Positions 1 to 64,000 of a DNA stretch of 64,000 nt are shown piece by piece. The stretch lies in NCBI RefSeq assembly GCF_017696085.1, contig NZ_JAAORH010000003.1, forward strand, positions 1 through 64,000. Direction: 5' to 3'. This DNA comes from Prochlorococcus marinus XMU1410 (lineage in GTDB: Bacteria > Cyanobacteriota > Cyanobacteriia > PCC-6307 > Cyanobiaceae). Position 1 is the first letter of the stretch; the number at the start of each line of letters is the position of its first letter. Both the position numbers and the translations under genes were made by a program. The notes under the pieces were generated by a model. The model saw nothing but the letters and a program-made list of their open reading frames with translations, ran no database searches and was not told the DNA's origin.

Positions 1-1
1 T

Positions 2-196
2 AGTGATGAATCTAGTAGTGATGAATCTAGTAGTGATGAATCTAGTAGTGATGAATCTAGTAGTGATGAATCTAGTAGTGATGAATCTAGTAGTGATGAA
101 TCTAGTGAGGAAGAGTCAAGTGAGACAGAATCTAGTGATGAAGAATCTAGTGATGAAGAATCTAGTGATGAAGAATCTAGTGATAAAGAATCTTCT
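2..196 (+). repeat. in-frame 15-bp tandem repeat encoding Ser-Asp-Glu-Ser-Ser units
   Basis: Seven consecutive copies of AGTGATGAATCTAGT, identical at every base, occupy 2-106. After a short variable stretch come three copies of TCTAGTGATGAAGAA (about 132-176) and decayed units to about 196. In the CHAT reading frame they encode SDESS and SDEES units. The array probably continues upstream of the window. Perfect codon identity between copies points to recent slipped-strand expansion, so copy number may vary between strains. Confidence 0.95.
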
Positions 197-1693
197 AGTT
201 CAGAAAAAGCAGATGAAAAAGATTCAAAGCCCTCAAAAGCTTCAGGAGATAGGAACAAAAAAGATAAAGAATCAAGAAATAAAATTATTAATCAAGAAAA
301 TAGAATTGCCTTTGCAAAAGTACCAAAAACGGAGGTCCTCTCAAATTTGAATAAATCTATGAGTATAAATAGAACAAACACAATTGATGTTCTTAATTTA
401 GATAAATCACTTAATTCTGGAACAAATCCGGCTGATATCCAAAGACAACTAAAAATAGCTAAATCAAAGAAAAGAAACGCAACATCTCTCACAAGATTAT
501 TCTATAAAGAAAAATTATTTGCCTCCAACTCCCAATCTATAAAATCTAACGAATCAAAAATATTCTTTGAAAAGAATTCATATAATCCTGCTGTAATGCA
601 TCTCCGCTTTACTAAAGCAGCCGGAAAAACTATTACAGAAAATACAGATTCCTTTCTTGATATAACTTTAATTCCATCTGAAGGCGAAGTGATCGGGAAA
701 AGAGTTGAATTATCAATGAAAGAATTTGGTAAAAATTTAGGACTTTTATATTCACAATTATCTCGACAAGAAAACTTAAATGTTGAACTTGAATCTTCAC
801 CTTCAAGAGTGTTGAATAATATGATTTTTGAGAGTATTAAATCTGATTTAGAAAAATTAAAAGTAACTACGCTACTTATTTCTGCAGATAGAGGACTGCA
901 AGCAATACCTTACGCTGCCCTGCACGATGGGGAAAATTACTTTGGTGATTCCTATGCTTTTTCAATTACACCTTCTTTAGGTTTAACAGATATAAGTATC
1001 TCTGATAGTGAAGATAAAATGCTACTGGCGATTGGAGCTTCAGAATTTAGAGAATTAGCTCCTTTACCTCTAGTAGGACAAGAATTATCAAAAATTGGAG
1101 GAACAAAAAACAAAGAAATTATTTTCAATAAAGAATTCACACCAGAAAGTTTCTTTGAAAAAGCAATTCAGGAAAAATATGACACGATTCATATTGCTAC
1201 ACATGCCGAATTCAAACCTGGTGGTCCTAATGCCTCAAGATTATTTTCAGGGACAACACCAATAACATTAGATAATTTTTCAATACTGAGAAAAGGACGA
1301 ATTGGCAATCCTCTAGATTTAGTTGTTTTTAGTGCTTGTAGAACTGCATTAGGCGATCCAGAAACTGAATTAGGTTTTAGTGGTTTAGCCTTACAGGCTG
1401 GTGCAAAAAGTGCTATTGGCACACTTTGGTACGTGGATGATGTGATGACCTCTGCTTATTTTGTACAAATGTATAAGTTTTTAGATTTGGGTATTCCAAA
1501 GGCAGAAGCTATGCAATTAACTAGAAGACTTTTTGCTCAAAAACTTATAACTTTAGAAGATGATAAATTAATTGGATTTAATAATTTACCTCTATTAGAA
1601 AATTTAAACTTATCTCAAAAAAGGCTGATTAAAAATGGTTTGAATAACCCATTTTTCTGGGCAGGGATAGAGCTAATGGGTTCGCCTTGGTAA
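2..1693 (+). CDS. CHAT-domain (caspase-like) protein, 5'-truncated by window edge
   Basis: The frame beginning at base 2 is open without interruption to the stop at 1693, so the gene starts upstream of the window. Visible order: an acidic Ser/Asp/Glu repeat tract (to about base 200), a Lys/Asn-rich linker, then a CHAT domain over the last 350 or so residues. The expected His-Cys dyad is present: His in an ATHAEF motif (codon at 1202) and Cys in FSACRTALG (codon at 1337), and the protein ends in the usual WAGIELMG-like strand. CHAT proteins are clan CD peptidases related to caspases and separase, usually with TPR repeats in front; that part would be off-window. The first usable start inside the window is a TTG at 347, but the repeat tract is clearly in the same frame. 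It is followed by a DUF928 gene and a CHASE2 cyclase on the same strand. Substrate unknown. Confidence 0.85.
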   Translation, partial: SDESSSDESSSDESSSDESSSDESSSDESSSDESSEEESSETESSDEESSDEESSDEESSDKESSSSEKADEKDSKPSKASGDRNKKDKESRNKIINQENRIAFAKVPKTEVLSNLNKSMSINRTNTIDVLNLDKSLNSGTNPADIQRQLKIAKSKKRNATSLTRLFYKEKLFASNSQSIKSNESKIFFEKNSYNPAVMHLRFTKAAGKTITENTDSFLDITLIPSEGEVIGKRVELSMKEFGKNLGLLYSQLSRQENLNVELESSPSRVLNNMIFESIKSDLEKLKVTTLLISADRGLQAIPYAALHDGENYFGDSYAFSITPSLGLTDISISDSEDKMLLAIGASEFRELAPLPLVGQELSKIGGTKNKEIIFNKEFTPESFFEKAIQEKYDTIHIATHAEFKPGGPNASRLFSGTTPITLDNFSILRKGRIGNPLDLVVFSACRTALGDPETELGFSGLALQAGAKSAIGTLWYVDDVMTSAYFVQMYKFLDLGIPKAEAMQLTRRLFAQKLITLEDDKLIGFNNLPLLENLNLSQKRLIKNGLNNPFFWAGIELMGSPW

Positions 1694-1728
1694 AAAATTG
1701 TTATTCTTAAATAAAGTATTTAAATTCT

Positions 1729-2370
1729 TTGAAAAATCTCGCATTTATTATTTTAATAGTCTCATCACTTATCTTTCCTAACAAGATAAAAGGTCAAGAT
1801 GAGATGTTGAATATTGGTTTGGCTTTCCCCGGAAGAAGGGTTGGAGGAGGTACTAGAGGTGAATGTAGTGCAAGAAAAATAATGCATCTTGTCCCAGAGT
1901 CAAATATTGCTTTTCAAAATGAGTTAGGTCATTTTGCATTAATTATTGGCCCTTCAAATGACCCTAAAGACATTAATATTAACTTTAAAGAATTTGAAGA
2001 AACACAAAAAAATAAGATAGATTTAAACGATTTTAAAATAAAAGCCTCTAAAGAAAAAGTATTTTTAATTTCAATTCCTAAGCAAAAAATACCTTTTGTT
2101 TTGGAATCTTCATTTGATTGTAATGATAATACTGATATGGGTTTTGACTTTAATTTTATACAAGATGATTCACCACCTGCTCAAACTTTAATTGCACCAT
2201 CAATTTATCAGAAAAATAAAAATGAAGAAGACAAAATGGCTTGGCTTTCTAAATTTTGTGATAAAAATATTTCACAAAGTTCTTTAAGCGAGAAATTCAA
2301 AATTGGTGATTTCTTTGATGAAAATTGGGCGAAAGATATCGATGTTACTTGTTTAAATAAACTATCTTAA
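1729..2370 (+). CDS. DUF928-family exported protein
   Basis: 213 residues starting at TTG (1729), with an N-terminal hydrophobic segment of about 22 residues that looks like a secretion signal. The mature part begins with a GRRVGGGTRGEC motif, the hallmark I recognise for DUF928, and contains further Cys residues (about 47, 129, 172 and 205) that could form disulfides. In filamentous cyanobacteria DUF928 genes are commonly found beside CHASE2 and CHAT/TPR genes, as here. It lies 35 bases after the CHAT gene and 8 bases before the cyclase, consistent with one operon. Its biochemical role is unknown; location in the periplasm is inferred from the signal. No ATG precedes the hydrophobic segment, so the TTG start is the best choice. 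Confidence 0.75.
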   Translation: MKNLAFIILIVSSLIFPNKIKGQDEMLNIGLAFPGRRVGGGTRGECSARKIMHLVPESNIAFQNELGHFALIIGPSNDPKDININFKEFEETQKNKIDLNDFKIKASKEKVFLISIPKQKIPFVLESSFDCNDNTDMGFDFNFIQDDSPPAQTLIAPSIYQKNKNEEDKMAWLSKFCDKNISQSSLSEKFKIGDFFDENWAKDIDVTCLNKLS

Positions 2371-2378
2371 TTAAAGAT

Positions 2379-4235
2379 ATGTTTAAGAAATTAATAAAAG
2401 CCTCAGTCAATTCAAGCTTCTATTTATTAGTTATTTTATTTTGCTCCATTTTATCTTTTAGAGGTGTTACACAAAATCTTGATCTTATAATTTATGACTC
2501 CTTATTAAATAAATTTCCTAAAAAAAATAAGGCTGAATCTAAAACAATAGTTGTTGGGATAACAGAAAAAGATATTGAAAAATATGGATGGCCTATTGAT
2601 GATATTTATCTTTTTGAAGTAATTAGAAATTTAGATAAAGCAGACTCCTCAAGTATCGTTCTTGACTTATATAGAAATGTAGGAGTAGGAAAAGGAGCAG
2701 ATCAACTTGCTTCCTTTAGCAAAGAGAATCCAAAGGTAATTAGTATTTTTAATGTTGCAGAGGGGATATCCTCAATTCCAAATTTCCCTCCAGAAAGGCA
2801 GGCTTTTAATGATATCCCTGTCGATGTAGATAATGTAATCCGAAGAAATTTAGTAGGGGTAGATCGTAAGAAATTTAATTTGCCTCCACAATTTGTAAGC
2901 ATTCCTTCCAGGATGGTTGAAATTCATCAAAAATTAAATAATGAAATTTTTGATATAGATGAGCAATTTAGTGAGGGGAAAATTAACACTATTAAAAAAT
3001 ACTCTGGAGGTTATACAAATGTTGATTCAAATGGATTTCAAATCTTAATAGACTACCCAAGATCAAATTATGTCCCAAAATATAGTATCGAATCAATACT
3101 AAATAAAAACTTTTCTAAAAATTTTTTTAAAAATAAAATGGTTGTTATTGGCGCAACTGCGCCATCACTTAAAGATATATTCGCTTTCCCTTCGAGCAGA
3201 TTTATAAAAGATAGCCAACTTATGTATATAAGTGGAGCCGAAATCCATGCGCATAGAGCGAATCAACTGCTTTCTCTCCAAAATGGAAATACTCTACAAA
3301 TTAATACCATAAATCCAACATTAGAATTATTGCTAATAATTCTATTAACATTATCGACAGCTTTATATATAGAAAAAAGTAAGAAAATTTTGTATGGATT
3401 ATTAGGTTTAATAATCATAATTTCATCTTTATCAATAGCTGTGTTTTTATCATTTATTTCAGGATATTGGATTGAATTTTCCCTACCAATTATTTCTATT
3501 ATTTTAGTTTCTACAGTTTCATGGGTTAAAAAGGCCGCAGAACAGCAAAAACAAAAAGCTTTGATGCAAAAACTTTTAGGTCAAACTACATCTCCAGAAG
3601 TTGCGGAAGAATTATGGAAACAAAAAGATGCACTAATAGAAAACGGCAAGTTTCCTGGAACTGAATTACCTGTAACTATTCTATTTAGTGACACCGTTAG
3701 TTTTAGTAGTGTTTCAGAGAAAATGACTCCTACAGAATTATTAGACTGGCTTAATAATGGTATGGAAAAGTTTGTAAAAATAATTTCAGAAAATGGAGGA
3801 ATGGTAAATAAGTTTACTGGTGACGGATTCCTTGCTGTCTTCGGGGCACCTGTAAGAAAATCATTAGAGGAATCTTCCAATGCTTCAATTAAAACTGCTA
3901 TTGAGATTAGAAATGCAATAGATGATCTAATAGAAGATTCAGGTAAGAAAAATTTACCGCCTCTACGCTTAAGGATTGGGATTCATAGTGGAAAAATTAT
4001 CACTGGATCTATGGGAGGAGCTGAAAAGATTGAATATGCTCTAATCGGAGATAGCGTAAATGTAGCTGCCAGACTTGAATCACTAAATAAGGAGAAGATG
4101 AACAATAACTGCAGAATTCTTGTTTCTGGAGATAGTCTTAAGTTTCTAAAAAAAGAAAATTATAATATTGAAAATTGGGGAGAATGCAAAGTTAAAGGGA
4201 GAGAATCACTTGTGGAAGTTTATGAAATTCTTTGA
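2379..4235 (+). CDS. CHASE2-domain class III adenylate cyclase
   Basis: 618 residues. Order: N-terminal membrane helix (about 12-30), extracytoplasmic CHASE2 sensor (about 35-305), a group of hydrophobic helices (about 313-382), and a C-terminal class III nucleotide cyclase domain (about 415-618). Both metal-binding aspartates are present (D438 in LFSDTVSFSS and D482 in FTGDGFLAVFG), as is the IGDSVNVAARLES strand carrying the Asn and Arg used in catalysis, so the enzyme should be active and make cAMP from ATP. CHASE2 senses an unknown external signal. It sits 8 bases after the DUF928 gene. A membrane protein with a cyclic-nucleotide-binding-like domain lies convergently just downstream, which makes a local cAMP circuit plausible but unproven. 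Confidence 0.92.
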   Translation: MFKKLIKASVNSSFYLLVILFCSILSFRGVTQNLDLIIYDSLLNKFPKKNKAESKTIVVGITEKDIEKYGWPIDDIYLFEVIRNLDKADSSSIVLDLYRNVGVGKGADQLASFSKENPKVISIFNVAEGISSIPNFPPERQAFNDIPVDVDNVIRRNLVGVDRKKFNLPPQFVSIPSRMVEIHQKLNNEIFDIDEQFSEGKINTIKKYSGGYTNVDSNGFQILIDYPRSNYVPKYSIESILNKNFSKNFFKNKMVVIGATAPSLKDIFAFPSSRFIKDSQLMYISGAEIHAHRANQLLSLQNGNTLQINTINPTLELLLIILLTLSTALYIEKSKKILYGLLGLIIIISSLSIAVFLSFISGYWIEFSLPIISIILVSTVSWVKKAAEQQKQKALMQKLLGQTTSPEVAEELWKQKDALIENGKFPGTELPVTILFSDTVSFSSVSEKMTPTELLDWLNNGMEKFVKIISENGGMVNKFTGDGFLAVFGAPVRKSLEESSNASIKTAIEIRNAIDDLIEDSGKKNLPPLRLRIGIHSGKIITGSMGGAEKIEYALIGDSVNVAARLESLNKEKMNNNCRILVSGDSLKFLKKENYNIENWGECKVKGRESLVEVYEIL

Positions 4236-4265
4236 AAATAGTTTAATAAAAATTTAAGAAGAGTT

Positions 4266-4943
4266 TTATTTTTTATTTGATCTAATTAATTTGTCACATA
4301 AGTTTCTCGCAATTAGTGAATTTAACTTTTCAAATAATTCTGGTTTTCTATCTTTAATCTTTTGAAGCTTAGCCTTACTCCAACTGATAGCAAAAATATC
4401 ATTAGAAATTACATTGGCTGATGTTTTATCTCCCGTAATAAAAGAAAATTCTGAAATCCAATCACCTTTCTTTAGTTTTGCTACCTCCACGTTATTTTCT
4501 ATTGTTATTGATGCTTCACCATCTACTACAAATGAAAGATTTTCAAATTCGCTATTTTTATTGACAAGTTTCAAAGACTTTTTATTTTTATGTTTAATAA
4601 TATCCCCAAATTTAATCATATTTTTAAATTCAAATGGCAGAAATATGAAAAAGTAATTTTTATATGTCTCTCTCCAACCTATTGGGACGCATCTTATGGA
4701 TCTGGAATAATAAAAAATTGAAATCATATAAATATTTAAGCAAAAATGTAGTATTGCTAGTAATAAAATAGAAACGTGCTCTGCTGTTTCAAGTCCAACC
4801 CAATAACAAAAAAAGAAATTCGCTATCGAAAGTGCTACGATAATGAATCTTAAAACTATAAGAGAAGAACAAACGAAAGAAAGTCCTTCTATCGTTCCTA
4901 AAATAGCTTCTACCCAATCTGGAGTTAATACAAAGTTAATCAT
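4266..4943 (-). CDS. membrane protein with cyclic-nucleotide-binding-like domain
   Basis: 225 residues. Residues 1-85 hold about three hydrophobic helices; residues 110-215 form a beta-rich domain resembling a cNMP-binding (cupin-like) fold, with the sequence SEFSFITGDKTSANV matching the phosphate-binding cassette in length. The canonical GE is SE, and the Arg that normally contacts the cyclic phosphate is replaced by Thr, with Lys just before it. Three helices followed by a cNMP-like domain is the layout of eukaryotic Popeye-domain proteins, which also use a modified cassette. No DNA-binding helix-turn-helix is visible, so it is not a CRP-type regulator. It is convergent with the CHASE2 cyclase (30-base gap). 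Ligand binding is an inference. Confidence 0.65.
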   Translation of the reverse strand: MINFVLTPDWVEAILGTIEGLSFVCSSLIVLRFIIVALSIANFFFCYWVGLETAEHVSILLLAILHFCLNIYMISIFYYSRSIRCVPIGWRETYKNYFFIFLPFEFKNMIKFGDIIKHKNKKSLKLVNKNSEFENLSFVVDGEASITIENNVEVAKLKKGDWISEFSFITGDKTSANVISNDIFAISWSKAKLQKIKDRKPELFEKLNSLIARNLCDKLIRSNKK

Positions 4944-5051
4944 TTAATAACCATTAAGAAATCAAAGATACTGTTAAGTTAAAGCATAAATAATTTTTGA
5001 AATACTAGGTAAAAAATCTAACTAATATCTAGATTTACTCAAAATTATATT

Positions 5052-5082
5052 TTTACATTAATTACATATATACTTTTATAAT
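5052..5082 (+). promoter_or_regulatory. probable sigma70-type promoter for the amidotransferase-like gene
   Basis: A perfect TATAAT at 5077-5082 is preceded by TTTACA at 5052-5057 with a 19-base spacer and lies about 20 bases before the ATG at 5102. Seen by eye only; no transcription start data. Confidence 0.45.
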
Positions 5083-5101
5083 AAATTCATAAATTTTAGA
5101 A

Positions 5102-6484
5102 ATGAAGAATCTAAGAAAAGATTCAGGGTTCTTTAGACCTGGATTCTCTAATTTTTCATCTATTCAAACTTTGCTTGGAGATTTCATAAACGATAGAACT
5201 TCTCCAAGTCTTCTAGAAAAAATCCATGAAGAAAAAGCAAAAAGACTTATAAATAATACATGGGATAATGGAGAACCTTTTGAGAGGGTTATCAGTAGCA
5301 ATGAAGATTTAAGAGAAATTCTTTGTAATCCCAATATTTACAAGAATTCAATTTGCATTATAGAACCAGCAGATCATGTTGGTAAAAATATTATTGGGGA
5401 GGATGTAAGAGCTTCAAGTAACATTGCTTCATTATGCCAATACATTGCAGACTGCGATTCAATACTAATTCCATTATGGAAAACAGGTAAACTTGACAAC
5501 CAATTATTGATTGATTTACTAAAAAACTGTTTGGCAGTATTTGTGGAAGGTGGGCATCCAACAGTGAAGGATTCTAAAAGTTTTGAAGGATTAAATATAT
5601 CATTAAATGAATTACAAGAATTTACTGAAGAACTTTTACTCTCAAGAGAGCTAAAAACAGCTCCATCTATCTTTATATGCCTTGGCCATCAGTTAGCTGC
5701 ACAGGCTCATATTAGACTTATTAAAAAAGCAACACATCAAATAACTAATCTATTAAAACCAGAAATAATTTCATCTTCATGTCATTACGATAACCTTATA
5801 AATGTATGTAATGAAATAATAAATACTGGAGAAAATTTAGCTATTTATAAAGATGAAAATACTTCAGACGATGTACCAGGAATAGAGGTTGCTAAAGGTT
5901 GGGATGATCCCTGCTTTGCTGTTGCATTAAATGAAATTCCAGAAGTTGGGCAAGTTGAATTATTACATTATTCTCATAATGGTATTCACCAAAGTAAAGA
6001 CTTTTCTAAATTACTTTTACATCATGAAGTAACAAGTGAACAAAACGTTGGAATAGTTGAACAATCAGTGACTTTTGAGAAAGATTTAAATATTGTTATG
6101 TTTCACAGTGACGAGGTAAATGAAGAAGCGATATTATTTTCAAATTGGGCATATGGATTACTTCAAAAAGCAATTGCACCAATAAGAAAGATTATTTCAG
6201 TTTCTGAGTTTTCTTGGCTTTTAAGCTTACCTGATTCAATTGAAATTGTATGCTCTACAAGTGCTGCAGGTAAGTTATGTACTGAAGTTTCAGCTACTTG
6301 TATTAACTATACTGATTATGAAACCCAGCATAAAAGAAGATCTTTCACCTTCCAATTTCATCCTGAATTGCTTGATGATCTAAGAGAATTTAATAAATCA
6401 GGAATGCCCTCCTACGAGAAATTAAAAAATGATGATGGAGTTAGAATGTTAATGAGAGTTATTTACGAATCAATTACTGATTAA
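5102..6484 (+). CDS. class I glutamine amidotransferase-like protein
   Basis: 460 residues. The centre holds a class I GATase-like nucleophile elbow, ICLGHQLAAQ with Cys193, and near the C terminus FQFHPEL supplies His420 and Glu422, so a full Cys-His-Glu triad is present. About 190 residues precede the Cys and about 220 separate it from the HPE motif; both stretches are longer than in typical GATases, so this is an expanded or divergent member. No synthase partner domain is fused or adjacent. It stands alone behind its own promoter. Hydrolysis of glutamine is suggested by the motifs; the acceptor is unknown. Confidence 0.7.
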   Translation: MKNLRKDSGFFRPGFSNFSSIQTLLGDFINDRTSPSLLEKIHEEKAKRLINNTWDNGEPFERVISSNEDLREILCNPNIYKNSICIIEPADHVGKNIIGEDVRASSNIASLCQYIADCDSILIPLWKTGKLDNQLLIDLLKNCLAVFVEGGHPTVKDSKSFEGLNISLNELQEFTEELLLSRELKTAPSIFICLGHQLAAQAHIRLIKKATHQITNLLKPEIISSSCHYDNLINVCNEIINTGENLAIYKDENTSDDVPGIEVAKGWDDPCFAVALNEIPEVGQVELLHYSHNGIHQSKDFSKLLLHHEVTSEQNVGIVEQSVTFEKDLNIVMFHSDEVNEEAILFSNWAYGLLQKAIAPIRKIISVSEFSWLLSLPDSIEIVCSTSAAGKLCTEVSATCINYTDYETQHKRRSFTFQFHPELLDDLREFNKSGMPSYEKLKNDDGVRMLMRVIYESITD

Positions 6485-6611
6485 TTTTTATAATTAAATT
6501 TTTTGAATACCTTTTTACTGAGTAAAAAATCCTATTTTAAGATTCTTGTATTTTTGAATACTTATCAAAGGTGTAATTAAATCAGATTATAAGATTAGTC
6601 GCATTTTCAAA

Positions 6612-6755
6612 ATGACTCAAACTTCCATGAATACTCCTTATGCAAAAAGAGTAGCAGAAAAATTTAGAGAGGCTCAAAACTATTTAAAAACAAACGGTTT
6701 TAGTAGATCAACTAAACATTTATTAGAAGATATTGAAAATTCTGTTGAAAAATAA
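6612..6755 (+). CDS. conserved-type small hypothetical protein (47 aa)
   Basis: ATG at 6612 to TAA at 6753-6755 gives a 47-residue basic, probably helical peptide (starts MTQTSMNTPY, ends IENSVEK). A TATAAG box lies upstream near 6588-6593. It is followed after 2 bases by another tiny gene, which suggests a bicistronic message. No domain recognised. The compact spacing on both sides and lack of a competing gene favour a real gene. Confidence 0.55.
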   Translation: MTQTSMNTPYAKRVAEKFREAQNYLKTNGFSRSTKHLLEDIENSVEK

Positions 6756-6757
6756 TA

Positions 6758-6916
6758 ATGCCCATACCTCCTCACTTACCACAATTACAATACGGCTATG
6801 ACGATGGGTTTACTACCATAGTTTTTGGGTTATTAGGAAGTTGCTTGGGATGTATCTTAATTTTATTAATTTCATTTTTTGAATTTAAATTCAAAAAGCA
6901 AAATAGTAAGCCTTAA
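6758..6916 (+). CDS. small single-span membrane protein (52 aa)
   Basis: ATG at 6758 begins 2 bases after the preceding tiny gene's stop. The product has a Pro-rich N terminus (MPIPPHLPQL), one hydrophobic helix at about residues 20-41 with two Cys, and a Lys-rich C-terminal tail, implying the tail is cytoplasmic. No family recognised. It is convergent with ychF, ending 9 bases from it. Confidence 0.55.
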   Translation: MPIPPHLPQLQYGYDDGFTTIVFGLLGSCLGCILILLISFFEFKFKKQNSKP

Positions 6917-6924
6917 CAGACTTA

Positions 6925-8016
6925 CTAAACATTAAATAAGAACTCCATTACATCACCTTCATTAACTATATATTCCTTACCTTCACTTCTTAAAAGACCT
7001 TTAGTTTTTGCATTGGCAATTGAACCTGAATCAATTAAATTTTGATATGAAATAGTCTGAGCTCTTATAAATCCTTTTTCAAAATCAGTATGAATTACCC
7101 CTGCTGCTTGTGGCGCAGTCATACCATCTTTTATGGTCCATGCTTTTGTCTCCTTTTCTCCTGTAGTGAAATAAGTTTTTAATCCTAGTAATTTATATGT
7201 TGATCTAATTAAAGAACTTAACCCTCCTTCTTTTACTCCTAAACCCATAAGGTAGTCTTTTTTATCTTCTGGTTCTAACTCTATTAATTCAGATTCGACT
7301 TGCGCTGATATTTTTATGCATTCTGTATTTTCATTACTTGCAAAACTTTGAACTTTTGATGCGAAATCATTACCTTCAGCTAAATCATTTTCATTCAAAT
7401 TTGTTGCGTAAATAATTGGTTTTGCGGTAAGGAAGCCTAATTGCTTAATTATTAAATTTTCTTCTTCACTCAAAGATATTGATCTAACTGAAAGGCCTTT
7501 CTCTAGCTCTTCTTCAATTTTTTCTAGTAAAGTGTCTTCTTTTGCTGCCTCTTTACTAGTTCTAACCTGTTTTTTAATTCTTTCTCTTCTTTTTTGGAGT
7601 TGAGATAAATCAGCTAAATTCAATTCCAGATTAATTATCTCAATGTCATCCAAGGGATCTACCTTCCCAGAAACATGAATTACATCACTATCTTCAAAGC
7701 ACCTTATAACATGAACTATTGCATCAACCTCCCTAATATTTGATAAAAATTTATTTCCCAAACCTTCGCCTTTACTAGCTCCTTTTACTAGTCCTGCAAT
7801 ATCTACAAATTCAATTTTTGTTGGAATAATATTTTGGCTAGAACTTAAATCACCTAACTCTTGCAACCTTTGATCTGGGACGGAAACTATGCCTTTATTA
7901 GGTTCTATAGTACAAAAGGGGAAATTAGCCGCATGGGCCTTGGCATTTTCTACAAGTGCATTAAATAGAGTTGATTTTCCAACATTTGGTAATCCAATAA
8001 TACCTGCTTTTAACAT
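6925..8016 (-). CDS. ychF: YchF/Obg-family ATPase (ribosome-associated)
   Basis: 363 residues, the normal length for YchF. The P-loop GLPNVGKST is at residues 8-16, the switch region DIAGLVKGASKGEG follows at about 72-85, and NLNE stands where GTPases have NKxD, which agrees with YchF preferring ATP. The C-terminal TGS-like domain carries KEGDVMEF-type sequence (here NEGDVMEFLFN). YchF is a universal, translation-associated protein that binds ribosomes and modulates stress responses. Divergent from the downstream efflux adaptor. Confidence 0.97.
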   Translation of the reverse strand: MLKAGIIGLPNVGKSTLFNALVENAKAHAANFPFCTIEPNKGIVSVPDQRLQELGDLSSSQNIIPTKIEFVDIAGLVKGASKGEGLGNKFLSNIREVDAIVHVIRCFEDSDVIHVSGKVDPLDDIEIINLELNLADLSQLQKRRERIKKQVRTSKEAAKEDTLLEKIEEELEKGLSVRSISLSEEENLIIKQLGFLTAKPIIYATNLNENDLAEGNDFASKVQSFASNENTECIKISAQVESELIELEPEDKKDYLMGLGVKEGGLSSLIRSTYKLLGLKTYFTTGEKETKAWTIKDGMTAPQAAGVIHTDFEKGFIRAQTISYQNLIDSGSIANAKTKGLLRSEGKEYIVNEGDVMEFLFNV

Positions 8017-8159
8017 TTGAAAAAACTTATGGAAAAATTATTAAGAAAACATCTTCTAGTAATATAGTATTTACTTAACCAATCTTGGATAAGTTAATTA
8101 TAATCGTCTTGATTATTTATTTAGTTTCTAAATATTCTCTATTGCTATTTTCAAAAGAA

Positions 8160-9221
8160 ATGTTTGATTTAATAAAAAAAAATATAAATCTAAGAAGTGG
8201 AATTATATTGCTTTCTTTAGCTATATTTTTCATTTTTATAACCAATTCCTTCAAGAAAAATAAGTCAAAAGATATTACTGATTTTGTAGTTCAAGTGGAA
8301 AAAGGAATCCTCTCAGATTCAATTAATACTAGTGGTGAAGTAAAAGCAGTAAGGACAAGCAATATTGGGCCTCGGAAGCAAGGCGTAATCAAAGAAATCA
8401 AAGTAGATGAGGGCGATCTTGTAAAAAAAAATCAGGTTTTAGCTTCTCTTGATGATGAAGACTTTATCTATAAAATTGAAGAACTTGAATTAAATGTAGA
8501 AAAACAAAAATCAGAATTTTTAAGAAGAGAATATTTATATCAAGAAGGTGCGGTAAGTAAAGAAGACTATGAAAGTTATAAAAATAACTACAACATTAGT
8601 AGCGCCAAACTTAATGATGCAAAAGCTGAAAAAAGTTTCTATCTAATTAAAGCTCCTTATGGAGGAAAGATAACTGCAAAATATGCTGAGATAGGATCTT
8701 ATGTCACACCAAGTACAAACTTAAGTTCAGACCCTAAAACCAAAAACTTTATTTTTGAACTATCAGAGGGCCTAGAAATTGTTGCTAAAGTTCCTGAGAG
8801 TGACATTGGCAGAATAAAAATAGGTCAAGAAGCCTCAGTAAGAATTGAGGCTTATCCCTCAAAAAAATATAGTGCCATAGTTAAAAAAATAGCTACAAGA
8901 GCTGTAAAAGATAATAATGTAACCTCATTCGAAGTAACTTTAAATTTTAAAGATATTTCTGAAGAAATTAAAATTGGAATGACTGCAGATCTTGAATTTA
9001 GAGTCGAAGGTAATGAAGAAAAAATCTTAGTACCAACAGTTTCTATTGTTACTGAAAAAGGTGAAAAAGGAATTTTGAAAGTTGATAAAAACAATTCTCC
9101 CAAATTTGAAAAAATTGAAATTGGTATTAGTAGTGGAAATAAAACTTCAGTCATTGATGGATTAGAACCTGGAGAGCAAATCTTTATTGATATTCCCCCT
9201 TGGGCTAAGAAGAGAAAATGA
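8160..9221 (+). CDS. HlyD/MacA-type membrane fusion (efflux adaptor) protein
   Basis: About 353 residues from the ATG at 8160. A TTG-initiated form from 8085 would add 25 hydrophobic residues and a second N-terminal span, which I consider less likely. One membrane anchor (about residues 10-32), then a biotinyl/lipoyl-like half motif (GVIKEIKVDEGDLVKKNQVLASLD), a short coiled-coil hairpin, the second lipoyl half (IKAPYGGKITAKYAEIGSYV), and a beta-barrel domain. Such adaptors link inner-membrane pumps to the outer membrane. No ABC or RND partner is adjacent. Its stop overlaps the polA ATG (ATGA), so the two are translationally coupled. Confidence 0.88.
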   Translation: MFDLIKKNINLRSGIILLSLAIFFIFITNSFKKNKSKDITDFVVQVEKGILSDSINTSGEVKAVRTSNIGPRKQGVIKEIKVDEGDLVKKNQVLASLDDEDFIYKIEELELNVEKQKSEFLRREYLYQEGAVSKEDYESYKNNYNISSAKLNDAKAEKSFYLIKAPYGGKITAKYAEIGSYVTPSTNLSSDPKTKNFIFELSEGLEIVAKVPESDIGRIKIGQEASVRIEAYPSKKYSAIVKKIATRAVKDNNVTSFEVTLNFKDISEEIKIGMTADLEFRVEGNEEKILVPTVSIVTEKGEKGILKVDKNNSPKFEKIEIGISSGNKTSVIDGLEPGEQIFIDIPPWAKKRK

Positions 9222-12148
9222 GTTTAAAATCTGAAAACTCTAAAAAACCAATTTTACTTTTAGTCGATGGCCACTCACTTGCTTTTAGAAGCTTCTATGC
9301 ATTTAGCAAAGGGATTGATGGAGGTTTAACTACCAAAGAGGGATTTCCAACAAGTGTCACTTATGGATTTCTAAAAAGCCTTCTGGATAATTGTAAAAAT
9401 ATTAGTCCTGAGGGTGTTTGTATTACGTTTGATACCGAAAAACCTACTTTCAGACATGAATTAGATCCAAATTATAAGGCCAATAGAGATGTAGCACCAG
9501 ATGTTTTTTTTCAGGATATTGAACAACTAGAAATCATCTTAGAAGAAAGCCTTAATTTACCAATTTTTAAATCTCCAGGATACGAAGCAGATGATCTCCT
9601 TGGCACAATTGCAAATGATGCTTCTTCTAAAGGATGGTGCGTGAATATTCTTTCTGGAGATAGGGACTTATTTCAATTAGTAGATGATCAAAAAGATATT
9701 TATGTACTTTATATGGGTGGTGGTCCATATGCGAAAAGTGGAAATCCAACTCTTATGAATGAAAATGGAGTAAAAGAAAAATTAGGTGTTGCGCCAGAGA
9801 GAGTGGTAGATCTTAAAGCCCTAACTGGTGATAGTTCTGATAATATTCCAGGTATTAAAGGGGTAGGTCCAAAAACTGCAATTAATCTACTAAAAGAGAA
9901 CGACACGCTTGATGGAATCTATCAGGCTTTGGACAAGATTCAGCAAAACAACGATAAGAAATATAAAGGATTCATCAAAGGTTCAGTTATAGAAAAGCTA
10001 ACAAACGATAAACATAATGCTTTTCTTTCTAGGGATTTAGCAAAAATAAATACTGAGGTGCCTCTAATTTTAAGTAACGGTTATGAATTAAAAAATATAA
10101 ATCAAGAACTACTTTCAGAGTCACTGAAAAGATTAGAACTTTCAACACTACTTAGACAAATTGATGTTTTCAATTCAACTTTCAGCAAAGGTGGTTTTGA
10201 CAAAAATAATCTTGCTAAAGAGGAAGAGAAGGCAACAAAAGTCGCAGGCAATAATGAATTAGAAAATAGTGAAAATAAAATCCCTAAAATTAATGTAACT
10301 GTTGTAAATGATTTTGAATTACTTGATAAATTAATTCAAAGATTAGACAAGACCAATCAAATAGTTTCTTTAGATACAGAGACCAATAGTTTGAATCCAA
10401 TCGATGCAGAACTTGTTGGGATAGGGTTATGTCTTGGAGAAGAAAATGATGATTTATTTTATATACCTCTTGGTCATCAAACAAAAAAAGAGACCACCAA
10501 TCAATTATCAATTGAAGATGTTTTCTCAAAGCTAAGAAATTGGGTAGAAGATCCAAAAAAACAAAAAGTACTCCAAAATTCTAAGTTTGATAGGCAAATA
10601 TTTTTTAATCATGGACTTGATCTTAAAGGCGTAACCTTTGACACCTTGATAGCAGACTACCTTCTTAATAATCAGGAGAAGCATGGGTTAAGTGAAATTA
10701 GTTTTAGATTATTTGGATTTAAGCCCCCTTCATTTAAGGAAACCGTTGGTAAGAATAAAGACTTTTCATTTGTTGATATTGATGAAGCAAGTATTTACTG
10801 CGGTTATGATGTTTTTCTAACTTTTAAGATTGTCAAAATTTTTAAAGAAAGATTTTCAAAGGAAAAAGATGAATTAATCAAATTGTTCAAAGAAATCGAG
10901 CTGCCTTTAGAGCCGGTATTGTCCCAAATGGAAATGAATGGCATAACCATCGACATCCCTTATTTGGATAAACTCTCAAAAGAACTAAAAAGTACCTTAG
11001 AAGATATTGAAAGTAAGGTCTATAACTTAGCAGAGGAGACTTTTAACCTTTCTTCACCAAAACAACTTGGTGAGATCTTATTCGAAAAACTAAATTTGGA
11101 TAAGAAAAAATCACGGAAAACAAAAACAGGATGGAGTACAGATGCAGTAGTTCTGGAAAGATTAGTTGACGAACATGAAATAATCCAACATTTAATAAAA
11201 CACAGAACTCTTAGCAAATTACTTAGCACCTATATTGATGCTCTTCCAAATCTTATTAACGAAAAAACAGGAAGAGTACATACAAACTTTAATCAAGCTG
11301 CTACAGCAACTGGCAGACTAAGCAGTAGCAATCCTAATCTTCAAAATATCCCGGTTAGGACTGAATTTAGTAGGAGAATCAGAAAAGCATTTTTGCCTGA
11401 AAAAAATTGGAAGCTTTTATCAGCTGATTATTCTCAGATCGAATTAAGAATACTTGCTCACTTAGCGGATGAAGAAATACTAATAAATGCGTTTCATAAA
11501 AATGATGACATTCATTCTTTGACTGCAAGATTGATTTTTGAGAAAGAAGAAATATCGTCTGATGAGAGGAGAGTTGGGAAAACAATAAATTTTGGAGTTA
11601 TCTATGGTATGGGTATAAAAAAGTTTGCACGTTCAACAGGAGTAAGTACTCCAGAGGCAAAAGAATTCCTAATAAAATACAAAGAAAGATATTCAAAAAT
11701 TTTCGAATTTCTTGAACTCCAAGAAAGGCTTGCCTTATCAAAAGGTTATGTAAAAACAATTTTTGGTCGAAAAAGAGAATTTAAGTTTGATAAAAATGGA
11801 CTTGGAAGATTAATAGGGAAAGATCCTTACGAAATTGACTTGCAATCCGCTAGAAGAGCTGGCATGGAAGCACAGTCACTAAGAGCCGCAGCCAATGCCC
11901 CAATTCAGGGTTCAAGTGCAGACATTATTAAAATTGCAATGGTTCAACTAAATAAAAAATTCATAGAAATGAATGTTCCAGCAAAAATGCTTTTACAAGT
12001 ACATGATGAATTATTGTTTGAAGTTGAACCAGATTCTTTGGAAATTACGACGAAATTAGTAAAGAAGACTATGGAAGATTGTGTAAAATTAAATGTGCCT
12101 CTTTTAGTTGATATTGGAATTGGAGACAATTGGATGGAGACAAAATAA
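9218..12148 (+). CDS. polA: DNA polymerase I
   Basis: 976 residues. N-terminal 5'-3' exonuclease domain (LLVDGHSLAFRSFYA, then GYEADDLLGT and GDSSDNIPG), a 3'-5' proofreading-type domain at about 355-560 with the ExoI motif SLDTETNSL, and the C-terminal polymerase domain with motif A (SADYSQIELRILAHL), motif B (RRVGKTINFGVIYGMG) and motif C (QVHDELLFE). All three activities appear intact. Functions in Okazaki fragment maturation and repair. Begins inside the last codon of the adaptor gene and precedes cysS by 24 bases. Confidence 0.99.
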   Translation: MSLKSENSKKPILLLVDGHSLAFRSFYAFSKGIDGGLTTKEGFPTSVTYGFLKSLLDNCKNISPEGVCITFDTEKPTFRHELDPNYKANRDVAPDVFFQDIEQLEIILEESLNLPIFKSPGYEADDLLGTIANDASSKGWCVNILSGDRDLFQLVDDQKDIYVLYMGGGPYAKSGNPTLMNENGVKEKLGVAPERVVDLKALTGDSSDNIPGIKGVGPKTAINLLKENDTLDGIYQALDKIQQNNDKKYKGFIKGSVIEKLTNDKHNAFLSRDLAKINTEVPLILSNGYELKNINQELLSESLKRLELSTLLRQIDVFNSTFSKGGFDKNNLAKEEEKATKVAGNNELENSENKIPKINVTVVNDFELLDKLIQRLDKTNQIVSLDTETNSLNPIDAELVGIGLCLGEENDDLFYIPLGHQTKKETTNQLSIEDVFSKLRNWVEDPKKQKVLQNSKFDRQIFFNHGLDLKGVTFDTLIADYLLNNQEKHGLSEISFRLFGFKPPSFKETVGKNKDFSFVDIDEASIYCGYDVFLTFKIVKIFKERFSKEKDELIKLFKEIELPLEPVLSQMEMNGITIDIPYLDKLSKELKSTLEDIESKVYNLAEETFNLSSPKQLGEILFEKLNLDKKKSRKTKTGWSTDAVVLERLVDEHEIIQHLIKHRTLSKLLSTYIDALPNLINEKTGRVHTNFNQAATATGRLSSSNPNLQNIPVRTEFSRRIRKAFLPEKNWKLLSADYSQIELRILAHLADEEILINAFHKNDDIHSLTARLIFEKEEISSDERRVGKTINFGVIYGMGIKKFARSTGVSTPEAKEFLIKYKERYSKIFEFLELQERLALSKGYVKTIFGRKREFKFDKNGLGRLIGKDPYEIDLQSARRAGMEAQSLRAAANAPIQGSSADIIKIAMVQLNKKFIEMNVPAKMLLQVHDELLFEVEPDSLEITTKLVKKTMEDCVKLNVPLLVDIGIGDNWMETK

Positions 12149-12172
12149 ATCTTATGAAATACTTATTTTAAG

Positions 12173-13642
12173 ATGATCAAACTTTTTAATACTTTAAGCA
12201 AAAAAGTTGAGGTTTTTAAGCCTATTGATGATGTAGTAAAAATATATTGTTGTGGGGTAACTGTTTATGATCTATGTCATCTTGGTCATGCCAGAAGTTA
12301 TATCGCTTGGGATGTATTGAGAAGATTTTTAATTTACAGTGATTTCAAAGTGAAGTATGTTCAAAATTTTACAGATATTGATGACAAGATCTTAAAAAGA
12401 GCTAAAGAAGAAAACAGTTCAATGAAGGAGGTATCTGAAAAAAATATTATTGAATTTCATAAAGACATGGATTCTTTAGGGATAATGCGTCCGGATAGCA
12501 TGCCAAGAGCAACTAATCATATATGCAATATCTGCTCCTTCATAACAATCCTTGAGGACAAAGGTTATGCATACTCTAGGGATGGAGATGTTTATTATTC
12601 TGTTTTTAAAAATAAAAATTATGGAAAGCTAAGTAATCAAAATTTACAAGAACAAAATATCAATCAGCAAGGAAGAATGGTTGATGAAGAAAATAGTAAA
12701 AAACTTAATCCGCAAGATTTTGCGCTATGGAAAAAATCCAAAGATGATGAACCATTTTTTGATTCGCCATGGGGTAAAGGTAGGCCAGGATGGCATATTG
12801 AATGTTCGGCGATGGTTAAAGATGAATTAGGAGATACTATTGATATCCATTTAGGTGGTTCTGATTTGATTTTTCCACATCATGAGAATGAAATCGCCCA
12901 ATCAGAAGCAGCCAATGGCAAACAGCTAGCGAACTATTGGTTACACAATGGGATGGTCAATGTAAATGGACAAAAGATGAGTAAATCCCTTAAAAATTTT
13001 AAAACTATCAGAGAGCTAATTAAGTCAGGTATAAGCCCTATGACTTTGCGATATTTTGTTATGACTGTGAATTATAGAAAACCAATTGATTTTACTGAAG
13101 AAGCTTTAAGGAGTGCTTCAGAAGCTTGGAAAAACATTAATGTAGCCCTTTCTTTTTTGGAGGTTACAAAAGATGCTTTTAAATCTATTGATAAGAATGA
13201 ATCTATCGAAGACGAATATAAAGAGAAAATAAGCTTTGAATTATCTCAAAAAAAGCTTAAATTTTCTGAGGCTCTTGGAAATGACCTTAATACAGCAGGT
13301 GCTATTGCAATTATTTACGATTTAGCAAAACCATTAAAAAACTTTTTAAACCAATTTCAAAGGGTAGAAGGTTTTAAAATAGACCTAAATGAAAAATTCT
13401 TTCTACTTGAGAATTTTAAAACTCTTGAAAAGTTGACTGAGGTACTTGGTCTTAAAAAAGAGGTTTTAGTAAAAGAAAGTAAAATAAAAGAAGAAGAAAT
13501 ATCAATGCTTATTAATGAAAGATTGAAAGCAAAAAAAGAAAAGAATTATACGAAGGCGGATGAAATTAGGAATTTGTTAAAAGAAAAAGGTATTGAACTT
13601 ATTGATCAATCAAAGGAAATAACAAGATGGATAAGGGTCTAA
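12173..13642 (+). CDS. cysS: cysteinyl-tRNA synthetase
   Basis: 489 residues. Class I signatures are intact: CCGVTVYDLCHLGHARSY holds the zinc ligand Cys and the HIGH-like HLGH, and GQKMSKSLKNF supplies KMSKS. The WHIECSAM and HHENEIAQSEA stretches of CysRS, with further zinc ligands, are also present. Attaches cysteine to tRNA-Cys. Follows polA closely in the same direction. Confidence 0.99.
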   Translation: MIKLFNTLSKKVEVFKPIDDVVKIYCCGVTVYDLCHLGHARSYIAWDVLRRFLIYSDFKVKYVQNFTDIDDKILKRAKEENSSMKEVSEKNIIEFHKDMDSLGIMRPDSMPRATNHICNICSFITILEDKGYAYSRDGDVYYSVFKNKNYGKLSNQNLQEQNINQQGRMVDEENSKKLNPQDFALWKKSKDDEPFFDSPWGKGRPGWHIECSAMVKDELGDTIDIHLGGSDLIFPHHENEIAQSEAANGKQLANYWLHNGMVNVNGQKMSKSLKNFKTIRELIKSGISPMTLRYFVMTVNYRKPIDFTEEALRSASEAWKNINVALSFLEVTKDAFKSIDKNESIEDEYKEKISFELSQKKLKFSEALGNDLNTAGAIAIIYDLAKPLKNFLNQFQRVEGFKIDLNEKFFLLENFKTLEKLTEVLGLKKEVLVKESKIKEEEISMLINERLKAKKEKNYTKADEIRNLLKEKGIELIDQSKEITRWIRV

Positions 13643-13724
13643 ATTTTAAGAAAAAAACCAATTTGAAATTTTTGTTTTTTAAATACACCTTTAAATGGGA
13701 AAATATTAGAAATATCAGAGAAAA

Positions 13725-14954
13725 TTGAAATACATTACTGTGCTAGGTTCTACTGGTTCAATTGGGACTCAAACTCTCGAAATAGCTAGTGAGCAACCTG
13801 ATAAGTTTAAAGCCGTAGCTCTTTCAGCAGGAAGAAATATTAATTTATTAACCGAACAAGTTAAAACACATAAACCAGAAGTAGTTGCGATTGAGGATGA
13901 AAATCTTATAGAAGATTTAAAAGATAATATTAATAACTTAGATTTAGATATTGCTCCATTGGTTTTGAGTGGAAAGGAGGGGATTAACACAGTTGCAGCA
14001 TGGGATAAGGCAGATACTGTGGTTACAGGGATAGTAGGCTGTGCAGGCTTAATTCCAACAATGTCAGCAATTAATGCGGGAAAAAATATTGCACTTGCTA
14101 ACAAAGAAACTTTAATTGCGGCAGGGCCAATTGTTATTCCTGCATTAAAGAAAAATAATAGTAGGCTTTTACCTGCTGATTCAGAACACTCTGCTATCTT
14201 TCAATGTTTACAAGGATTACCCAATTATGAAAATGCAGATTTTTCAACAGGTGAGATACCTAAAGGTTTAAAAGCCATACATTTAACAGCTTCTGGTGGT
14301 GCTTTCAGAGATTGGGCCGTTGAGGATTTACAACATGTCACAGTGGAAGATGCTACTTCGCATCCTAATTGGGATATGGGAAAAAAAATAACTGTAGATT
14401 CTGCAACTCTTATGAATAAAGGATTAGAAGTTATAGAAGCTCATTATTTATTTGGGACCTCTTACGAAAATATCGAAATAGTTATCCACCCTCAAAGTAT
14501 TATTCATTCAATGATTGAGATGGATGATTCTTCAGTATTAGCTCAATTAGGTTGGCCAGATATGAAACTACCCATTTTATATGCGATGAGTTGGCCTGAG
14601 AGATTTAAAACAAATTGGAAAAGATTAAACCTAAGTGAAATTGGAAAATTAACTTTTAAAGAGCCAGACGAGTTTAAATATCCATGCATGGGACTTGCCT
14701 ATGCCGCAGGAAAATCTTCTGGGACTATGCCTGCAGTCTTAAATGCTGCTAATGAAATGGCTGTTGAACAATTCCTTAAAGAAAAAATTTCTTTTCAAGA
14801 AATTCCAACATTTATAAGTAAAGCTTGTGAATCACATATGGAGAATTTGAATTTGAGTCCCGAATTGGAGGATATTCTCGAAGTAGACAATTGGGCCAGA
14901 CTTTTTGTTGAGCAAGAAATTAAAAAAGGTAAAAAATACGTAAGTATTGGATAA
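13725..14954 (+). CDS. dxr: 1-deoxy-D-xylulose 5-phosphate reductoisomerase
   Basis: 409 residues starting at TTG (13725), chosen because the NADPH-binding [11 protein letters not shown] begins at residue 8 as in other Dxr proteins and no ATG is available. [10 protein letters not shown], the metal-binding DSEHSAIFQ and the flexible-loop ASGGAFRDW are intact. Converts DXP to MEP in the plastid-type isoprenoid pathway that feeds chlorophyll phytol and carotenoids. Convergent with the carbamoyl/amide cassette that follows. Confidence 0.98.
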
Positions 14955-15040
14955 AAGTGAATATTAAAAGTCACCTAACTAACCATTTCTTACGACTATT
15001 GGATACTGAACTTACAAGCAAAGTCTTTCATCTTTAAAGT

Positions 15041-15727
15041 TTATGCCACTCTAAATTCTCGTTTCATATTCATTTCAGGCAGGTCATTCATTGAGTCTCT
15101 CCATTCCTGGGCCCACTCACTTTGACTATGTTTATAAATTCTAATTAGTTCATCTACAGAGGAATTATGATAATCAACTCTCAGATCTAAAAGAGGAAAG
15201 CCTAGTTCTCCACTAACTTTTAGAGCGCTTGAGGTTGAACGGAGGCTTCGTTTATCTCCACCTACACTTTCTCCTGCATTAAGAGCATCAAGTAATCTTT
15301 TCCCTAATTTAATATTTGGATCACTTTGTTTGAAAACATCAGCCATCACCTCAAGAACTTCAATATTCTCTAGAAAATTGCCAGCGACAGAAAAGTTTTC
15401 TCCACTAATATGTCCACTTGTCTGAAAACATTCTTGACCTGTCCAGCATGCGCTTCTCCCATACTTATCAATTAAGTGAACCTGTCTTTTTTCCCTACCA
15501 AAATCTTCTTTAATTAAATCTTCCAAAACAATTTTCGAATCAGAGCAAGATTGGAGTGACTCAAGACTTCTTATTCCTAAATAAGGATTAGTTTGCCCTT
15601 GAGTTGCAACAGCACCAACCTGTGATCTAACAAATGAAACTGTTGAGCCAACAGCTATATGGCAAGAAGAAACTGCAACACCAAATCTATTTTTTAAAGG
15701 ATCAAAACCAATAATTGAAAATGTCAT
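15041..15727 (-). CDS. DUF1028 family protein (Ntn-hydrolase-like)
   Basis: 228 residues. The N terminus TFSIIGFDP, the following GVAVSSCHIAVGSTVSFVRS and GAVATQGQTNPYLG, and the later GNFLENIEVLEVMADVF and GGDKRSLRSTSSAL stretches match the DUF1028 family as I know it. Thr2 directly after the initiator Met would be the nucleophile if this is a working Ntn hydrolase. DUF1028 genes often sit beside amidohydrolases or carbamoylases, as here. Last gene of the minus-strand cassette; its ATG abuts the stop of the M20 hydrolase with no gap, so they are co-translated. Reaction unknown. Confidence 0.8.
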   Translation of the reverse strand: MTFSIIGFDPLKNRFGVAVSSCHIAVGSTVSFVRSQVGAVATQGQTNPYLGIRSLESLQSCSDSKIVLEDLIKEDFGREKRQVHLIDKYGRSACWTGQECFQTSGHISGENFSVAGNFLENIEVLEVMADVFKQSDPNIKLGKRLLDALNAGESVGGDKRSLRSTSSALKVSGELGFPLLDLRVDYHNSSVDELIRIYKHSQSEWAQEWRDSMNDLPEMNMKREFRVA

Positions 15728-17005
15728 TTATATCATTAGAGGCTTGTCTAAAAAATTCTTATCAATGGAAAATATTGTATTTAATAAAACCTCAATACCA
15801 TTAGCACATTGATCAAGAGAAGTATATTCCTTATAGGAATGACTCAGACCATTTCTGCTTGGGACAAAGATCATAACCATAGGACAGATCCTTCCTATTT
15901 CTTGTGAGTCATGACTTGCTTTGCTTGGTAAGATTCCAGTTTTAAATCCCAACTTTTCAGATTCATGAAATGAAGAGCTCACTAATTTAGGACATGACTT
16001 AGTGGGGATCACTTCAAATTGAAGTTCTATCTTTACTACGCATCCAGTACCTTCTTGAATTTCTGAGCATAGATTCTCAATTCTTAAGCTCATTTTCTCA
16101 ATCACATCTTCATCCAAATCTCTCATATCTATTGTGAATACTGCCTCTCCTGGAATAACATTTGCCGCATTGGGATGTAATTTCAATTTACCAACAGTTG
16201 CGACTGCACTTTCAGAAGTAGTTTTAGCTATCTGTTCAATGCCAACAATAATTTTAGAGGCGGCCAAAAGTGCATCATTTCTATTTGACATCGGGGTAGT
16301 TCCTGCATGATTTGCCTGACCTTTAACCCTAACGGTTATTCTTTTTTGACCTACTATTCCATTAACAATTCCGATATCCAAACCACCATCCTCAAGTACC
16401 TTTCCCTGTTCAACATGTAATTCAAGAAAAGCGAATATATCTTTTTTACTTCTTGCCGCACTTTTAATCTCAAGCCAATTTCCACCAATCCGAGAAAGAT
16501 TATCAATTATTGAGCAAGAATTACTGGTAACAAAATCTTCTTCTTTAACAGATAAATTACCTGTAAAGCCTTTACAACCAATCATTGTCGATTCTTCATC
16601 AGCAAAGACAATTATTTCAAATGGTCTATTTAATTTAATGTCATTTTCCTGAAGAAAAAAAGCAATTTCAATTCCTGCAATCACTCCTAAAGTTCCGTCA
16701 TACTTACCTCCCTTTGGAACAGTGTCGAGATGAGATCCAGTAACAATTGGAGGTAAATTATTATCATGACCATCTAATCTTGCAATAATATTTCCTGCAG
16801 TATCTATTCTTATTTTTAAACCTAAGTCTTTAAGGGTTTTCATAAAAAAATTTCTTGCATATATATCTTCATCAGAAAAACCTCTTCTTGAAATAGAGCC
16901 ATTCTCAGAAGCTCCGATTGAAGAAAAAGAATTTATCAATTCTTTGATTCTCTCCCTATTTATTACCTGTGGCTCTAGGATATTTAACCCAGTGCTATAC
17001 CTCAT
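15728..17005 (-). CDS. M20-family N-carbamoyl-amino-acid hydrolase / allantoate amidohydrolase-like enzyme
   Basis: 425 residues. Zinc-site motifs of the carbamoylase branch of M20 are clear: GSHLDTVPKGGKYDGTLGV (His and bridging Asp), FADEESTMIGCKGFTG (Glu), LHVEQGKVLEDGG (His), and the dimerisation-domain RVKGQANHAGTTPM. The family removes carbamoyl groups from N-carbamoyl amino acids, ureidopropionate or allantoate, releasing CO2 and ammonia. Which substrate is used cannot be told from sequence; an N-carbamoyl-aspartate-type compound is suggested by the carbamoyltransferase upstream in the same cassette. Separated by 94 bases from the asparagine-synthetase-like gene. Confidence 0.88.
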   Translation of the reverse strand: MRYSTGLNILEPQVINRERIKELINSFSSIGASENGSISRRGFSDEDIYARNFFMKTLKDLGLKIRIDTAGNIIARLDGHDNNLPPIVTGSHLDTVPKGGKYDGTLGVIAGIEIAFFLQENDIKLNRPFEIIVFADEESTMIGCKGFTGNLSVKEEDFVTSNSCSIIDNLSRIGGNWLEIKSAARSKKDIFAFLELHVEQGKVLEDGGLDIGIVNGIVGQKRITVRVKGQANHAGTTPMSNRNDALLAASKIIVGIEQIAKTTSESAVATVGKLKLHPNAANVIPGEAVFTIDMRDLDEDVIEKMSLRIENLCSEIQEGTGCVVKIELQFEVIPTKSCPKLVSSSFHESEKLGFKTGILPSKASHDSQEIGRICPMVMIFVPSRNGLSHSYKEYTSLDQCANGIEVLLNTIFSIDKNFLDKPLMI

Positions 17006-17099
17006 GCTTCTATTACTTAAACCTATTTAAGGTCTCTTATTTTTCAAATAAAACCTGTATTGGTTTACACCTTTTAAGAAATTAATTTAAGAAACGAAT

Positions 17100-19112
17100 T
17101 CAAACTTTCCAGCCCAAATTATTAGCCATCTTTTGAGCCTTATCTGGGATATCTTCAATTATAAAAATCTTATATAAGATCTGAACGCTTAAAAGATGAT
17201 TGATTATTGCATCCAATTGTACTTTTTCTGAGGCATCAAGCTCTGAACTAAAAAATTTATTCAGCAAATTATTTACTTCTGTTTCATCCAAGATTCCAAA
17301 TTCTCTTATCCTCTCAGGACTTAAAAACTCATTCACAATTTCCTGCATAGAACTTAAATTATCTTTATCTGCATGGGAAGGGGGAGCCATGAAAGGAAAT
17401 TTTTCACGTTTATATAACGATTCAGGCAGCAATCCTGACATTGCTTCTCTTAAAACATACTTCTCGACATTGTCTTTAATCCTTAATTCAGGGGGGACAG
17501 CAACGGCAGCTTCAGCTAGGTAATGATCTAAAAATGCAGGTCTTGCCTCCATTGAATTTGACATATCCACTCTATCTCCACCCCATGTGAGAATTTGGCC
17601 CTCAAGCATTGTCTTTATCCAAACATACTGAGCCTGATCAATTGCGTATCTATTTTCTAACTGTTCAAGGTCAAGTTCTCCAAAAATTGCCGCCCCGGGA
17701 TCATAAGTTTCCGTTATCTCTTTATATTTACTTGAGACTAGACTTTTCGCATAAGTTTCACATGCAAGCCAAGGTTGAAGGCAACTTGGCGTAAATCCTA
17801 AAAATTCCTTGAAAGATTTATTACTTATCTCTTCATTAGCTAGCATCGCGCCCTTGAAAATATCATTTGAATTTTCCAGATTTTCTTTAAGATTCTCAGA
17901 TTCTGAATTAGAAATTCCGACCCCATAGGTATACATATCTTTTCTAAAAGCGGGATAGCCTCCAAACAATTCATCTGAGCCCTCTCCTGTCATAACGACC
18001 TTATAATCAAGCTCATTCACTCTTTTACTCATAAGGTACTTTGCAATTGCAAGGGTGTTATAAATAGATCTTTCAGTAAACCATAGAACCTTTTCAAAAT
18101 TACCATACAGATCATCTCCATTTATTTTTAAAATCTCATGGTCTGCATTAGTGGCGACAGCCATCTCTTTTGCTATCGAAGTTTCATCATATCTTTCATC
18201 ACTGAAACCAATCGTGAATGCCTTTACTGATTTTTGACTTATGGCAGAAGCCAATCCCAAAATTGAGCAACTATCAATTCCACCGGACAAATAACAGCCG
18301 ACAGGAACATCAGCGACCATTCTTAATTCAACTGCTCTCAACAATTCTTTTCTAATATTTTCAATAAAATATTTTTCACTTTTATCTCTTTCATAAGTGT
18401 TTTTCTTAGGGAAATTTATATCCCAGAATTTTTCCTCTGTTATCTGAAATTTATTATTTACTCTTTTGACCTTAAGGATATATCCGGGTTTAACTTGTTT
18501 AACACCGGCGAATGCTGTAGAGCCAGGTACCATTACCTGCATCAATTGATGAACCAGTCCTTCACCCGTAAATTTTCTTTCAACTGATGGATGGGCGAAT
18601 AATACTTTTAATTCAGAGCCAAATATTAAGGAATCATCGGTCTCAATCCAGTATTGAGGTTTAATCCCAAAACGATCTCTTACAAGATAAAGACAATCCT
18701 GTTCTGCATCAAACAATGAAAAGGCAAATTCTCCTCGCAGATAAGATAATGATTCATCAATGCCATATTTCTCATAAAGCCTAAGCAATATTTCCGAATC
18801 ACTTTTTGAAGAAAAGCTTACGCCCTGTGCAACAAGATCAGCCCTGATTCTCTGAAAGTCATAAAATTCACCATTATGCGCCATCAGGATATGATTTTCG
18901 GCACCTCCCACAAAAGGCTGTCTGGCTCGATTTTCATTTAAATCTATTATTGATAATCTCGCATGACAGAATCCTACAGAGGCATCATCTGATAATTTAT
19001 ATCCAAAACCGTCCGGTCCACGATGGCTTTGAATAGCCGCCATATTTACAAGAATCTGAGGTTCAACAGATTTATCTTTTGATTTATTAAAAACACCGCC
19101 TATTCCACACAT
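17100..19112 (-). CDS. asparagine synthetase (glutamine-hydrolysing) family protein
   Basis: 670 residues, longer than classical AsnB (about 550) and closer to the long AsnB/AsnO type. The mature N terminus CGIGGVF gives the Cys2 nucleophile of a class II glutaminase, with SHRGPDGFG and AHNGEFYDF following. The synthetase half has the pyrophosphatase loop YLSGGIDSCSIL at about residue 270 and TGEGSDELFGGY. The family activates a carboxylate with ATP and amidates it; many long members act on small molecules or peptides rather than aspartate itself. The start lies 4 bases after the carbamoyltransferase stop, so the two are almost certainly co-translated. Confidence 0.9.
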   Translation of the reverse strand: MCGIGGVFNKSKDKSVEPQILVNMAAIQSHRGPDGFGYKLSDDASVGFCHARLSIIDLNENRARQPFVGGAENHILMAHNGEFYDFQRIRADLVAQGVSFSSKSDSEILLRLYEKYGIDESLSYLRGEFAFSLFDAEQDCLYLVRDRFGIKPQYWIETDDSLIFGSELKVLFAHPSVERKFTGEGLVHQLMQVMVPGSTAFAGVKQVKPGYILKVKRVNNKFQITEEKFWDINFPKKNTYERDKSEKYFIENIRKELLRAVELRMVADVPVGCYLSGGIDSCSILGLASAISQKSVKAFTIGFSDERYDETSIAKEMAVATNADHEILKINGDDLYGNFEKVLWFTERSIYNTLAIAKYLMSKRVNELDYKVVMTGEGSDELFGGYPAFRKDMYTYGVGISNSESENLKENLENSNDIFKGAMLANEEISNKSFKEFLGFTPSCLQPWLACETYAKSLVSSKYKEITETYDPGAAIFGELDLEQLENRYAIDQAQYVWIKTMLEGQILTWGGDRVDMSNSMEARPAFLDHYLAEAAVAVPPELRIKDNVEKYVLREAMSGLLPESLYKREKFPFMAPPSHADKDNLSSMQEIVNEFLSPERIREFGILDETEVNNLLNKFFSSELDASEKVQLDAIINHLLSVQILYKIFIIEDIPDKAQKMANNLGWKV

Positions 19113-19116
19113 CTAG

Positions 19117-20229
19117 TTAAACGACATCCATCACTCTTGTAGTTCTATCCATCAGGCAGGTAAGTAATGCCATCCTTACAAATACTGCTCCTCTTGACTG
19201 AGCAAAATACCAATTTTTTGAGGTCTGATCCAGTGATGTTGACAATTCAGGACCACGAGCAAGTGGATGCAATATTATGGAATCTTTTTTAAAAGGCAAC
19301 TCACTGTGTAATTTAAATGCACTTCCATGAACCTCATAATTTTCTCCCACCCATGCAATTGCATTTATATAGGTAACGTCCAAGGAAGGCAGTACTTTTT
19401 GCATATCCGTCTCCAGCTCAATCTTTAGACCTGATTCAATAAGTTGTTCCAGCTGGCCTTCATCAAATAGATCGTTCTGATCAATGGATTTGTCATCGTA
19501 AATAACAATAATTTTTTTTATGAAATATGAAAACTTGCAGAATAATTTCAGAAGAGATCTGACTGTTCTCATACGTGATGGAACTCCGATGATACCAATG
19601 ATTATTTTTTCACTATCATCAATTGATTTGTTGACCAGATGCGGTCTCCATTTAAAAATCGTATAAAGATCAGACATCGCCTGAGTGGGGTGTTCATCGA
19701 TTCCATTACCGGCATTGATTATTGGAATTCTCAATGATTTTGTCATTTCAAAAATCGCCTCATTATCACTTTCTCTGAGGACAACGCAGTCACCGTAATT
19801 ATTAAACATATGAGCAATATCCAGATGGGTTTCTCCCTTGGCAATTCCAGTGGAACTTTTATCGGTGATATTTATTGAATCGCCACCCAGCCTATGCCAT
19901 GCACTGTCAAATGATAACCTTGTTCTGGTACTTGGTTCATAGAAGGCATTTATGAGTATCTTTCCCTTGAGGGGACTGTTATGGGAAATATATCTGTTTG
20001 GGTTACTTTCAAATTTTGCCGCCAGCCTGAAGAGTTGTAGAAGACAATCTTTACTGAAGGGGTCTATGGAAATTACATGCCTGTCCAATAACTCATATAG
20101 AAATTCAGCTCTTTCCTTTATTTCAGATAATAAATTCTGAGGATGAGTGGAGCCGTAAATATCAGGTCCGATTCTTGAAAAAGAAAATAAATTATCCTTA
20201 TGTAATGCTTTTACTCTATGTGATCCCAA
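19117..20229 (-). CDS. aspartate/ornithine carbamoyltransferase-family protein
   Basis: 370 residues from a TTG start. The catalytic fold begins near residue 58, so there is an N-terminal extension of about 55 residues compared with PyrB (about 310). Carbamoyl-phosphate motif FYEPSTRTRLSFD, the 80s-loop Lys (GIAKGETHLD), NAGNGIDEHPTQAMSDLYTI and the 230s-type HPLARGPELS are present, so the active site looks complete and more ATCase-like than OTCase-like. PLAR replaces the usual PLPR. The housekeeping pyrB should be elsewhere in the genome, so this is probably a specialised paralogue. First gene of the four-gene cassette. Confidence 0.85.
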   Translation of the reverse strand: MGSHRVKALHKDNLFSFSRIGPDIYGSTHPQNLLSEIKERAEFLYELLDRHVISIDPFSKDCLLQLFRLAAKFESNPNRYISHNSPLKGKILINAFYEPSTRTRLSFDSAWHRLGGDSINITDKSSTGIAKGETHLDIAHMFNNYGDCVVLRESDNEAIFEMTKSLRIPIINAGNGIDEHPTQAMSDLYTIFKWRPHLVNKSIDDSEKIIIGIIGVPSRMRTVRSLLKLFCKFSYFIKKIIVIYDDKSIDQNDLFDEGQLEQLIESGLKIELETDMQKVLPSLDVTYINAIAWVGENYEVHGSAFKLHSELPFKKDSIILHPLARGPELSTSLDQTSKNWYFAQSRGAVFVRMALLTCLMDRTTRVMDVV

Positions 20230-20250
20230 AATATTAAAGTTTCAAAATTT

Positions 20251-20264
20251 GTACCAATAACTAC
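20251..20264 (-). promoter_or_regulatory. candidate NtcA binding site (GTAN8TAC)
   Basis: GTACCAATAACTAC is an exact GTAN8TAC, the consensus of the cyanobacterial nitrogen regulator NtcA, and lies 22 bases upstream of the carbamoyltransferase TTG. NtcA-activated promoters normally carry a -10 box about 22 bases further on; the only good match (TAATAT) is nearer, about 14 bases away, so an activating geometry is imperfect unless the true start codon is further inside. The site also faces the divergent 20491 gene. Confidence 0.4.
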
Positions 20265-20490
20265 ATTTTTATAAATAAAAATCAATAATGACAAGTAATT
20301 TCAAAGAAAAATCTCAGAAAATGTCTAATCATTATCAGTTTCTGTATAGAACTAATACAGGAAATATTTAATTCAGCTCAGAATTTAATAGCAATACTGG
20401 TTGATTTACCATTTGAAATAGAAGTTTTAACGGGTGCTTGTGTCATGCCCTAGAATTGGCTTAATTGCAGTATGGCAAAGGGATTTAAAA

Positions 20491-20841
20491 ATGACAAAAT
20501 GGGTAAATAAACACCTTCTACTATGCGCAACACCCACAAAACAGAAATGCTTTAAAGGCAATGAAGGTCAAAAAACATGGGAATGTCTGAAAAAGACTTT
20601 AAAAAAATTTGAGAATGATCCCTCTACAAAAAACGTTCAAATATTAAGATCAAAAGCTGACTGTTTAAGAGTATGTAAGAACGGCCCAATTCTTCTTGTT
20701 TGGCCAGATGGTATTTGGTACGAGAGAGTTTCTCCAGAAAAAATTTCTGAAATTTTTACCTCACATATTATTAATGGTGAGCCAATAGAAAAATGGATTT
20801 TTAAAAAAACACCATTTTTAAATAGTCCTAGATACTCATAA
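20491..20841 (+). CDS. thioredoxin-like [2Fe-2S] ferredoxin domain protein
   Basis: 116 residues from the ATG at 20491 (an upstream GTG/TTG-type extension from 20434 would add 19 unrelated residues). Four cysteines are spaced as in thioredoxin-fold [2Fe-2S] ferredoxins: LLCATPTKQKC near the N terminus and ADCLRVCKNGP later, followed by LLVWPDGIWYERV. Likely a small electron carrier of the NuoE/Shethna type. The gene and the YheT-type hydrolase overlap tail to tail by 14 bases. An intergenic gap of about 260 bases lies upstream and holds the GTAN8TAC site. Confidence 0.8.
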   Translation: MTKWVNKHLLLCATPTKQKCFKGNEGQKTWECLKKTLKKFENDPSTKNVQILRSKADCLRVCKNGPILLVWPDGIWYERVSPEKISEIFTSHIINGEPIEKWIFKKTPFLNSPRYS

Positions 20842-21916
20842 ACCAGTTCTTTACGACTTCGTCTGACCAGCAGCCGTTAATCGAATGGAACCCATTATGA
20901 CCTCCTTTTTCAGTTATAAAAATAGTGAATTTATCAATAGATTCTTTTCTTAAATTCAAAGTATCCTTACATGGAACCCAGGGATCATCCTTGGCATGAA
21001 TAAAAAGCATTGGAGGTAATTTTTTTATTGAGTTTTGGATTCTAAATATTGGAGAAGCTTTAATATAATAATCCTCTAAAGAATTAAATCCCCAACTAGG
21101 AGCTGTAAATTTCTGATCAAATTCTCTTATACTTTTTAAATTTCTAATTTTTTTTCTTAATTTCTCGTTATCAAGGAGTTTGCCTTCATCATTAAATCCA
21201 TCCCATAACTGATTTTTTAAGCGGTGAAGTAACCATTTTTGATAGATAGAATTTCTAGGTTTTTCAATACAGAGACTGCATGAAGATAAATCTAAAGGGG
21301 TACTCACGCAGGCAAGGCCATCTAAAAGTTTTTCTCCTTTGCTTTCATCGTAATCTAGGCAGGCATTTAAAAGTATTGTTCCGCCTAAAGATAATCCAAC
21401 GCCGTAAATTGGAAGATTATTATTCATTGTCATAAGATCTTTGAACTCTAAATTAATGAATTTTTTAAAATAATTAATTGCTGAAATAACATCACTGGAG
21501 CATCTAGCACAATAATTTCCTTTAGCTAAATATCTCGCAGATCCAGATCCTCTTAGATTTAATTTGAGAACTCCAAAACCATTATTTGCTAATTTCCTAG
21601 AGATTCTTCTTAAACCAAACCTTTTAGTTGAGCCCCCTAAACCATGTGTAACGATTACAAAACCCTTAAGTGAGTCTAAGTTTTCAGGTAATTCTAAAAA
21701 CCCTAGAAGATAATCACATTCAGATTTTTTAGAAAGAATTTTATTAATAGGGAAGAATATTTTTTTATTTTTTTTTGATTTACCAAAATCAATAACAAAA
21801 GTATCTCTCAAAGTTTGTAAGTCGCCACCTATCCAAGGTAAGACTTCTCGAAATGGCTTATTTTTTACGTAATCTGAAAAACTAAAAGATATATTATTAT
21901 TTCTCCCCAACTCCAA
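20828..21916 (-). CDS. YheT/EMB8-type alpha/beta hydrolase
   Basis: 362 residues. VTHGLGGSTKRFG forms the oxyanion-type HG motif, YGVGLSLGGTILLN carries the nucleophile elbow GxSxG-like GLSLGG, and the C-terminal HAKDDPWVP and GGHNGF supply the Asp and His of the triad. This is the YheT/ABHD1-type family of unclear substrate. Its start overlaps the end of pntB by 20 bases, so it is the fourth gene of the transhydrogenase operon. Confidence 0.88.
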   Translation of the reverse strand: MELGRNNNISFSFSDYVKNKPFREVLPWIGGDLQTLRDTFVIDFGKSKKNKKIFFPINKILSKKSECDYLLGFLELPENLDSLKGFVIVTHGLGGSTKRFGLRRISRKLANNGFGVLKLNLRGSGSARYLAKGNYCARCSSDVISAINYFKKFINLEFKDLMTMNNNLPIYGVGLSLGGTILLNACLDYDESKGEKLLDGLACVSTPLDLSSCSLCIEKPRNSIYQKWLLHRLKNQLWDGFNDEGKLLDNEKLRKKIRNLKSIREFDQKFTAPSWGFNSLEDYYIKASPIFRIQNSIKKLPPMLFIHAKDDPWVPCKDTLNLRKESIDKFTIFITEKGGHNGFHSINGCWSDEVVKNWFMSI

Positions 21917-23336
21917 GATCCTTTAATTCTCCAATCAAATCATTCAATACTTTTTTTGCATCACCAAAGACCATTGAGGTATTTGGCAGATCAAATAAAT
22001 CATTTTTTATTCCGGAGTAACCTGCACTCATACCACGTTTAATTACAAATACTGTTCTTGCTTCCTGCACATCAAGAACTGGCATCCCATATAAAGGAGA
22101 AGAGCTATCATTTTTAGCTTGAGGATTAACCACATCATTTGCTCCTAAAACTAAAACAACATCCGTTGCTGGAAAATCAGGATTTACAACGTCCATCTCT
22201 TTAAGTTGTTCGTAAGGAACATCTGCTTCTGCTAAAAGTACATTCATATGTCCAGGCATTCTCCCTGCTACAGGATGAATTGCGTAAACAACTTCAATAC
22301 CATTTTGCTCTAGTTTTTTTGTCACTTCCCTTAAAGTATGTTGAGCTTGAGCTACTGCTAGACCATAACCAGGAACAATAATTACCTTGTTGGCTGCCTC
22401 TAAAGTCAATGCACATTCTTCAACACTGCAAGAAGTTATATTTGTATATTCTCCTGAACCAGAAGAGGCTGTACTTTGTGCAGATAATGATCCACCGAAA
22501 AGAACTGAGACCAATGATCTATTCATACCCTTGCACATTACTTGAGTAAGTATTAGGCCTGCTGCTCCAACCATTGCGCCTGCTACTATCAAAAGCTGAC
22601 TATCTACAACGAAACCTGCTGCGGCGGCTGCAATCCCTGAATAGCTATTTAATAAAGATATAACGACTGGCATATCAGCTCCACCAATTGGTAAAGTAAC
22701 TCCAATACCTAATAAAGAAGAAACTATAACTAAAAGCCAAATAGAACTTGTATTGCCGTTTATCAAATCAAAAAAGGCTACCAAGGAAGCAACTGCAAAA
22801 ACAATATTTACAAAATGTCTAACTTTGCTCTGAGTCCATCCTGGAGTTGACAACCAACCCTGTAACTTTGCCATCGCCACAATTGAACCTGTGAAAGTTA
22901 TGGCACCAACAAATATAGAAACAGATATTGAAACTTCGTTAATCAGTGACTTAAAGAAATCAAAATTTTCTTGGCCACCAGATATAGGGAAAATAGCTAC
23001 TCCTAAGGCCACTAAGAGTGATGACATTCCTCCACAACCATTGAACAATGCCACTGTTTCAGGCATGGAGGTCATCGGTACTTTTTTTGCAAGAATTGCT
23101 CCGAATAAACTACCTATGATTGATCCAATTATTATCCAAATCCAAGACTGAATAGCAATTCCAGAAGTTCCTAAATAATAAGAAAGTAATCCTACTACTG
23201 ATAGCGACATTGCAAATGCAGCTAATCTATTGGCATCCCTTGCTGATTTTACTTTTGACAATCCTTTAATTCCCAAAGCCAGTAAAAGTACAGCTAGAAG
23301 GTCAATTACGAATTTAATGATTACAGGTAGATTCAT
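21897..23336 (-). CDS. pntB: NAD(P) transhydrogenase subunit beta
   Basis: 479 residues. About nine membrane helices in residues 1-270, then the NADP(H)-binding dIII domain with VPGYGLAVAQAQHTLREV, HPVAGRMPGHMNVLLAEADVPY, VLGANDVVNPQA and KRGMSAGYSG. Couples proton movement across the membrane to hydride transfer from NADH to NADP+. Transcribed after pntAA and pntAB with 8- to 12-base gaps. Confidence 0.98.
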   Translation of the reverse strand: MNLPVIIKFVIDLLAVLLLALGIKGLSKVKSARDANRLAAFAMSLSVVGLLSYYLGTSGIAIQSWIWIIIGSIIGSLFGAILAKKVPMTSMPETVALFNGCGGMSSLLVALGVAIFPISGGQENFDFFKSLINEVSISVSIFVGAITFTGSIVAMAKLQGWLSTPGWTQSKVRHFVNIVFAVASLVAFFDLINGNTSSIWLLVIVSSLLGIGVTLPIGGADMPVVISLLNSYSGIAAAAAGFVVDSQLLIVAGAMVGAAGLILTQVMCKGMNRSLVSVLFGGSLSAQSTASSGSGEYTNITSCSVEECALTLEAANKVIIVPGYGLAVAQAQHTLREVTKKLEQNGIEVVYAIHPVAGRMPGHMNVLLAEADVPYEQLKEMDVVNPDFPATDVVLVLGANDVVNPQAKNDSSSPLYGMPVLDVQEARTVFVIKRGMSAGYSGIKNDLFDLPNTSMVFGDAKKVLNDLIGELKDLGVGEK

Positions 23337-23344
23337 ATTAAAAA

Positions 23345-23638
23345 TTACTTTTTATTTGATGGTTTACGGCTAAACATCGCGAGCATTCGATCAGTTACAA
23401 AAAAACCGCCTACAACGTTGAAAAGAGCAAATCCAAGAGAAACTGAACCAATGATTAAAAGTGGTACGTTACCTTCTGCTTTTACAATTAAAGTCAATGC
23501 TGCTAGCATTGTTATTCCTGAAATTGCATTTGCTCCACTCATGAGAGGTGTGTGAAGAGTAGGAGGAACTTTTCCAATTAACTCGAGGCCCAATAAACTA
23601 CCAAGTAAAAGAACCCAAAGAAGACTTATAAAAGACAT
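23345..23638 (-). CDS. pntAB: NAD(P) transhydrogenase subunit alpha, membrane part
   Basis: 97 residues with three hydrophobic helices; the LHTPLMSGANAISGI motif is typical of the alpha-subunit dII region. Here the alpha subunit is split in two genes, as in Rhodospirillum and other cyanobacteria, and this one encodes only the membrane part. Lies between pntAA and pntB. Confidence 0.95.
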   Translation of the reverse strand: MSFISLLWVLLLGSLLGLELIGKVPPTLHTPLMSGANAISGITMLAALTLIVKAEGNVPLLIIGSVSLGFALFNVVGGFFVTDRMLAMFSRKPSNKK

Positions 23639-23650
23639 AATTTTAAAACC

Positions 23651-24781
23651 TCAATTTTCAAAAACTTTATTTTGAAGAACAACTCCTTCATCGCTTAATA
23701 AACATCCAGAAATGAGTTCATCCTCTTTATCTAATTTAATTACACCATCTTTTATAAATGGTGTAATCAAAGATGTTAAGTTCTTAGCATAAAGTGAACT
23801 TGCATCATAGGGAACTGAAGAGGGTAATTCGCCCGCTCCTATAAGTTTTACCCCATCTTTGATAATAGTTTCATTTGATTTTGTTCCTTCGCAGTTTCCT
23901 CCCTGAGAAACTGCTAAATCAATAACTACTGCTCCAGACCTCATTTTTTCAATCATGGGAGAGTCTATTAAAACAGGGGCCTTTTTACCTAGAACTTGTG
24001 CAGTACATATAGCAACATCAGCTTCAGATAAGTATTTAGTTAAAGTTGCCTTTTGTTTTGAGAGGAATTCGGGTGTTACAGCTTTTGCATAGCCTCCTGA
24101 CTCTCCTGGCTTTTCCTCAACTTCAGGAAGTTCTATAAATCTTGCTCCGAGGGACTCTACTTGTTCTTTAACCACTGGTCTAATATCAGATACAAATACG
24201 ATTGCTCCAAGTCTTTTTGCTGTCGCAACTGCCTGTAATCCTGCAACGCCTCCACCAAGAACCACTACTTTTGCAGGTTGGACTGTCCCTGCTGCAGTCA
24301 TAAGCATTGGAAAGTATCTATCTAACTCACTTGCAGCCAAAAGAACTGCTTTATATCCAGCAATATTAGCCTGTGAAGAAAGAACATCAGAAGATTGAGC
24401 TCTACTAATCCTTGGAAGCAACTCTAGTGATAAAGCTGAAATCTTATTACTATTTATAATCCTAAGAAGCTCCTTATTACCATACGGATTAAGAAGACCA
24501 AGAAGAACAGCGCCTTTCTTTAATTTAGTTAAATTTTCCTCTGATGGAGTTTGAACACAAAATATTAAGTCCGCTTCACCCCAAATTTTTTGATCTAAGT
24601 TATTTATTATTGTTCCACCCGATTCTTCATATGATAAGTCACTAAATCCTGATAATTTTCCTGCTGAACTTTCAATAAAAACATCACATCCAAGGCTTTT
24701 TAATTTCTTTACTGCTTCTGGTGTAGCTGAAACTCTCCTTTCACCAGAGCTTGTTTCGGAAGGAATAAGTATCTTTGTCAA
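23651..24781 (-). CDS. pntAA: NAD(P) transhydrogenase subunit alpha, NAD-binding part
   Basis: 376 residues, soluble dI domain. Starts with TKILIPSETSSGERRVSATPE, typical of the alanine dehydrogenase/PntA family, with the Rossmann GGGVAGLQAVATAKRLGA at about residue 175 and the RPVVKEQVESLGA loop after it. Binds NAD(H) on the cytoplasmic side. First gene of the pnt operon; the 127 bases to the divergent 24909 gene should hold the promoter. Confidence 0.97.
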   Translation of the reverse strand: MTKILIPSETSSGERRVSATPEAVKKLKSLGCDVFIESSAGKLSGFSDLSYEESGGTIINNLDQKIWGEADLIFCVQTPSEENLTKLKKGAVLLGLLNPYGNKELLRIINSNKISALSLELLPRISRAQSSDVLSSQANIAGYKAVLLAASELDRYFPMLMTAAGTVQPAKVVVLGGGVAGLQAVATAKRLGAIVFVSDIRPVVKEQVESLGARFIELPEVEEKPGESGGYAKAVTPEFLSKQKATLTKYLSEADVAICTAQVLGKKAPVLIDSPMIEKMRSGAVVIDLAVSQGGNCEGTKSNETIIKDGVKLIGAGELPSSVPYDASSLYAKNLTSLITPFIKDGVIKLDKEDELISGCLLSDEGVVLQNKVFEN

Positions 24782-24908
24782 TTTATTTATTTTTTTAACA
24801 TACTAAATATAAATTGAAGAAAGTCAAAAGTCTTGGATTTTTGTTAAAAATATATTTTCTTTTCTATAAAAAATAGCTATCTAGAATATATAGGTACTAA
24901 ATATTCCA

Positions 24909-25487
24909 ATGAGTATAAAAGCAATCGAATGTCCAGATGGAGTATGTCACAGTCATCATGGTGGTCATGCTGTTCCAAGGCAAGCTATGCAGAAAAATCT
25001 AGAAAAGCATGGTAAGGACTGGTGCGAAAAATTAGCAGAGAGAATTTATGAAATGTCGGTTGATACTTATTCGCAGACAGTCATGCCTAGTCTCCACTCA
25101 GCAGGTTGGCAAAGAAGACATTTAGATTGGGAATTTAAGCTCGCAGAAAATGATTCTGAACCTGATGAAGCTCTTGTTGAAGGTATTATTAATGCCACTG
25201 AAAGCTTTCTAAGAAGTAGTGAGGTACATCGATTATTTATTCAGGAATTAGTCCAGGGCACATTTGAGGAAGCAAATGACAAAAAAATAATTTCCAAAGC
25301 AATAAAATCTATCATTGAAGAGGAAATTGTCATTTCACTAAGAGAAAAGAAAGAATCTCTTTTAAAGAAAATATCCGCAAAATTAATTTCAGAAGAAAAA
25401 GTTAGTGAGGAACTTGCAATAAATTCAGCTAAAGAGGGTTTTGAGGAAGTTGAAAGATTACTCGCAAATCACAGCGAGGCAGTTTAA
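24909..25487 (+). CDS. conserved hypothetical protein with His/Cys-rich N terminus
   Basis: 192 residues. The N terminus CPDGVCHSHHGGH is rich in Cys and His and could bind a metal. The rest is acidic and almost entirely helical, with no membrane segment. I do not recognise a named family. It stands alone between pntAA (divergent) and a 74-residue gene. Possible roles such as metal trafficking are speculation from the N-terminal cluster only. Confidence 0.75.
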   Translation: MSIKAIECPDGVCHSHHGGHAVPRQAMQKNLEKHGKDWCEKLAERIYEMSVDTYSQTVMPSLHSAGWQRRHLDWEFKLAENDSEPDEALVEGIINATESFLRSSEVHRLFIQELVQGTFEEANDKKIISKAIKSIIEEEIVISLREKKESLLKKISAKLISEEKVSEELAINSAKEGFEEVERLLANHSEAV

Positions 25488-25641
25488 CCCTATTTCTTTA
25501 TATTTTTTTAATAATTCCTTCGAAAATTGGCTCAAATATAAATTAAAGATTAAATTATTGTTTGGAAGTACAAAGTTGTAACTTATTAGACAATATGTAT
25601 GCCATTTTTTGTGTTTATCTAGATACAACTTTTAAGTTTCT

Positions 25642-25866
25642 ATGGACAATTTCATTAGAAAAAGGATCGACATTGCAACCTGTTGGGCTACCAACAGAAT
25701 ATCTGCAATGGATACTCTAGAAAGATATGAAGACAGTTATGCAATCGCAGAAGAATTTAGAGAGTGGATATTACATATTGGAGAAAAGAACGAAAATTTA
25801 AAAGATTCTGTTTTAAATTTTCCAAAGGAATTAAAAAAGTTATTTGACCAAAAAGTCAACGATTAA
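25642..25866 (+). CDS. hypothetical protein (74 aa)
   Basis: ATG at 25642, 74 residues, soluble, helical, with a C-terminal Lys-rich end. No motif recognised. The 154 bases before it contain no gene. It precedes the NTRC gene by 79 bases on the same strand, but a separate promoter for NTRC is likely. Confidence 0.6.
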   Translation: MDNFIRKRIDIATCWATNRISAMDTLERYEDSYAIAEEFREWILHIGEKNENLKDSVLNFPKELKKLFDQKVND

Positions 25867-25945
25867 TTAATAAATCGATCGAGTGAAATTCGCCCTACAT
25901 TATTTGGGTATGTTTATTATTATAAATAGTGAAATTTGCAAATAA

Positions 25946-27322
25946 ATGGAAAATAAAGAAAAAAATTCTAACGTAGAAAATGTTGTAATTATTGGTTCAG
26001 GTCCTGCAGGTTATACAGCTGCGATTTATGCAGCAAGAGCAAATCTTCAACCATTGCTCGTTACAGGATTTAATTCTGGTGGAATTCCTGGTGGGCAATT
26101 AATGACTACAACATTTGTTGAAAATTTTCCAGGTTTTCCAGATGGTGTACTAGGTCCTGAATTAATGGATCTAATGAAAGCTCAAGCCGAAAGATGGGGC
26201 ACTAATTTATACGAAAGTGATGTTGTCTCAATAAATACTGATTCACATCCCTTTGAATTAAAAACATTAGAAGGAACTATAAAATCTAACTCAATTATTA
26301 TTGCAACTGGAGCAAGTGCAAATAGATTAGGCGTGATAAATGAAGATAAATTCTGGAGTAAAGGAATAAGTGCTTGTGCAATATGTGATGGAGCGACTCC
26401 ACAATTTAGAGGTGAAGAATTAGCTGTTATTGGAGGGGGCGACTCTGCATGTGAAGAAGCAGCATATCTCACAAAGTATGGAAGCAAAGTGCATTTGATT
26501 GTTAGATCAGACAAATTAAGGGCTAGCGCAGCAATGGTAGATAGAGTAAAAGCTAATCCAAAGATAGAAATTCATTGGAACACAAAAGTTGATAAAGCGG
26601 ATGGCTCTGAATGGCTTGAGAAAATAGAAACTATTCACTCTCAAGAAGGCAAAGGTGAAATCAATATAAAAGGTCTTTTCTACGCGATAGGGCACACACC
26701 AAATACGAATTTCTTAGACAACAAAATTGATTTAGATAATAAAGGATATATTGCTTGCAAATCAGGAAGGCCAGAAACATCTATTGAAGGCATCTTCGCA
26801 GCAGGTGATGTTGTAGATTCTGAGTGGAGACAAGGAGTTACCGCTGCAGGAACTGGGTGCATGGCAGCATTAGCTACCGAAAGGTGGCTAGCCGAAAAAA
26901 ACCTTGCAAAAACTATAGTCAGAGAAACACCCGAGCCAGAAAAAAAACTTAATTCATCAGACTTTAATGATGAAGAAGTTAATGAAGATACTTTCGATTC
27001 AAATTCTGAATGGCAAAAGGGCAGTTATGCATTAAGGAAACTTTATCACGAGAGTAAAAAACCTATCTTAGTAATTTTTAGTTCTCCAAGTTGCGGTCCA
27101 TGTCATGTTTTGAAACCTCAGTTAAAAAGGGTAATTAAAGAACTTGATGGTGCAGTTCTTGGCGTTGAAATAGATATTGATAAAGATCAAGATATTGCAA
27201 AACAAGCTGGTATTAACGGCACACCAACAGTTCAACTTTTTAAAGAAAAATTATTAAAAAATCAATGGCAAGGTGTTAAGCAAAGAAGTGAGTTTAAAGA
27301 AGCGATAAAAAATATTATCTAA
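25946..27322 (+). CDS. ntrC-type: NADPH-thioredoxin reductase with fused thioredoxin domain (NTRC)
   Basis: 458 residues. Residues 1-315 are a flavin-dependent thioredoxin reductase: FAD motif [18 protein letters not shown], active-site disulfide CAIC (Cys144 and Cys147), NADPH motif [10 protein letters not shown], and the late FAD motif GIFAAGDV. After an acidic linker, residues 345-458 form a thioredoxin domain with CGPC (Cys383 and Cys386) and cis-Pro GTPTVQLF. The fusion is the NTRC type known from chloroplasts and cyanobacteria, which reduces 2-Cys peroxiredoxins with NADPH. This is unrelated to the nitrogen regulator of the same letters. Confidence 0.95.
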
Positions 27323-27331
27323 AGTATGTTT

Positions 27332-27598
27332 TTATTTATTATTTCTCTTAGGGTTATTTTTATTAGTAGTAGGCTTAGCACCTCCTGCATTTCTTTCTCT
27401 ATAAGTTATCCTCCCTCTAGAGAGATCATAAGGACTAATCTCAACTAACACTTTATCTCCAGCTAATAATTTAATTCTAAATTTAGTCAATTTGCCTGCA
27501 GCTCTACATAAACATTGATGTCCTTCAGGTTGTTCTAATGTAACCAAATAAAATCCATTCCCCTGCTCTTTTTCTATTACACCTGAAGTTTCAATCAT
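27332..27598 (-). CDS. infA: translation initiation factor IF-1
   Basis: 88 residues with an S1/OB-fold core: IETSGVIEKEQGNGFYLVTLE, then GHQCLCRAAGKLTKFRIKLLAGDKVLVEISPYDLSRGRITYR. A basic tail of about 17 residues extends beyond the bacterial norm (about 72). Convergent with the NTRC gene (9-base gap). The Cys-rich segment replaces the usual GH...IRAHISGKMR region only slightly. Confidence 0.95.
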   Translation of the reverse strand: MIETSGVIEKEQGNGFYLVTLEQPEGHQCLCRAAGKLTKFRIKLLAGDKVLVEISPYDLSRGRITYRERNAGGAKPTTNKNNPKRNNK

Positions 27599-27689
27599 TA
27601 ATTAATCTTTTACTAAGTCCATATTATCAGAAAAAGATTGGCCATAATTGATTTAAGAACAATTCATACGTAAGAATATGAAATTCAAT

Positions 27690-27902
27690 TCAAATAGAAA
27701 ATTTAATTTCATTAATTATTTGAAGTTGACCATAATAAAAATTTGCTTTCGCAATTTTTTCAGAATCTTCTAATTGATCAAAAAAAACAAACCCAAGGCT
27801 TTCCCATAATGAAGATCCGCAAACATTATTCAATTCATTTTTTGCTTCTTTTGCAAAATTATCTAGTTTTCGTTCAAGATTTTTAGACTTAGAAACAGAC
27901 AT
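27690..27902 (-). CDS. hypothetical protein (70 aa)
   Basis: An ATG at 27902 gives 70 residues (MSVSKSKNLERKLDNFAKEA...); an upstream start at 27914 adds only four residues. Helical with a mid-protein stretch LWESLGFVFFDQLEDSEKIAKANFYYGQLQ that looks conserved-type. No family recognised. Lies between infA and ycf39 on the same strand. Confidence 0.55.
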   Translation of the reverse strand: MSVSKSKNLERKLDNFAKEAKNELNNVCGSSLWESLGFVFFDQLEDSEKIAKANFYYGQLQIINEIKFSI

Positions 27903-27954
27903 AATCAATAACATACATAGTACAAATATACTATATAAGTCTACAATTGCAACA

Positions 27955-28917
27955 TTAAAATGGTAATCTCTTTTTTTCCTCGATATTTAGGTCTGCTTCC
28001 ATTTCCCTTAATCTTTTAAGTATTTGTTGGTAGTATTCCTTTATATAACTCTCTAGTGAAGTCATATTTTCTTTTTTAAGTTCCAGTATTTCGTAAGTTT
28101 TGCTCATGTCAGCATCTAATGATTCACCACTACTAGTTACTTCGGCAAAAGCCAATCTTTCAGCAACATTTAAAGAATCTTGGAAAAAGGAAACTACTTT
28201 CTGAGTGACACTAATCAGAAAAGGTGAAACTCTAAAAATTTTAGCTTTCTTTTCGCTAAATTTTTCACATAAGGATATAACTTCGTTTGAATCCCATGCT
28301 TTAGGACCAACCAATGGCAATGATGTTCTATGAGTTTTTGGATTATTAACTGCTGCGACAACAACTTTTGCCATGTCTTGAGTATTCATGTATGCAATTT
28401 TAGTTGGAGTTCCACTCATCCATACTGCTTGACTATCTAAAATTGGGATAGCGAATTGACCTATAACTCCTTGCATAAAAGCTGCACATTTGAAAATGGT
28501 AAATTCTAGATCAGATTTCTCAAGAAGTTTTTCAGTACAATATTTAATGTCCATTAATGGAACATTTCTAAATTTTTCTGTTAAAAGAATTGAAAGGAAT
28601 ATTACTCTTTTTACATTTAAAGATTCACAAGCATTAAATAAGTTTAGTTTTCCATCCCAATCTATTTCATAAATACTTTTTGGATCATCTGGCCTGCTTG
28701 TCGCAGCATCAATAACTACCTCAATATCTTGCAATGCATATTCAATATCAGAAGAATTTAATAAATTACCTTTTGTTAGTTCACAACCCCACTCTTGTAG
28801 AAAGGAAGCTTTTCTTGGGTTTCTGACAAAGCATCTTACTTCATGTCCATCTTCTATAGCTTGCTTTGCTATTTGTCTACCAAGTGTCCCTGTTGCTCCT
28901 ACTAAAAGAATCTTCAT
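27955..28917 (-). CDS. ycf39: Ycf39-type NAD(P)-binding photosystem II assembly factor
   Basis: 320 residues, atypical short-chain dehydrogenase (NmrA-like) with the dinucleotide motif KILLVGATGTLGRQIAKQA at the N terminus and no clear catalytic YxxxK. In Synechocystis, Ycf39 acts with HliD-bound pigment in delivering chlorophyll to newly made D1 in the PSII reaction-centre assembly complex. Located just downstream of petM on the minus strand. Confidence 0.92.
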   Translation of the reverse strand: MKILLVGATGTLGRQIAKQAIEDGHEVRCFVRNPRKASFLQEWGCELTKGNLLNSSDIEYALQDIEVVIDAATSRPDDPKSIYEIDWDGKLNLFNACESLNVKRVIFLSILLTEKFRNVPLMDIKYCTEKLLEKSDLEFTIFKCAAFMQGVIGQFAIPILDSQAVWMSGTPTKIAYMNTQDMAKVVVAAVNNPKTHRTSLPLVGPKAWDSNEVISLCEKFSEKKAKIFRVSPFLISVTQKVVSFFQDSLNVAERLAFAEVTSSGESLDADMSKTYEILELKKENMTSLESYIKEYYQQILKRLREMEADLNIEEKKRLPF

Positions 28918-28974
28918 ACTTAAGATTTACTTAACTTTAAGACCATAACTCAAATTGTGATGTATCCGTGAGAA

Positions 28975-29073
28975 TCAGTCTCCCTGAAACTTTAATAATA
29001 AAGCACCCCCAACCAATCCTATTGGTATCAATATCCAAAAAACTGCTGCAATACTAAAAATTTCTTTAGCCAT
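28975..29073 (-). CDS. petM: cytochrome b6f complex subunit PetM
   Basis: 32 residues starting [20 protein letters not shown] and ending LLLKFQGD, a single hydrophobic helix with the usual short ends. This matches PetM (subunit 7) throughout. Lies 57 bases upstream of ycf39. The divergent gene starts at 29167. Confidence 0.95.
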
Positions 29074-29166
29074 AGTAAAATTTAATGATTACTATAATTT
29101 ACATACAAAATACATTTATTTGTTAAAAAAGTAGATAATGCAAATATCTTGAAAATTTTTAAGTAA

Positions 29167-30111
29167 ATGAATAATAATAATTTTGCAAAAAATATAAACA
29201 TTCCTAATTACTGGAATTGGAATGGTTTTAAAATTTGTTGGAGTGTTACAGGCGAAGAAAATGAGATTCCAATTATCTTTCTCCATGGATTTGGAGCAAG
29301 TCGAAAACATTGGAGAAACAATTTAGAATATTTTGCGAAAAGGAATTGCGCCTCATATTCTCTAGATTTAATAGGGTTTGGAGATTCAGATCAACCTGGG
29401 ATTAGACAAATTGGGAAATTAAATAATGATATTTGGTCTAATCAAGTGAAAGACTTTATTGCACAGGTAATAAGACCAAAGAATTCTGGGAAAGTAATTC
29501 TTATTGGCAATTCCCTTGGATCATTAGTTGCTTTAACATGTGCTGTTTCATTAGAGGATCATATTGCAACAGTTATTGCATCGCCTCTGCCAGATCAAAT
29601 TCAAGAAAATAATAAGTCCATAACAAAAAAATTATCATTTAAAAAATTTCAAGATAGATTCATAAGAATATTTTTTATGTTTTTCCCTTTGGAGATTATT
29701 TTATTTTTAATAACCAAATTAGGGATTATAAAACTGGGACTAAATTCTGCCTATTTCAAAAAAGATAATATTGATCGCGAACTTATAGATTTGGTGACAA
29801 AACCAGTTTTAAGGAGAACTTCAGCCAGAGCATTGAGAGCGATGTGTATTGGAATGTCTTCTAGAGATGAAAAATTTCAAGCTTCTTACCTTTTGAGAAA
29901 ACTTAGTACCTCAAAAAAAGTTCCTTTTTTATTGATTTGGGGAGAAAAAGATAATTTCATACCTTTGTTTGTTGGTAAAAAGATTGCAAATTTCCATAGA
30001 TGGGTAAAATTAAAAATAGTATCCAATTCAGGGCATTGTATCCATGATGAAGATCCTTCAGTATTCAATAGGATCTCTTATGAATGGATTAGAGATTTAA
30101 AAACCTTTTAA
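29167..30111 (+). CDS. alpha/beta hydrolase
   Basis: 314 residues. HGFGASRKHWRNN (oxyanion HG), LIGNSLGSLVALT (nucleophile Ser in GNSLGS), WGEKDNFIPL (Asp) and SNSGHCIHDEDP (His) form a complete triad. This is the cyanobacterial/plant pheophytinase-like hydrolase group by general appearance, but the substrate is not clear. Ends 3 bases before ilvH, so probably cotranscribed with it. Confidence 0.88.
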   Translation: MNNNNFAKNINIPNYWNWNGFKICWSVTGEENEIPIIFLHGFGASRKHWRNNLEYFAKRNCASYSLDLIGFGDSDQPGIRQIGKLNNDIWSNQVKDFIAQVIRPKNSGKVILIGNSLGSLVALTCAVSLEDHIATVIASPLPDQIQENNKSITKKLSFKKFQDRFIRIFFMFFPLEIILFLITKLGIIKLGLNSAYFKKDNIDRELIDLVTKPVLRRTSARALRAMCIGMSSRDEKFQASYLLRKLSTSKKVPFLLIWGEKDNFIPLFVGKKIANFHRWVKLKIVSNSGHCIHDEDPSVFNRISYEWIRDLKTF

Positions 30112-30114
30112 AAT

Positions 30115-30639
30115 ATGAAACATACATTATCAGTTCTTGTAGAAGATGAATCTGGAGCCTTGAGTAGAATCTCAGGTCTCTTTGCTAGAAGGGGATTCAA
30201 CATAGATAGCCTTGCCGTAGGGCCTGCAGAATCTAAAGGGATTTCAAGGTTAACAATGGTAGTAGAAGGTGATGATGAAACTCTTCAACAAATGACTAAG
30301 CAACTCAATAAGTTATTTAATGTACTGGGAGTTGTAGATTTTACTAATCTCGCAGCTGTTGAAAGGGAATTGATGTTACTAAAAGTTTCATCGAAAGAAG
30401 ATACTAGGAGTAATATCCTTGATATTGTACAGATTTTCCGTGCAAAGGTTGTTGATGTATCAGATATGGCCTTAACTCTCGAGGTAGTTGGAGATCCTGG
30501 GAAGTTAGTTGCTTTAGAGAAATTGCTCGAGCCATACGGCATCCTTGAAATAGCAAGGACTGGTAAAGTAGCTCTTAAACGCTCTTCAGGAGTTAATACA
30601 GAAATGTTGAAAATAAATAAATATTCTCTAGAAATTTAA
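30115..30639 (+). CDS. ilvH: acetolactate synthase small (regulatory) subunit
   Basis: 174 residues. N-terminal ACT domain ([34 protein letters not shown]) followed by the IlvH C-terminal domain (RELMLLKVS...). Regulates the branched-chain amino-acid enzyme by valine feedback. Overlaps the convergent cyclophilin gene end by 4 bases. Confidence 0.97.
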
Positions 30640-31292
30640 TTAGATATCAGGACTGCCTTGATGTAGTCTTCTTTATTGATTTTTTCGAGTACTTCTAATC
30701 CTTTAGTAATCTTTCCAAAAATCGAATATCTTCCATCTAGTTCTGGGATCTTAGTCGTTACAAAAAAAAATTCAGTAGATGAAGACTTATTCTTACCGCT
30801 TTTAACCATAGCGATTGATCCACTCTCAAAAGTATTAACTAAATTACTAGTTTCATTAGGATTTTTTATTTGATAGTTATATCTTGGTTTTATTTCTTCT
30901 TTGAATTTTATTTCTAAAGGTATTGTTTGACTTGTCTTATTCAGGTTTTGTTTTCGTTCTAAATAAGATTTATTTTCTGGATTAACGCCGCCATGTATAA
31001 ACCTTATTTGGGAATAATTTATTATTTTATAAAATTTTTTATTTTTATAAATATTATTGTCTATGTTTTCCAGAAAATTTGATACTGTTACTGGGTTATC
31101 TTTACCAAATAATTTTACCTCAAAATCACCTTTTGAAGTTTTAAAATTAACTACTTTATTACTCTGAATACAACTAAATTTAAGTTTTTGGCAATAATAA
31201 TTTGAATCAATCTTACTTTTATAAATACAAGCTTGAACCAAAAACAAAACATGTACTAAAGATAATGTTTTTATAAAAAATTTTTTTTTTAT
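30636..31292 (-). CDS. cyclophilin-type peptidyl-prolyl isomerase, probable lipoprotein, ATA start
   Basis: About 218 residues. The domain ([37 protein letters not shown]..., SSTEFFFVT) is a divergent cyclophilin. No ATG, GTG or TTG gives a complete N terminus: a TTG at 31247 would begin inside the signal sequence. An ATA at 31290-31292 gives [22 protein letters not shown], a proper signal with a lipobox-like VQAC, and is preceded by GGAGG (minus strand, plus-strand 31300-31304) at a 7-base spacing. The ATA overlaps the ycf4 stop as ATAA, the same geometry as the common ATGA coupling. I infer ATA initiation or a base error at that codon. Confidence 0.8.
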
Positions 31293-31846
31293 TTTAGGCC
31301 CTCCAAATTAACATCTAAAAATTTAGCTAGACGAGCTCCTTCTTCTTCAACCTGAAGTAGTGGTTTAAGTTCACCTGCTCCGCTTAAAGGGAGAGGTTTT
31401 TTTCTTCCTTTTAATACTAAAGCAATTCTTCTTCTAGGATTAAATCCCTCACTTATATCCAACTTAACAGATTTAATTTCATCAAAATTTAATTTAACTT
31501 CAACATCTTTAAATAATCCCTTTCTTTTAATTTCTACAGATTTTGAAGATTTATCAAAATAATTACTTCCTGAACCAAAGTTTATGTAAACCAGATACCA
31601 CAAGTAAAAATTTAATAAATTAGCTATTACTCCGTATGCTCCCATTATTATTCCTTGAGGGATAAACAACAAAGTTGAAGGATTTCCTAAAGGTAATAAA
31701 TCCCTTCCTGTATAGCTAGATATAGAGGCCAAAAGAAAACCAATACCACCAATTGTTAGCATCCCTCCAATAATATAATTCGAAATTTTTCTTGATCCAC
31801 CAATTTTTTGTTCGATTTTATCGAATGACGTGAGGTCTGAATTCAT
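31289..31846 (-). CDS. ycf4: photosystem I assembly protein Ycf4
   Basis: 185 residues. Two N-terminal membrane helices (about 24-45 and 65-90) and a soluble beta-rich tail with SVEIKRKGLF, typical of Ycf4. It scaffolds assembly of the PSI core. Divergent from psbD with a 182-base gap that should contain both promoters. Its final codons hold the ribosome-binding site of the downstream cyclophilin gene. Confidence 0.95.
   Translation of the reverse strand: MNSDLTSFDKIEQKIGGSRKISNYIIGGMLTIGGIGFLLASISSYTGRDLLPLGNPSTLLFIPQGIIMGAYGVIANLLNFYLWYLVYINFGSGSNYFDKSSKSVEIKRKGLFKDVEVKLNFDEIKSVKLDISEGFNPRRRIALVLKGRKKPLPLSGAGELKPLLQVEEEGARLAKFLDVNLEGLK
31293..31304 (-). promoter_or_regulatory. Shine-Dalgarno site deciding the cyclophilin start
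   Basis: GGAGG on the minus strand (31300-31304), inside the last codons of ycf4, sits 7 bases before an in-frame ATA codon. Its optimal spacing is the main reason for extending the cyclophilin gene to 31292. Confidence 0.55.
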
Positions 31847-32028
31847 TTTTATCTTTTTTTAGAACCTAATTCAGATAATTTAACAAACTAAGGGAGTATT
31901 CTTACCTAATTTTTAATAAAAAAGTCAGGAAAGCTTTACAAGGCATTTCAGATATACAAATATTTCCCCACATTACTCTCAATCTTTGTTACAGTCACTG
32001 CGTATCCCGAAGCTAAAAACGATTTCTC

Positions 32029-33105
32029 ATGACGATCGCAGTTGGTAGCGCCCCACAAAGAGGATGGTTTGATGTCCTCGATGATTGGTTGAAGCGCGAC
32101 CGCTTTGTATTTATTGGTTGGTCCGGACTACTTTTACTTCCTTGTGCATATCTTGCTATAGGTGGTTGGTTCGTCGGAACAACATTTGTTACCTCTTGGT
32201 ACACACATGGAGTTGCAAGCTCATACCTTGAAGGTTGCAACTTTTTAACAGCAGCTGTAAGCACCCCTGGTGATGCCATGGGACACAGTCTTCTATTTTT
32301 ATGGGGTCCTGAAGCCCAAGGTAGTTTTGTAAGATGGCTACAACTTGGTGGACTTTGGAACTTCGTTGCATTACATGGAGTATTTGGCCTAATTGGTTTT
32401 ATGCTTCGTCAGTTTGAAATTGCTGGCCTTGTTGGAATTAGACCATACAACGCATTAGCATTCTCAGCAGTAATTGCAGTATTTACAAGTATTTTCCTTA
32501 TTTATCCTTTAGGACAGCATAGTTGGTTCTTCGCACCTTCATTCGGTGTTGCAGCAATCTTCCGATATATTCTGTTCATTCAAGGTTTTCACAATATCAC
32601 TTTAAATCCATTCCACATGATGGGAGTTGCTGGAATTCTTGGTGGTGCTCTACTTTGCGCTATCCATGGAGCTACAGTACAAAACACTTTGTATGAAGAT
32701 ACAAGTATCTATACAGATGGAAAGGTTCAAAGTTCAACATTTAGAGCTTTTGACCCTACTCAAGAAGAAGAAACCTATTCAATGATTACAGCGAATAGAT
32801 TCTGGAGTCAAATCTTCGGTATTGCTTTCTCAAACAAGCGTTTCTTACATTTCTTGATGTTATTTGTACCTGTTATGGGTATGTGGACATCTTCAATTGG
32901 TATTGTAGGTTTAGCACTAAACTTAAGAGCTTATGATTTTGTAAGCCAAGAAATCCGTGCAGCAGAAGATCCAGAATTTGAAACTTTCTATACAAAAAAT
33001 ATACTTTTGAACGAAGGTATGCGAGCATGGATGTCTTCTGTGGATCAACCACACGAAAACTTTGTATTCCCTGAGGAGGTTCTTCCACGTGGAAACGCCC
33101 TTTAA
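32029..33105 (+). CDS. psbD: photosystem II D2 protein
   Basis: 358 residues starting [20 protein letters not shown]. The protein is highly conserved, with five helices and the ligands to chlorophyll, QA and non-haem iron (for example [15 protein letters not shown] and SIYTDGK). Reaction-centre subunit of PSII. Its 3' end overlaps psbC by 17 bases, the arrangement kept from cyanobacteria to chloroplasts. Confidence 0.99.
33073..33080 (+). promoter_or_regulatory. psbC ribosome-binding site
   Basis: GAGGAGGT inside the psbD coding sequence lies 8 bases before the GTG at 33089 and fixes that codon as the psbC start rather than in-frame codons further upstream. Confidence 0.85.
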
Positions 33106-34471
33106 TAATCTATTAAGAGCTCCAAACCAAAGTATTGAGGAAACTGGTTATGCCTGGTATGTAGGTAATGCTAGATTAATCAATTTATCTGGACGTTTAT
33201 TAGGAGCTCACATTGCTCACTCTGGACTAATAGTCTTTTGGGCGGGAGCAATGATGCTCTTTGAGGTTAATCATTTTACTTTTGATAAACCAATGTGGGA
33301 GCAAGGTTTAATCTGTATGCCACACGTTGCAATGTTTGGTTATGGAATAGGCCCAGGTGGTGAAGTTACTGATATCATGCCTTTCTTCCAAGCAGGCGTG
33401 GTTCATTTGATAGCTTCCGCTGTACTTGGTTTTGGTGGTATTTACCATTCATTAGCAGGTCCAGAAAAACTTGAAGAAGATTTTCCATTTTTCTCAACTG
33501 ATTGGAGAGATAAAAATCAAATGACAAATATCCTTGGATATCATTTGATTGTTCTAGGTGTTGGTGCATTAGCATGGTCAGTAAACTGGTGTTTTATAGG
33601 CGGTGCATATGACACATGGGCACCTGGTGGTGGTGAAGTCAGACTTGTAAACCCAACTTTAGATCCAAGAGTTATTCTTGGTTATCTATTCAGATCTCCA
33701 TGGGGAGGAGCTGGTTCAATAATCGGTGTTAACTCCATTGAAGATATTGTTGGCGGACATGTTTATGTGGGTATTACTGCAATTATTGGAGGAATATTCC
33801 ATATCTTTACTAAGCCTTTTGGATGGGCAAGAAGAGCATTCATCTGGAACGGTGAAGGACTATTAAGTTATGCACTTGGTGGAATTTGTGTAGCAAGTTT
33901 TATTGCTTCAACATTCATCTGGTTTAACAACACTGCTTACCCTTCCGAGTTTTATGGTCCAACAAATGCTGAAGCTTCACAAGCCCAAAGCTTTACTTTC
34001 CTAGTGAGAGATCAAAGAATTGGAGCTAACGTAGGTTCAACAATGGGACCAACAGGTTTAGGTAAGTATCTCATGAGATCTCCTACTGGTGAAATTATAT
34101 TTGGTGGTGAAACAATGAGATTTTGGGATTTCAGAGGGCCATGGTTAGAGCCTTTAAGAGGACCTAACGGATTGAGCCTTGAGAAAATCCAAAATGATAT
34201 TCAGCCTTGGCAGGTAAGAAGAGCAGCTGAATATATGACTCATGCTCCTAACGCTTCTATCAACTCTGTTGGTGGAATCATTACAGAGCCTAATGCTGTT
34301 AACTTCGTTAACTTAAGACAATGGTTAGCTGCAGCTCAATTCTTCCTAGGATGGTTTACATTCATCGGTCACCTTTGGCATGCTGGGCGTGCTAGAGCGG
34401 CCGCTGCAGGTTTCGAAAAAGGAATCGACAGAAAGAGTGAGCCAGCTCTAGAAATGCCTGATTTAGATTAA
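33089..34471 (+). CDS. psbC: photosystem II CP43 protein
   Basis: 460 residues from GTG (33089), which yields the standard N terminus [20 protein letters not shown]. Six membrane helices with paired chlorophyll-binding His, a large lumenal loop, and the [14 protein letters not shown] stretch whose Arg and a nearby Glu contact the oxygen-evolving cluster. Inner antenna of PSII. Translated from within psbD by overlap (17 bases). Followed by a strong terminator. Confidence 0.99.
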
Positions 34472-34492
34472 TTTCTATCTCAACTAAAAAAG

Positions 34493-34519
34493 CCCTATCT
34501 TCGGATAGGGTTTTTTTTT
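34493..34519 (+). terminator. Rho-independent terminator of psbD-psbC
   Basis: Perfect 7-bp stem CCCTATC/GATAGGG closed by a TTCG tetraloop, followed by nine T. Located 22 bases after the psbC stop. Confidence 0.95.
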
Positions 34520-34530
34520 GCTCAATTTTA

Positions 34531-35142
34531 TTATCTATATAAATTTTCTCTAAGCCATGGCAAACTTAATCCCATTACATTACTGAAGCAACCCTCTATT
34601 TTTTCTATATATTTACCGCCTATACCTTCCAAGGCAAATCCTCCTGCGCAGTATAAAGGTTCATTTGTATCCACATAACTCTTGATTTCCCAATCTTCCA
34701 AATTAGAAAAATAAACTTTTGAACTTACTGTTTTTTTTATTATTTCAGTCATTTTAAAAATTTTGGAAGTTGAATCAAAATTCCCAATTATTAGAGTATG
34801 ACCAGTGTGTAAAAATCCAAATTCTCCAGACATTTTTTGCCATCTAATAAAGGCTTCCTCTTTATTAAATGGTTTTCCATAAGCTTCTCCTTTAAATTCA
34901 AAAATTGAATCGCACCCAAGTATCTTTAAGGGGCCATAATTAAATTCTTCGGGTAATGATATGTTTTGAATATTTTCAGATAAACTATTAGCCTTTTGAA
35001 AAGATAATTCCAAAGCTAGATTAAATATATTCTTTTCTTGAATAGTAGTTTCATCAAAGTTACTTGATATTTGGATAAATTCGATTTGACAATTTTCTAG
35101 TAATTTCTTTCTAGATTGAGAACCGGAGGCTAGAATTAACAC
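34531..35142 (-). CDS. maf: Maf-family nucleotide pyrophosphatase
   Basis: 203 residues from a GTG start at 35142. [14 protein letters not shown] at the N terminus is the Maf phosphate-binding motif; [16 protein letters not shown] and [21 protein letters not shown] are the remaining conserved blocks. Maf proteins hydrolyse non-canonical or modified nucleoside triphosphates. Ends 12 bases from the psbC terminator; divergent from cobQ. Confidence 0.93.
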
Positions 35143-35208
35143 AAATTTTTAACCAAATTATAATTCAATTTAATAATTAATAAATTTTAAAATTAATATA
35201 AATTACTA

Positions 35209-36738
35209 ATGGATTTAGAAGCAAAAATACATGAAATAAGGAAACCAATAATGGTCCTAGGCACTTCCAGTGGAGCAGGAAAATCGTTAACAGTTACTGC
35301 TATTTGCAGGATTCTTAAAAATTTAGGAGAAGAACCAATACCTTTTAAAGGACAAAATATGAGTAACAACGCTTGGGTTGATTGGGAAGGTGGAGAGATG
35401 GCATATTCACAAGCACTTCAAGCTTTTGCTTGTGGTATTATTCCCTCTACAGAGATGAATCCAATTTTATTAAAACCACAAGGAAACTCAGTAAGCGAAG
35501 TGATTCACCTTGGCAAAAGCATAGGGACCACAACTGCACAAAATTACTATAAAGATTGGTTTATTCCAGGCTGGGAAGTAATTAAAAAAAGTTTAAAGTC
35601 TATTTACGAACGGAATCCGAATTGCCGTTTGATTATCGAAGGGGCTGGAAGTCCAGTAGAAATGAATTTGATTCATAGAGATCTGACTAATTTGAGAGTT
35701 GCTAAATATTTAAATGCAAATTGCATTTTGGTTACTGATATTGAAAGGGGAGGCGTATTTGCACAAATAATTGGGACTCTTGAATTAATGAAGCCTGAAG
35801 AAAAGAAGCTTATTAAGGGAATTATTATAAATAGATTCAGAGGAGATCTTTCATTATTTGAAAATGGGAAAAAATGGATAGAGAATAAGACTCAAATCCC
35901 TGTTATTGGAATTATTCCATGGTTAAATGATTCATTTCCTCCAGAGGATTCTTTAGATTTAATAGAAAAAAAATCACTTTCTAAAAATCCTGAAATCAAA
36001 GTTGGAATTATAAAATTACCATCTATTAGTAACTTCTCAGATTTTGATCCTTTAGAAAATGAAGAAACAATATTAATTGAATGGATTAGAGAATCACAAA
36101 ACCTCAGTAAGTATGACTTCATTATTCTGCCGGGCAGTAAACAAACAATTAAAGATCAAATATTTCTTGAAGATTCTGGCTTATCTAAGGATATTAGGGA
36201 CTATTCAAAAAACGAAGGAAATATTATTGGAATATGTGGAGGTTTACAAATGTTAGGGACTACACTTGAAGATCCGTATTTTAAAGAGGGTTCCAAAAAT
36301 TATTCTGAACAAACAATAAAAGGGATTGGATTACTACCATTAAAAACGACTTTCTTTAAGAAAAAATTTACACGTCAAATAAACTCTAAATCAATATGGC
36401 CATGCCAATCAGAAATTAATGGATTTGAAATTCATAATGGTCAAACTGTATTAGATGATAACCAAAGTTCATTGAAGATTAATCCTATTTTTGAAGATTC
36501 AGATCTTGGTTGGTACAAAGAAAATAATAAAGGAGGAACTATTGCAGGAACATACATTCATGGGATATTTGAAAATGATATTTGGAGAGAGCAATATATT
36601 AATTTAATAAGGAAGAGTAAAAATCTACCAATATCAAATAAAAAATCAATATCTTATAAAGAGAAGAGACGCTCCATTATTGATAATCTTGCGAATGAAT
36701 TCCATAAACATTTAAATCTCAAATCATTTTTAAGTTGA
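35209..36738 (+). CDS. cobQ: cobyric acid synthase
   Basis: 509 residues. N-terminal ATP-binding domain (VLGTSSGAGKSLTVTAICRIL, PFKGQNMSNNAWV) and C-terminal class I amidotransferase-like domain with GICGGLQMLG (nucleophile Cys) and a late HG motif, TYIHGIFEND. Amidates adenosyl-cobyrinic acid a,c-diamide in (pseudo)cobalamin synthesis. The TGA stop overlaps the TTG start of the small ferredoxin gene. Confidence 0.97.
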   Translation: MDLEAKIHEIRKPIMVLGTSSGAGKSLTVTAICRILKNLGEEPIPFKGQNMSNNAWVDWEGGEMAYSQALQAFACGIIPSTEMNPILLKPQGNSVSEVIHLGKSIGTTTAQNYYKDWFIPGWEVIKKSLKSIYERNPNCRLIIEGAGSPVEMNLIHRDLTNLRVAKYLNANCILVTDIERGGVFAQIIGTLELMKPEEKKLIKGIIINRFRGDLSLFENGKKWIENKTQIPVIGIIPWLNDSFPPEDSLDLIEKKSLSKNPEIKVGIIKLPSISNFSDFDPLENEETILIEWIRESQNLSKYDFIILPGSKQTIKDQIFLEDSGLSKDIRDYSKNEGNIIGICGGLQMLGTTLEDPYFKEGSKNYSEQTIKGIGLLPLKTTFFKKKFTRQINSKSIWPCQSEINGFEIHNGQTVLDDNQSSLKINPIFEDSDLGWYKENNKGGTIAGTYIHGIFENDIWREQYINLIRKSKNLPISNKKSISYKEKRRSIIDNLANEFHKHLNLKSFLS

Positions 36739-36989
36739 AAGAAACAAAAAACATAAAAGTAATATGGCCAAACAAAAAAGAAACATTAGTTTCGGATGGT
36801 GATGACTGGTTTGCTTCTGCTGAAAAAGCAGGTTTTGAAATCCCTACTGGCTGTCTTACAGGAAGTTGTGGAGCCTGTGAAATAGATGTAAATGGTGAAA
36901 CAGTAAGGGCTTGTATAAGTGAAATTAAAAATAATAAAAAATGTACGTTACAGGTTTCATTAACTACAGACCCCTTTTGGGAAAAATAA
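36735..36989 (+). CDS. small [2Fe-2S] ferredoxin with SdhB/xanthine-oxidase type Cys spacing
   Basis: 84 residues from a TTG overlapping the cobQ stop. The Cys pattern is Cx4Cx2Cx11C (CLTGSCGACEIDVNGETVRAC region), as in SdhB/FrdB and molybdenum-hydroxylase ferredoxin domains, unlike plant-type ferredoxins with about 29 residues before the last Cys. A separate one-electron carrier whose partner is not shown. Overlap with cobQ suggests translational coupling; a link to corrin reduction is possible but unproven. Confidence 0.85.
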   Translation: MKETKNIKVIWPNKKETLVSDGDDWFASAEKAGFEIPTGCLTGSCGACEIDVNGETVRACISEIKNNKKCTLQVSLTTDPFWEK

Positions 36990-36995
36990 ATTTCA

Positions 36996-37544
36996 CTAAA
37001 CATTACCTATTATTAGATAAAGGAAAAAATAGTAAAAAAATGATCCCAAAAATGTATTTATTAGAATAACCTTCTTTTTGATTTTTGACGAGGCAATAAT
37101 ATAGCTACCCAAAACATGAGGTAGGATAGGGAAAGATCTAATGATTAAAATATAAAAAGATCTAAAATTAATATTGTCAAATAATTTATAAAGATTATTT
37201 TTTTCTGGTTTTTTTAAAAATAATATATTTCTAGAAAATTTAAGTTTAATTTTTCTTAGAATAAGAACTTGAATTACACTTAAAATTGTCAAAGAAGGAG
37301 AAAAGAATAAAACATAATTTAAACCAAAAATCTTTATTAAGATAAAATCAAAAATAATTGATAAAGGGAGGCCTAAAAATATAGAAACTATATTTAAAGC
37401 AATCAAATATTTGTATTGGATATTATTAAAAAGGGACTCTAGATCATAGGTATATTTAAATATTAGAGCAAGAAAATATACCCCTAAATAGGTAAAAAAT
37501 ATCTTAAAAATTACTGATTTAAAATTTAGATCTTTTTGATTCAT
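36996..37544 (-). CDS. VTT/DedA (TVP38)-like membrane protein
   Basis: 182 residues with five or so hydrophobic helices. The stretch GLPLSIIFDFILIKIFGL and the later RSFPILPHVLGSYIIASSKIKKKVILINTFLG resemble the VTT/SNARE-associated domain (F/Y...P...G motifs). Proteins of this family are lipid scramblase-like or undecaprenyl-phosphate transporters. Ends 7 bases from the convergent ferredoxin gene. Family assignment is by pattern, not certain. Confidence 0.65.
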   Translation of the reverse strand: MNQKDLNFKSVIFKIFFTYLGVYFLALIFKYTYDLESLFNNIQYKYLIALNIVSIFLGLPLSIIFDFILIKIFGLNYVLFFSPSLTILSVIQVLILRKIKLKFSRNILFLKKPEKNNLYKLFDNINFRSFYILIIRSFPILPHVLGSYIIASSKIKKKVILINTFLGSFFYYFFLYLIIGNV

Positions 37545-37727
37545 ATGAGATGAACATTAATGATGATTATCAAAAACTTAGAGGGCAAATTACATCTTTT
37601 CTTACAGGGGAATTATAGAACCAAACAAGAAATATTTAGAAAGTAACTCATTTTATCCACTATCAAATTTTTTATAGGAAAACCTTGGAACGATAAAGGA
37701 AAGTAAATAGAAGCAAAGAATTTGCAT

Positions 37728-37812
37728 AAAAAAAGACCCTTTAATAGGGTCTTTAAAGGTTTTACTAAATCAAGTGTTTCCTTGTTTCCACTGTTTCAGT
37801 AAAACCACTCCT
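37728..37812 (-). ncRNA. yfr2-type: Yfr2-family small RNA
   Basis: Reading the minus strand: a start region GGAGTGG, a 9-bp stem GGTTTTACT/AGTAAAACC (pairing 37798-37806 with 37758-37766) whose loop holds two GGAAACA motifs, then a Rho-independent terminator with a 9-bp stem AAAGACCCT/AGGGTCTTT (37732-37740 and 37746-37754) and a T tract. Tandem GGAAACA elements in the loop are the signature I know for the Yfr2-Yfr5 family of picocyanobacterial RNAs. A -10 box TATATT on the minus strand (plus 37818-37823) fits a start near 37811. Confidence 0.82.
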
Positions 37813-37817
37813 TCACT

Positions 37818-37823
37818 AATATA
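37818..37823 (-). promoter_or_regulatory. -10 box of the Yfr2-type RNA
   Basis: TATATT on the minus strand, about 7 bases before the presumed 5' end at about 37811. No clear -35 element. Confidence 0.5.
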
Positions 37824-38028
37824 AACTATCTCATTAAATTCTTTTTCGTGGAAGGACTAAATGGAATGTTGCTTAACTATCACATGTTCCAGTTTTTTCA
37901 TTTCTGGACATAAAGAAATACCCTAATTTAGAGAAAAAGGAATTTACTTATAAGAGATTAACGTGTGAAGAGTTTCTGATTTGTATAATTTATTTTAAAA
38001 AGGTATAAATTATCTACAGTATTGTTTG

Positions 38029-38223
38029 CTATTTCTTTTCCCAAAATAGATAAAGATTTGAAAACTGGTTTTTAGTATCTACTATTGCAGTGCTTGTTGA
38101 GATCAACTTCCATCCTGCAGAATTACGTTTTTTCATAATTGCTGCAAGTTCGATTTCCTGTCTTTGAGTATTTGCATTCCCAACTGCATAATATATATCA
38201 AGATCATTTTCTACTTTTGCCAT
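38029..38223 (-). CDS. small protein resembling DUF4177
   Basis: 64 residues, ATG at 38223. YYAVGNAN...IELAAIMKKRNSAGWKLISTSTAIVD...NLYLFWEKK follows the pattern of DUF4177-type beta-alpha-beta proteins (aGWel.s...fwrk). Soluble, function unknown. Transcribed toward the Yfr2-type RNA. Confidence 0.6.
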   Translation of the reverse strand: MAKVENDLDIYYAVGNANTQRQEIELAAIMKKRNSAGWKLISTSTAIVDTKNQFSNLYLFWEKK

Positions 38224-38316
38224 TTTTTAAGGTGATGCTTTATTCAGAGTTAATATTACTCAATCTTTCATCGTTACTGGGTAAGATTAGATAGGGTGGT
38301 TGTAAATAAGTCTTAT

Positions 38317-38403
38317 ATGGTATTACCTTCACCCCAAATTGCGATTGGACTGCTGCTTATAAGTATTGGAATAGTAGTTACTTTCGATATCAAAATTGAT
38401 TAG
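38317..38403 (+). CDS. possible 28-residue single-helix membrane peptide
   Basis: ATG at 38317 to TAG at 38401-38403. Sequence MVLPSPQIAIGLLLISIGIVVT plus a short acidic/basic tail: one hydrophobic helix, sized like small photosynthetic or respiratory subunits, but I do not recognise it as any of them. No ribosome-binding site is visible. It is the only coding candidate in the 258-base gap 38224-38481. Confidence 0.4.
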   Translation: MVLPSPQIAIGLLLISIGIVVTFDIKID

Positions 38404-38481
38404 TTTAAAAGTAAATAATTAAAAAAAGTTAGATATTTGGGTAAATATCTACTTAATTCGATCAATAAAGAATTATCTTAT

Positions 38482-39087
38482 TTAGATCAAGAATAAAAAG
38501 CACCCTGCAATAAATCCACTTAAATGACCTAACAAACTTACCCCTGGCAAAAATGAGAAAATCAAACCTATAAGGCATATTGTCTTTGACATTTTTTGTA
38601 CTTGGTAATTGGATTTTAAACCAATTTTTTTGCCTAAAAAGTGACTCTTTCCATAAAAAGACGTTAACAGTACGAATCCAAATAAAGCATAAATTATTCC
38701 ACTAAATCCTAAAGCGGCATAGTTGGGATAGAAATTAAGAAAGTACAATAAAATCTTTTCGTAAACCCAGATAATAAAAAAATTCAAAAAAGAACAAATT
38801 AAAATAAATTTCAGATAAAAAAATCTGCTTTCTATTCCAAGTCTCATCAAAAAATATCTAGTAATGATTATTCCGCCAATATTTGATAATAAATGATTTA
38901 AATCTGCATGAAATAGAATTGATGTGAAAATCCTGTAAGGTTGATCACTAATTAATCTTGGTACAAAGTAAAAATATTCTTTATCAATAACTCCAATTAA
39001 ATCTGTAAAAATAAAAACTAAGATTAAAAAAAATCCTGTAACAAAATACTGCAAATCATATTTAGATATTGAATTATTAATAGCCAT
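38482..39087 (-). CDS. rhomboid-family intramembrane serine protease
   Basis: 201 residues with about six membrane helices. HADLNHLLSN after helix 1, the catalytic Ser in LGFSGIIYALFGF (GxSG-like) and His in LLGHLSGFIAGC give the rhomboid dyad. Cleaves membrane proteins within the bilayer; substrate unknown. The adjacent genes do not indicate a target. Confidence 0.88.
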   Translation of the reverse strand: MAINNSISKYDLQYFVTGFFLILVFIFTDLIGVIDKEYFYFVPRLISDQPYRIFTSILFHADLNHLLSNIGGIIITRYFLMRLGIESRFFYLKFILICSFLNFFIIWVYEKILLYFLNFYPNYAALGFSGIIYALFGFVLLTSFYGKSHFLGKKIGLKSNYQVQKMSKTICLIGLIFSFLPGVSLLGHLSGFIAGCFLFLI

Positions 39088-39130
39088 ATTTTCTTAAGTT
39101 TTATACTAAAAGAATATCTACTTACTTAGA

Positions 39131-39157
39131 AGAAAAGACCCTCAAAAGAGTCTTTTT
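39131..39157 (-). terminator. terminator of the 52-aa gene
   Basis: AAAAGAC (39133-39139) pairs with GTCTTTT (39150-39156) with an inner CT/AG pair and one mismatch; loop CAAA. It lies 24 bases beyond the stop of the minus-strand gene at 39181, and T-rich sequence follows on both strands, so it may act in both directions. Confidence 0.6.
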
Positions 39158-39180
39158 AAAGTTTTGAATTTATATTACCT

Positions 39181-39339
39181 TTAGTAAAATTTGCAATGCG
39201 AACTTGTTGGGTGGTCTATGCATTCTTTTTCCCAATAATCTTGTCTTTGATCTTTTGGTAGTTGATAACTAAAATCATGCATTCTCCAAATATCTGAAGT
39301 TGCATTCCTTAGGGCAATGAACGGAGTAGTAAGTCTCAT
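39181..39339 (-). CDS. small hypothetical protein (52 aa)
   Basis: ATG at 39337-39339 (minus) preceded by a strong AGGAGGT ribosome-binding site, stop at 39181-39183. Sequence begins MRLTTPFIALRNATSDIWRM and ends HPTSSHCKFY; soluble, basic at the N terminus, two Cys near the C terminus. Strong RBS plus a terminator behind it make this a convincing gene despite its size. Function unknown. Confidence 0.75.
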   Translation of the reverse strand: MRLTTPFIALRNATSDIWRMHDFSYQLPKDQRQDYWEKECIDHPTSSHCKFY

Positions 39340-39570
39340 AAACCTCCTATATCTCTATTTTTTAAGTATCTTCCTATTTAATTGAAATTACTAGAGTATT
39401 AATACCCCAAATATTCTGTAGAAATAAAATCAGCTTCACATAAATTACTATAAAAAGAAATCTTCTTTGTTTAATTTATGTTGATACTTTAATGAAAAAT
39501 AAATCCCTAATACATCCCTAATCAAGTTTTATAAAACTGGATATATTTTTCTTTTTTAAGAAAGAAAACT

Positions 39571-40596
39571 TTAATCTTTCAAAGTATTTTTGTCCCCTTT
39601 TTTGATTTTAAGAATAGATTTTATAGCAATTTTTTTAAATTTATAAAAGACTTTAGGAAAAGTTGATTCAAAGTAAAAAATTAATCTATTCACTATTTTA
39701 TTTTGATCTTTTGGACGAAAAATATTAAATGGGAAACTCGTATCTGAAACAAGATTTCTCAAAGAATTTCTTAGAACAAAGAACTTTGAATTTGACCTTA
39801 TTGCATGAAAAGTAATAGAAGAACGACTATTAGTCATACTTTGTGAATCCAAAGAACCATGAATAGTTAAAGAATTCCATAAAAGTACATCCCCACAATC
39901 CAACTTAGGGGCTAAAACTTTATATTTTTTATCTTGAATTTGTTTATTAACCCTTTCAATAAAAGCATCGTGATTATCTGCAACATTATTTTCTATACTC
40001 ATCTCAGAAATATCATCTAAATGACTTTTTGCGCAGACAAAAAATCTCCCTGCATTTGCTTTTATATTTTCAAGAGCAACCCAACCAGCGATCATATTCC
40101 CAACAATTTCATCATCTAAATAATAACTATCTTGATGTTCCCAAGTAACAGAATTCCCTTCAAAATACATAGACTGTACAATCATAGGTTTATCGTTAAT
40201 AACTAAGGAAATAAAGTTAGCTAAAAAATTATTAGATGCAATAATATCTTCAAAACCATGCCTCAATAAGGGAAATTTCTTAATGTATAAACTTTGAAGA
40301 TTTAATATTGGATTCATAATCCAATTTTGGTCATTAAATATATTTCTTTCTAACTTTGCGGTTGCCTGTCTATAGAGATGACCTTTAAAATTTTTAACCT
40401 CATTCTCCCATGCGTTAATTAAATATCTGCAATCTTTATCTTTAAAAACTTTCTTGAAAACAATAAAACCATTTTCTTCATAATATTTTTTCGCTTTTTG
40501 AATATCTAAATTAAAGTTGAATTTAGGAACTAAATCCTCTAAATCAGTTTCAGGTACTTCGCATTTATATCCATTTTTAGTTTTAAGAACTAGCAT
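39571..40596 (-). CDS. phytanoyl-CoA dioxygenase (PhyH)-family Fe(II)/2-oxoglutarate enzyme
   Basis: 341 residues. WEHQDSYYLDD carries the HxD iron ligands, and TIHGSLDSQSMTNSRSSITFH supplies the distal His and the Arg for 2-oxoglutarate. A DUF-like start (KKYYEENGFIVFKKVFKD) is also typical of PhyH. These enzymes hydroxylate small molecules, lipids or modified sugars; substrate not predictable here. Adjacent to tRNA-Ser and flanked by short direct repeats (39496-39524 and 40801-40830), so it may be accessory. Confidence 0.85.
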   Translation of the reverse strand: MLVLKTKNGYKCEVPETDLEDLVPKFNFNLDIQKAKKYYEENGFIVFKKVFKDKDCRYLINAWENEVKNFKGHLYRQATAKLERNIFNDQNWIMNPILNLQSLYIKKFPLLRHGFEDIIASNNFLANFISLVINDKPMIVQSMYFEGNSVTWEHQDSYYLDDEIVGNMIAGWVALENIKANAGRFFVCAKSHLDDISEMSIENNVADNHDAFIERVNKQIQDKKYKVLAPKLDCGDVLLWNSLTIHGSLDSQSMTNSRSSITFHAIRSNSKFFVLRNSLRNLVSDTSFPFNIFRPKDQNKIVNRLIFYFESTFPKVFYKFKKIAIKSILKIKKGDKNTLKD

Positions 40597-40954
40597 TTAA
40601 TATTAATTATACTAATTAAATAATAAACTAAATTTTACTTTTTCTTAAAATGTGTAAGATACAAGTTTGTAAAATTTGCAATTACGAGGAGAGTTAACAG
40701 AAAAGTATTGAAGGTCAATTTTATAAATTTGTCTTAAATATTTATAGCAATAACTTCGTACTTTTACGCAAAAATTAAAACTTGATAACTATTAATTTTG
40801 GCAAAATGAATCCCTAACACATCGTTAATACCATTCGTTTTTCTGAGATATTATTGTCAATATTAGGGTTGAACTTTACTACAAATTATTAATTCGCAAC
40901 AGTCATACTGGACTTTTTGACGATATCTGACGATTCCTTAATTGTATAGAATTA
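40597..40954. other. 358-base gap without a credible gene
   Basis: AT-rich intergenic DNA between the PhyH gene and tRNA-Ser. Contents: the direct-repeat copy AATCCCTAACACATC near 40809, a 15-codon Cys-containing ORF at 40650-40697 (MCKIQVCKICNYEES) without RBS, and an ATTACGAGGAGAG stretch at 40681 resembling the tRNA 3' end (ATTACGGAGAGGG at 40951). Confidence 0.6.
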
Positions 40955-41039
40955 CGGAGAGGGTGGGATTCGAACCCACGAATAGTTTCCTATTAAACGA
41001 TTTCGAGTCGTTCGCTTTCGGCCACTCAGCCACCTCTCC
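40955..41039 (-). tRNA. tRNA-Ser (anticodon CGA)
   Basis: Acceptor stem GGAGAGG/CCTCTCC, D arm with GGCTGAGTGGCC, anticodon stem AACGA/TCGTT with loop CTCGAAA (anticodon CGA, reading UCG), a long variable arm typical of tRNA-Ser, and a T arm with GGGTTCGAATCCC. Discriminator G; CCA is not encoded. A typical integration target for mobile elements. Confidence 0.95.
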
Positions 41040-41101
41040 TGCTTTTTATAAGTATGCACATAAAAAAGAAAAAATTTTGAACTATATAATTATCTTAATT
41101 A

Positions 41102-42124
41102 TTAATTCCAACCTACATCTTTCATCAATTTAATAGCTAGAGAATTTTTTTCTCCAAGGTCTTCTACAGTTACACTATCAGGCGTAAACTCTCCAAAGTT
41201 CTTTACTATTTCATTCTGATTAACTTCCTTCAAAGGATGTTCAAAAGTAGGAGCAGCTAAACCTTTACTTCCTTCGGGAGATGCTAAGAATTCAAGCAAC
41301 TGAATAGCTTCATTTTTATTTGTTGCATATTTTGCAACACCACCGGCACTAATATTTACGTGTGCAGGATTAGGAGTAAGGACCTTTGTTTTTTTTGCAT
41401 ACAAAGCATCTCTTCTTCCATTAACACCAGCTAACATTCTTGCGACGTAATAATGATTAACAATTCCTACCCCGCATTTTTTCTTAGAAACTGCTCTAAT
41501 TATTGAAATATCACCTGGGAAAAATGGTTGGGAAACATTTGAAATCATCCCGTCTAACCAAGCTTTAGTTTCTGATTGACCTTTGTTAATTATTTGATTG
41601 GCAACTAAAGATTGATTATATGGACTTTTTCTATTTCTTAAACATACTTTCCCTTTTAAAGAAGGATCAGCCAAATCAGTGTAATCATTAATCTTGCTAA
41701 CATCTACCACTTTTGGATTGGCTATCATAACTCTCACTCTTCTTGTTAATGCATACCATTTCTTATTTGGGTCTTTTAATCCAATAGGAACATCATTTTC
41801 TAAATTAGAAGAATTTATTGGTTGCAGTAAGCCAGCTTTGGCTGCATTAGTAATTCTTGCTGCATCTACTAACAATATTAAATCTGCTTGAGAATTCTCC
41901 CCTTCGCGTTTCAATCTTTCGATTAAAGAAATTCCTGCTGCCTCAATAAGCCTGACTTTTATTCCTGTTTCTTCTGCAAACTTCTTATAAATACTTCTAT
42001 CTGTGTTGTAATGTCTACCTGAATAAACTTTGACTTCTTTTTCTGTTGAATTAGCTGGTATATTAACGTTTAGCAAAAATGTACATGTTAGTGCTGAATA
42101 AAAAAGTTTTTTGAGATTTTGCAC
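41102..42124 (-). CDS. futA: ferric iron ABC transporter periplasmic binding protein (FutA/IdiA)
   Basis: 340 residues with a signal peptide (about 1-26) and an iron-binding-protein fold of the FutA/IdiA/SfuA type: VKVYSGRHYNTD at the start, YALTRRVRVMIANPK, and the C-terminal NHYYVARM holding adjacent Tyr residues that coordinate Fe(III). Captures ferric iron in the periplasm. Transporter subunits are not in this window. Divergent from piuC across a 102-base gap with two palindromes. Confidence 0.93.
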   Translation of the reverse strand: MQNLKKLFYSALTCTFLLNVNIPANSTEKEVKVYSGRHYNTDRSIYKKFAEETGIKVRLIEAAGISLIERLKREGENSQADLILLVDAARITNAAKAGLLQPINSSNLENDVPIGLKDPNKKWYALTRRVRVMIANPKVVDVSKINDYTDLADPSLKGKVCLRNRKSPYNQSLVANQIINKGQSETKAWLDGMISNVSQPFFPGDISIIRAVSKKKCGVGIVNHYYVARMLAGVNGRRDALYAKKTKVLTPNPAHVNISAGGVAKYATNKNEAIQLLEFLASPEGSKGLAAPTFEHPLKEVNQNEIVKNFGEFTPDSVTVEDLGEKNSLAIKLMKDVGWN

Positions 42125-42165
42125 TTTTCAAAATTAGTATCTATGGTTACTTTATACCCATCAAA

Positions 42166-42210
42166 AGAGTTCAAACTCTAAAAGCCATCTTCGATACATT
42201 AAACTGTATC
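42166..42210. promoter_or_regulatory. two palindromes in the futA-piuC control region
   Basis: AGAGTTCAAACTCT (42166-42179; 6-bp arms, 2-bp centre) and GATACATTAAACTGTATC (42193-42210; 6-bp arms, 6-bp centre), the second ending 16 bases before the piuC ATG. The position between divergent iron genes suggests binding by a Fur-type regulator; the second begins GATA and ends TATC like a Fur box but its centre is different. Confidence 0.5.
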
Positions 42211-42226
42211 ATTTTTTATATGCCAT

Positions 42227-42892
42227 ATGAATTATTTAACTCATCAGTTATTAAATGCTGAAGAAATCAATTTTATAAAGAAAGAATTAGATGAAGCAAC
42301 TCAAGATTGGGAAGATGGGAAAAAAACTGCAGGAAGTCATGCATCAAAGGTAAAAAATAATTTGCAATTAAATAGAAATTCTGAAGTATCAAAAAACATC
42401 GCTCAATTAGTTAACAAAAAGATCCTCTCCAGCCAATTAATAAAAAGTTTTTCTTTACCAAAAAAAATACATGGAATAATGTTTACAAAATCTTTAAATA
42501 ATATGCATTATGGGAGACATATTGACAATCCGTACATGTGTTCCGGCAGATCAGATTTATCTTTTACTCTCTCATTAACGAATAAAGAGTCTTACAAAGG
42601 TGGAGAATTAATTATTGAAACAATGAATTCAGAAGAGAGATTCAAATTAAATGCTGGAGAGATAATTTTATATCCAAGTTCTTATTTGCATGCGGTGAAT
42701 GAAGTAAATAATGGTGAAAGATTGGTATGCGTGGGTTGGATAGAAAGTTATGTTAAATCAACAGAAAAAAGGGGATATTTATTTGATTTAGACGCAGGTG
42801 CAATAAGTTTATTGGCAAAGCATGGCAGATCTGACGAACTTGATCTTATTTTTAAATCTTATTCAAATCTCTTAAGAGTTATGGGGGATTAA
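42227..42892 (+). CDS. piuC: PKHD-type Fe(II)/2-oxoglutarate hydroxylase (PiuC-like)
   Basis: 221 residues. YGRHIDNPYM carries HxD, YPSSYLHAVNEV the distal His, and the domain length fits PiuC/YbiX proteins, which are iron-regulated dioxygenases linked to iron uptake in Pseudomonas. Divergent from the iron binding protein gene, which supports an iron-related role. Exact substrate unknown. Confidence 0.88.
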   Translation: MNYLTHQLLNAEEINFIKKELDEATQDWEDGKKTAGSHASKVKNNLQLNRNSEVSKNIAQLVNKKILSSQLIKSFSLPKKIHGIMFTKSLNNMHYGRHIDNPYMCSGRSDLSFTLSLTNKESYKGGELIIETMNSEERFKLNAGEIILYPSSYLHAVNEVNNGERLVCVGWIESYVKSTEKRGYLFDLDAGAISLLAKHGRSDELDLIFKSYSNLLRVMGD

Positions 42893-42964
42893 AAAGAATC
42901 ATTTTATACAATAAAAAGAATATTAATTAGAAATTGATTAAAATATAAGAAACTTATTTATCAA

Positions 42965-43204
42965 ATGCCAAAAAAGAATTCAATTGCAATTTTTATAGCA
43001 GCCACAAGCGCATTATCTATTTCAATGGCAGATAGTAATACAGTTAAAGCAGGTGAAAATGATTTAGGTGGATTAAAAGAATGGAACACTGATATGCCTT
43101 TAGATGCGGATTTCAAATTAGACGTCGAAGCTCAAAGAATAGCTGATGAAGCAGCTAAATCATCCGCATGTATCCCTATTGGCGAAGGAGAAAACTGCTG
43201 GTAA
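42965..43204 (+). CDS. small secreted protein (79 aa)
   Basis: Begins with KKNSIAIFIAATSALSISMA, a signal peptide with likely cleavage near residue 28; the mature part is acidic, about 50 residues, with Cys69 and Cys78 near its end (SSACIPIGEGENCW). Located directly behind piuC, 72 bases away. No family recognised. Confidence 0.7.
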   Translation: MPKKNSIAIFIAATSALSISMADSNTVKAGENDLGGLKEWNTDMPLDADFKLDVEAQRIADEAAKSSACIPIGEGENCW

Positions 43205-43360
43205 TTATAAAAAAGATTTGAAATTACTTTTTTATTTAATGAAAGATTTAAATATATCCAATTTTCAATAGACACTTCTAAAAATCTTGAGGAATTTATA
43301 TTTTCTAATTAATTTTCACCCAGAATAAATAAATTTCTTCAATCAAGATGTTTATAGTCA

Positions 43361-43390
43361 AAAAAAAAGCCCCTTAATAGGGGCGTTTTT
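43361..43390 (-). terminator. terminator of the porin gene
   Basis: Stem GCCCC (43369-43373) with GGGGC (43380-43384), 6-base loop, flanked by A8 on the plus side (T8 on the minus strand) and T6 on the other side. Positioned 22 bases after the porin stop; it could also terminate plus-strand transcripts from the 42965 gene. Confidence 0.88.
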
Positions 43391-43405
43391 TATTCTAAAA
43401 ACAAT

Positions 43406-44650
43406 TTAGAATTTGAATGTGGTTTGCAAAAGATAACCCGTCATGTCAGTTTCAACATCACTGGAATTTTTAGAAGTTCCACCAAATATTGTAGGAGTTA
43501 CTGAAATTGAATCATTTACTTTGTACTTATAGTAAAGTTCGTACAAGAAAGGTTCAATTGTCTCTCCTTCAACCATTTGAGGCTGACCAAATGCTAAGCC
43601 AATTTTATCATCTGCATTGAATACGTCAGTCCAATTAAGTCCAACAAAATAAGCAGTAGTATTTGAATTTGATGAAGCATCTGTTTCTGAGGTGTCATAA
43701 CCAACTGAAATAGAAGGTATAGCAGTTTCTGCATCTGTTGGTCTCCACCAAGCTCTTAAACCTACGTTGGTACTATTTTTATCACCTGGTCTTGCTTTTC
43801 CATCAGTTGTCATGAAATAAGAATCAGTCCAACCATTATATTTCATGTTAACTAAAGCAGAAACAGAATAATTAGGCTGTGTATAACCTACTTGAGTTGC
43901 CCAACTTTGTTTAGCTTCATTAGTGAAGATAGGGTTTTTAGATGTAATGTTTGAGCTCATTGCAAAACCGTTATCTGCAGTATAAGCCCAACCAACTCCA
44001 GGACTTGTACTAGCACCGTAAGCTGCTGCGTTACCTCCAAGAGTAAATGCTTTCAGTACTGGTTCGTATATTGAAGGAGTTGTAGCATGCATATAGTAAT
44101 TTTCGATCTTTGGACCGAAAGTTACCGTATGATTGCTATCACCAACTGGAGTTGTGTACCAAAGTTTGTCTACCTTAAGTGTATCTCCATTTCCGTTCCC
44201 GGAACTTAGATAAGTGTTGTAGACAGATTTTGTTTTAGACCAGGAAGTATGATTTCCAGTTTTAATTCTAGTGTAGAGATTATCATCACCAGAAAAACTA
44301 GTATTTAAGTTCAATGTGTATGTATACATGAACTGAGTTGTACCATCATAAGTGTCGTCATCAGTATCGACACTTCCTACATCAAAAATTGCTTTACCAT
44401 CTAAAACTGTTGTATCCGAAAAGCCACCAGCTTCGAATTCATTAAATTTAGATTCAATATTATCAACTCTCTCATTGAGATTTACAATTTCTTTAGAGAA
44501 AGTTTTACTATCGAGTAGTGTTTTTGAAGATTTGTTGCTACGAGAGTAGCTATTCATTTCTTCAAGATTAACATCGGAAGCTTGTGCAACAATTGGAGTT
44601 AATAAACTCAAAGAAGCACCTGCAACCAACATTTGTTGGAAGAGTTTCAT
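43406..44650 (-). CDS. outer-membrane porin (cyanobacterial Som/OprB-type)
   Basis: 414 residues. Signal peptide (about 1-24), a short segment resembling the leftover SLH region, a coiled-coil (KTFSKEIVNLNERVDNIESKFNEFE), then a beta-rich porin barrel with alternating polar/apolar strands and the terminal aromatic Phe (TTFKF) typical for outer-membrane assembly. Allows passage of nutrients; in the iron neighbourhood it could serve iron, but this is guesswork. Terminator directly downstream; palindrome upstream at 44693-44707. Confidence 0.88.
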   Translation of the reverse strand: MKLFQQMLVAGASLSLLTPIVAQASDVNLEEMNSYSRSNKSSKTLLDSKTFSKEIVNLNERVDNIESKFNEFEAGGFSDTTVLDGKAIFDVGSVDTDDDTYDGTTQFMYTYTLNLNTSFSGDDNLYTRIKTGNHTSWSKTKSVYNTYLSSGNGNGDTLKVDKLWYTTPVGDSNHTVTFGPKIENYYMHATTPSIYEPVLKAFTLGGNAAAYGASTSPGVGWAYTADNGFAMSSNITSKNPIFTNEAKQSWATQVGYTQPNYSVSALVNMKYNGWTDSYFMTTDGKARPGDKNSTNVGLRAWWRPTDAETAIPSISVGYDTSETDASSNSNTTAYFVGLNWTDVFNADDKIGLAFGQPQMVEGETIEPFLYELYYKYKVNDSISVTPTIFGGTSKNSSDVETDMTGYLLQTTFKF

Positions 44651-44692
44651 TTTACCTCACACTAAAATTACCCACATGAATGGGTATAAGAA

Positions 44693-44707
44693 TTGTATCC
44701 AATACAA
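44693..44707 (-). promoter_or_regulatory. palindrome upstream of the porin gene
   Basis: TTGTATCCAATACAA, perfect 6-bp arms (TTGTAT/ATACAA) around a 3-base centre, 43 bases upstream of the porin ATG. A 5-bp hairpin ACCCA/TGGGT (44670-44685) lies between it and the start. The shared ATACA/TGTAT core also occurs in the piuC palindrome, but the spacing differs. Confidence 0.4.
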
Positions 44708-44789
44708 CTTTTTTAGTAAGGCATATTAGATTCATTTACAAGTAACATTTTTTACAACGGTTCCTTTAAAAAAATCAATTAAAGAGTTT

Positions 44790-45659
44790 TTATTTTTTTA
44801 ATAAAGGAAAATTCAAAGCATTTCTTTCTTCCGTCCATGAAGATGCAACTTCTCTTGCTAATTTTCGAATCTTTTCAATATATTGTGCACGATCTGTAAC
44901 AGAGATTACTCCTCTAGCATCAAGCAGATTAAAAGTATGACTACATTTCAGAACATAATCAAGCGCAGGGTAAGTTAATTTTTTTTCTATTAAAGAAATT
45001 GACTCAGCTTGATAAATTTCAAATAATTTTCTTAGATTATCAGGACAAGATTCAGTAAAATTATAAGAGCATTGACTTTTTTCAAATTGAAGCCAAATAT
45101 CGCTGTATTTCAAATATTTGTTCCAATTTAAGTCCCAGATACTTTCCTTATCCTGCAGAAACATGGCAATCCTCTCTAATCCATAAGTAATTTCAATTGG
45201 GATAGGATTACAATCGATACCTCCGCATTGTTGGAAATAAGTAAATTGAGTAACTTCCATTCCGTCCAACCAAACCTCCCAACCTACACCCCAGGCTCCA
45301 AGTGTTGGCGACTCCCAATTATCTTCAACAAATCTAATATCATGATTTCTAGGATTAATTCCAAGAGATTCTAAAGATGTTAAATATTTTTCTTGGATTC
45401 CTTCTGGTGAAGGTTTAATAATTACCTGATATTGAAAGTAATGTTGCGCCCTATTTGGATTATCACCAAAACGCCCATCTGTAGGCCTTCTACATGGCTC
45501 TGCATATGCAACACTCCAAGGCTCAGGTCCAATAGCCCTTAAAAAAGTATGAGGATTCATCGTTCCAGCACCCTTTTCGGTGTCATATGGCTGCATAATC
45601 AAACAACCTTCTTCTGACCAAAAATTATTTAAATTTTGAATTATATCCTGAAAAAACAT
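44790..45659 (-). CDS. glyQ: glycyl-tRNA synthetase alpha subunit
   Basis: 289 residues, the usual size for the alpha chain of the heterotetrameric bacterial enzyme. [27 protein letters not shown] and [10 protein letters not shown] are diagnostic. The beta subunit (glyS) is not in the window. Attaches glycine to tRNA-Gly. Confidence 0.98.
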
Positions 45660-45812
45660 TAAATTAAAATAGTGGGAAAATTTAGATCAATGCCATTAGA
45701 CATAATAACAAAGCTTTAACTTAAAAATATTTTGAAATCCAAGTTCTCAAAAATATAATGCTATAAAAGCTGTCATTAAATTAGATCCTTGATAAAAAAC
45801 AATGAAAATTAA

Positions 45813-46199
45813 TTATGCAAAAAAATCTAATGGCAATGGTCCAAAAGTATTAGATTCTTTAGCACCTTCGTCATACTGACATGTTATTAAAATTCCTTCT
45901 CCAAGACCATTTTCAGATCTGACAAAAACATTACTTGTTTTTTGATTAGCTTTTAAAAAAACACCTCCATCAGCATGAAGGGAAGCTAAATTACCAAATT
46001 TAATTGAGGAATATTTCTTAGAAATTGATTGTAATGCTTCAATAGCTTTATTATCACTAGGTGCCATTATCCCTATAGTTATCCAATCGGCATTAAAAAT
46101 ATTTGCTTCTAATTCCTCTAAAATTTTTTTTACTTGCCTATTACTTAATCGAGGAGCAGTTCTAAGATTATTTAAATCGACTAATTTATTTATTTCCAT
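45813..46199 (-). CDS. DUF1824 family protein
   Basis: 128 residues; the layout, with LxLTxLRTxP-like start (LVDLNNLRTAPRLSN), central ADWITIGIMAPS and final GEGILITCQYDEGAKESNTFGPLPLDFF, matches the cyanobacterial DUF1824. Soluble. Function unknown. Second gene of a run of small minus-strand genes, 21 bases after the tautomerase-like gene. Confidence 0.72.
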   Translation of the reverse strand: MEINKLVDLNNLRTAPRLSNRQVKKILEELEANIFNADWITIGIMAPSDNKAIEALQSISKKYSSIKFGNLASLHADGGVFLKANQKTSNVFVRSENGLGEGILITCQYDEGAKESNTFGPLPLDFFA

Positions 46200-46220
46200 T
46201 AATTTTATATCTAAAAATTC

Positions 46221-46553
46221 TTAACCAAATGTTCTTCCATTCCAAGCCCACAAAGAAGCAGGTACATCCTCAAAAGAAATATAAATCTTATCTATTGGGA
46301 TCCCCATTTTGTCATGTATAAAATCGGATATTGGCTTTGCCATTTCTGAAGGATTTAGAGAACCTATTGATTTGATCTCTAAAAAGCAAGAAGGTGTCTC
46401 ATCTTCAAAATACATTTGGCAATTATCATCTATTTTCGCCATAACAAATCTTCTTGATTTATTAGTTAAAGATGAAATAAGAATCGAAATTTCTTCGAGT
46501 AATTTTCTTTTATCATTTACTTTCGCTGAAGTCGAAACATTAATGTAAGGCAT
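46221..46553 (-). CDS. MIF/phenylpyruvate tautomerase-like protein
   Basis: 110 residues. Pro2 after the initiator Met (MPYINVSTSA) is the catalytic base of the tautomerase superfamily; the length (about 115), beta-alpha-beta pattern, and GSLNPSEM and DKIYISFEDVPASLWAWNG fit MIF-type proteins. Enzymatic activity is likely but the natural substrate is unknown. The gene is followed on the same strand by DUF1824 and preceded by a 57-residue gene. Confidence 0.85.
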   Translation of the reverse strand: MPYINVSTSAKVNDKRKLLEEISILISSLTNKSRRFVMAKIDDNCQMYFEDETPSCFLEIKSIGSLNPSEMAKPISDFIHDKMGIPIDKIYISFEDVPASLWAWNGRTFG

Positions 46554-46555
46554 CT

Positions 46556-46729
46556 CTATGCAGCAAGATAATCTTTCTTAGAATCATTTTCCAGATAAAC
46601 AGTTTTATTTTTTAAATTTCTTTTTGATGAAAGATATGCCATATCATATGAACTTATTCCGTTTTTATAGGGATTGAAAAGAGCATTTTTAGATCTGTTT
46701 TTTTTGCTCCTTTTGAACTCAATCATCAT
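46556..46729 (-). CDS. small hypothetical protein (57 aa)
   Basis: Two consecutive ATG codons (46729 and 46726) begin a basic peptide, MMIEFKRSKKNRSKNALFNP, ending ENDSKKDYLAA. It stops 2 bases before the tautomerase gene start, implying translational coupling. Rich in Lys, Asn and Ser; no family known to me. Confidence 0.5.
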   Translation of the reverse strand: MMIEFKRSKKNRSKNALFNPYKNGISSYDMAYLSSKRNLKNKTVYLENDSKKDYLAA

Positions 46730-46879
46730 TATTAAGTCTTTAATTAATAACTTAACTTTTTTTGAATAGATGTCTAGTTTTTTTGAGAATTTTTAATTTA
46801 TTAAAAAAACATAAATTCCTAATACACAATTAGAATTACTTTTTACTAAATTTAATGTATAGATTCTAAATTATTTGTT

Positions 46880-47518
46880 TTGGAAGTTTTAAATAATTAT
46901 CAAAGGGAAAAACTTGATGAGAGTAATGACGAAGAATTTTATTCTGATCCAAAATTTGTTTATCATCTAGATGCAAACTTCAGGCAAAACCTATCAGATT
47001 TATATGAAAAAGAAATTGATAATTATTCAACTGTCCTTGATTTAATGTCCAGCTGGGATAGTTATTTACCTAAAGGGAAAAAATATAAAAAAGTTATTGG
47101 GCATGGTTTAAACAAACAAGAACTTGAAAGAAACAAAATTTTTGATTCTTATTGGATACAAAATTTTAATTTAAGTCAAAAAATTCCGCTAGGTAGTGAA
47201 AGCGTTGATTATTGCTTAATGGTAGCAGCATGGCAATATTTACAGTATCCAGAGAATTTAACGAAAGAAATAGCAAGAATATTGAGCAAAAAGGGGAAAA
47301 TTATTATTGCTTTTTCAAACAGGGCATTTTGGCATAAAGCCCCTAAAATATGGACTTCATCTACTGAAGAAGAAAGGGTCAAATATGTAAGAAAAGTATT
47401 AATCTCAAACGGATTTAATGAGCCAAAAATTATCAAAAAGTTTACTGAACCAGCACTTAATATCTTTAATTTTTTAAAAAAAGACCCATTTTATTGTTTA
47501 ATCGCAACCAGCGAGTAA
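46880..47518 (+). CDS. SAM-dependent methyltransferase-like protein
   Basis: 212 residues from a TTG. VLDLMSSWDSYLP resembles the SAM-binding motif I of class I methyltransferases (VLDLxxGxG) with the glycines replaced, VIGHGLNKQEL motif II-like, and LGSESVDYCLMVAAWQYLQYPE motif IV. Glycine loss in motif I is odd but seen in the cyanobacterial and plastid proteins of this kind. Substrate unknown. Confidence 0.75.
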   Translation: MEVLNNYQREKLDESNDEEFYSDPKFVYHLDANFRQNLSDLYEKEIDNYSTVLDLMSSWDSYLPKGKKYKKVIGHGLNKQELERNKIFDSYWIQNFNLSQKIPLGSESVDYCLMVAAWQYLQYPENLTKEIARILSKKGKIIIAFSNRAFWHKAPKIWTSSTEEERVKYVRKVLISNGFNEPKIIKKFTEPALNIFNFLKKDPFYCLIATSE

Positions 47519-47554
47519 ATTTTTAATTGCATTGCATTGAATTAAACAACAACT

Positions 47555-47585
47555 CTATGAAAAAGTTATCAACTATTTTTCATAG
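47555..47585. repeat. perfect 10-bp inverted repeat
   Basis: CTATGAAAAA (47555-47564) and TTTTTCATAG (47576-47585) around an 11-base loop, between the methyltransferase-like gene and the 81-residue gene. No T run follows on the plus strand immediately; it may be a terminator-like or regulatory hairpin. Confidence 0.5.
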
Positions 47586-47632
47586 CCACACTTTTAATTT
47601 TTTACTAATATTGGGTAGTTAGAATTAATCAT

Positions 47633-47878
47633 ATGGGTTCTAAAAGAGAAAAATATCCTGAAAAATGTCCTTGGGACCTTGGCCCTAATCAACATTTATC
47701 AAAAGAAGAGCACTGGACTTTAAGATTAGGAGAAGCAAATGTATGCTTTAGCAAAAATAAATTAGATAATAATTATTTTCATGTAATTAGTAATGAAAAT
47801 GAAGAGCAAATTCTAGCTTTTAGAGCAAGACTTTTATATCAAAAACTACTTGATAAAGGTTTTAGATTGGTTGAATAA
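47633..47878 (+). CDS. hypothetical protein (81 aa)
   Basis: ATG at 47633. MGSKREKYPEKCPWDLGPNQ, then HLSKEEHWTLRLGEANVCFSKNKLDNNYFHVISN, and an alpha-helical tail. Soluble. No family recognised; the WDLGP-NQH start looks like a conserved picocyanobacterial type. Convergent with DUF3386 (6-base gap). Confidence 0.6.
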   Translation: MGSKREKYPEKCPWDLGPNQHLSKEEHWTLRLGEANVCFSKNKLDNNYFHVISNENEEQILAFRARLLYQKLLDKGFRLVE

Positions 47879-47884
47879 AAAAAC

Positions 47885-48538
47885 CTAATTTAATAAGCAT
47901 AGATCATCGAAGACAAACTTTTGTGTTTCTTCTTCTTGATTTTGGTTTAAGTATTTTATTGTCCTTGAATTTAATATCCAATAATCGTCTTTACCCAAAT
48001 TTAGGAATTCATCCTCATATTCCAATTTTTGAGAATTCGCCTTAAATGTATTTGGATCAATTTGTTGACTACTATATTTTTTACTAAGGGAACCTGTTCC
48101 TGTATCTAAAAATTCTTCAACAAAAATTTCGATTATTATTCCATGAATTTTTCTATAGACCATATTAATACAGTTATTTTTAACTCTATATTTATCACCT
48201 TTATTCTTACCTGAAACACTCATTTCAATTCCACTTTCAGAGTTTTTTAGCAAATTAAAATTATTTTCTGAGTGCACTGCTTCGAATTCTTTTTTTACCC
48301 TATGAATACATACTTCAAATAACTGAGAGGCAATACTTTTAACAACTTTCTCATCTTTTATATTTTGAATATTTGGTTTAAAATCTTTACCTAATACAAA
48401 TTCACCTTTATAGGTATTATCGTTAGTGAATAAAATACATTTACCTTGGTAACCATGAAAATCATGTTTCCAGGTGTAACGATTTTCATAAGCCTTTTTA
48501 AATATCTCCTTACAATTAATTTCTTTTAGATTATCCAT
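47885..48538 (-). CDS. DUF3386 family protein
   Basis: 217 residues from the ATG at 48538. An in-frame extension upstream runs through the pcb terminator and into the pcb 3' end, so it is rejected. EIFKKAYENRYTWKHDFHGYQGKC matches the DUF3386 start; C-terminal part is beta-rich. Unknown function. It lies downstream of the pcb terminator, so it probably has its own promoter. Confidence 0.8.
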   Translation of the reverse strand: MDNLKEINCKEIFKKAYENRYTWKHDFHGYQGKCILFTNDNTYKGEFVLGKDFKPNIQNIKDEKVVKSIASQLFEVCIHRVKKEFEAVHSENNFNLLKNSESGIEMSVSGKNKGDKYRVKNNCINMVYRKIHGIIIEIFVEEFLDTGTGSLSKKYSSQQIDPNTFKANSQKLEYEDEFLNLGKDDYWILNSRTIKYLNQNQEEETQKFVFDDLCLLN

Positions 48539-48567
48539 TAATTTTTGAATACATGAGATAATTCTAC

Positions 48568-48600
48568 AAAAAAAAACCTCCCTATTAGAGGAGAGGTTTT
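48568..48600 (-). terminator. terminator of the pcb gene
   Basis: AAAACCTC (48573-48580) pairs with GAGGTTTT (48593-48600); an inner CCT/AGG adds 3 bp after one bulged A; 5-base loop. T run on the minus strand. 15 bases after the pcb stop. Confidence 0.9.
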
Positions 48601-48614
48601 TAAAATTGATTAAA

Positions 48615-49673
48615 CTAGTTTTGAGTAATTTTTGTATTTTCGATATTGTCAAAAGCTTGACCAATTTTCTTAAAGTCAAATCCCATTGCTCTTAGTGCAT
48701 GCCAAAGATGACCTTGTAAGAAAAAGAAACCCAAATAAAAATGAGTATTAGCAAGCCAGGCTCTTGAACTATAAGCTCCTGAACCTAAATCTACTGTATC
48801 AGTAAAATAGGGAGCGAATTCAAATTGAAGCTTTAAAGGTTCTCCATATAGATCAACTGGATATATGGTTGTATTTGAAGCACACCAAAAAGCAGCAACA
48901 AAAGCCATATAAGAAACACCAACAACTGAGTATGACAGAATTGCCTCAGCGCCAAGTAATCCTTTTCCTTTAAATTCTGTATATTCTCCAAATTGCTTAG
49001 TACAAATATGGAAAACACCTCCAATTATTTCGAGGAAAGCTAGGAAAGCATGTCCTCCCATAACGTCTTCAAGACTATCTATTTTTAAAAAATCAAATTG
49101 ATGATTCCAGATAGCTGCAATGTCTAAATTGTAAATAACTTGTCTTGTAGATCCTATTGCTGGGTCGTAAATTCCATGAATACGAGCCCATTCAACGAAC
49201 ATAATTGCTCCAAGCCCAAGAAAGATAAGATGATGACCAAGAATAAAAGTTAATTTATCTGGGTCATCCCATTCGAAATCAAATTTTTGTGGCTTACTAT
49301 TTTCTGGGTAGTCTCCAAGATCACCTGCAAATTTGTTGGAATGTAGTAATCCCCCAGCTCCTAATACTGCTGAAAAAATTAGATGTAATGTGCAAATTAC
49401 AACAATTCCATATGGTTCTGTAATAACACCATTTTCAACGCCACCAATTCCAATACCTGCTAGGTGAGGCAAAACAATTGCTTTCTGTGCACCCATTGGA
49501 ATACTCGCGTCGTAACGAGCCAATTCAAATAATCCAAAAGCTCCTGCCCAGAACATCATTAGACCAGCATGGGCAGCATGAGCAGCTATGAATTTACCTG
49601 AACGGCCAACAACACCAGAATTCCCTGCGTACCAGTCATAGGTGACATCAGATTTTCCGTAAGTTTGTAACAC
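48615..49673 (-). CDS. pcbA: divinyl chlorophyll a/b-binding light-harvesting protein Pcb
   Basis: 352 residues, six-helix CP43-like without the large lumenal loop: paired His in helices (AAHAAHAGLMMF, LGHHLIFLGLG, GHAFLAFLEIIGGVFHI, QGHLWHALRAM) bind chlorophyll. The IsiA/Pcb-family architecture and length match the single Pcb of high-light Prochlorococcus. Main antenna, replacing phycobilisomes. It follows isiB on the same strand with a 143-base gap and ends at a strong terminator. Confidence 0.96.
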   Translation of the reverse strand: MLQTYGKSDVTYDWYAGNSGVVGRSGKFIAAHAAHAGLMMFWAGAFGLFELARYDASIPMGAQKAIVLPHLAGIGIGGVENGVITEPYGIVVICTLHLIFSAVLGAGGLLHSNKFAGDLGDYPENSKPQKFDFEWDDPDKLTFILGHHLIFLGLGAIMFVEWARIHGIYDPAIGSTRQVIYNLDIAAIWNHQFDFLKIDSLEDVMGGHAFLAFLEIIGGVFHICTKQFGEYTEFKGKGLLGAEAILSYSVVGVSYMAFVAAFWCASNTTIYPVDLYGEPLKLQFEFAPYFTDTVDLGSGAYSSRAWLANTHFYLGFFFLQGHLWHALRAMGFDFKKIGQAFDNIENTKITQN

Positions 49674-49816
49674 TTGATTTAAGTAAACAGCAAATTGAGC
49701 ATATTTCTTATCGCTATTGTTTTTACATGTTCTTTACAGATTTAATTACTTATGTAAAAAAAACATATTGTGAAAGAACAAATGTTACAAACTAAGGAAG
49801 TAATATCTGAGAAAGC

Positions 49817-50341
49817 TTACTCCAATGAAGGGATTTCACCCTTAAGCTGAGAAGCCCATGTTTCAAGACGCGAATCGGTCAAATCAGATTCACTATCCTC
49901 ATCAAGAGGTAATCCACAAAAGCTTTCTCCAATAACGCTTTTAGACTCATCAAATGTATAAGAAGATTTGTCTACATATCCGACCATTTCGGCACCTGCT
50001 TTTGTGAAGTAGCTATGAAGTTCTTCCATTGCATCACAATAGTTTTCTGTATATGTAGAAGAATCTCCTAAACCAAAAATTGCAACTTTTTTCCCTGATA
50101 AACTAAGTTCACCAATATCCTCTAAGATTGAATCCCATGCAGTTCCAGATCTTTCTTCATCGGCACCAGTATTCCAAGTAGGTATCCCGCAGATAATTCC
50201 ATCAAGACCTTCAAATTCTGAAAGATCATCCACATCAGATACATCTTTTGGTGCTTCTGCTGAAGAGATAAAGTTGTGAAGACGATCAGCTACGTCTTCA
50301 GTTTTTCCAGTTGTAGTTGCGTAATAAATTCCTACAGTCAT
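49817..50341 (-). CDS. isiB: flavodoxin
   Basis: 174 residues, long-chain type. YYATTTGKTEDVADRL (FMN phosphate loop), CGIPTWNTGADEERSG (W57-type loop) and GLGDSSTYTENYCDAM are diagnostic. Replaces ferredoxin under iron limitation. In other cyanobacteria isiB lies behind the Pcb-like gene isiA; here the order is isiB then pcb. Confidence 0.97.
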   Translation of the reverse strand: MTVGIYYATTTGKTEDVADRLHNFISSAEAPKDVSDVDDLSEFEGLDGIICGIPTWNTGADEERSGTAWDSILEDIGELSLSGKKVAIFGLGDSSTYTENYCDAMEELHSYFTKAGAEMVGYVDKSSYTFDESKSVIGESFCGLPLDEDSESDLTDSRLETWASQLKGEIPSLE

Positions 50342-50481
50342 AACTTCAAAATGTTTACATTAAAATAATAAAATCTAAAAACGTTAAATTAATTTCTTTA
50401 AAAACTTTTTCATGTAAAATTTTATACTAATCAACGTAAGAAAAATTTTTTGAGAATAATTTATAAAAAATTCAAGCCATC

Positions 50482-51216
50482 GTGACTGACAAATTTCAAA
50501 ATGAAATAAAAAATCTCATTGAAGAATTCAACTTTAATGGGCATAAACAATTCAAATTAATTGTTTTATTTGGTTTATTGGGAGATTTTGATAGCTTTGA
50601 ATATGCAATAAATTTGAAAAGTTTTATCGATAAAAATCATGAAAGAAATTTAGATGTTTTCGCAATTGCTATTGGGAACCAAAATGGGAAAGAAAAATTC
50701 TGTAAATTTACTGGCTTTCATAAAGAAAATTTAATAGTTGTTTCTGATAATCAAATTCATAATAATTTAAAAGTCTCAAGAGGATTAGATATTGGACTAG
50801 GAGGTTGGATCAATATGCTTTTGATGTTATCAGGAATAAATTCTTTTAAAACAATTAAAGAAGTTATTAGAGGTTATACCGGCGACCGAAAAGCAAAGAA
50901 AATCTATTCAGAATTTGACAAAATTGATGTTTTAAACTTTTTAAAATTTTCAGGTAATTCTTTTAAAAAGGTTTTCGGGGATGGTTATTTGAGACCATTT
51001 GAATTGGCAACATTTAGATTAAATAATATGAATGAAATAATTCAAAATTGGAGTGATTATATTCTTAATGAAGAATACCTTCCTCAAAGAGGGGCTTCTT
51101 TTCTGTTGAATAATAAAAATCAAATTATTTATAAATTTTTTTCAAACGATGTGCTTGGATATTCATCAAATATGAGAGATCCCTTAGGGTTTTTAACCGA
51201 TTTAATTAAAGAATAG
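50482..51216 (+). CDS. AhpC/TSA-like (peroxiredoxin-type thioredoxin fold) protein
   Basis: 244 residues from GTG (50482). The protein resembles the cyanobacterial AhpC/TSA annotation group: a thioredoxin-like fold with LIVLFGLLGDFDSFEYAINLKSFID, then VFAIAIGNQNGKEKFCKFTGF and LNNKNQIIYKFFSNDVLG. No clear peroxidatic PxxxT/SxxC motif is visible, so peroxidase function is doubtful. Divergent from isiB. Function unknown. Confidence 0.65.
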   Translation: MTDKFQNEIKNLIEEFNFNGHKQFKLIVLFGLLGDFDSFEYAINLKSFIDKNHERNLDVFAIAIGNQNGKEKFCKFTGFHKENLIVVSDNQIHNNLKVSRGLDIGLGGWINMLLMLSGINSFKTIKEVIRGYTGDRKAKKIYSEFDKIDVLNFLKFSGNSFKKVFGDGYLRPFELATFRLNNMNEIIQNWSDYILNEEYLPQRGASFLLNNKNQIIYKFFSNDVLGYSSNMRDPLGFLTDLIKE

Positions 51217-51232
51217 TTTTTATAATATTTTT

Positions 51233-51493
51233 ATGAATATAGATATATATTTTGGATATTTTGCAGCGATTTTAACAACAGCAGCATTTCTACCTCAATT
51301 GATAAAAACTTTAAAAACAAAAAAGGCAGATGATGTTTCTTTGACAACATTAATAATGTTTATTATCGGTGTTTTATCTTGGATTATTTACGGTTATAAA
51401 ATTTCTTCTACACCAATATTGATAGCAAATTTGATTACCCTGATCTTAAATTTATTGATATTATTCTCTAAAGTATATTTTTCAAAAAACTAA
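51233..51493 (+). CDS. SemiSWEET-type PQ-loop transporter
   Basis: 86 residues, three helices: FGYFAAILTTAAFLPQLIKTLKTKKADDVSLTTLIMF is the PQ-loop signature with its conserved Pro-Gln pair, followed by two helices. SemiSWEETs dimerise to move small sugars. Located 16 bases after the preceding gene, possibly same operon. Confidence 0.85.
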   Translation: MNIDIYFGYFAAILTTAAFLPQLIKTLKTKKADDVSLTTLIMFIIGVLSWIIYGYKISSTPILIANLITLILNLLILFSKVYFSKN

Positions 51494-51578
51494 AAAGAGT
51501 AAATTTTTTTTTAAAAGTAATTAACCTTAGATTTATTACTCTAATCTTGATTAAAATAGAACAAAAAATTTACTGATT

Positions 51579-51803
51579 TTGAAAACTTCAAAATGCTGGG
51601 TTTGGTTTAAAGGAAGCCTTAACAATGGTGGATATTGGAAAGAAGGTTTTACATGTACTTTTGATGAGAACCCAGGAGTTTTAATAGAAAGTCCTGCTTA
51701 CGTAACTTGTCGGGTTCCTACATGGAGAGTTTTGACTAAAGAACCAGAAAATTTATACAAATCTCCTCTCATTCCTGACAAAGCAATCTGGAAAATAATT
51801 TAA
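51579..51803 (+). CDS. hypothetical protein (74 aa)
   Basis: TTG start at 51579. Compact beta-like sequence with Trp- and Cys-rich positions: CWVWFKGSLNNGGYWKEGFTCTFDENPG, ESPAYVTCRVPTWRV. No membrane span or signal. I do not recognise it. Lies 85 bases after SemiSWEET. Confidence 0.55.
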   Translation: MKTSKCWVWFKGSLNNGGYWKEGFTCTFDENPGVLIESPAYVTCRVPTWRVLTKEPENLYKSPLIPDKAIWKII

Positions 51804-51873
51804 ATTCTCAATTAACAATAAAAAACTTTTTGACTGCACTACGGCGAGTTAAAATTGCTTAAATAAATATTTA

Positions 51874-52803
51874 ATTAATACCATCTACTCTCTTTTTATA
51901 AATATTATCCCTTTTTTAATCTTTGGTTTTCTTCTGGGGAAAAAGAATCCAAAGATATCAAAATATATAGCAAGACCTCTAATAAGATTTGGCATTCCAT
52001 TAAGTGTAATGGGTCTCCTATTAAAGGAAGGTATAGATATAAACCTAATTAAAAGTGCATTTTTAGCATTCTCTGTAATTGGATTTTTAATAACTTTAAT
52101 AAATATAATCCCAATATTTAAGAAGAGGCTTCCAAATTACACATTGCAGCTAGCAGGCCTAATAGGTAATACATCATTTCTTGGAATACCAATTGCGCTA
52201 GCTCTTCTAGATTCAACAACTATAAATTTCACTATTGGATTTGATTTAGGAACAACACTATTCGCTTGGATATTTGGACCTTTTTTTCTTCAAGAAAAAT
52301 CCAACAGCAATAACATCCCAAACATCAAAGGACTAATAAATGCATTGATAAATAGCCCTGCATCAAGAGGGATTATTGGTGTACTTCTCGCATATCTTTT
52401 TCAAATAGATGAAATTTTGGGCAATTATCTTTGGATTCCTGCAAGAATAGTTATTGCTTTAGCAATAATAATTGTGGGAACAAGACTTGGAATAATCACA
52501 AATCAAAATGAGAAGATTTTGGATCTAAATGAAGAAATTAAATTTTCAATATTATTAAAGTTATTTATTTTTCCCTTTATTATCTTTTTAATATGCAAAT
52601 TATTAAATTTTAACTTCTATCAATCATCTGCAGTAATTCTTCAGGCAGCAACCCCAACGGCAATATCCACAATATTAATGGCAGAAGCTTATGGTGTTAA
52701 ACAAAAAATAGCTTCAAAAATTCTTTTTACTACAACCTTAATTTCAATAATTACAATTCCTCTATTAAAATTGTTTATGAATTTATTTATTCAAACAACT
52801 TGA
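51874..52803 (+). CDS. AEC (auxin efflux carrier)-family transporter, non-canonical start
   Basis: About 309 residues if started at ATT (51874). The first ATG, at 52009, would remove the first membrane helix, which is clearly encoded upstream in the same frame (SLFINIIPFLIFGFLLGKKN...LSVMGLLLK). The frame is open from 51853, after a stop at 51850, and contains no ATG, GTG or TTG before 52009. Eight to ten membrane helices, and QAATPTAISTILMAEAYG near the end is the typical AEC signature. Either a rare start codon or a damaged start. Confidence 0.75.
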   Translation: MNTIYSLFINIIPFLIFGFLLGKKNPKISKYIARPLIRFGIPLSVMGLLLKEGIDINLIKSAFLAFSVIGFLITLINIIPIFKKRLPNYTLQLAGLIGNTSFLGIPIALALLDSTTINFTIGFDLGTTLFAWIFGPFFLQEKSNSNNIPNIKGLINALINSPASRGIIGVLLAYLFQIDEILGNYLWIPARIVIALAIIIVGTRLGIITNQNEKILDLNEEIKFSILLKLFIFPFIIFLICKLLNFNFYQSSAVILQAATPTAISTILMAEAYGVKQKIASKILFTTTLISIITIPLLKLFMNLFIQTT

Positions 52804-52883
52804 ATAAAGGCCCTTTATGCATGATTAATGAATATTGTAAAGATTATATCCTGATAACTAAATAATGTCTTAAGATTTAGTGT

Positions 52884-53135
52884 ATGAAGTCAGCAAACCC
52901 TGAAAATGAATACATCCCTTTAGATCTAAGGATTTCTGTGAGGAGGGATACTCTAAGGCTTATCTCAGAGATGGCTCAAGATATGGGAATAAGCATTAAT
53001 GAAGTTTTTAGTTTTTTAGCCGAAGATTCTGTCATCGATCTCGAATTAATGGAAGATTTAAATAAGATCAATATCCCAAGCAAGTGCAGCATTGATGATT
53101 TAAAAAATGCTCTTCTTAAAAAAAGACTTTGTTAA
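52884..53135 (+). CDS. hypothetical protein, possibly ribbon-helix-helix-like
   Basis: 83 residues, ATG 52884. IPLDLRISVRRDTLRLISEMAQDMGISINEVFSFLAEDS has the pattern of a short beta-strand plus two helices as in ribbon-helix-helix repressors, but the match is loose. Acidic C-terminal half. Could be a small DNA-binding regulator. Its end overlaps the GT39 gene end by 4 bases. Confidence 0.5.
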   Translation: MKSANPENEYIPLDLRISVRRDTLRLISEMAQDMGISINEVFSFLAEDSVIDLELMEDLNKINIPSKCSIDDLKNALLKKRLC

Positions 53136-54937
53136 AATTTTTCAACTTTTCTATTTTCCCAGTCAGATTTATAACCACTTTTAACTAAAAGTCTCGAATA
53201 CTTATTTAAATCACTTTTTTGAATTCTCCATAAATTATAAATTCCAAATTTGCCCAATTTCTTATGATTAATTTTTGACCATTGCTGTTGGCGGGCAGAG
53301 TATTCATCAATCACGACTAATAGAGATTTGTATTCATAATCAGGTTGATCCTCATAATTCTCTCTCCTATCAGTATTTAGCCTTTCTGAAAGATTAATTA
53401 ACCCCTCTTCAGTGTTTGGTTCATAAAAAACTATTTGTCTCGAATAATAATGTAATGAAGGTTTTCTTATCCCAATCATTGCTAAAGTTTCCCTTCCCTC
53501 GCGAATATCTAAAATTAATTTTGAGATATTCCTTAAAGGTAATTGCCTTGAAGTATCTGCTAATTTTCTAATTGGCGACATCAAATAAGATTGTCCAATT
53601 AAAAGCAAAATTTGGAGATAAACAAGGATATTTCTAGATTTTAAAGAAAATAAGATTATTGCAAAAAGGGTAAATGAAGAGAATAATAATTTAGCTTTAA
53701 AAATTATCCCGGAGTTTATAAGATCGGATGCAAGATTAGGCATTTCGGGATCATTAATTGAACTCAACCAAATATTTGAGAAAAAGAATGCTATTGAGAA
53801 GCCAAACAAAATTAAAATATTAACAACCCAGAAATATGAATAACTTTTATTTACCTTTTTTAAGCTTATAAAGCTATTACTTGTTAATAATGCAGCCGCT
53901 GGAATTGCTGGCAACCAATAGCTAGGTAGTTTCGTCGCAGAGAGACTAAAGAAGATTAAAACTGACGTTAACCAACAAAAAGAGTATGTATAAAGGGTTT
54001 CAGTTACATTGCAACTTTCTTTTGAACTTTTATAGAAATCCTCAAAGGTTTTAAATATCCCATGATACAAAAAAGGAGTGAATGGTAATGAAGCCAATAT
54101 CATTATGTAAAGAAAAAACCAGAATGGTTCTGCATGATTATTAACAACTGAGGTATATCTTTGAAAATTATGGTAACCAAAAAAATTATCCCAAAAAGGC
54201 TTTCCCTCTTTTAAAAGTTCTAATATGTACCATGGAATACTTATTAGTATTGTTATTAAAAAACCTTTCTTAGGGTTTATCTTACTGAGTAACTTTTTCC
54301 AATTCTTCTGACAAAACAAGAAAGACGTAATAGTCAATAATGCCAAAACAAACGCAACAGGTCCTTTAACTAAAATTGCAAAACCTAAAAAAACCCAAGC
54401 TGAAATGCATTGATCATTCTTTTCACTTGCCATTCTTCTCCAAAACAAAAGAAGACTTATCCCTAAGGTTCCAGTTAAAAGGGCATCACTCACGGCAGTT
54501 CTACTCCAAATAATTATTAATGGAGAAAGAGCAAAGCCTAATGATGCAACTATTGGAGTTAGGAATTGACTGTCACTCTTCTGTGGCCAACAAAACAACG
54601 TATCTCCAATCATCAGCATTAAGAATAATGATGCCAAAGCTGAAGGGAGTCTTGCTGAGAGAGTCCCGAAACTATCCCAAATCTCGTTTTTCGGTAATGA
54701 GTAAAAAAAACCCATTAGCCAATATATCAGTGGAGGCTTATCAAAACGAAATATGCCATTAACTTTTGGAGTTAACCAATCACCAGATTCACTCATTGAC
54801 CTGGCTGCAGCAGCAAATAAAGGGGGAGTTTCATCCACCAATCCTGTAGTACCTAGACCTAAGATAAATATAATGATCCCACAAACTAAAACTATCAATA
54901 AGGTTATGAGCCTTTTTTTTGAGTTAAGAAAAATCAT
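53132..54937 (-). CDS. ArnT/PMT-type (GT39) membrane glycosyltransferase
   Basis: 601 residues, about 12 membrane helices. LVDETPPLFAAAARSMSESGDWLTPKVNGIFRFDKPPLIYWLMG is the typical first-loop motif with the acidic pair (DE) and RFDKPPL. The C-terminal part is soluble. Such enzymes use a polyprenyl-phosphate sugar and modify lipid A, glycolipids or proteins on the outside of the cytoplasmic membrane. Downstream of a GT4 gene, so a cell-surface role is likely. Confidence 0.88.
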   Translation of the reverse strand: MIFLNSKKRLITLLIVLVCGIIIFILGLGTTGLVDETPPLFAAAARSMSESGDWLTPKVNGIFRFDKPPLIYWLMGFFYSLPKNEIWDSFGTLSARLPSALASLFLMLMIGDTLFCWPQKSDSQFLTPIVASLGFALSPLIIIWSRTAVSDALLTGTLGISLLLFWRRMASEKNDQCISAWVFLGFAILVKGPVAFVLALLTITSFLFCQKNWKKLLSKINPKKGFLITILISIPWYILELLKEGKPFWDNFFGYHNFQRYTSVVNNHAEPFWFFLYIMILASLPFTPFLYHGIFKTFEDFYKSSKESCNVTETLYTYSFCWLTSVLIFFSLSATKLPSYWLPAIPAAALLTSNSFISLKKVNKSYSYFWVVNILILFGFSIAFFFSNIWLSSINDPEMPNLASDLINSGIIFKAKLLFSSFTLFAIILFSLKSRNILVYLQILLLIGQSYLMSPIRKLADTSRQLPLRNISKLILDIREGRETLAMIGIRKPSLHYYSRQIVFYEPNTEEGLINLSERLNTDRRENYEDQPDYEYKSLLVVIDEYSARQQQWSKINHKKLGKFGIYNLWRIQKSDLNKYSRLLVKSGYKSDWENRKVEKF

Positions 54938-54946
54938 TCTATATTA

Positions 54947-56020
54947 CTAATATTCGTGCATTACCTTATTAAGCCAGTTCACAACCTTGTTAGCAAATAT
55001 ATTTGCGGAGGCATTTTTTTCTACCCATTCTCTACATTCCTGACGCTTTATTTTTTCAATCATCTCTACATAGGAAAGCATATTTTTTTTATCATCAGGA
55101 TCAGCAAGAAAACCTGTTTGGCCATGCTTAATAATTTCACTAGGCCCTCCCCTTTTATAAGCTATAACTGGCACCCCACAGGCTAAAGCTTCAACAATTA
55201 CGTTCCCATATGCCTCATTCCATTTCGGAGTATTTAGCAACCCTCTACATTTACCAAGTTCTTTTTGTAATTCATTGGTTGATAAAAACCCCATCCAATC
55301 TATAGCGCCTTGAGGAAATGATTTTTCTATGTTTGACGCATACATCTCATCTTCTATAAGTCCCCAAACTTTTAATTTTTCGCCAAGTTCATTTGCCACA
55401 TAAACTGCATCCTCCAAACCTTTTTCCGGAGCTACTCTTCCAACCCATGCCAAGGGGCCCTTTACTGAATCTTGAAAAATATAATTATCTAAATTAAACC
55501 CATTCCCAATAATTATTGGTTTTTTTATGAATGGATAATCATTAGCTTGCATTTTCGAATGAAAAGCAAAATTATTTGGATATTTAGCATATACTTTAGA
55601 TATTAAATTACTAATAACTAAACTTTCAGAACCCATACTAATAATATGTGCAATAGGTATCTCTAAATTTAGAGTCATCCAAATAGGCAGCCAATCATAC
55701 GACATGTTCAACAATACATCTGCATTTTTAGCAATATCTAATCCCTTTTCAAGCATTCCTGCTAAGAGAGAATTGTCTGGGATACTCACGGGAGAATTGT
55801 AATTTTGATGCTGCCAACTAATTTGATCTTCACCTTCCACTAAATGTAATCTTACTTTTACATTACTTTCATGTAACTTAGAATTTTTTGGAGCTACAAC
55901 CTCAACAGAATGACCTAAAGAAATTAAACCTGAAACTAAAGAATTTAAAGTTAATTCAACTCCACCACCTTTGCCACTCCCTAAAAACCCTATTGGAGTA
56001 CTAATCAAAACTATTCGCAT
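54947..56020 (-). CDS. glycosyltransferase family 4
   Basis: 357 residues. Donor-site loop ISTPIGFLGSGKGGGVELTLNSL at the N terminus, GxVAPEKGLEDAVYVA in the second Rossmann domain, and EAYGNVIVEALACGVPVIAYKRGGPSEII with the EX7E motif. Retaining GT-B enzyme, cytoplasmic, probably for surface or soluble glycan. 9 bases upstream of the GT39 gene. Confidence 0.9.
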   Translation of the reverse strand: MRIVLISTPIGFLGSGKGGGVELTLNSLVSGLISLGHSVEVVAPKNSKLHESNVKVRLHLVEGEDQISWQHQNYNSPVSIPDNSLLAGMLEKGLDIAKNADVLLNMSYDWLPIWMTLNLEIPIAHIISMGSESLVISNLISKVYAKYPNNFAFHSKMQANDYPFIKKPIIIGNGFNLDNYIFQDSVKGPLAWVGRVAPEKGLEDAVYVANELGEKLKVWGLIEDEMYASNIEKSFPQGAIDWMGFLSTNELQKELGKCRGLLNTPKWNEAYGNVIVEALACGVPVIAYKRGGPSEIIKHGQTGFLADPDDKKNMLSYVEMIEKIKRQECREWVEKNASANIFANKVVNWLNKVMHEY

Positions 56021-56048
56021 TATTAGACTTTTTACAAAAAGAGACTAA

Positions 56049-56990
56049 TTAAATACTAGTATCAGAAAATTTATTTTCCCATAAACTCTTTCTCTGGCTC
56101 ACAAAAAATACTGAGATAAGAACAAACGCCACTCCAATCCACTGTACGATAGTGAGTCTTTCATCTAACCAAACACCTCCACTGAGAAGAGCAAATACAG
56201 GTGTTAAAAATGCAAGAGTGCTAAATCCAGTTATTTCTTTATTATTAGCAAAGTAGAAAAACAATCCATACGCTATTGCTCCTCCAAAAATACTTGCAAA
56301 TGACATAAGTCCCCAATCAAATATTGACCAATCTGGAATTATTGTGAAATTTGATTTTAAGCAGTGCTTAATAATTAAGGGCAAACTCCCTAAAACCATA
56401 TGCCATCCTGTAACTGCCACTGGATCACTTTTTGTGCAAGTGAATCTAATTAAAATTGTTCCTAATGCCATAGCGAGAGAAGCTGCAAGCATCCAAAGTT
56501 CTCCAAAGTTAAAAGCAACATCATTTATAGACTTATCAGCCATCAACCACCAATTCCCTAAAAATTCTTGTGGAACTCCTAAAAATACTATTCCTCCCAA
56601 TCCAAAAAGTAGTCCTAACCATCCTATTGGATTAATTAAATTCCCAAAAATTGCCCTCGCTAAAATAGCTACCAAAAGCGGTTGAGAATCAATTAAGACA
56701 GAACCTAAACCTGCTCCAGTTTTTTCAATACCATAGGTTAAAAACAACTGAAAAAAAGTGGCATCTACAATCGTAAAAACAAAAAACCACTTCAAATCGC
56801 ACTTGTAAATTTTTAAATCTCTTTTGAACAAATATGTTGTTATTAGAACAAGAATCCCTGCAGGAAGTAATCTTAAAGAAGCCACAAATTCTGGTCCAGC
56901 ACTTGATACTAAAGGAGTCATGGCCGCCATTGATGTCCCCCAAAGTGCAAAAGGGAGTATCATTAAAAACCAATTTAGGATTGAATTCAT
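56049..56990 (-). CDS. EamA/DMT-family transporter
   Basis: 313 residues with ten membrane helices in two EamA repeats (GTSMAAMTPLVSSAGPEFVASLRLLPAG; second repeat TLAFLTPVFALLSGGVWLDERLT). Exporter or importer of a small metabolite; substrate not predictable. 28 bases upstream of the GT4 gene and on the same strand, thus possibly cotranscribed. Confidence 0.9.
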   Translation of the reverse strand: MNSILNWFLMILPFALWGTSMAAMTPLVSSAGPEFVASLRLLPAGILVLITTYLFKRDLKIYKCDLKWFFVFTIVDATFFQLFLTYGIEKTGAGLGSVLIDSQPLLVAILARAIFGNLINPIGWLGLLFGLGGIVFLGVPQEFLGNWWLMADKSINDVAFNFGELWMLAASLAMALGTILIRFTCTKSDPVAVTGWHMVLGSLPLIIKHCLKSNFTIIPDWSIFDWGLMSFASIFGGAIAYGLFFYFANNKEITGFSTLAFLTPVFALLSGGVWLDERLTIVQWIGVAFVLISVFFVSQRKSLWENKFSDTSI

Positions 56991-57042
56991 TAGGTCTGCT
57001 GATAGTCTTTTTAAAGTAGTTTTATGAATTTACCTTAAAAGA

Positions 57043-57852
57043 ATGATTTGGCCTTTTAGACGAAAGTCAAAAAAAAGATTAGCTCGTATAGTAATTGATG
57101 AGCCTATTACTAGTACAACAAGAGTTTCGGTCCTTAAAGCTCTTAAACAAATTGAGGAAAGAGAATTTCCTGCTTTAATCGTGAGAATTGATTCTCCAGG
57201 GGGTACGGTTGGGGATAGCCAAGAAATATACTCTGCTATTAAAAGACTAAAAGATAAAGGATGTAAAGTCATTGCTAGTTTCGGAAACATCTCAGCATCA
57301 GGAGGCGTTTACATTGGTGTTGCATCTGATAAAATAGTTGCTAATCCAGGCACAATTACAGGATCTATTGGAGTAATTATAAGAGGAAATAATTTATCTG
57401 AATTATTAGATAAAATCGGCATTAAATTCGAGACTGTTAAAAGCGGTGTCTTTAAAGACATACTTTCTCCAGATAAACCTCTAAGTGAGGAAGGTAGAGG
57501 TTTACTCCAAGGGCTTATAGATGAAAGTTACAAACAATTTACTGAAGCTGTTGCTGAAGGAAGGAATTTACCTGTTGAAGAAGTTAGAAAATTTGCTGAT
57601 GGAAGAATTTTCACTGGAACACAAGCACTCGAACTTGGTCTTATTGACAAGGTTGGAGATGAATTTGTTGCAAGAGAGCTAGCTGCAGAAATGGTTAATA
57701 TTGATCCTAAAATTCAGCCCTTAACATTTGGGAAGAAGAAGAAAAAAATACTTGGACTAATTCCTGGAAGTAGCATGGTTGAGAAAATTATCAATAATAT
57801 CTTTTTTGAGTTTGACTCATCTAATAAAGTACTTTGGTTACACAAACCTTAA
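57043..57852 (+). CDS. sppA: signal peptide peptidase SppA (S49)
   Basis: 269 residues, short form without N-terminal membrane helix. RIDSPGGTVGDSQEIY, catalytic Ser in NISASGGVYIGVASD and Lys in KSGVFKDILSPD. Degrades leftover signal peptides or, in cyanobacteria, has been linked to antenna turnover. 7 bases ahead of aroH. Confidence 0.93.
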   Translation: MIWPFRRKSKKRLARIVIDEPITSTTRVSVLKALKQIEEREFPALIVRIDSPGGTVGDSQEIYSAIKRLKDKGCKVIASFGNISASGGVYIGVASDKIVANPGTITGSIGVIIRGNNLSELLDKIGIKFETVKSGVFKDILSPDKPLSEEGRGLLQGLIDESYKQFTEAVAEGRNLPVEEVRKFADGRIFTGTQALELGLIDKVGDEFVARELAAEMVNIDPKIQPLTFGKKKKKILGLIPGSSMVEKIINNIFFEFDSSNKVLWLHKP

Positions 57853-57858
57853 ATCGAT

Positions 57859-58242
57859 ATGTATGAAAAAATGCAAGATGATTATAAAATTACATTTATT
57901 CGTGGAGCTACAACAGCATCTGGGAATTCTGTTAAGGAAATAGAAGTTGCCGTAGTGGAATTAATGGATGAATTAATTTCACGAAACAATCTAATTAAGA
58001 CAAACATACTATCCATTACGTTCACAGCGACAAAAGATTTAAATGCATGTTTCCCCGCTTCAATTGCAAGGAAATTTAATGGACTTGATTCAGTTGCCTT
58101 TTTAGACTGCCAACAAATGCACGTATACAATGATGTTGATTTTTGTATAAGAATAATGGCTCAAGTTTTATTGCCCCCAAATTATGCAATAAAGCACCCT
58201 TATTTAAAAGGCGCTGCAAAATTAAGGGCAGATAGATGTTAA
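57859..58242 (+). CDS. aroH: chorismate mutase, AroH class
   Basis: 127 residues. FIRGATTASGNSVKEIE, SITFTATKDLNACFPASIARKF, DCQQMHV and IRIMAQV follow the monofunctional Bacillus-type AroH. Converts chorismate to prephenate in Phe/Tyr synthesis. An internal ATG (57871) would trim four residues. Confidence 0.95.
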   Translation: MYEKMQDDYKITFIRGATTASGNSVKEIEVAVVELMDELISRNNLIKTNILSITFTATKDLNACFPASIARKFNGLDSVAFLDCQQMHVYNDVDFCIRIMAQVLLPPNYAIKHPYLKGAAKLRADRC

Positions 58243-58313
58243 CCTTAGTGAAAATTATTTTTCTGCTTTAAATTTAAATAGCACGAAGTCAACCTTTAAA
58301 TTCCATTCCCTTA

Positions 58314-58892
58314 ATGTTAAAAATCAAAAAGAAACATATTTTAAATCTTAAAATTTTAAGATTTTTTATTATCCCTACAATTTTTGTTTTAACTCCTTTT
58401 TTTAACAACATCCAAAATGCTAAAGCGGGGTTGGAATTACAGTGGAATCAAGACGATAATTATAGAAGATTAAAGTGGTTTCAAAAAGAAAATAAAAGGA
58501 GATTTAGAAATACAATTTATTTTTTCTTTAGGCCATCTGACAGAAGAACTGATCTCTTAAAAATTAATCTAGCAATTCCTAAAACCTTTAAGTCCACTCT
58601 AAATAATGAAAAAATTAGTTTTTGTAAAGTAAAAATAGGTGGTTTTGAGGGTAGAACAAAATGTTTAGAAGATATTCCAGCTGATTTCGAAATCAAAACT
58701 GATGAATCAGGCTTACGATCACTAGATATTTACCCCTATAGCCCAATTCCCTCTAACAAAGATAGTTATGCAATTGTCTTTAAAATCTTTAATCCCAAAA
58801 AATCAGGTTTATATCAATTTCATTCATTTGGGCAACCTAAAGGGAAATCATTTTCAAGTTATTTAGGAAGCTGGACTATAGTGATCGATTAA
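58314..58892 (+). CDS. DUF2808 family exported protein
   Basis: 192 residues with a signal-like hydrophobic segment (about 16-42). Mature part GLELQWNQDDNYRRLKWFQ, then FFFRPSDRRTDLLKINLAIPKTF, and YAIVFKIFNPKKSGLYQFHSFGQPKG is typical for the cyanobacterial DUF2808. Likely periplasmic or thylakoid-lumenal; function unknown. Just upstream of rpmH. Confidence 0.85.
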   Translation: MLKIKKKHILNLKILRFFIIPTIFVLTPFFNNIQNAKAGLELQWNQDDNYRRLKWFQKENKRRFRNTIYFFFRPSDRRTDLLKINLAIPKTFKSTLNNEKISFCKVKIGGFEGRTKCLEDIPADFEIKTDESGLRSLDIYPYSPIPSNKDSYAIVFKIFNPKKSGLYQFHSFGQPKGKSFSSYLGSWTIVID

Positions 58893-58922
58893 ATGATAAA
58901 TTAAATAAGGACTATTAAACAA

Positions 58923-59060
58923 ATGACTAAAAGAACTTTTGGCGGAACATCAAGAAAAAGAAAACGTGTATCTGGTTTTAGAGTAAGAATGCGTTCTCAT
59001 ACAGGTAGAAGAGTTATTAAAAGCAGAAGACAAAAAGGTAGAGAAAGAATAGCCGTATAA
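58923..59060 (+). CDS. rpmH: 50S ribosomal protein L34
   Basis: 45 residues, [20 protein letters not shown] start; [26 protein letters not shown] is diagnostic. 12 bases before rnpA, as in most bacteria. Confidence 0.98.
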
Positions 59061-59072
59061 ATTCCAAATTAA

Positions 59073-59459
59073 ATGGCCTTACCCAAGGATATGCGTTTAA
59101 AAGGTCACAGGACTTTTAATTATATTCACAAAAATTCCAAAACATATCATGGGAAATTAATGACTTTTAAAGTTGCAAAGTCTAATCCAGCAATACTCTT
59201 AACCCATAAAATCACTAATACCTCAAACAATTTTAGGGTTGCAATTGCTATCAGCAAAAAAGTTTCAAAAAAAGCTGTAGAAAGAAATAAATTAAGAAGA
59301 ATTCTACAAGAGTGGTTATTAACAAACATTCAAAAGATTAATAACCACAAACCTTATTGGTTACTTGTTAACCTTAAATTTGGGGATTTCTGCAATGATA
59401 AAAGCAGACTTTTGGAGGAATTTCAAACCTTAATGTTCAAATCTCATCTAATCAAATGA
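59073..59459 (+). CDS. rnpA: ribonuclease P protein component
   Basis: 128 residues. FRVAIAISKKVSKKAVERNKLRRILQEW is the RNR-type motif that contacts RNase P RNA. Partner RNA of tRNA 5' processing. Overlaps the next gene by 4 bases (ATGA). Confidence 0.95.
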   Translation: MALPKDMRLKGHRTFNYIHKNSKTYHGKLMTFKVAKSNPAILLTHKITNTSNNFRVAIAISKKVSKKAVERNKLRRILQEWLLTNIQKINNHKPYWLLVNLKFGDFCNDKSRLLEEFQTLMFKSHLIK

Positions 59460-59869
59460 TTAACATAAATGAAGAAACCTTTTATGAAGGTGGACCTGCA
59501 AAAAGTGATTTAATAATAAATCTACTGGCGGGAATAACTATACTTGGTTTACCATTTACCTTTGCCGCAATAGTTAGAGCACTGTGGTTGAGATATAAAA
59601 TTACGAACAAAAGAATTACAATTGATGGAGGCTGGTTTGGCAAAAACAAAACACAAGTCTCATTAAGTAACATTGAAGAAATCAGATCTATTCCAAGGGG
59701 ATTCGGTTCATATGGTGACATGGTCCTTATCCTTAACGATGGATCAAAGGTTGAAATGAAATCATTACCTTTATTCAGGGAGAAGCAAAAATTTATTGAA
59801 GAGAATATAAATAAAAGATCACAAATACCTAATCTTAAAGAGGTAGAAGGATTTGCTACTAAATCCTAA
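59456..59869 (+). CDS. bacterial PH domain membrane protein
   Basis: 137 residues. Two hydrophobic segments near the N terminus (about 22-45), then RYKITNKRITIDGGWFGKNKTQVSLSNIEEIRS, the usual bPH_2 start. Unknown function. Conserved between rnpA and yidC in cyanobacteria, so perhaps linked to membrane protein insertion. Confidence 0.85.
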   Translation: MININEETFYEGGPAKSDLIINLLAGITILGLPFTFAAIVRALWLRYKITNKRITIDGGWFGKNKTQVSLSNIEEIRSIPRGFGSYGDMVLILNDGSKVEMKSLPLFREKQKFIEENINKRSQIPNLKEVEGFATKS

Positions 59870-59941
59870 ATAAATTAATTACAAAAATCTTTTTTTCCTG
59901 TAAAATAAAATGTCTAGTAAAATTACACTCTCTTTAATATC

Positions 59942-61084
59942 GTGATAGGGTTCATTTCTGAAAAACTACTTATCCCGATTCTAGATTTTTTCTACGGTTT
60001 AGTTCCAAGTTATGGTTTAGCGATTGTTGCATTGACAGTCGTAATTAGAATTGCACTTTTCCCTCTAAGCGCTGGTTCCATTAGAAGCGCAAGGAGGATG
60101 AAGATTGCGCAACCAGTAATGCAAAAGAGGCAAGCAGAAATAAAATCTAAGTTTTCAGGCGATCCAAAGAAACAGCAAGAAGAACTTGGGAAATTAATGA
60201 ATGAATTTGGCAGTCCCCTCGCAGGTTGCCTTCCTTTAATTGTACAAATGCCTGTACTATTCGCATTGTTTGCAACCCTAAGAGGTTCTCCATTCGCTGA
60301 TGTCCCCTACAACATAAATCTCAAGGTCGTCCCACAGGATCAAGTAGCAGCTATTGATCCAAAACCATATAAATCACCACGACACTCTATATTTATTACG
60401 GAAAAATCACATTTTCCTGTTGTAGCAACTATTCCTAGTGGAACAAAATTGGGAACGGAAGAATCAATAAAAATAAATCTACAAACAACAAATGGCAATA
60501 GCTACTCCGAAGTTCTATCTAAATACGACAACGGATCTAAATTCCTCCCCACTTGGAAGGTTTCCAAAGGATCCGAAAATCTTAAAGTTTCCCAAGACGG
60601 TACAGTAACAGCAATTAAACCTGGCGATGCAACAATCGAGGCGAAAATCCCTGGTCTAGCTGCTAAAAGTGGTTTCTTATTTATTAAAGCTCTTGGTCAA
60701 GTTGGTTTTTATGTAGATGGTGCAATTAATTGGGATATTGCTGCACTAGTAGGTGCCTTTGGATTAACCTTACTTCTCTCTCAAGTTTTATCAAGTCAAG
60801 GGATGCCTGCGAATCCACAGCAATCAACAGCAAATAAAATTACACCAGTAATGATAACTGGAATGTTTCTGTTTTTCCCACTACCAGCTGGAGTCTTGCT
60901 CTACATGGTTGTAGCAAATATTTTCCAAGCATTTCAGACTTTTCTACTCAATAAAGAAGCTCTCCCTGAGAATCTACAGAAAATTTTGGATCAACAATTA
61001 TTAACTAAAAATGAAGTAATAGCAACTTCAGCCTCAACTATTTCAGATAAAAGATTACCTTTCGAACCTAACAGTAAAAAATAG
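59942..61084 (+). CDS. yidC: YidC/Oxa1/Alb3 membrane insertase with Ig-like insertion
   Basis: 380 residues from GTG. First core helix (about 18-42), cytoplasmic loop with helical hairpin (45-88), second helix (92-113), then a 120-150-residue extracytoplasmic stretch (about 120-258), then the remaining helices. In that stretch, residues about 202-250 ([22 protein letters not shown] and neighbours) have the pattern of a bacterial Ig-like (Big_2) domain, which E. coli or plant homologues lack at this position. Inserts proteins into thylakoid and plasma membranes. Follows the bPH gene. Confidence 0.95.
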
Positions 61085-61099
61085 TCTTAATCTTAAATA

Positions 61100-62566
61100 A
61101 TGAATTCTTGGTGTAGAAATTTAGAATTACTTATAAAATCAAGAACCTCATTAATTTGGATCAGGACTAAAGAAGAGGAAAGATTAGAAAAATTAGTTAA
61201 CTTTTCTTGTGAAAGACTAAATAAAAAAAGATTCGTTTCCTGGGATTGTGTTAGTGGTATAAAAGGATTAATAAATGAAGAAGGTAAATTTTCTAATAAT
61301 CCGTTAGGGGTGCTTAATTGGCTAAAAGAAATAAATTCTGAAGTTCCAACAGTTTTATTAGTTAAAGATTTTCATAAATTTTATGATGATCCATCTATTA
61401 ATAGAACTATTAAAGAACTATCCTCAGCACTTAAAAAAACTAGTCATAATTTAATTATTAGTTCTCATTTATTTCCATCATCAGAAGAATTGGATGAATT
61501 AATGGCAATTGTAAATTTACCTTTACCTGATCAAAGAGAATTAAAAAATCTAATAAAACAAATTGCTATCAATACCAATTCAAATTTAGAAGAAGAAGAC
61601 TTAAACGAACTTTCCATAGCTTCAAGTGGACTTACCGAAATAAAAGTAAAACAAGTCACTGCAAAGGCCCTTGCTCAAAGAGGGAAAATAAGTAAAGAAG
61701 ATATTAAAGATATTCTTGAAGAGAAAAAACAAGTAATCGCCAGAAGTGAAATTTTAGAATTTTTCGATGCCAAATCAAGTCAAGATGATATTGGGGGTTT
61801 AAATGTTTTAAAAGTTTGGCTTAATCAAAGATATAGGGCCTTTTCTAAAGAAGCTAGAGACTATGGATTACCTATTCCAAAGGGAGTCTTACTCGTTGGA
61901 GCTCAAGGAACAGGGAAATCGCTAACGGCAAAATCAATTTCTAAGAGTTGGTCGATGCCGCTGCTTAGACTAGATGTTGGAAGACTATTTTCTAGCCTTG
62001 TTGGTTCAAGCGAGGCAAGAACAAGAGAAGCAATATTAAGAGCTGAGGCCATGTCTCCTTGTATCCTATGGATCGATGAAATTGACAAGGGCTTTGGTGG
62101 CGATGCTAGAAGTGATGGAGGAACAAGTCAAAGGGTTTTGGCAAGTTTGCTAACTTGGATGGCTGAAAAAGAATCCGCCGTATTTGTAATAGCTACAGCT
62201 AATGCTATAGATAAGCTTCCTGCTGAATTATTAAGAAAAGGTAGATTTGATGAGATATTTTTTCTTGATTTACCGAATTCTGAAGAAAGATTAAGTATTC
62301 TGGATTTGCATTTAAAAAAAAGAAGACCAAGTTACAAGTTTCCTCTTTCCACTATCATCGATAGAACAGATGGATTCTCAGGCGCAGAACTTGAACAGGC
62401 AGTGATAGAGGGGATGCATATTTCATTCTCTGAAAATAGAGAACTTATGGAGAAAGATTTAATAAAAGCAGTTTCTGAATTAGTTCCCTTATCTAGAACA
62501 GCTAAGGAGCAAATTAATTTACTAAAAGAATGGTCATCTACTGGGCGCGCGCGATCTGCATCATAG
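61100..62566 (+). CDS. ycf46: Ycf46-type AAA ATPase
   Basis: 488 residues. N-terminal ~230 residues specific to Ycf46 (NLELLIKSRTSLIWIRTKEEERLEKLV); then an AAA module with Walker A VGAQGTGKSLTAK, Walker B CILWIDEIDKGF, and sensor/arginine-finger RKGRFDEIFFLDLP. Possibly linked to carbon uptake and photosynthesis regulation. No start ambiguity. Confidence 0.93.
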   Translation: MNSWCRNLELLIKSRTSLIWIRTKEEERLEKLVNFSCERLNKKRFVSWDCVSGIKGLINEEGKFSNNPLGVLNWLKEINSEVPTVLLVKDFHKFYDDPSINRTIKELSSALKKTSHNLIISSHLFPSSEELDELMAIVNLPLPDQRELKNLIKQIAINTNSNLEEEDLNELSIASSGLTEIKVKQVTAKALAQRGKISKEDIKDILEEKKQVIARSEILEFFDAKSSQDDIGGLNVLKVWLNQRYRAFSKEARDYGLPIPKGVLLVGAQGTGKSLTAKSISKSWSMPLLRLDVGRLFSSLVGSSEARTREAILRAEAMSPCILWIDEIDKGFGGDARSDGGTSQRVLASLLTWMAEKESAVFVIATANAIDKLPAELLRKGRFDEIFFLDLPNSEERLSILDLHLKKRRPSYKFPLSTIIDRTDGFSGAELEQAVIEGMHISFSENRELMEKDLIKAVSELVPLSRTAKEQINLLKEWSSTGRARSAS

Positions 62567-62687
62567 CTAAAAAATTTATCTAAAAATACTCAGTAAGTTA
62601 GGAATCATTAATTTAGTTAATTTTTAGTCAAAAACCCCTAATATTGAATTTAGATTAACTATTTTAATTAAGGTATAAAAAAAACTA

Positions 62688-63965
62688 GTGTTAGATCAAA
62701 AATTAATAAGAGAAAATCCAACTTTAGTTGAAGAAAGTTTATTCCTAAGAGGAAAAGTTTTTAATATTTCCCAAATACAAGAATTAACTCTCCAAAAAAA
62801 AGAAATTGATATAGAAATATCCAGTCTCCAATCTGAGAGTAAAAAGTTAAGTAAATTGATCGGTCAAGAAATCAGCAAATCTAAAAACAATAATTCTCCA
62901 GAAGTAAATAATTTAAAGAGAAAAGGAAATGATTACAGAACCAAAATTTCAGAATTTGAAGAGAAAAAAAGAACCTTAGATAAAAATATACATAATGAGA
63001 TTTGTAATTTACCAAATTTACCTAGCAAAGATGCTCCTATTGGAAAAGATGAAAGTCATAATGTCCAAGTAAAAACTTGGGGAGATCCGTTGGTAAAAGA
63101 AAATCTTAAATCTCACTGGGAAATAGGCGAAAGTCTTAATCTATTTGACTCTGTCAAATCAACTAAAATATCAAAAAGTCGTTTTATTACACTTATTGGT
63201 AATGGGGCCAGATTAGAGAGAGCATTAATAAATTTTATGCTCGACATGCATACTAACAATGGTTATTTAGAGTTAATGCCTCCAGCTTTAGTTAATTCAG
63301 AGAGTCTTACCGGATCTGGTCAATTACCCAAATTTTCAAATGAGAGTTTTAAGTGTTCTAATGACGACCTATGGCTTTCTCCCACTGCTGAAGTTCCATT
63401 AACTGCTTTTCATAGAAATGATATTATTGATTCCAAGAAATTACCCCTTAAGTATGTCGCATATAGCCCATGTTTTAGGAGAGAAGCTGGAAGTTATGGA
63501 AGGGATACAAAAGGTTTAATAAGACTTCATCAATTTAATAAAGTTGAACTATATTGGTTTTGTGATCCAAGTAAATCAATTGAAGCTCATCAAAATATCA
63601 CTATAGATGCAGAAAGTATCTTAAAAAAGCTCAATCTACCTTACAGATTAGTTGATATTTGTACTGGAGACTTAGGTTTTTCTTCAAGCAGAACTTTTGA
63701 TCTTGAAGTCTGGCTACCAAGTAGTAAATGTTATAGGGAAATTTCAAGTTGTAGCAACTGTCTAGACTTTCAAGCTCGCAGATCATCAATAAGAGCAAAA
63801 ATTGATAAAAAGAATAAATATTTGCACACCTTAAATGGTAGTGGGCTTGCTATTGGAAGAACTATGGCTGCTATTCTTGAGAATGGCCAACAACCCGATG
63901 GGAGCGTAAAAATTCCAGATGCTTTAGTTCCATATTTTGGATCAAATTTTTTAAAAACTGCTTAA
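62688..63965 (+). CDS. serS: seryl-tRNA synthetase
   Basis: 425 residues from GTG (62688). N-terminal coiled-coil arm, motif 2 [25 protein letters not shown], motif 3 [16 protein letters not shown]. Charges tRNA-Ser; the window's own tRNA-Ser(CGA) is a substrate. Intergenic 120 bases before it without gene. Confidence 0.98.
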
Positions 63966-63974
63966 TATTAATAA

Positions 63975-64000
63975 ATGAATGTTTTAACCTCAATAACAGT
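63975..64000 (+). CDS. rseP: 5' end of a gene, probably RseP-type site-2 protease
   Basis: ATG at 63975 begins MNVLTSIT up to the window edge. I recall RseP-type M50 proteases starting this way right after serS in marine picocyanobacteria; the HExxH motif would lie just beyond the window, so this rests on memory of gene order. Confidence 0.4.

Follow-up and report, generated by a model that had tools for sequence, protein, structure and literature searches.

Several described systems resemble parts of the locus analysed here. The island module Syn_GI122 of marine Synechococcus (PMC7522525, 2020) resembles, in the passages that deal with it, those loci of the wider family, treated below, in which an MscS-CNBD channel, a CHAT protein and a cyclase occur together. 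The composition of our block fits the secreted CHAT protein, cyclase and cyclic-nucleotide (cNMP)-binding neighbour of such a passage, secretion being predicted in the present case. However, Syn_GI122 is found in Synechococcus, whereas the present block is found in Prochlorococcus, with a small membrane protein (here called Pop) replacing the channel or CRP; the passages on Syn_GI122 do not mention DUF928, and the terms ‘CHASE2’ and ‘secretion’ are absent from the main text of that article. With two-partner secretion (type Vb, TpsA/TpsB) the block shares a ShlB-type TpsB gene divergent from the gene of a signal-peptide-like, TPS-like exoprotein, yet the cargo here ends in a CHAT domain, is genetically tied to a CHASE2 sensor and has a TPS-like domain that scores below every curated cut-off in the carriers. 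The TPR-CHAT proteins of other cyanobacteria share the CHAT domain and in some loci have DUF928 and CHASE2 partners nearby; in the one checked (L112) CHAT follows TPRs, while in our block a TPS-like domain, Ig-like repeats and an acidic linker precede it. Popeye (POPDC) proteins of animals have, in the account given in a passage of PMC8706714, an atypical cNMP-like domain with a divergent phosphate-binding cassette behind their membrane helices, and Pop is built likewise. Pycsar systems have in common a cyclase adjoining a membrane protein with a cNMP-like domain, from which our block differs by its CHASE2 sensor, its predicted exported partners and an effector lacking the phosphate-binding Arg. 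No earlier description of CHASE2 together with a CHAT domain, or of a CHAT domain with two-partner secretion, was found in the open-licence PMC literature.

The window, that is the whole stretch of DNA analysed, comprises 64,000 nucleotides of Prochlorococcus marinus XMU1410. It starts at the very first base of contig C3, and for this reason the CHAT gene is cut; contig C2 holds the missing N-terminal part together with the TpsB gene. Within the window the block consists of three open reading frames on the forward strand and a convergent fourth on the reverse strand, separated by 35, 8 and 30 bases. An earlier note on this DNA had given the coordinates, order and gaps of the four genes correctly and had called them a four-gene signalling block. 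The block is real and behaves as one unit, but these genes are only part of the set, TpsB and the exoprotein N-terminus lying on contig C2. The features are as follows.

2 to 1693, + strand: CHAT exoprotein, C-terminal 563 residues, cut on the 5' side by the contig edge, remainder on contig C2
2 to 226, + strand: Ser/Asp/Glu repeat linker, judged by eye from the translation, limits approximate
800 to 1684, + strand: CHAT domain, residues 267-561 (Pfam PF12770, E 1.2e-39)
1202 to 1204 and 1337 to 1339, + strand: His401 and Cys446, numbered in the 563-residue CHAT frame
1729 to 2370, + strand: DUF928-like protein, N-terminal hydrophobic segment, predicted Ig-like beta-sandwich, probably exported
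2379 to 4235, + strand: CHASE2 and class III nucleotide cyclase protein (Pfam domains), the sole class III cyclase found in its genome
2433 to 3359, + strand: CHASE2 sensor domain, residues 19-327 (Pfam, E 1.1e-41)
3669 to 4211, + strand: cyclase catalytic domain, residues 431-611 (Pfam class III cyclase, E 4.7e-28)
4180 to 4380, no strand: recombination breakpoint from sliding identity, type I block to the left and type II-like Pop to the right
4266 to 4943, - strand: Pop, small membrane protein with 2-3 hydrophobic helices and an atypical cyclic-nucleotide-binding-like domain
4356 to 4568, - strand: cNMP-binding-like domain of Pop, residues 126-196, Glu165 kept and Thr174 at the expected Arg
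5102 to 6484, + strand: GATase-like protein, 460 residues, flanking the block in 9/9 carriers

The CHAT domain with an intact His-Cys dyad was borne out, His401 and Cys446 being invariant in all 8 aligned copies. The portion of the gene on contig C2 encodes a signal-peptide-like stretch, a TPS-like domain and Ig-like repeats, and the TpsB gene is the divergent neighbour of the exoprotein gene. TpsB matches ShlB above cut-off (E 7.5e-12 in genome G000, 2.5e-12 in G067), and POTRA_2 in the G000 protein lies just under its own (23.1 bits against 24). The exoprotein N-terminus aligns with TIGR01901 over 77 of 79 positions (E 1e-4), under the model's cut-off, and Pfam reported TPS neither for the exoprotein of G000 nor for the fused proteins encoded at loci L153 and L170. 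A profile of six exoprotein N-termini finds L105 and L112 directly and L129 after iteration; the proteins of these three loci contain Pfam TPS (E 3.3e-46, 3.5e-54 and 7.2e-46, respectively), and that of L129 is a single TPS and CHAT protein adjoining a DUF928 gene. Because of its signal-peptide-like start, TPS-like domain and Ig-like repeats, with a TpsB exporter alongside, the CHAT domain is most likely exported, not cytoplasmic. Pfam scans of 8 copies, two of them incomplete, reported none of the TPRs suggested earlier for the upstream part of the gene. The stalk is hypervariable, running from 917 to 1516 residues in the six complete copies; the middle of the exoprotein is the variable part, while CHAT domains within allele type I are 95-97% identical.

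For the second gene the earlier label of an exported DUF928 protein was half right: export is probable from the N-terminal hydrophobic segment, but the window protein has no match to Pfam DUF928 (PF06051), as is true of all proteins in G000, and is related to that family only at a distance (hhalign probability 90.5, E 1.6e-7). A profile of the Prochlorococcus DUF928-like proteins directly finds only 2 of 40 Pfam-type DUF928 proteins; it is matched by 27 proteins from the loci of other family members described below, 13 of which also match a profile of the 40. An AlphaFold model with 46 relatives, from an alignment that took in 47 of 75 proteins, reached a pLDDT of 84.3. Foldseek searches with this model gave no PDB match at E <=0.001, and the best VIA-align score (Z 6.6) was to pilus chaperones, amid many Ig-like folds. 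The model thus supports an Ig-like beta-sandwich and nothing more specific, and a pilus-chaperone function was set aside.

The third gene joins the CHASE2 and class III cyclase domains in one protein. Residues D438 and D482, which we take to be the metal Asp pair seen earlier, are present in all nine copies, and together with N561 and R565, presumably the transition-state Asn and Arg, they are kept in 9/9 carriers and 42/42 CHASE2-cyclase homologues. K478, which we take to be the adenine-specifying Lys, is present, and position 554, usually Asp or Thr in adenylate cyclases, is Ala. These base-specifying residues do not single out ATP as the substrate, and cAMP is a candidate product.

Pop had been described as a three-helix protein with a cNMP-like domain. 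Its helices are plausible, although the AlphaFold model with 8 near relatives has a pLDDT of only 46.8, too poor for a fold search; the cNMP domain, however, scores 23 bits against the PF00027 cut-off of 27.5 in the window copy (31.7 bits in G204). The phosphate-binding cassette retains E165 and has T174 at the canonical Arg position in 9/9 copies. This protein is thus only a candidate reader of cAMP at the membrane: a sensor-cyclase does adjoin a cNMP-like membrane protein, but with the Arg absent and the domain under the Pfam cut-off Pop may bind something else or nothing, and the residues of the cyclase do not single out ATP. The POPDC family PF04831 matches all nine copies with E up to 0.1, the window copy scoring 18.2 against a 28.1-bit cut-off, and the DSPE and FQVT motifs, given as POPDC motifs in a passage of PMC6562197, are absent by eye from the nine aligned sequences. 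The Pop gene is convergent with the cyclase gene and outside its operon. In the family outside the genus (151 genomes) only three weak matches to Pop were obtained, each to the cNMP domain of a longer protein.

The cyclase and Pop share one distribution: both are found in nine of 200 genomes of the genus, the same nine, and there they are always adjacent. CHAT was found in eight of these carriers, the ninth being cut by a contig end. Such genes had been called unusual in Prochlorococcus, and they are: among 60 near-complete genomes of the genus, three have a class III cyclase, one each, and 57 have none. Two allele types are common to TpsB (7 genomes), the exoprotein (8), the DUF928-like protein (8) and the cyclase (9). 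Between types these four are 53-72% identical, whereas the flanks are 97-99% identical. TpsB, CHAT, the DUF928-like protein and the cyclase switch type as a set, with Pop of G000 out of step as the one case; the block is co-inherited as one unit, and Pop has recombined independently in one genome. The linkage in related carriers and the conservation of the CHAT His/Cys and cyclase Asp residues (8/8 and 9/9) agree with the earlier proposal of one linked system.

A similar TPS, CHAT, DUF928-like and CHASE2-cyclase set recurs in other members of the family (Cyanobiaceae). In many cases an MscS channel with a cyclic-nucleotide domain lies close by, and the Prochlorococcus carriers have Pop instead. 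Outside the genus, 30 genomes matched the cyclase over nearly its full length, and one locus from each of 27 of these was compared; L172 and L173, chosen for weak Pop matches, are outside these counts. Genes in the neighbourhoods were called crudely, as the longest open frames of at least 80 residues, and in L168, one of the 27, this simple caller lost the CHASE2 frame. The loci hold a DUF928-like protein in 25 cases, TpsB in 16, CHAT in 16, a TPS-like domain in 14 and an MscS-CNBD-type protein in 13, the last count being affected by loci cut by contig ends. DUF928 neighbourhoods were also collected from other cyanobacteria (40 of the 47 genomes with a match, one locus each). CHASE2 directly adjoins DUF928 in 25 of the 40 loci; it fills 25 of the 80 slots next to DUF928 and 2 of the 491 more distant ones. 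The 40 loci hold 27 CHASE2 proteins, and because 15 of these are without a cyclase domain the association of DUF928 with CHASE2 does not depend on cyclic nucleotides.

Gene order, domains, catalytic residues, co-distribution, co-switching alleles, the single recombination of Pop and the similar sets elsewhere lead us to infer a surface-sensing, outside-in signalling module with Pop as receptor, a reading to which we give about an even chance. TpsB would export a long CHAT exoprotein made up, in order, of a signal peptide, a TPS-like domain, a variable beta-rich stalk, an acidic Ser-rich linker and CHAT. In the periplasm the DUF928-like Ig-fold protein and the exoprotein would control the periplasmic CHASE2 domain, and we know of no ligand for either DUF928 or CHASE2. 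Direct contact among exported CHAT, DUF928-like protein and CHASE2 is suggested by the recurring DUF928-CHASE2 pair together with the co-switching alleles. When the surface protein is engaged, processed or lost, CHASE2 would change state and a cyclic nucleotide, most likely cAMP, would be made. Pop would be its receptor, a role that the MscS-CNBD channel may hold in many relatives. The output would be a fast inner-membrane change and not a transcriptional one, because apart from Pop only one cNMP-domain protein, NtcA-like, was found in this genome. A more specific and doubtful version is a self-contained recombining circuit, in which the state of secreted CHAT passes through the DUF928-like protein and the CHASE2 cyclase to a Popeye-like effector in the position that a cyclic-nucleotide-gated mechanosensitive channel has in relatives, the four outer parts co-evolving by contact and Pop recombining freely since its signal is diffusible. 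In passages of PMC4284465 picocyanobacteria are reported without cAMP receptors, and most of the cyanobacterial strains in which an adenylate cyclase gene is missing are said to be Prochlorococcus or Synechococcus. The carriers have a single cyclase and a single candidate receptor inside one block, and the whole circuit could therefore be tested against little background.

Contact-dependent or kin recognition would account for some of the same observations. The CHAT exoprotein would then be a polymorphic surface effector acting on neighbouring cells or grazers, with the DUF928-like protein protecting it or serving as its chaperone and the CHASE2 cyclase reporting contact. Passages of PMC3482391 list TPS as one export route for polymorphic toxins and caspase-like domains, with CHAT not named, among C-terminal toxin or processing domains; the hypervariable stalk and the divergence of the four genes as a set between near-identical flanks fit as well. 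However, a conserved C-terminal domain behind a variable middle is the opposite of the usual toxin pattern and no immunity-like gene stood out on the carriers' gene maps, and we regard this reading as unlikely. The earlier note had instead coupled cAMP from the CHASE2 cyclase, read by the membrane protein, to the caspase-like protease, possibly for controlled proteolysis or cell death; this reading takes the protease to be cytoplasmic and activated by way of the membrane protein. The intact catalytic residues of CHAT and cyclase and the gene linkage accord with this, but CHAT is the C-terminal part of a signal-peptide-like, TPS-like protein encoded by a gene beside TpsB, hence probably across the membrane from where an ordinary cAMP effector would be. 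At DUF928 loci elsewhere 15 CHAT proteins were found, and most of these likewise have, by eye, a hydrophobic signal-peptide-like start. We did not retain that proposal, which is very improbable.

Two further alternatives concern Pop, and we consider both quite unlikely. In a Pycsar-like anti-phage module, infection would raise a cyclic nucleotide and Pop would permeabilise the membrane. PADLOC PycC models match the cyclase (best E 3.9e-27), TIR-effector models from the same source match the Pop cNMP domain (8.5e-8), a PDB search with a Pop profile yields PycTIR (E 8e-4), and the PycTM arrangement in a passage of PMC11224242 is a cyclase with a membrane effector. Yet PycC matches are expected of class III cyclases generally, R97 of PycTIR, phosphodiester-binding in the published passage, aligns with T174 of Pop, and the family cyclase keeps the company of CHASE2, DUF928-like, CHAT and TPS, which the passages of Pycsar literature covered do not mention. 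Pop could also be a mere neighbour of an export and sensing set whose nucleotide is read by something else; its independent recombination in one genome, missing Arg and convergent orientation would suit this. Its confinement to the same nine genomes as the cyclase, always adjacent, speaks for a connection, as does the lack of any cNMP-domain protein found in this genome besides Pop and the NtcA-like one.

Relatives of Pop were found in neither viral contigs nor phages, cyclase relatives were not found in viral contigs and the 460-residue flanking protein had no plasmid match, so in the collections searched there is no sign of phage or plasmid carriage, bar one weak 61-residue plasmid match to Pop. 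That flanking GATase-like protein was full length in none of the non-carriers among 60 genomes searched, and one non-carrier shows a deletion scar.

Confirming the earlier note, the four open reading frames lie where it placed them, separated by intergenic gaps of 35, 8 and 30 bases. Pfam searches placed a CHAT domain in the first protein (E 1.2e-39), and CHASE2 (E 1.1e-41) and a class III cyclase domain (E 4.7e-28) in the third. The second, DUF928-like protein gave no Pfam match of note, while the fourth, here called Pop, matched cNMP_binding and POPDC1-3, both below threshold. The assembly of strain XMU1410 (G000; 1.63 Mb, 4 contigs) cuts the CHAT gene, since base 1 of contig C3, where the window begins, falls within its Ser-Ser-Asp-Glu repeat.

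Features located by coordinates in G000
1729-2370 (+), DUF928-like protein
4266-4943 (-), Pop, a small membrane protein with an atypical cNMP-binding-like domain
5102-6484, GATase-like protein of 460 residues
G000:C2:43473-45143 (contig C2), exporter of the exoprotein

The uncut locus in genome G067 encodes a CHAT protein of 1171 residues, adjoined by a divergent ShlB-type exporter to which the G000 exporter is 54% identical. The N-terminal part of the G000 exoprotein is a 1084-residue open frame reaching the end of contig C2. It starts with a signal-peptide-like stretch (judged by eye), followed by a region resembling the two-partner secretion (TPS) domain (TIGR01901, E 1e-4, 77/79 positions, below cut-off) and then by Ig-like repeats (weak Big_12). 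On the contrary side, Pfam TPS was not reported for this exoprotein, nor for the fused proteins of loci L153 and L170. A profile built from six exoprotein N-termini matched loci L105 and L112 directly and L129 only after iteration; in these, Pfam TPS was found at E 3.3e-46, 3.5e-54 and 7.2e-46, respectively, and L129 carries TPS and CHAT in one protein, beside DUF928. Because of the signal-peptide-like start, the TPS-like region and the neighbouring ShlB-type exporter, the CHAT domain is probably exported.

Within the genus, the cyclase was found in 9 of 200 genomes and Pop in the same nine, referred to as carriers; a further scan gave Pop in at least 6 loci, all Prochlorococcus among the matches listed. 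CHAT matches occur in 28/200 genomes, strong (E below 1e-160) in eight carriers and weak only in 20 further genomes; in the ninth carrier, G204, the contig stops inside the DUF928-like gene. The outer-membrane exporter (TpsB) and an adjoining small DUF3307-type protein, verified with Pfam in G000 and by eye elsewhere, are present at seven of the nine carrier loci, the remaining two being cut. The GATase-like protein flanks the block in all nine carriers. Among 60 near-complete genomes, a full-length copy occurs in three, precisely the carriers in that set, and a short remnant in a fourth; class III cyclases were likewise found in 3/60, one each. Between the neighbouring genes that it shares with the carriers, non-carrier G165 (L135:9318-9499) has the C-terminal 42 residues of DUF3307 joined directly to the C-terminal 25 residues of the GATase-like protein, a junction most simply read as the scar of a single deletion of the block.

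Similar loci recur in the family Cyanobiaceae, where 58 of 151 genomes matched the cyclase profile at 1e-15. Among 27 loci chosen for a near full-length cyclase match, one per genome, we found a DUF928-like gene in 25, TpsB and CHAT in 16 each, a TPS-like domain in 14, an MscS-CNBD-type protein in 13 and DUF3307 in 10, with TPS and CHAT fused in one protein at seven. Both MscS-CNBD-type proteins checked (L172, L163) contain MS_channel and cNMP_binding by Pfam. We also read 40 DUF928 loci, each from a different genome, in cyanobacteria outside this group that are more distant; 25 of them have CHASE2 as a direct neighbour, in 25/80 adjacent slots versus 2/491 further out; CHAT, TPS and TpsB lie within three genes in 10, 9 and 6. 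Locus L112 shares with the window block the order TpsB, TPS, CHAT, DUF928, CHASE2-cyclase, but all its genes are on one strand and TPS and CHAT are separate. One paper notes a CHASE2-DUF928 neighbourhood in Nostoc (PMC5587647); another describes an island module of Synechococcus in which CHAT proteins that are secreted, adenylate cyclases or both lie close to cNMP-binding proteins (PMC7522525). Given these similar loci and published neighbourhoods, we consider the window block most readily understood as one version of a module found across the family, differing in its membrane partner. We infer that the family loci belong to Synechococcus or Cyanobium. In the family cyclase tree, the Prochlorococcus cyclases form one group (support 100/100), although the tree program flagged long branches and unequal composition. 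At L163:1682-8767, a 351-residue protein with two Pop-profile matches and an apparent export system (by eye) just precede the CHASE2-cyclase. In five loci (L151, L153, L158, L166, L167) another cyclase, about 610-690 residues long and with no CHASE2 domain detected, is encoded a few genes away.

The block exists as two allele types.

Carriers of each type and identity between types
Type I: G000, G263, G236, G249, G222, G204
Type II: G067, G342, G311
TPS region: 46-50%
TpsB: 53-56%
DUF928-like: 53-57%
Cyclase: 67-69%
CHAT: 69-72%

In type I (6 genomes) Pop adjoins the GATase-like gene; in type II (3 genomes) the block is inverted and DUF3307/TpsB adjoin that gene instead. The same split was recovered with TpsB (7 genomes), CHAT (8), DUF928-like (8) and the cyclase (9). 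The flanking ychF (6 genomes) and PolA (4 genomes), for which G311 is the sole type II representative, are 97-100% identical in every pair examined and 97-99% when the two types are compared with each other. Divergence in the cyclase is greatest in TM1 (32-38% identity), the later TM region (43-51%) and CHASE2 (66-67%). Its least divergent regions are the cytoplasmic linker, at 87-89% identity, and the catalytic part, at 79%. Pop departs from the split: the G000 block is type I, yet its Pop shares 91% identity with the G067 protein and 77% with the G263 one, and the nucleotide identity switches sides between about 4180 and 4380. From this one recombinant, we read the four exported or sensor parts as co-adapted, while Pop would need no matching and could respond to a diffusible signal. 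The GATase-like protein is itself a mosaic between the types. Across L048-L053 and L007 the exoprotein middle part is strain-variable (917 to 1516 residues in six complete copies), some copies having FG-GAP and Ig-like repeats, unlike the CHAT end, where type I members share 95-97% identity. Pop of type II genomes is adjoined by an RTX-type exoprotein; that of G067 (L007:9044-11935; 963 residues) shows a weak DUF4347 match in addition to its RTX repeats, PA14 and Ig-like domains.

All nine Pop copies weakly match cNMP_binding and POPDC1-3, and the Pop profile searched against PDB matched cGMP-dependent kinases, PycTIR and CRP. The cassette reads W-I-S-E-F, then K-T-S-A-N; aligned MscS-CNBD proteins have FGE and R, where Pop keeps the Glu but has Thr for Arg in 9/9 copies. 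The Popeye motifs DSPE and FQVT, as given in PMC6562197, are absent from Pop. It perhaps acts like a Popeye protein, though it is not classed as one.

Among 42 CHASE2-cyclase homologues, D438, D482, N561 and R565 are present in all and K478 in 34, and position 554 is Ala in 23, as in the window cyclase. With the functional roles we assume for these positions, the substrate is likely, though not conclusively, ATP. PADLOC PycC models also match, as expected of class III cyclases in general. We propose that the surface exoprotein and DUF928-like protein would set the state of CHASE2, that the cyclase would then signal and that Pop would act at the inner membrane. Our confidence in the anatomy of the block is high; the chances that this mechanism is correct are about even. 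The sole other cNMP-domain match in G000 is NtcA-like (by eye), so the genome shows no obvious cAMP receptor that would act on transcription. Next to an HlyD-like gene, G067 encodes a protein of 972 residues that contains a cNMP-binding domain (L054:1020-3938) and is perhaps an export ABC transporter; cNMP-domain matches of similar size were seen in the non-carriers G117 and, below cut-off, G017.
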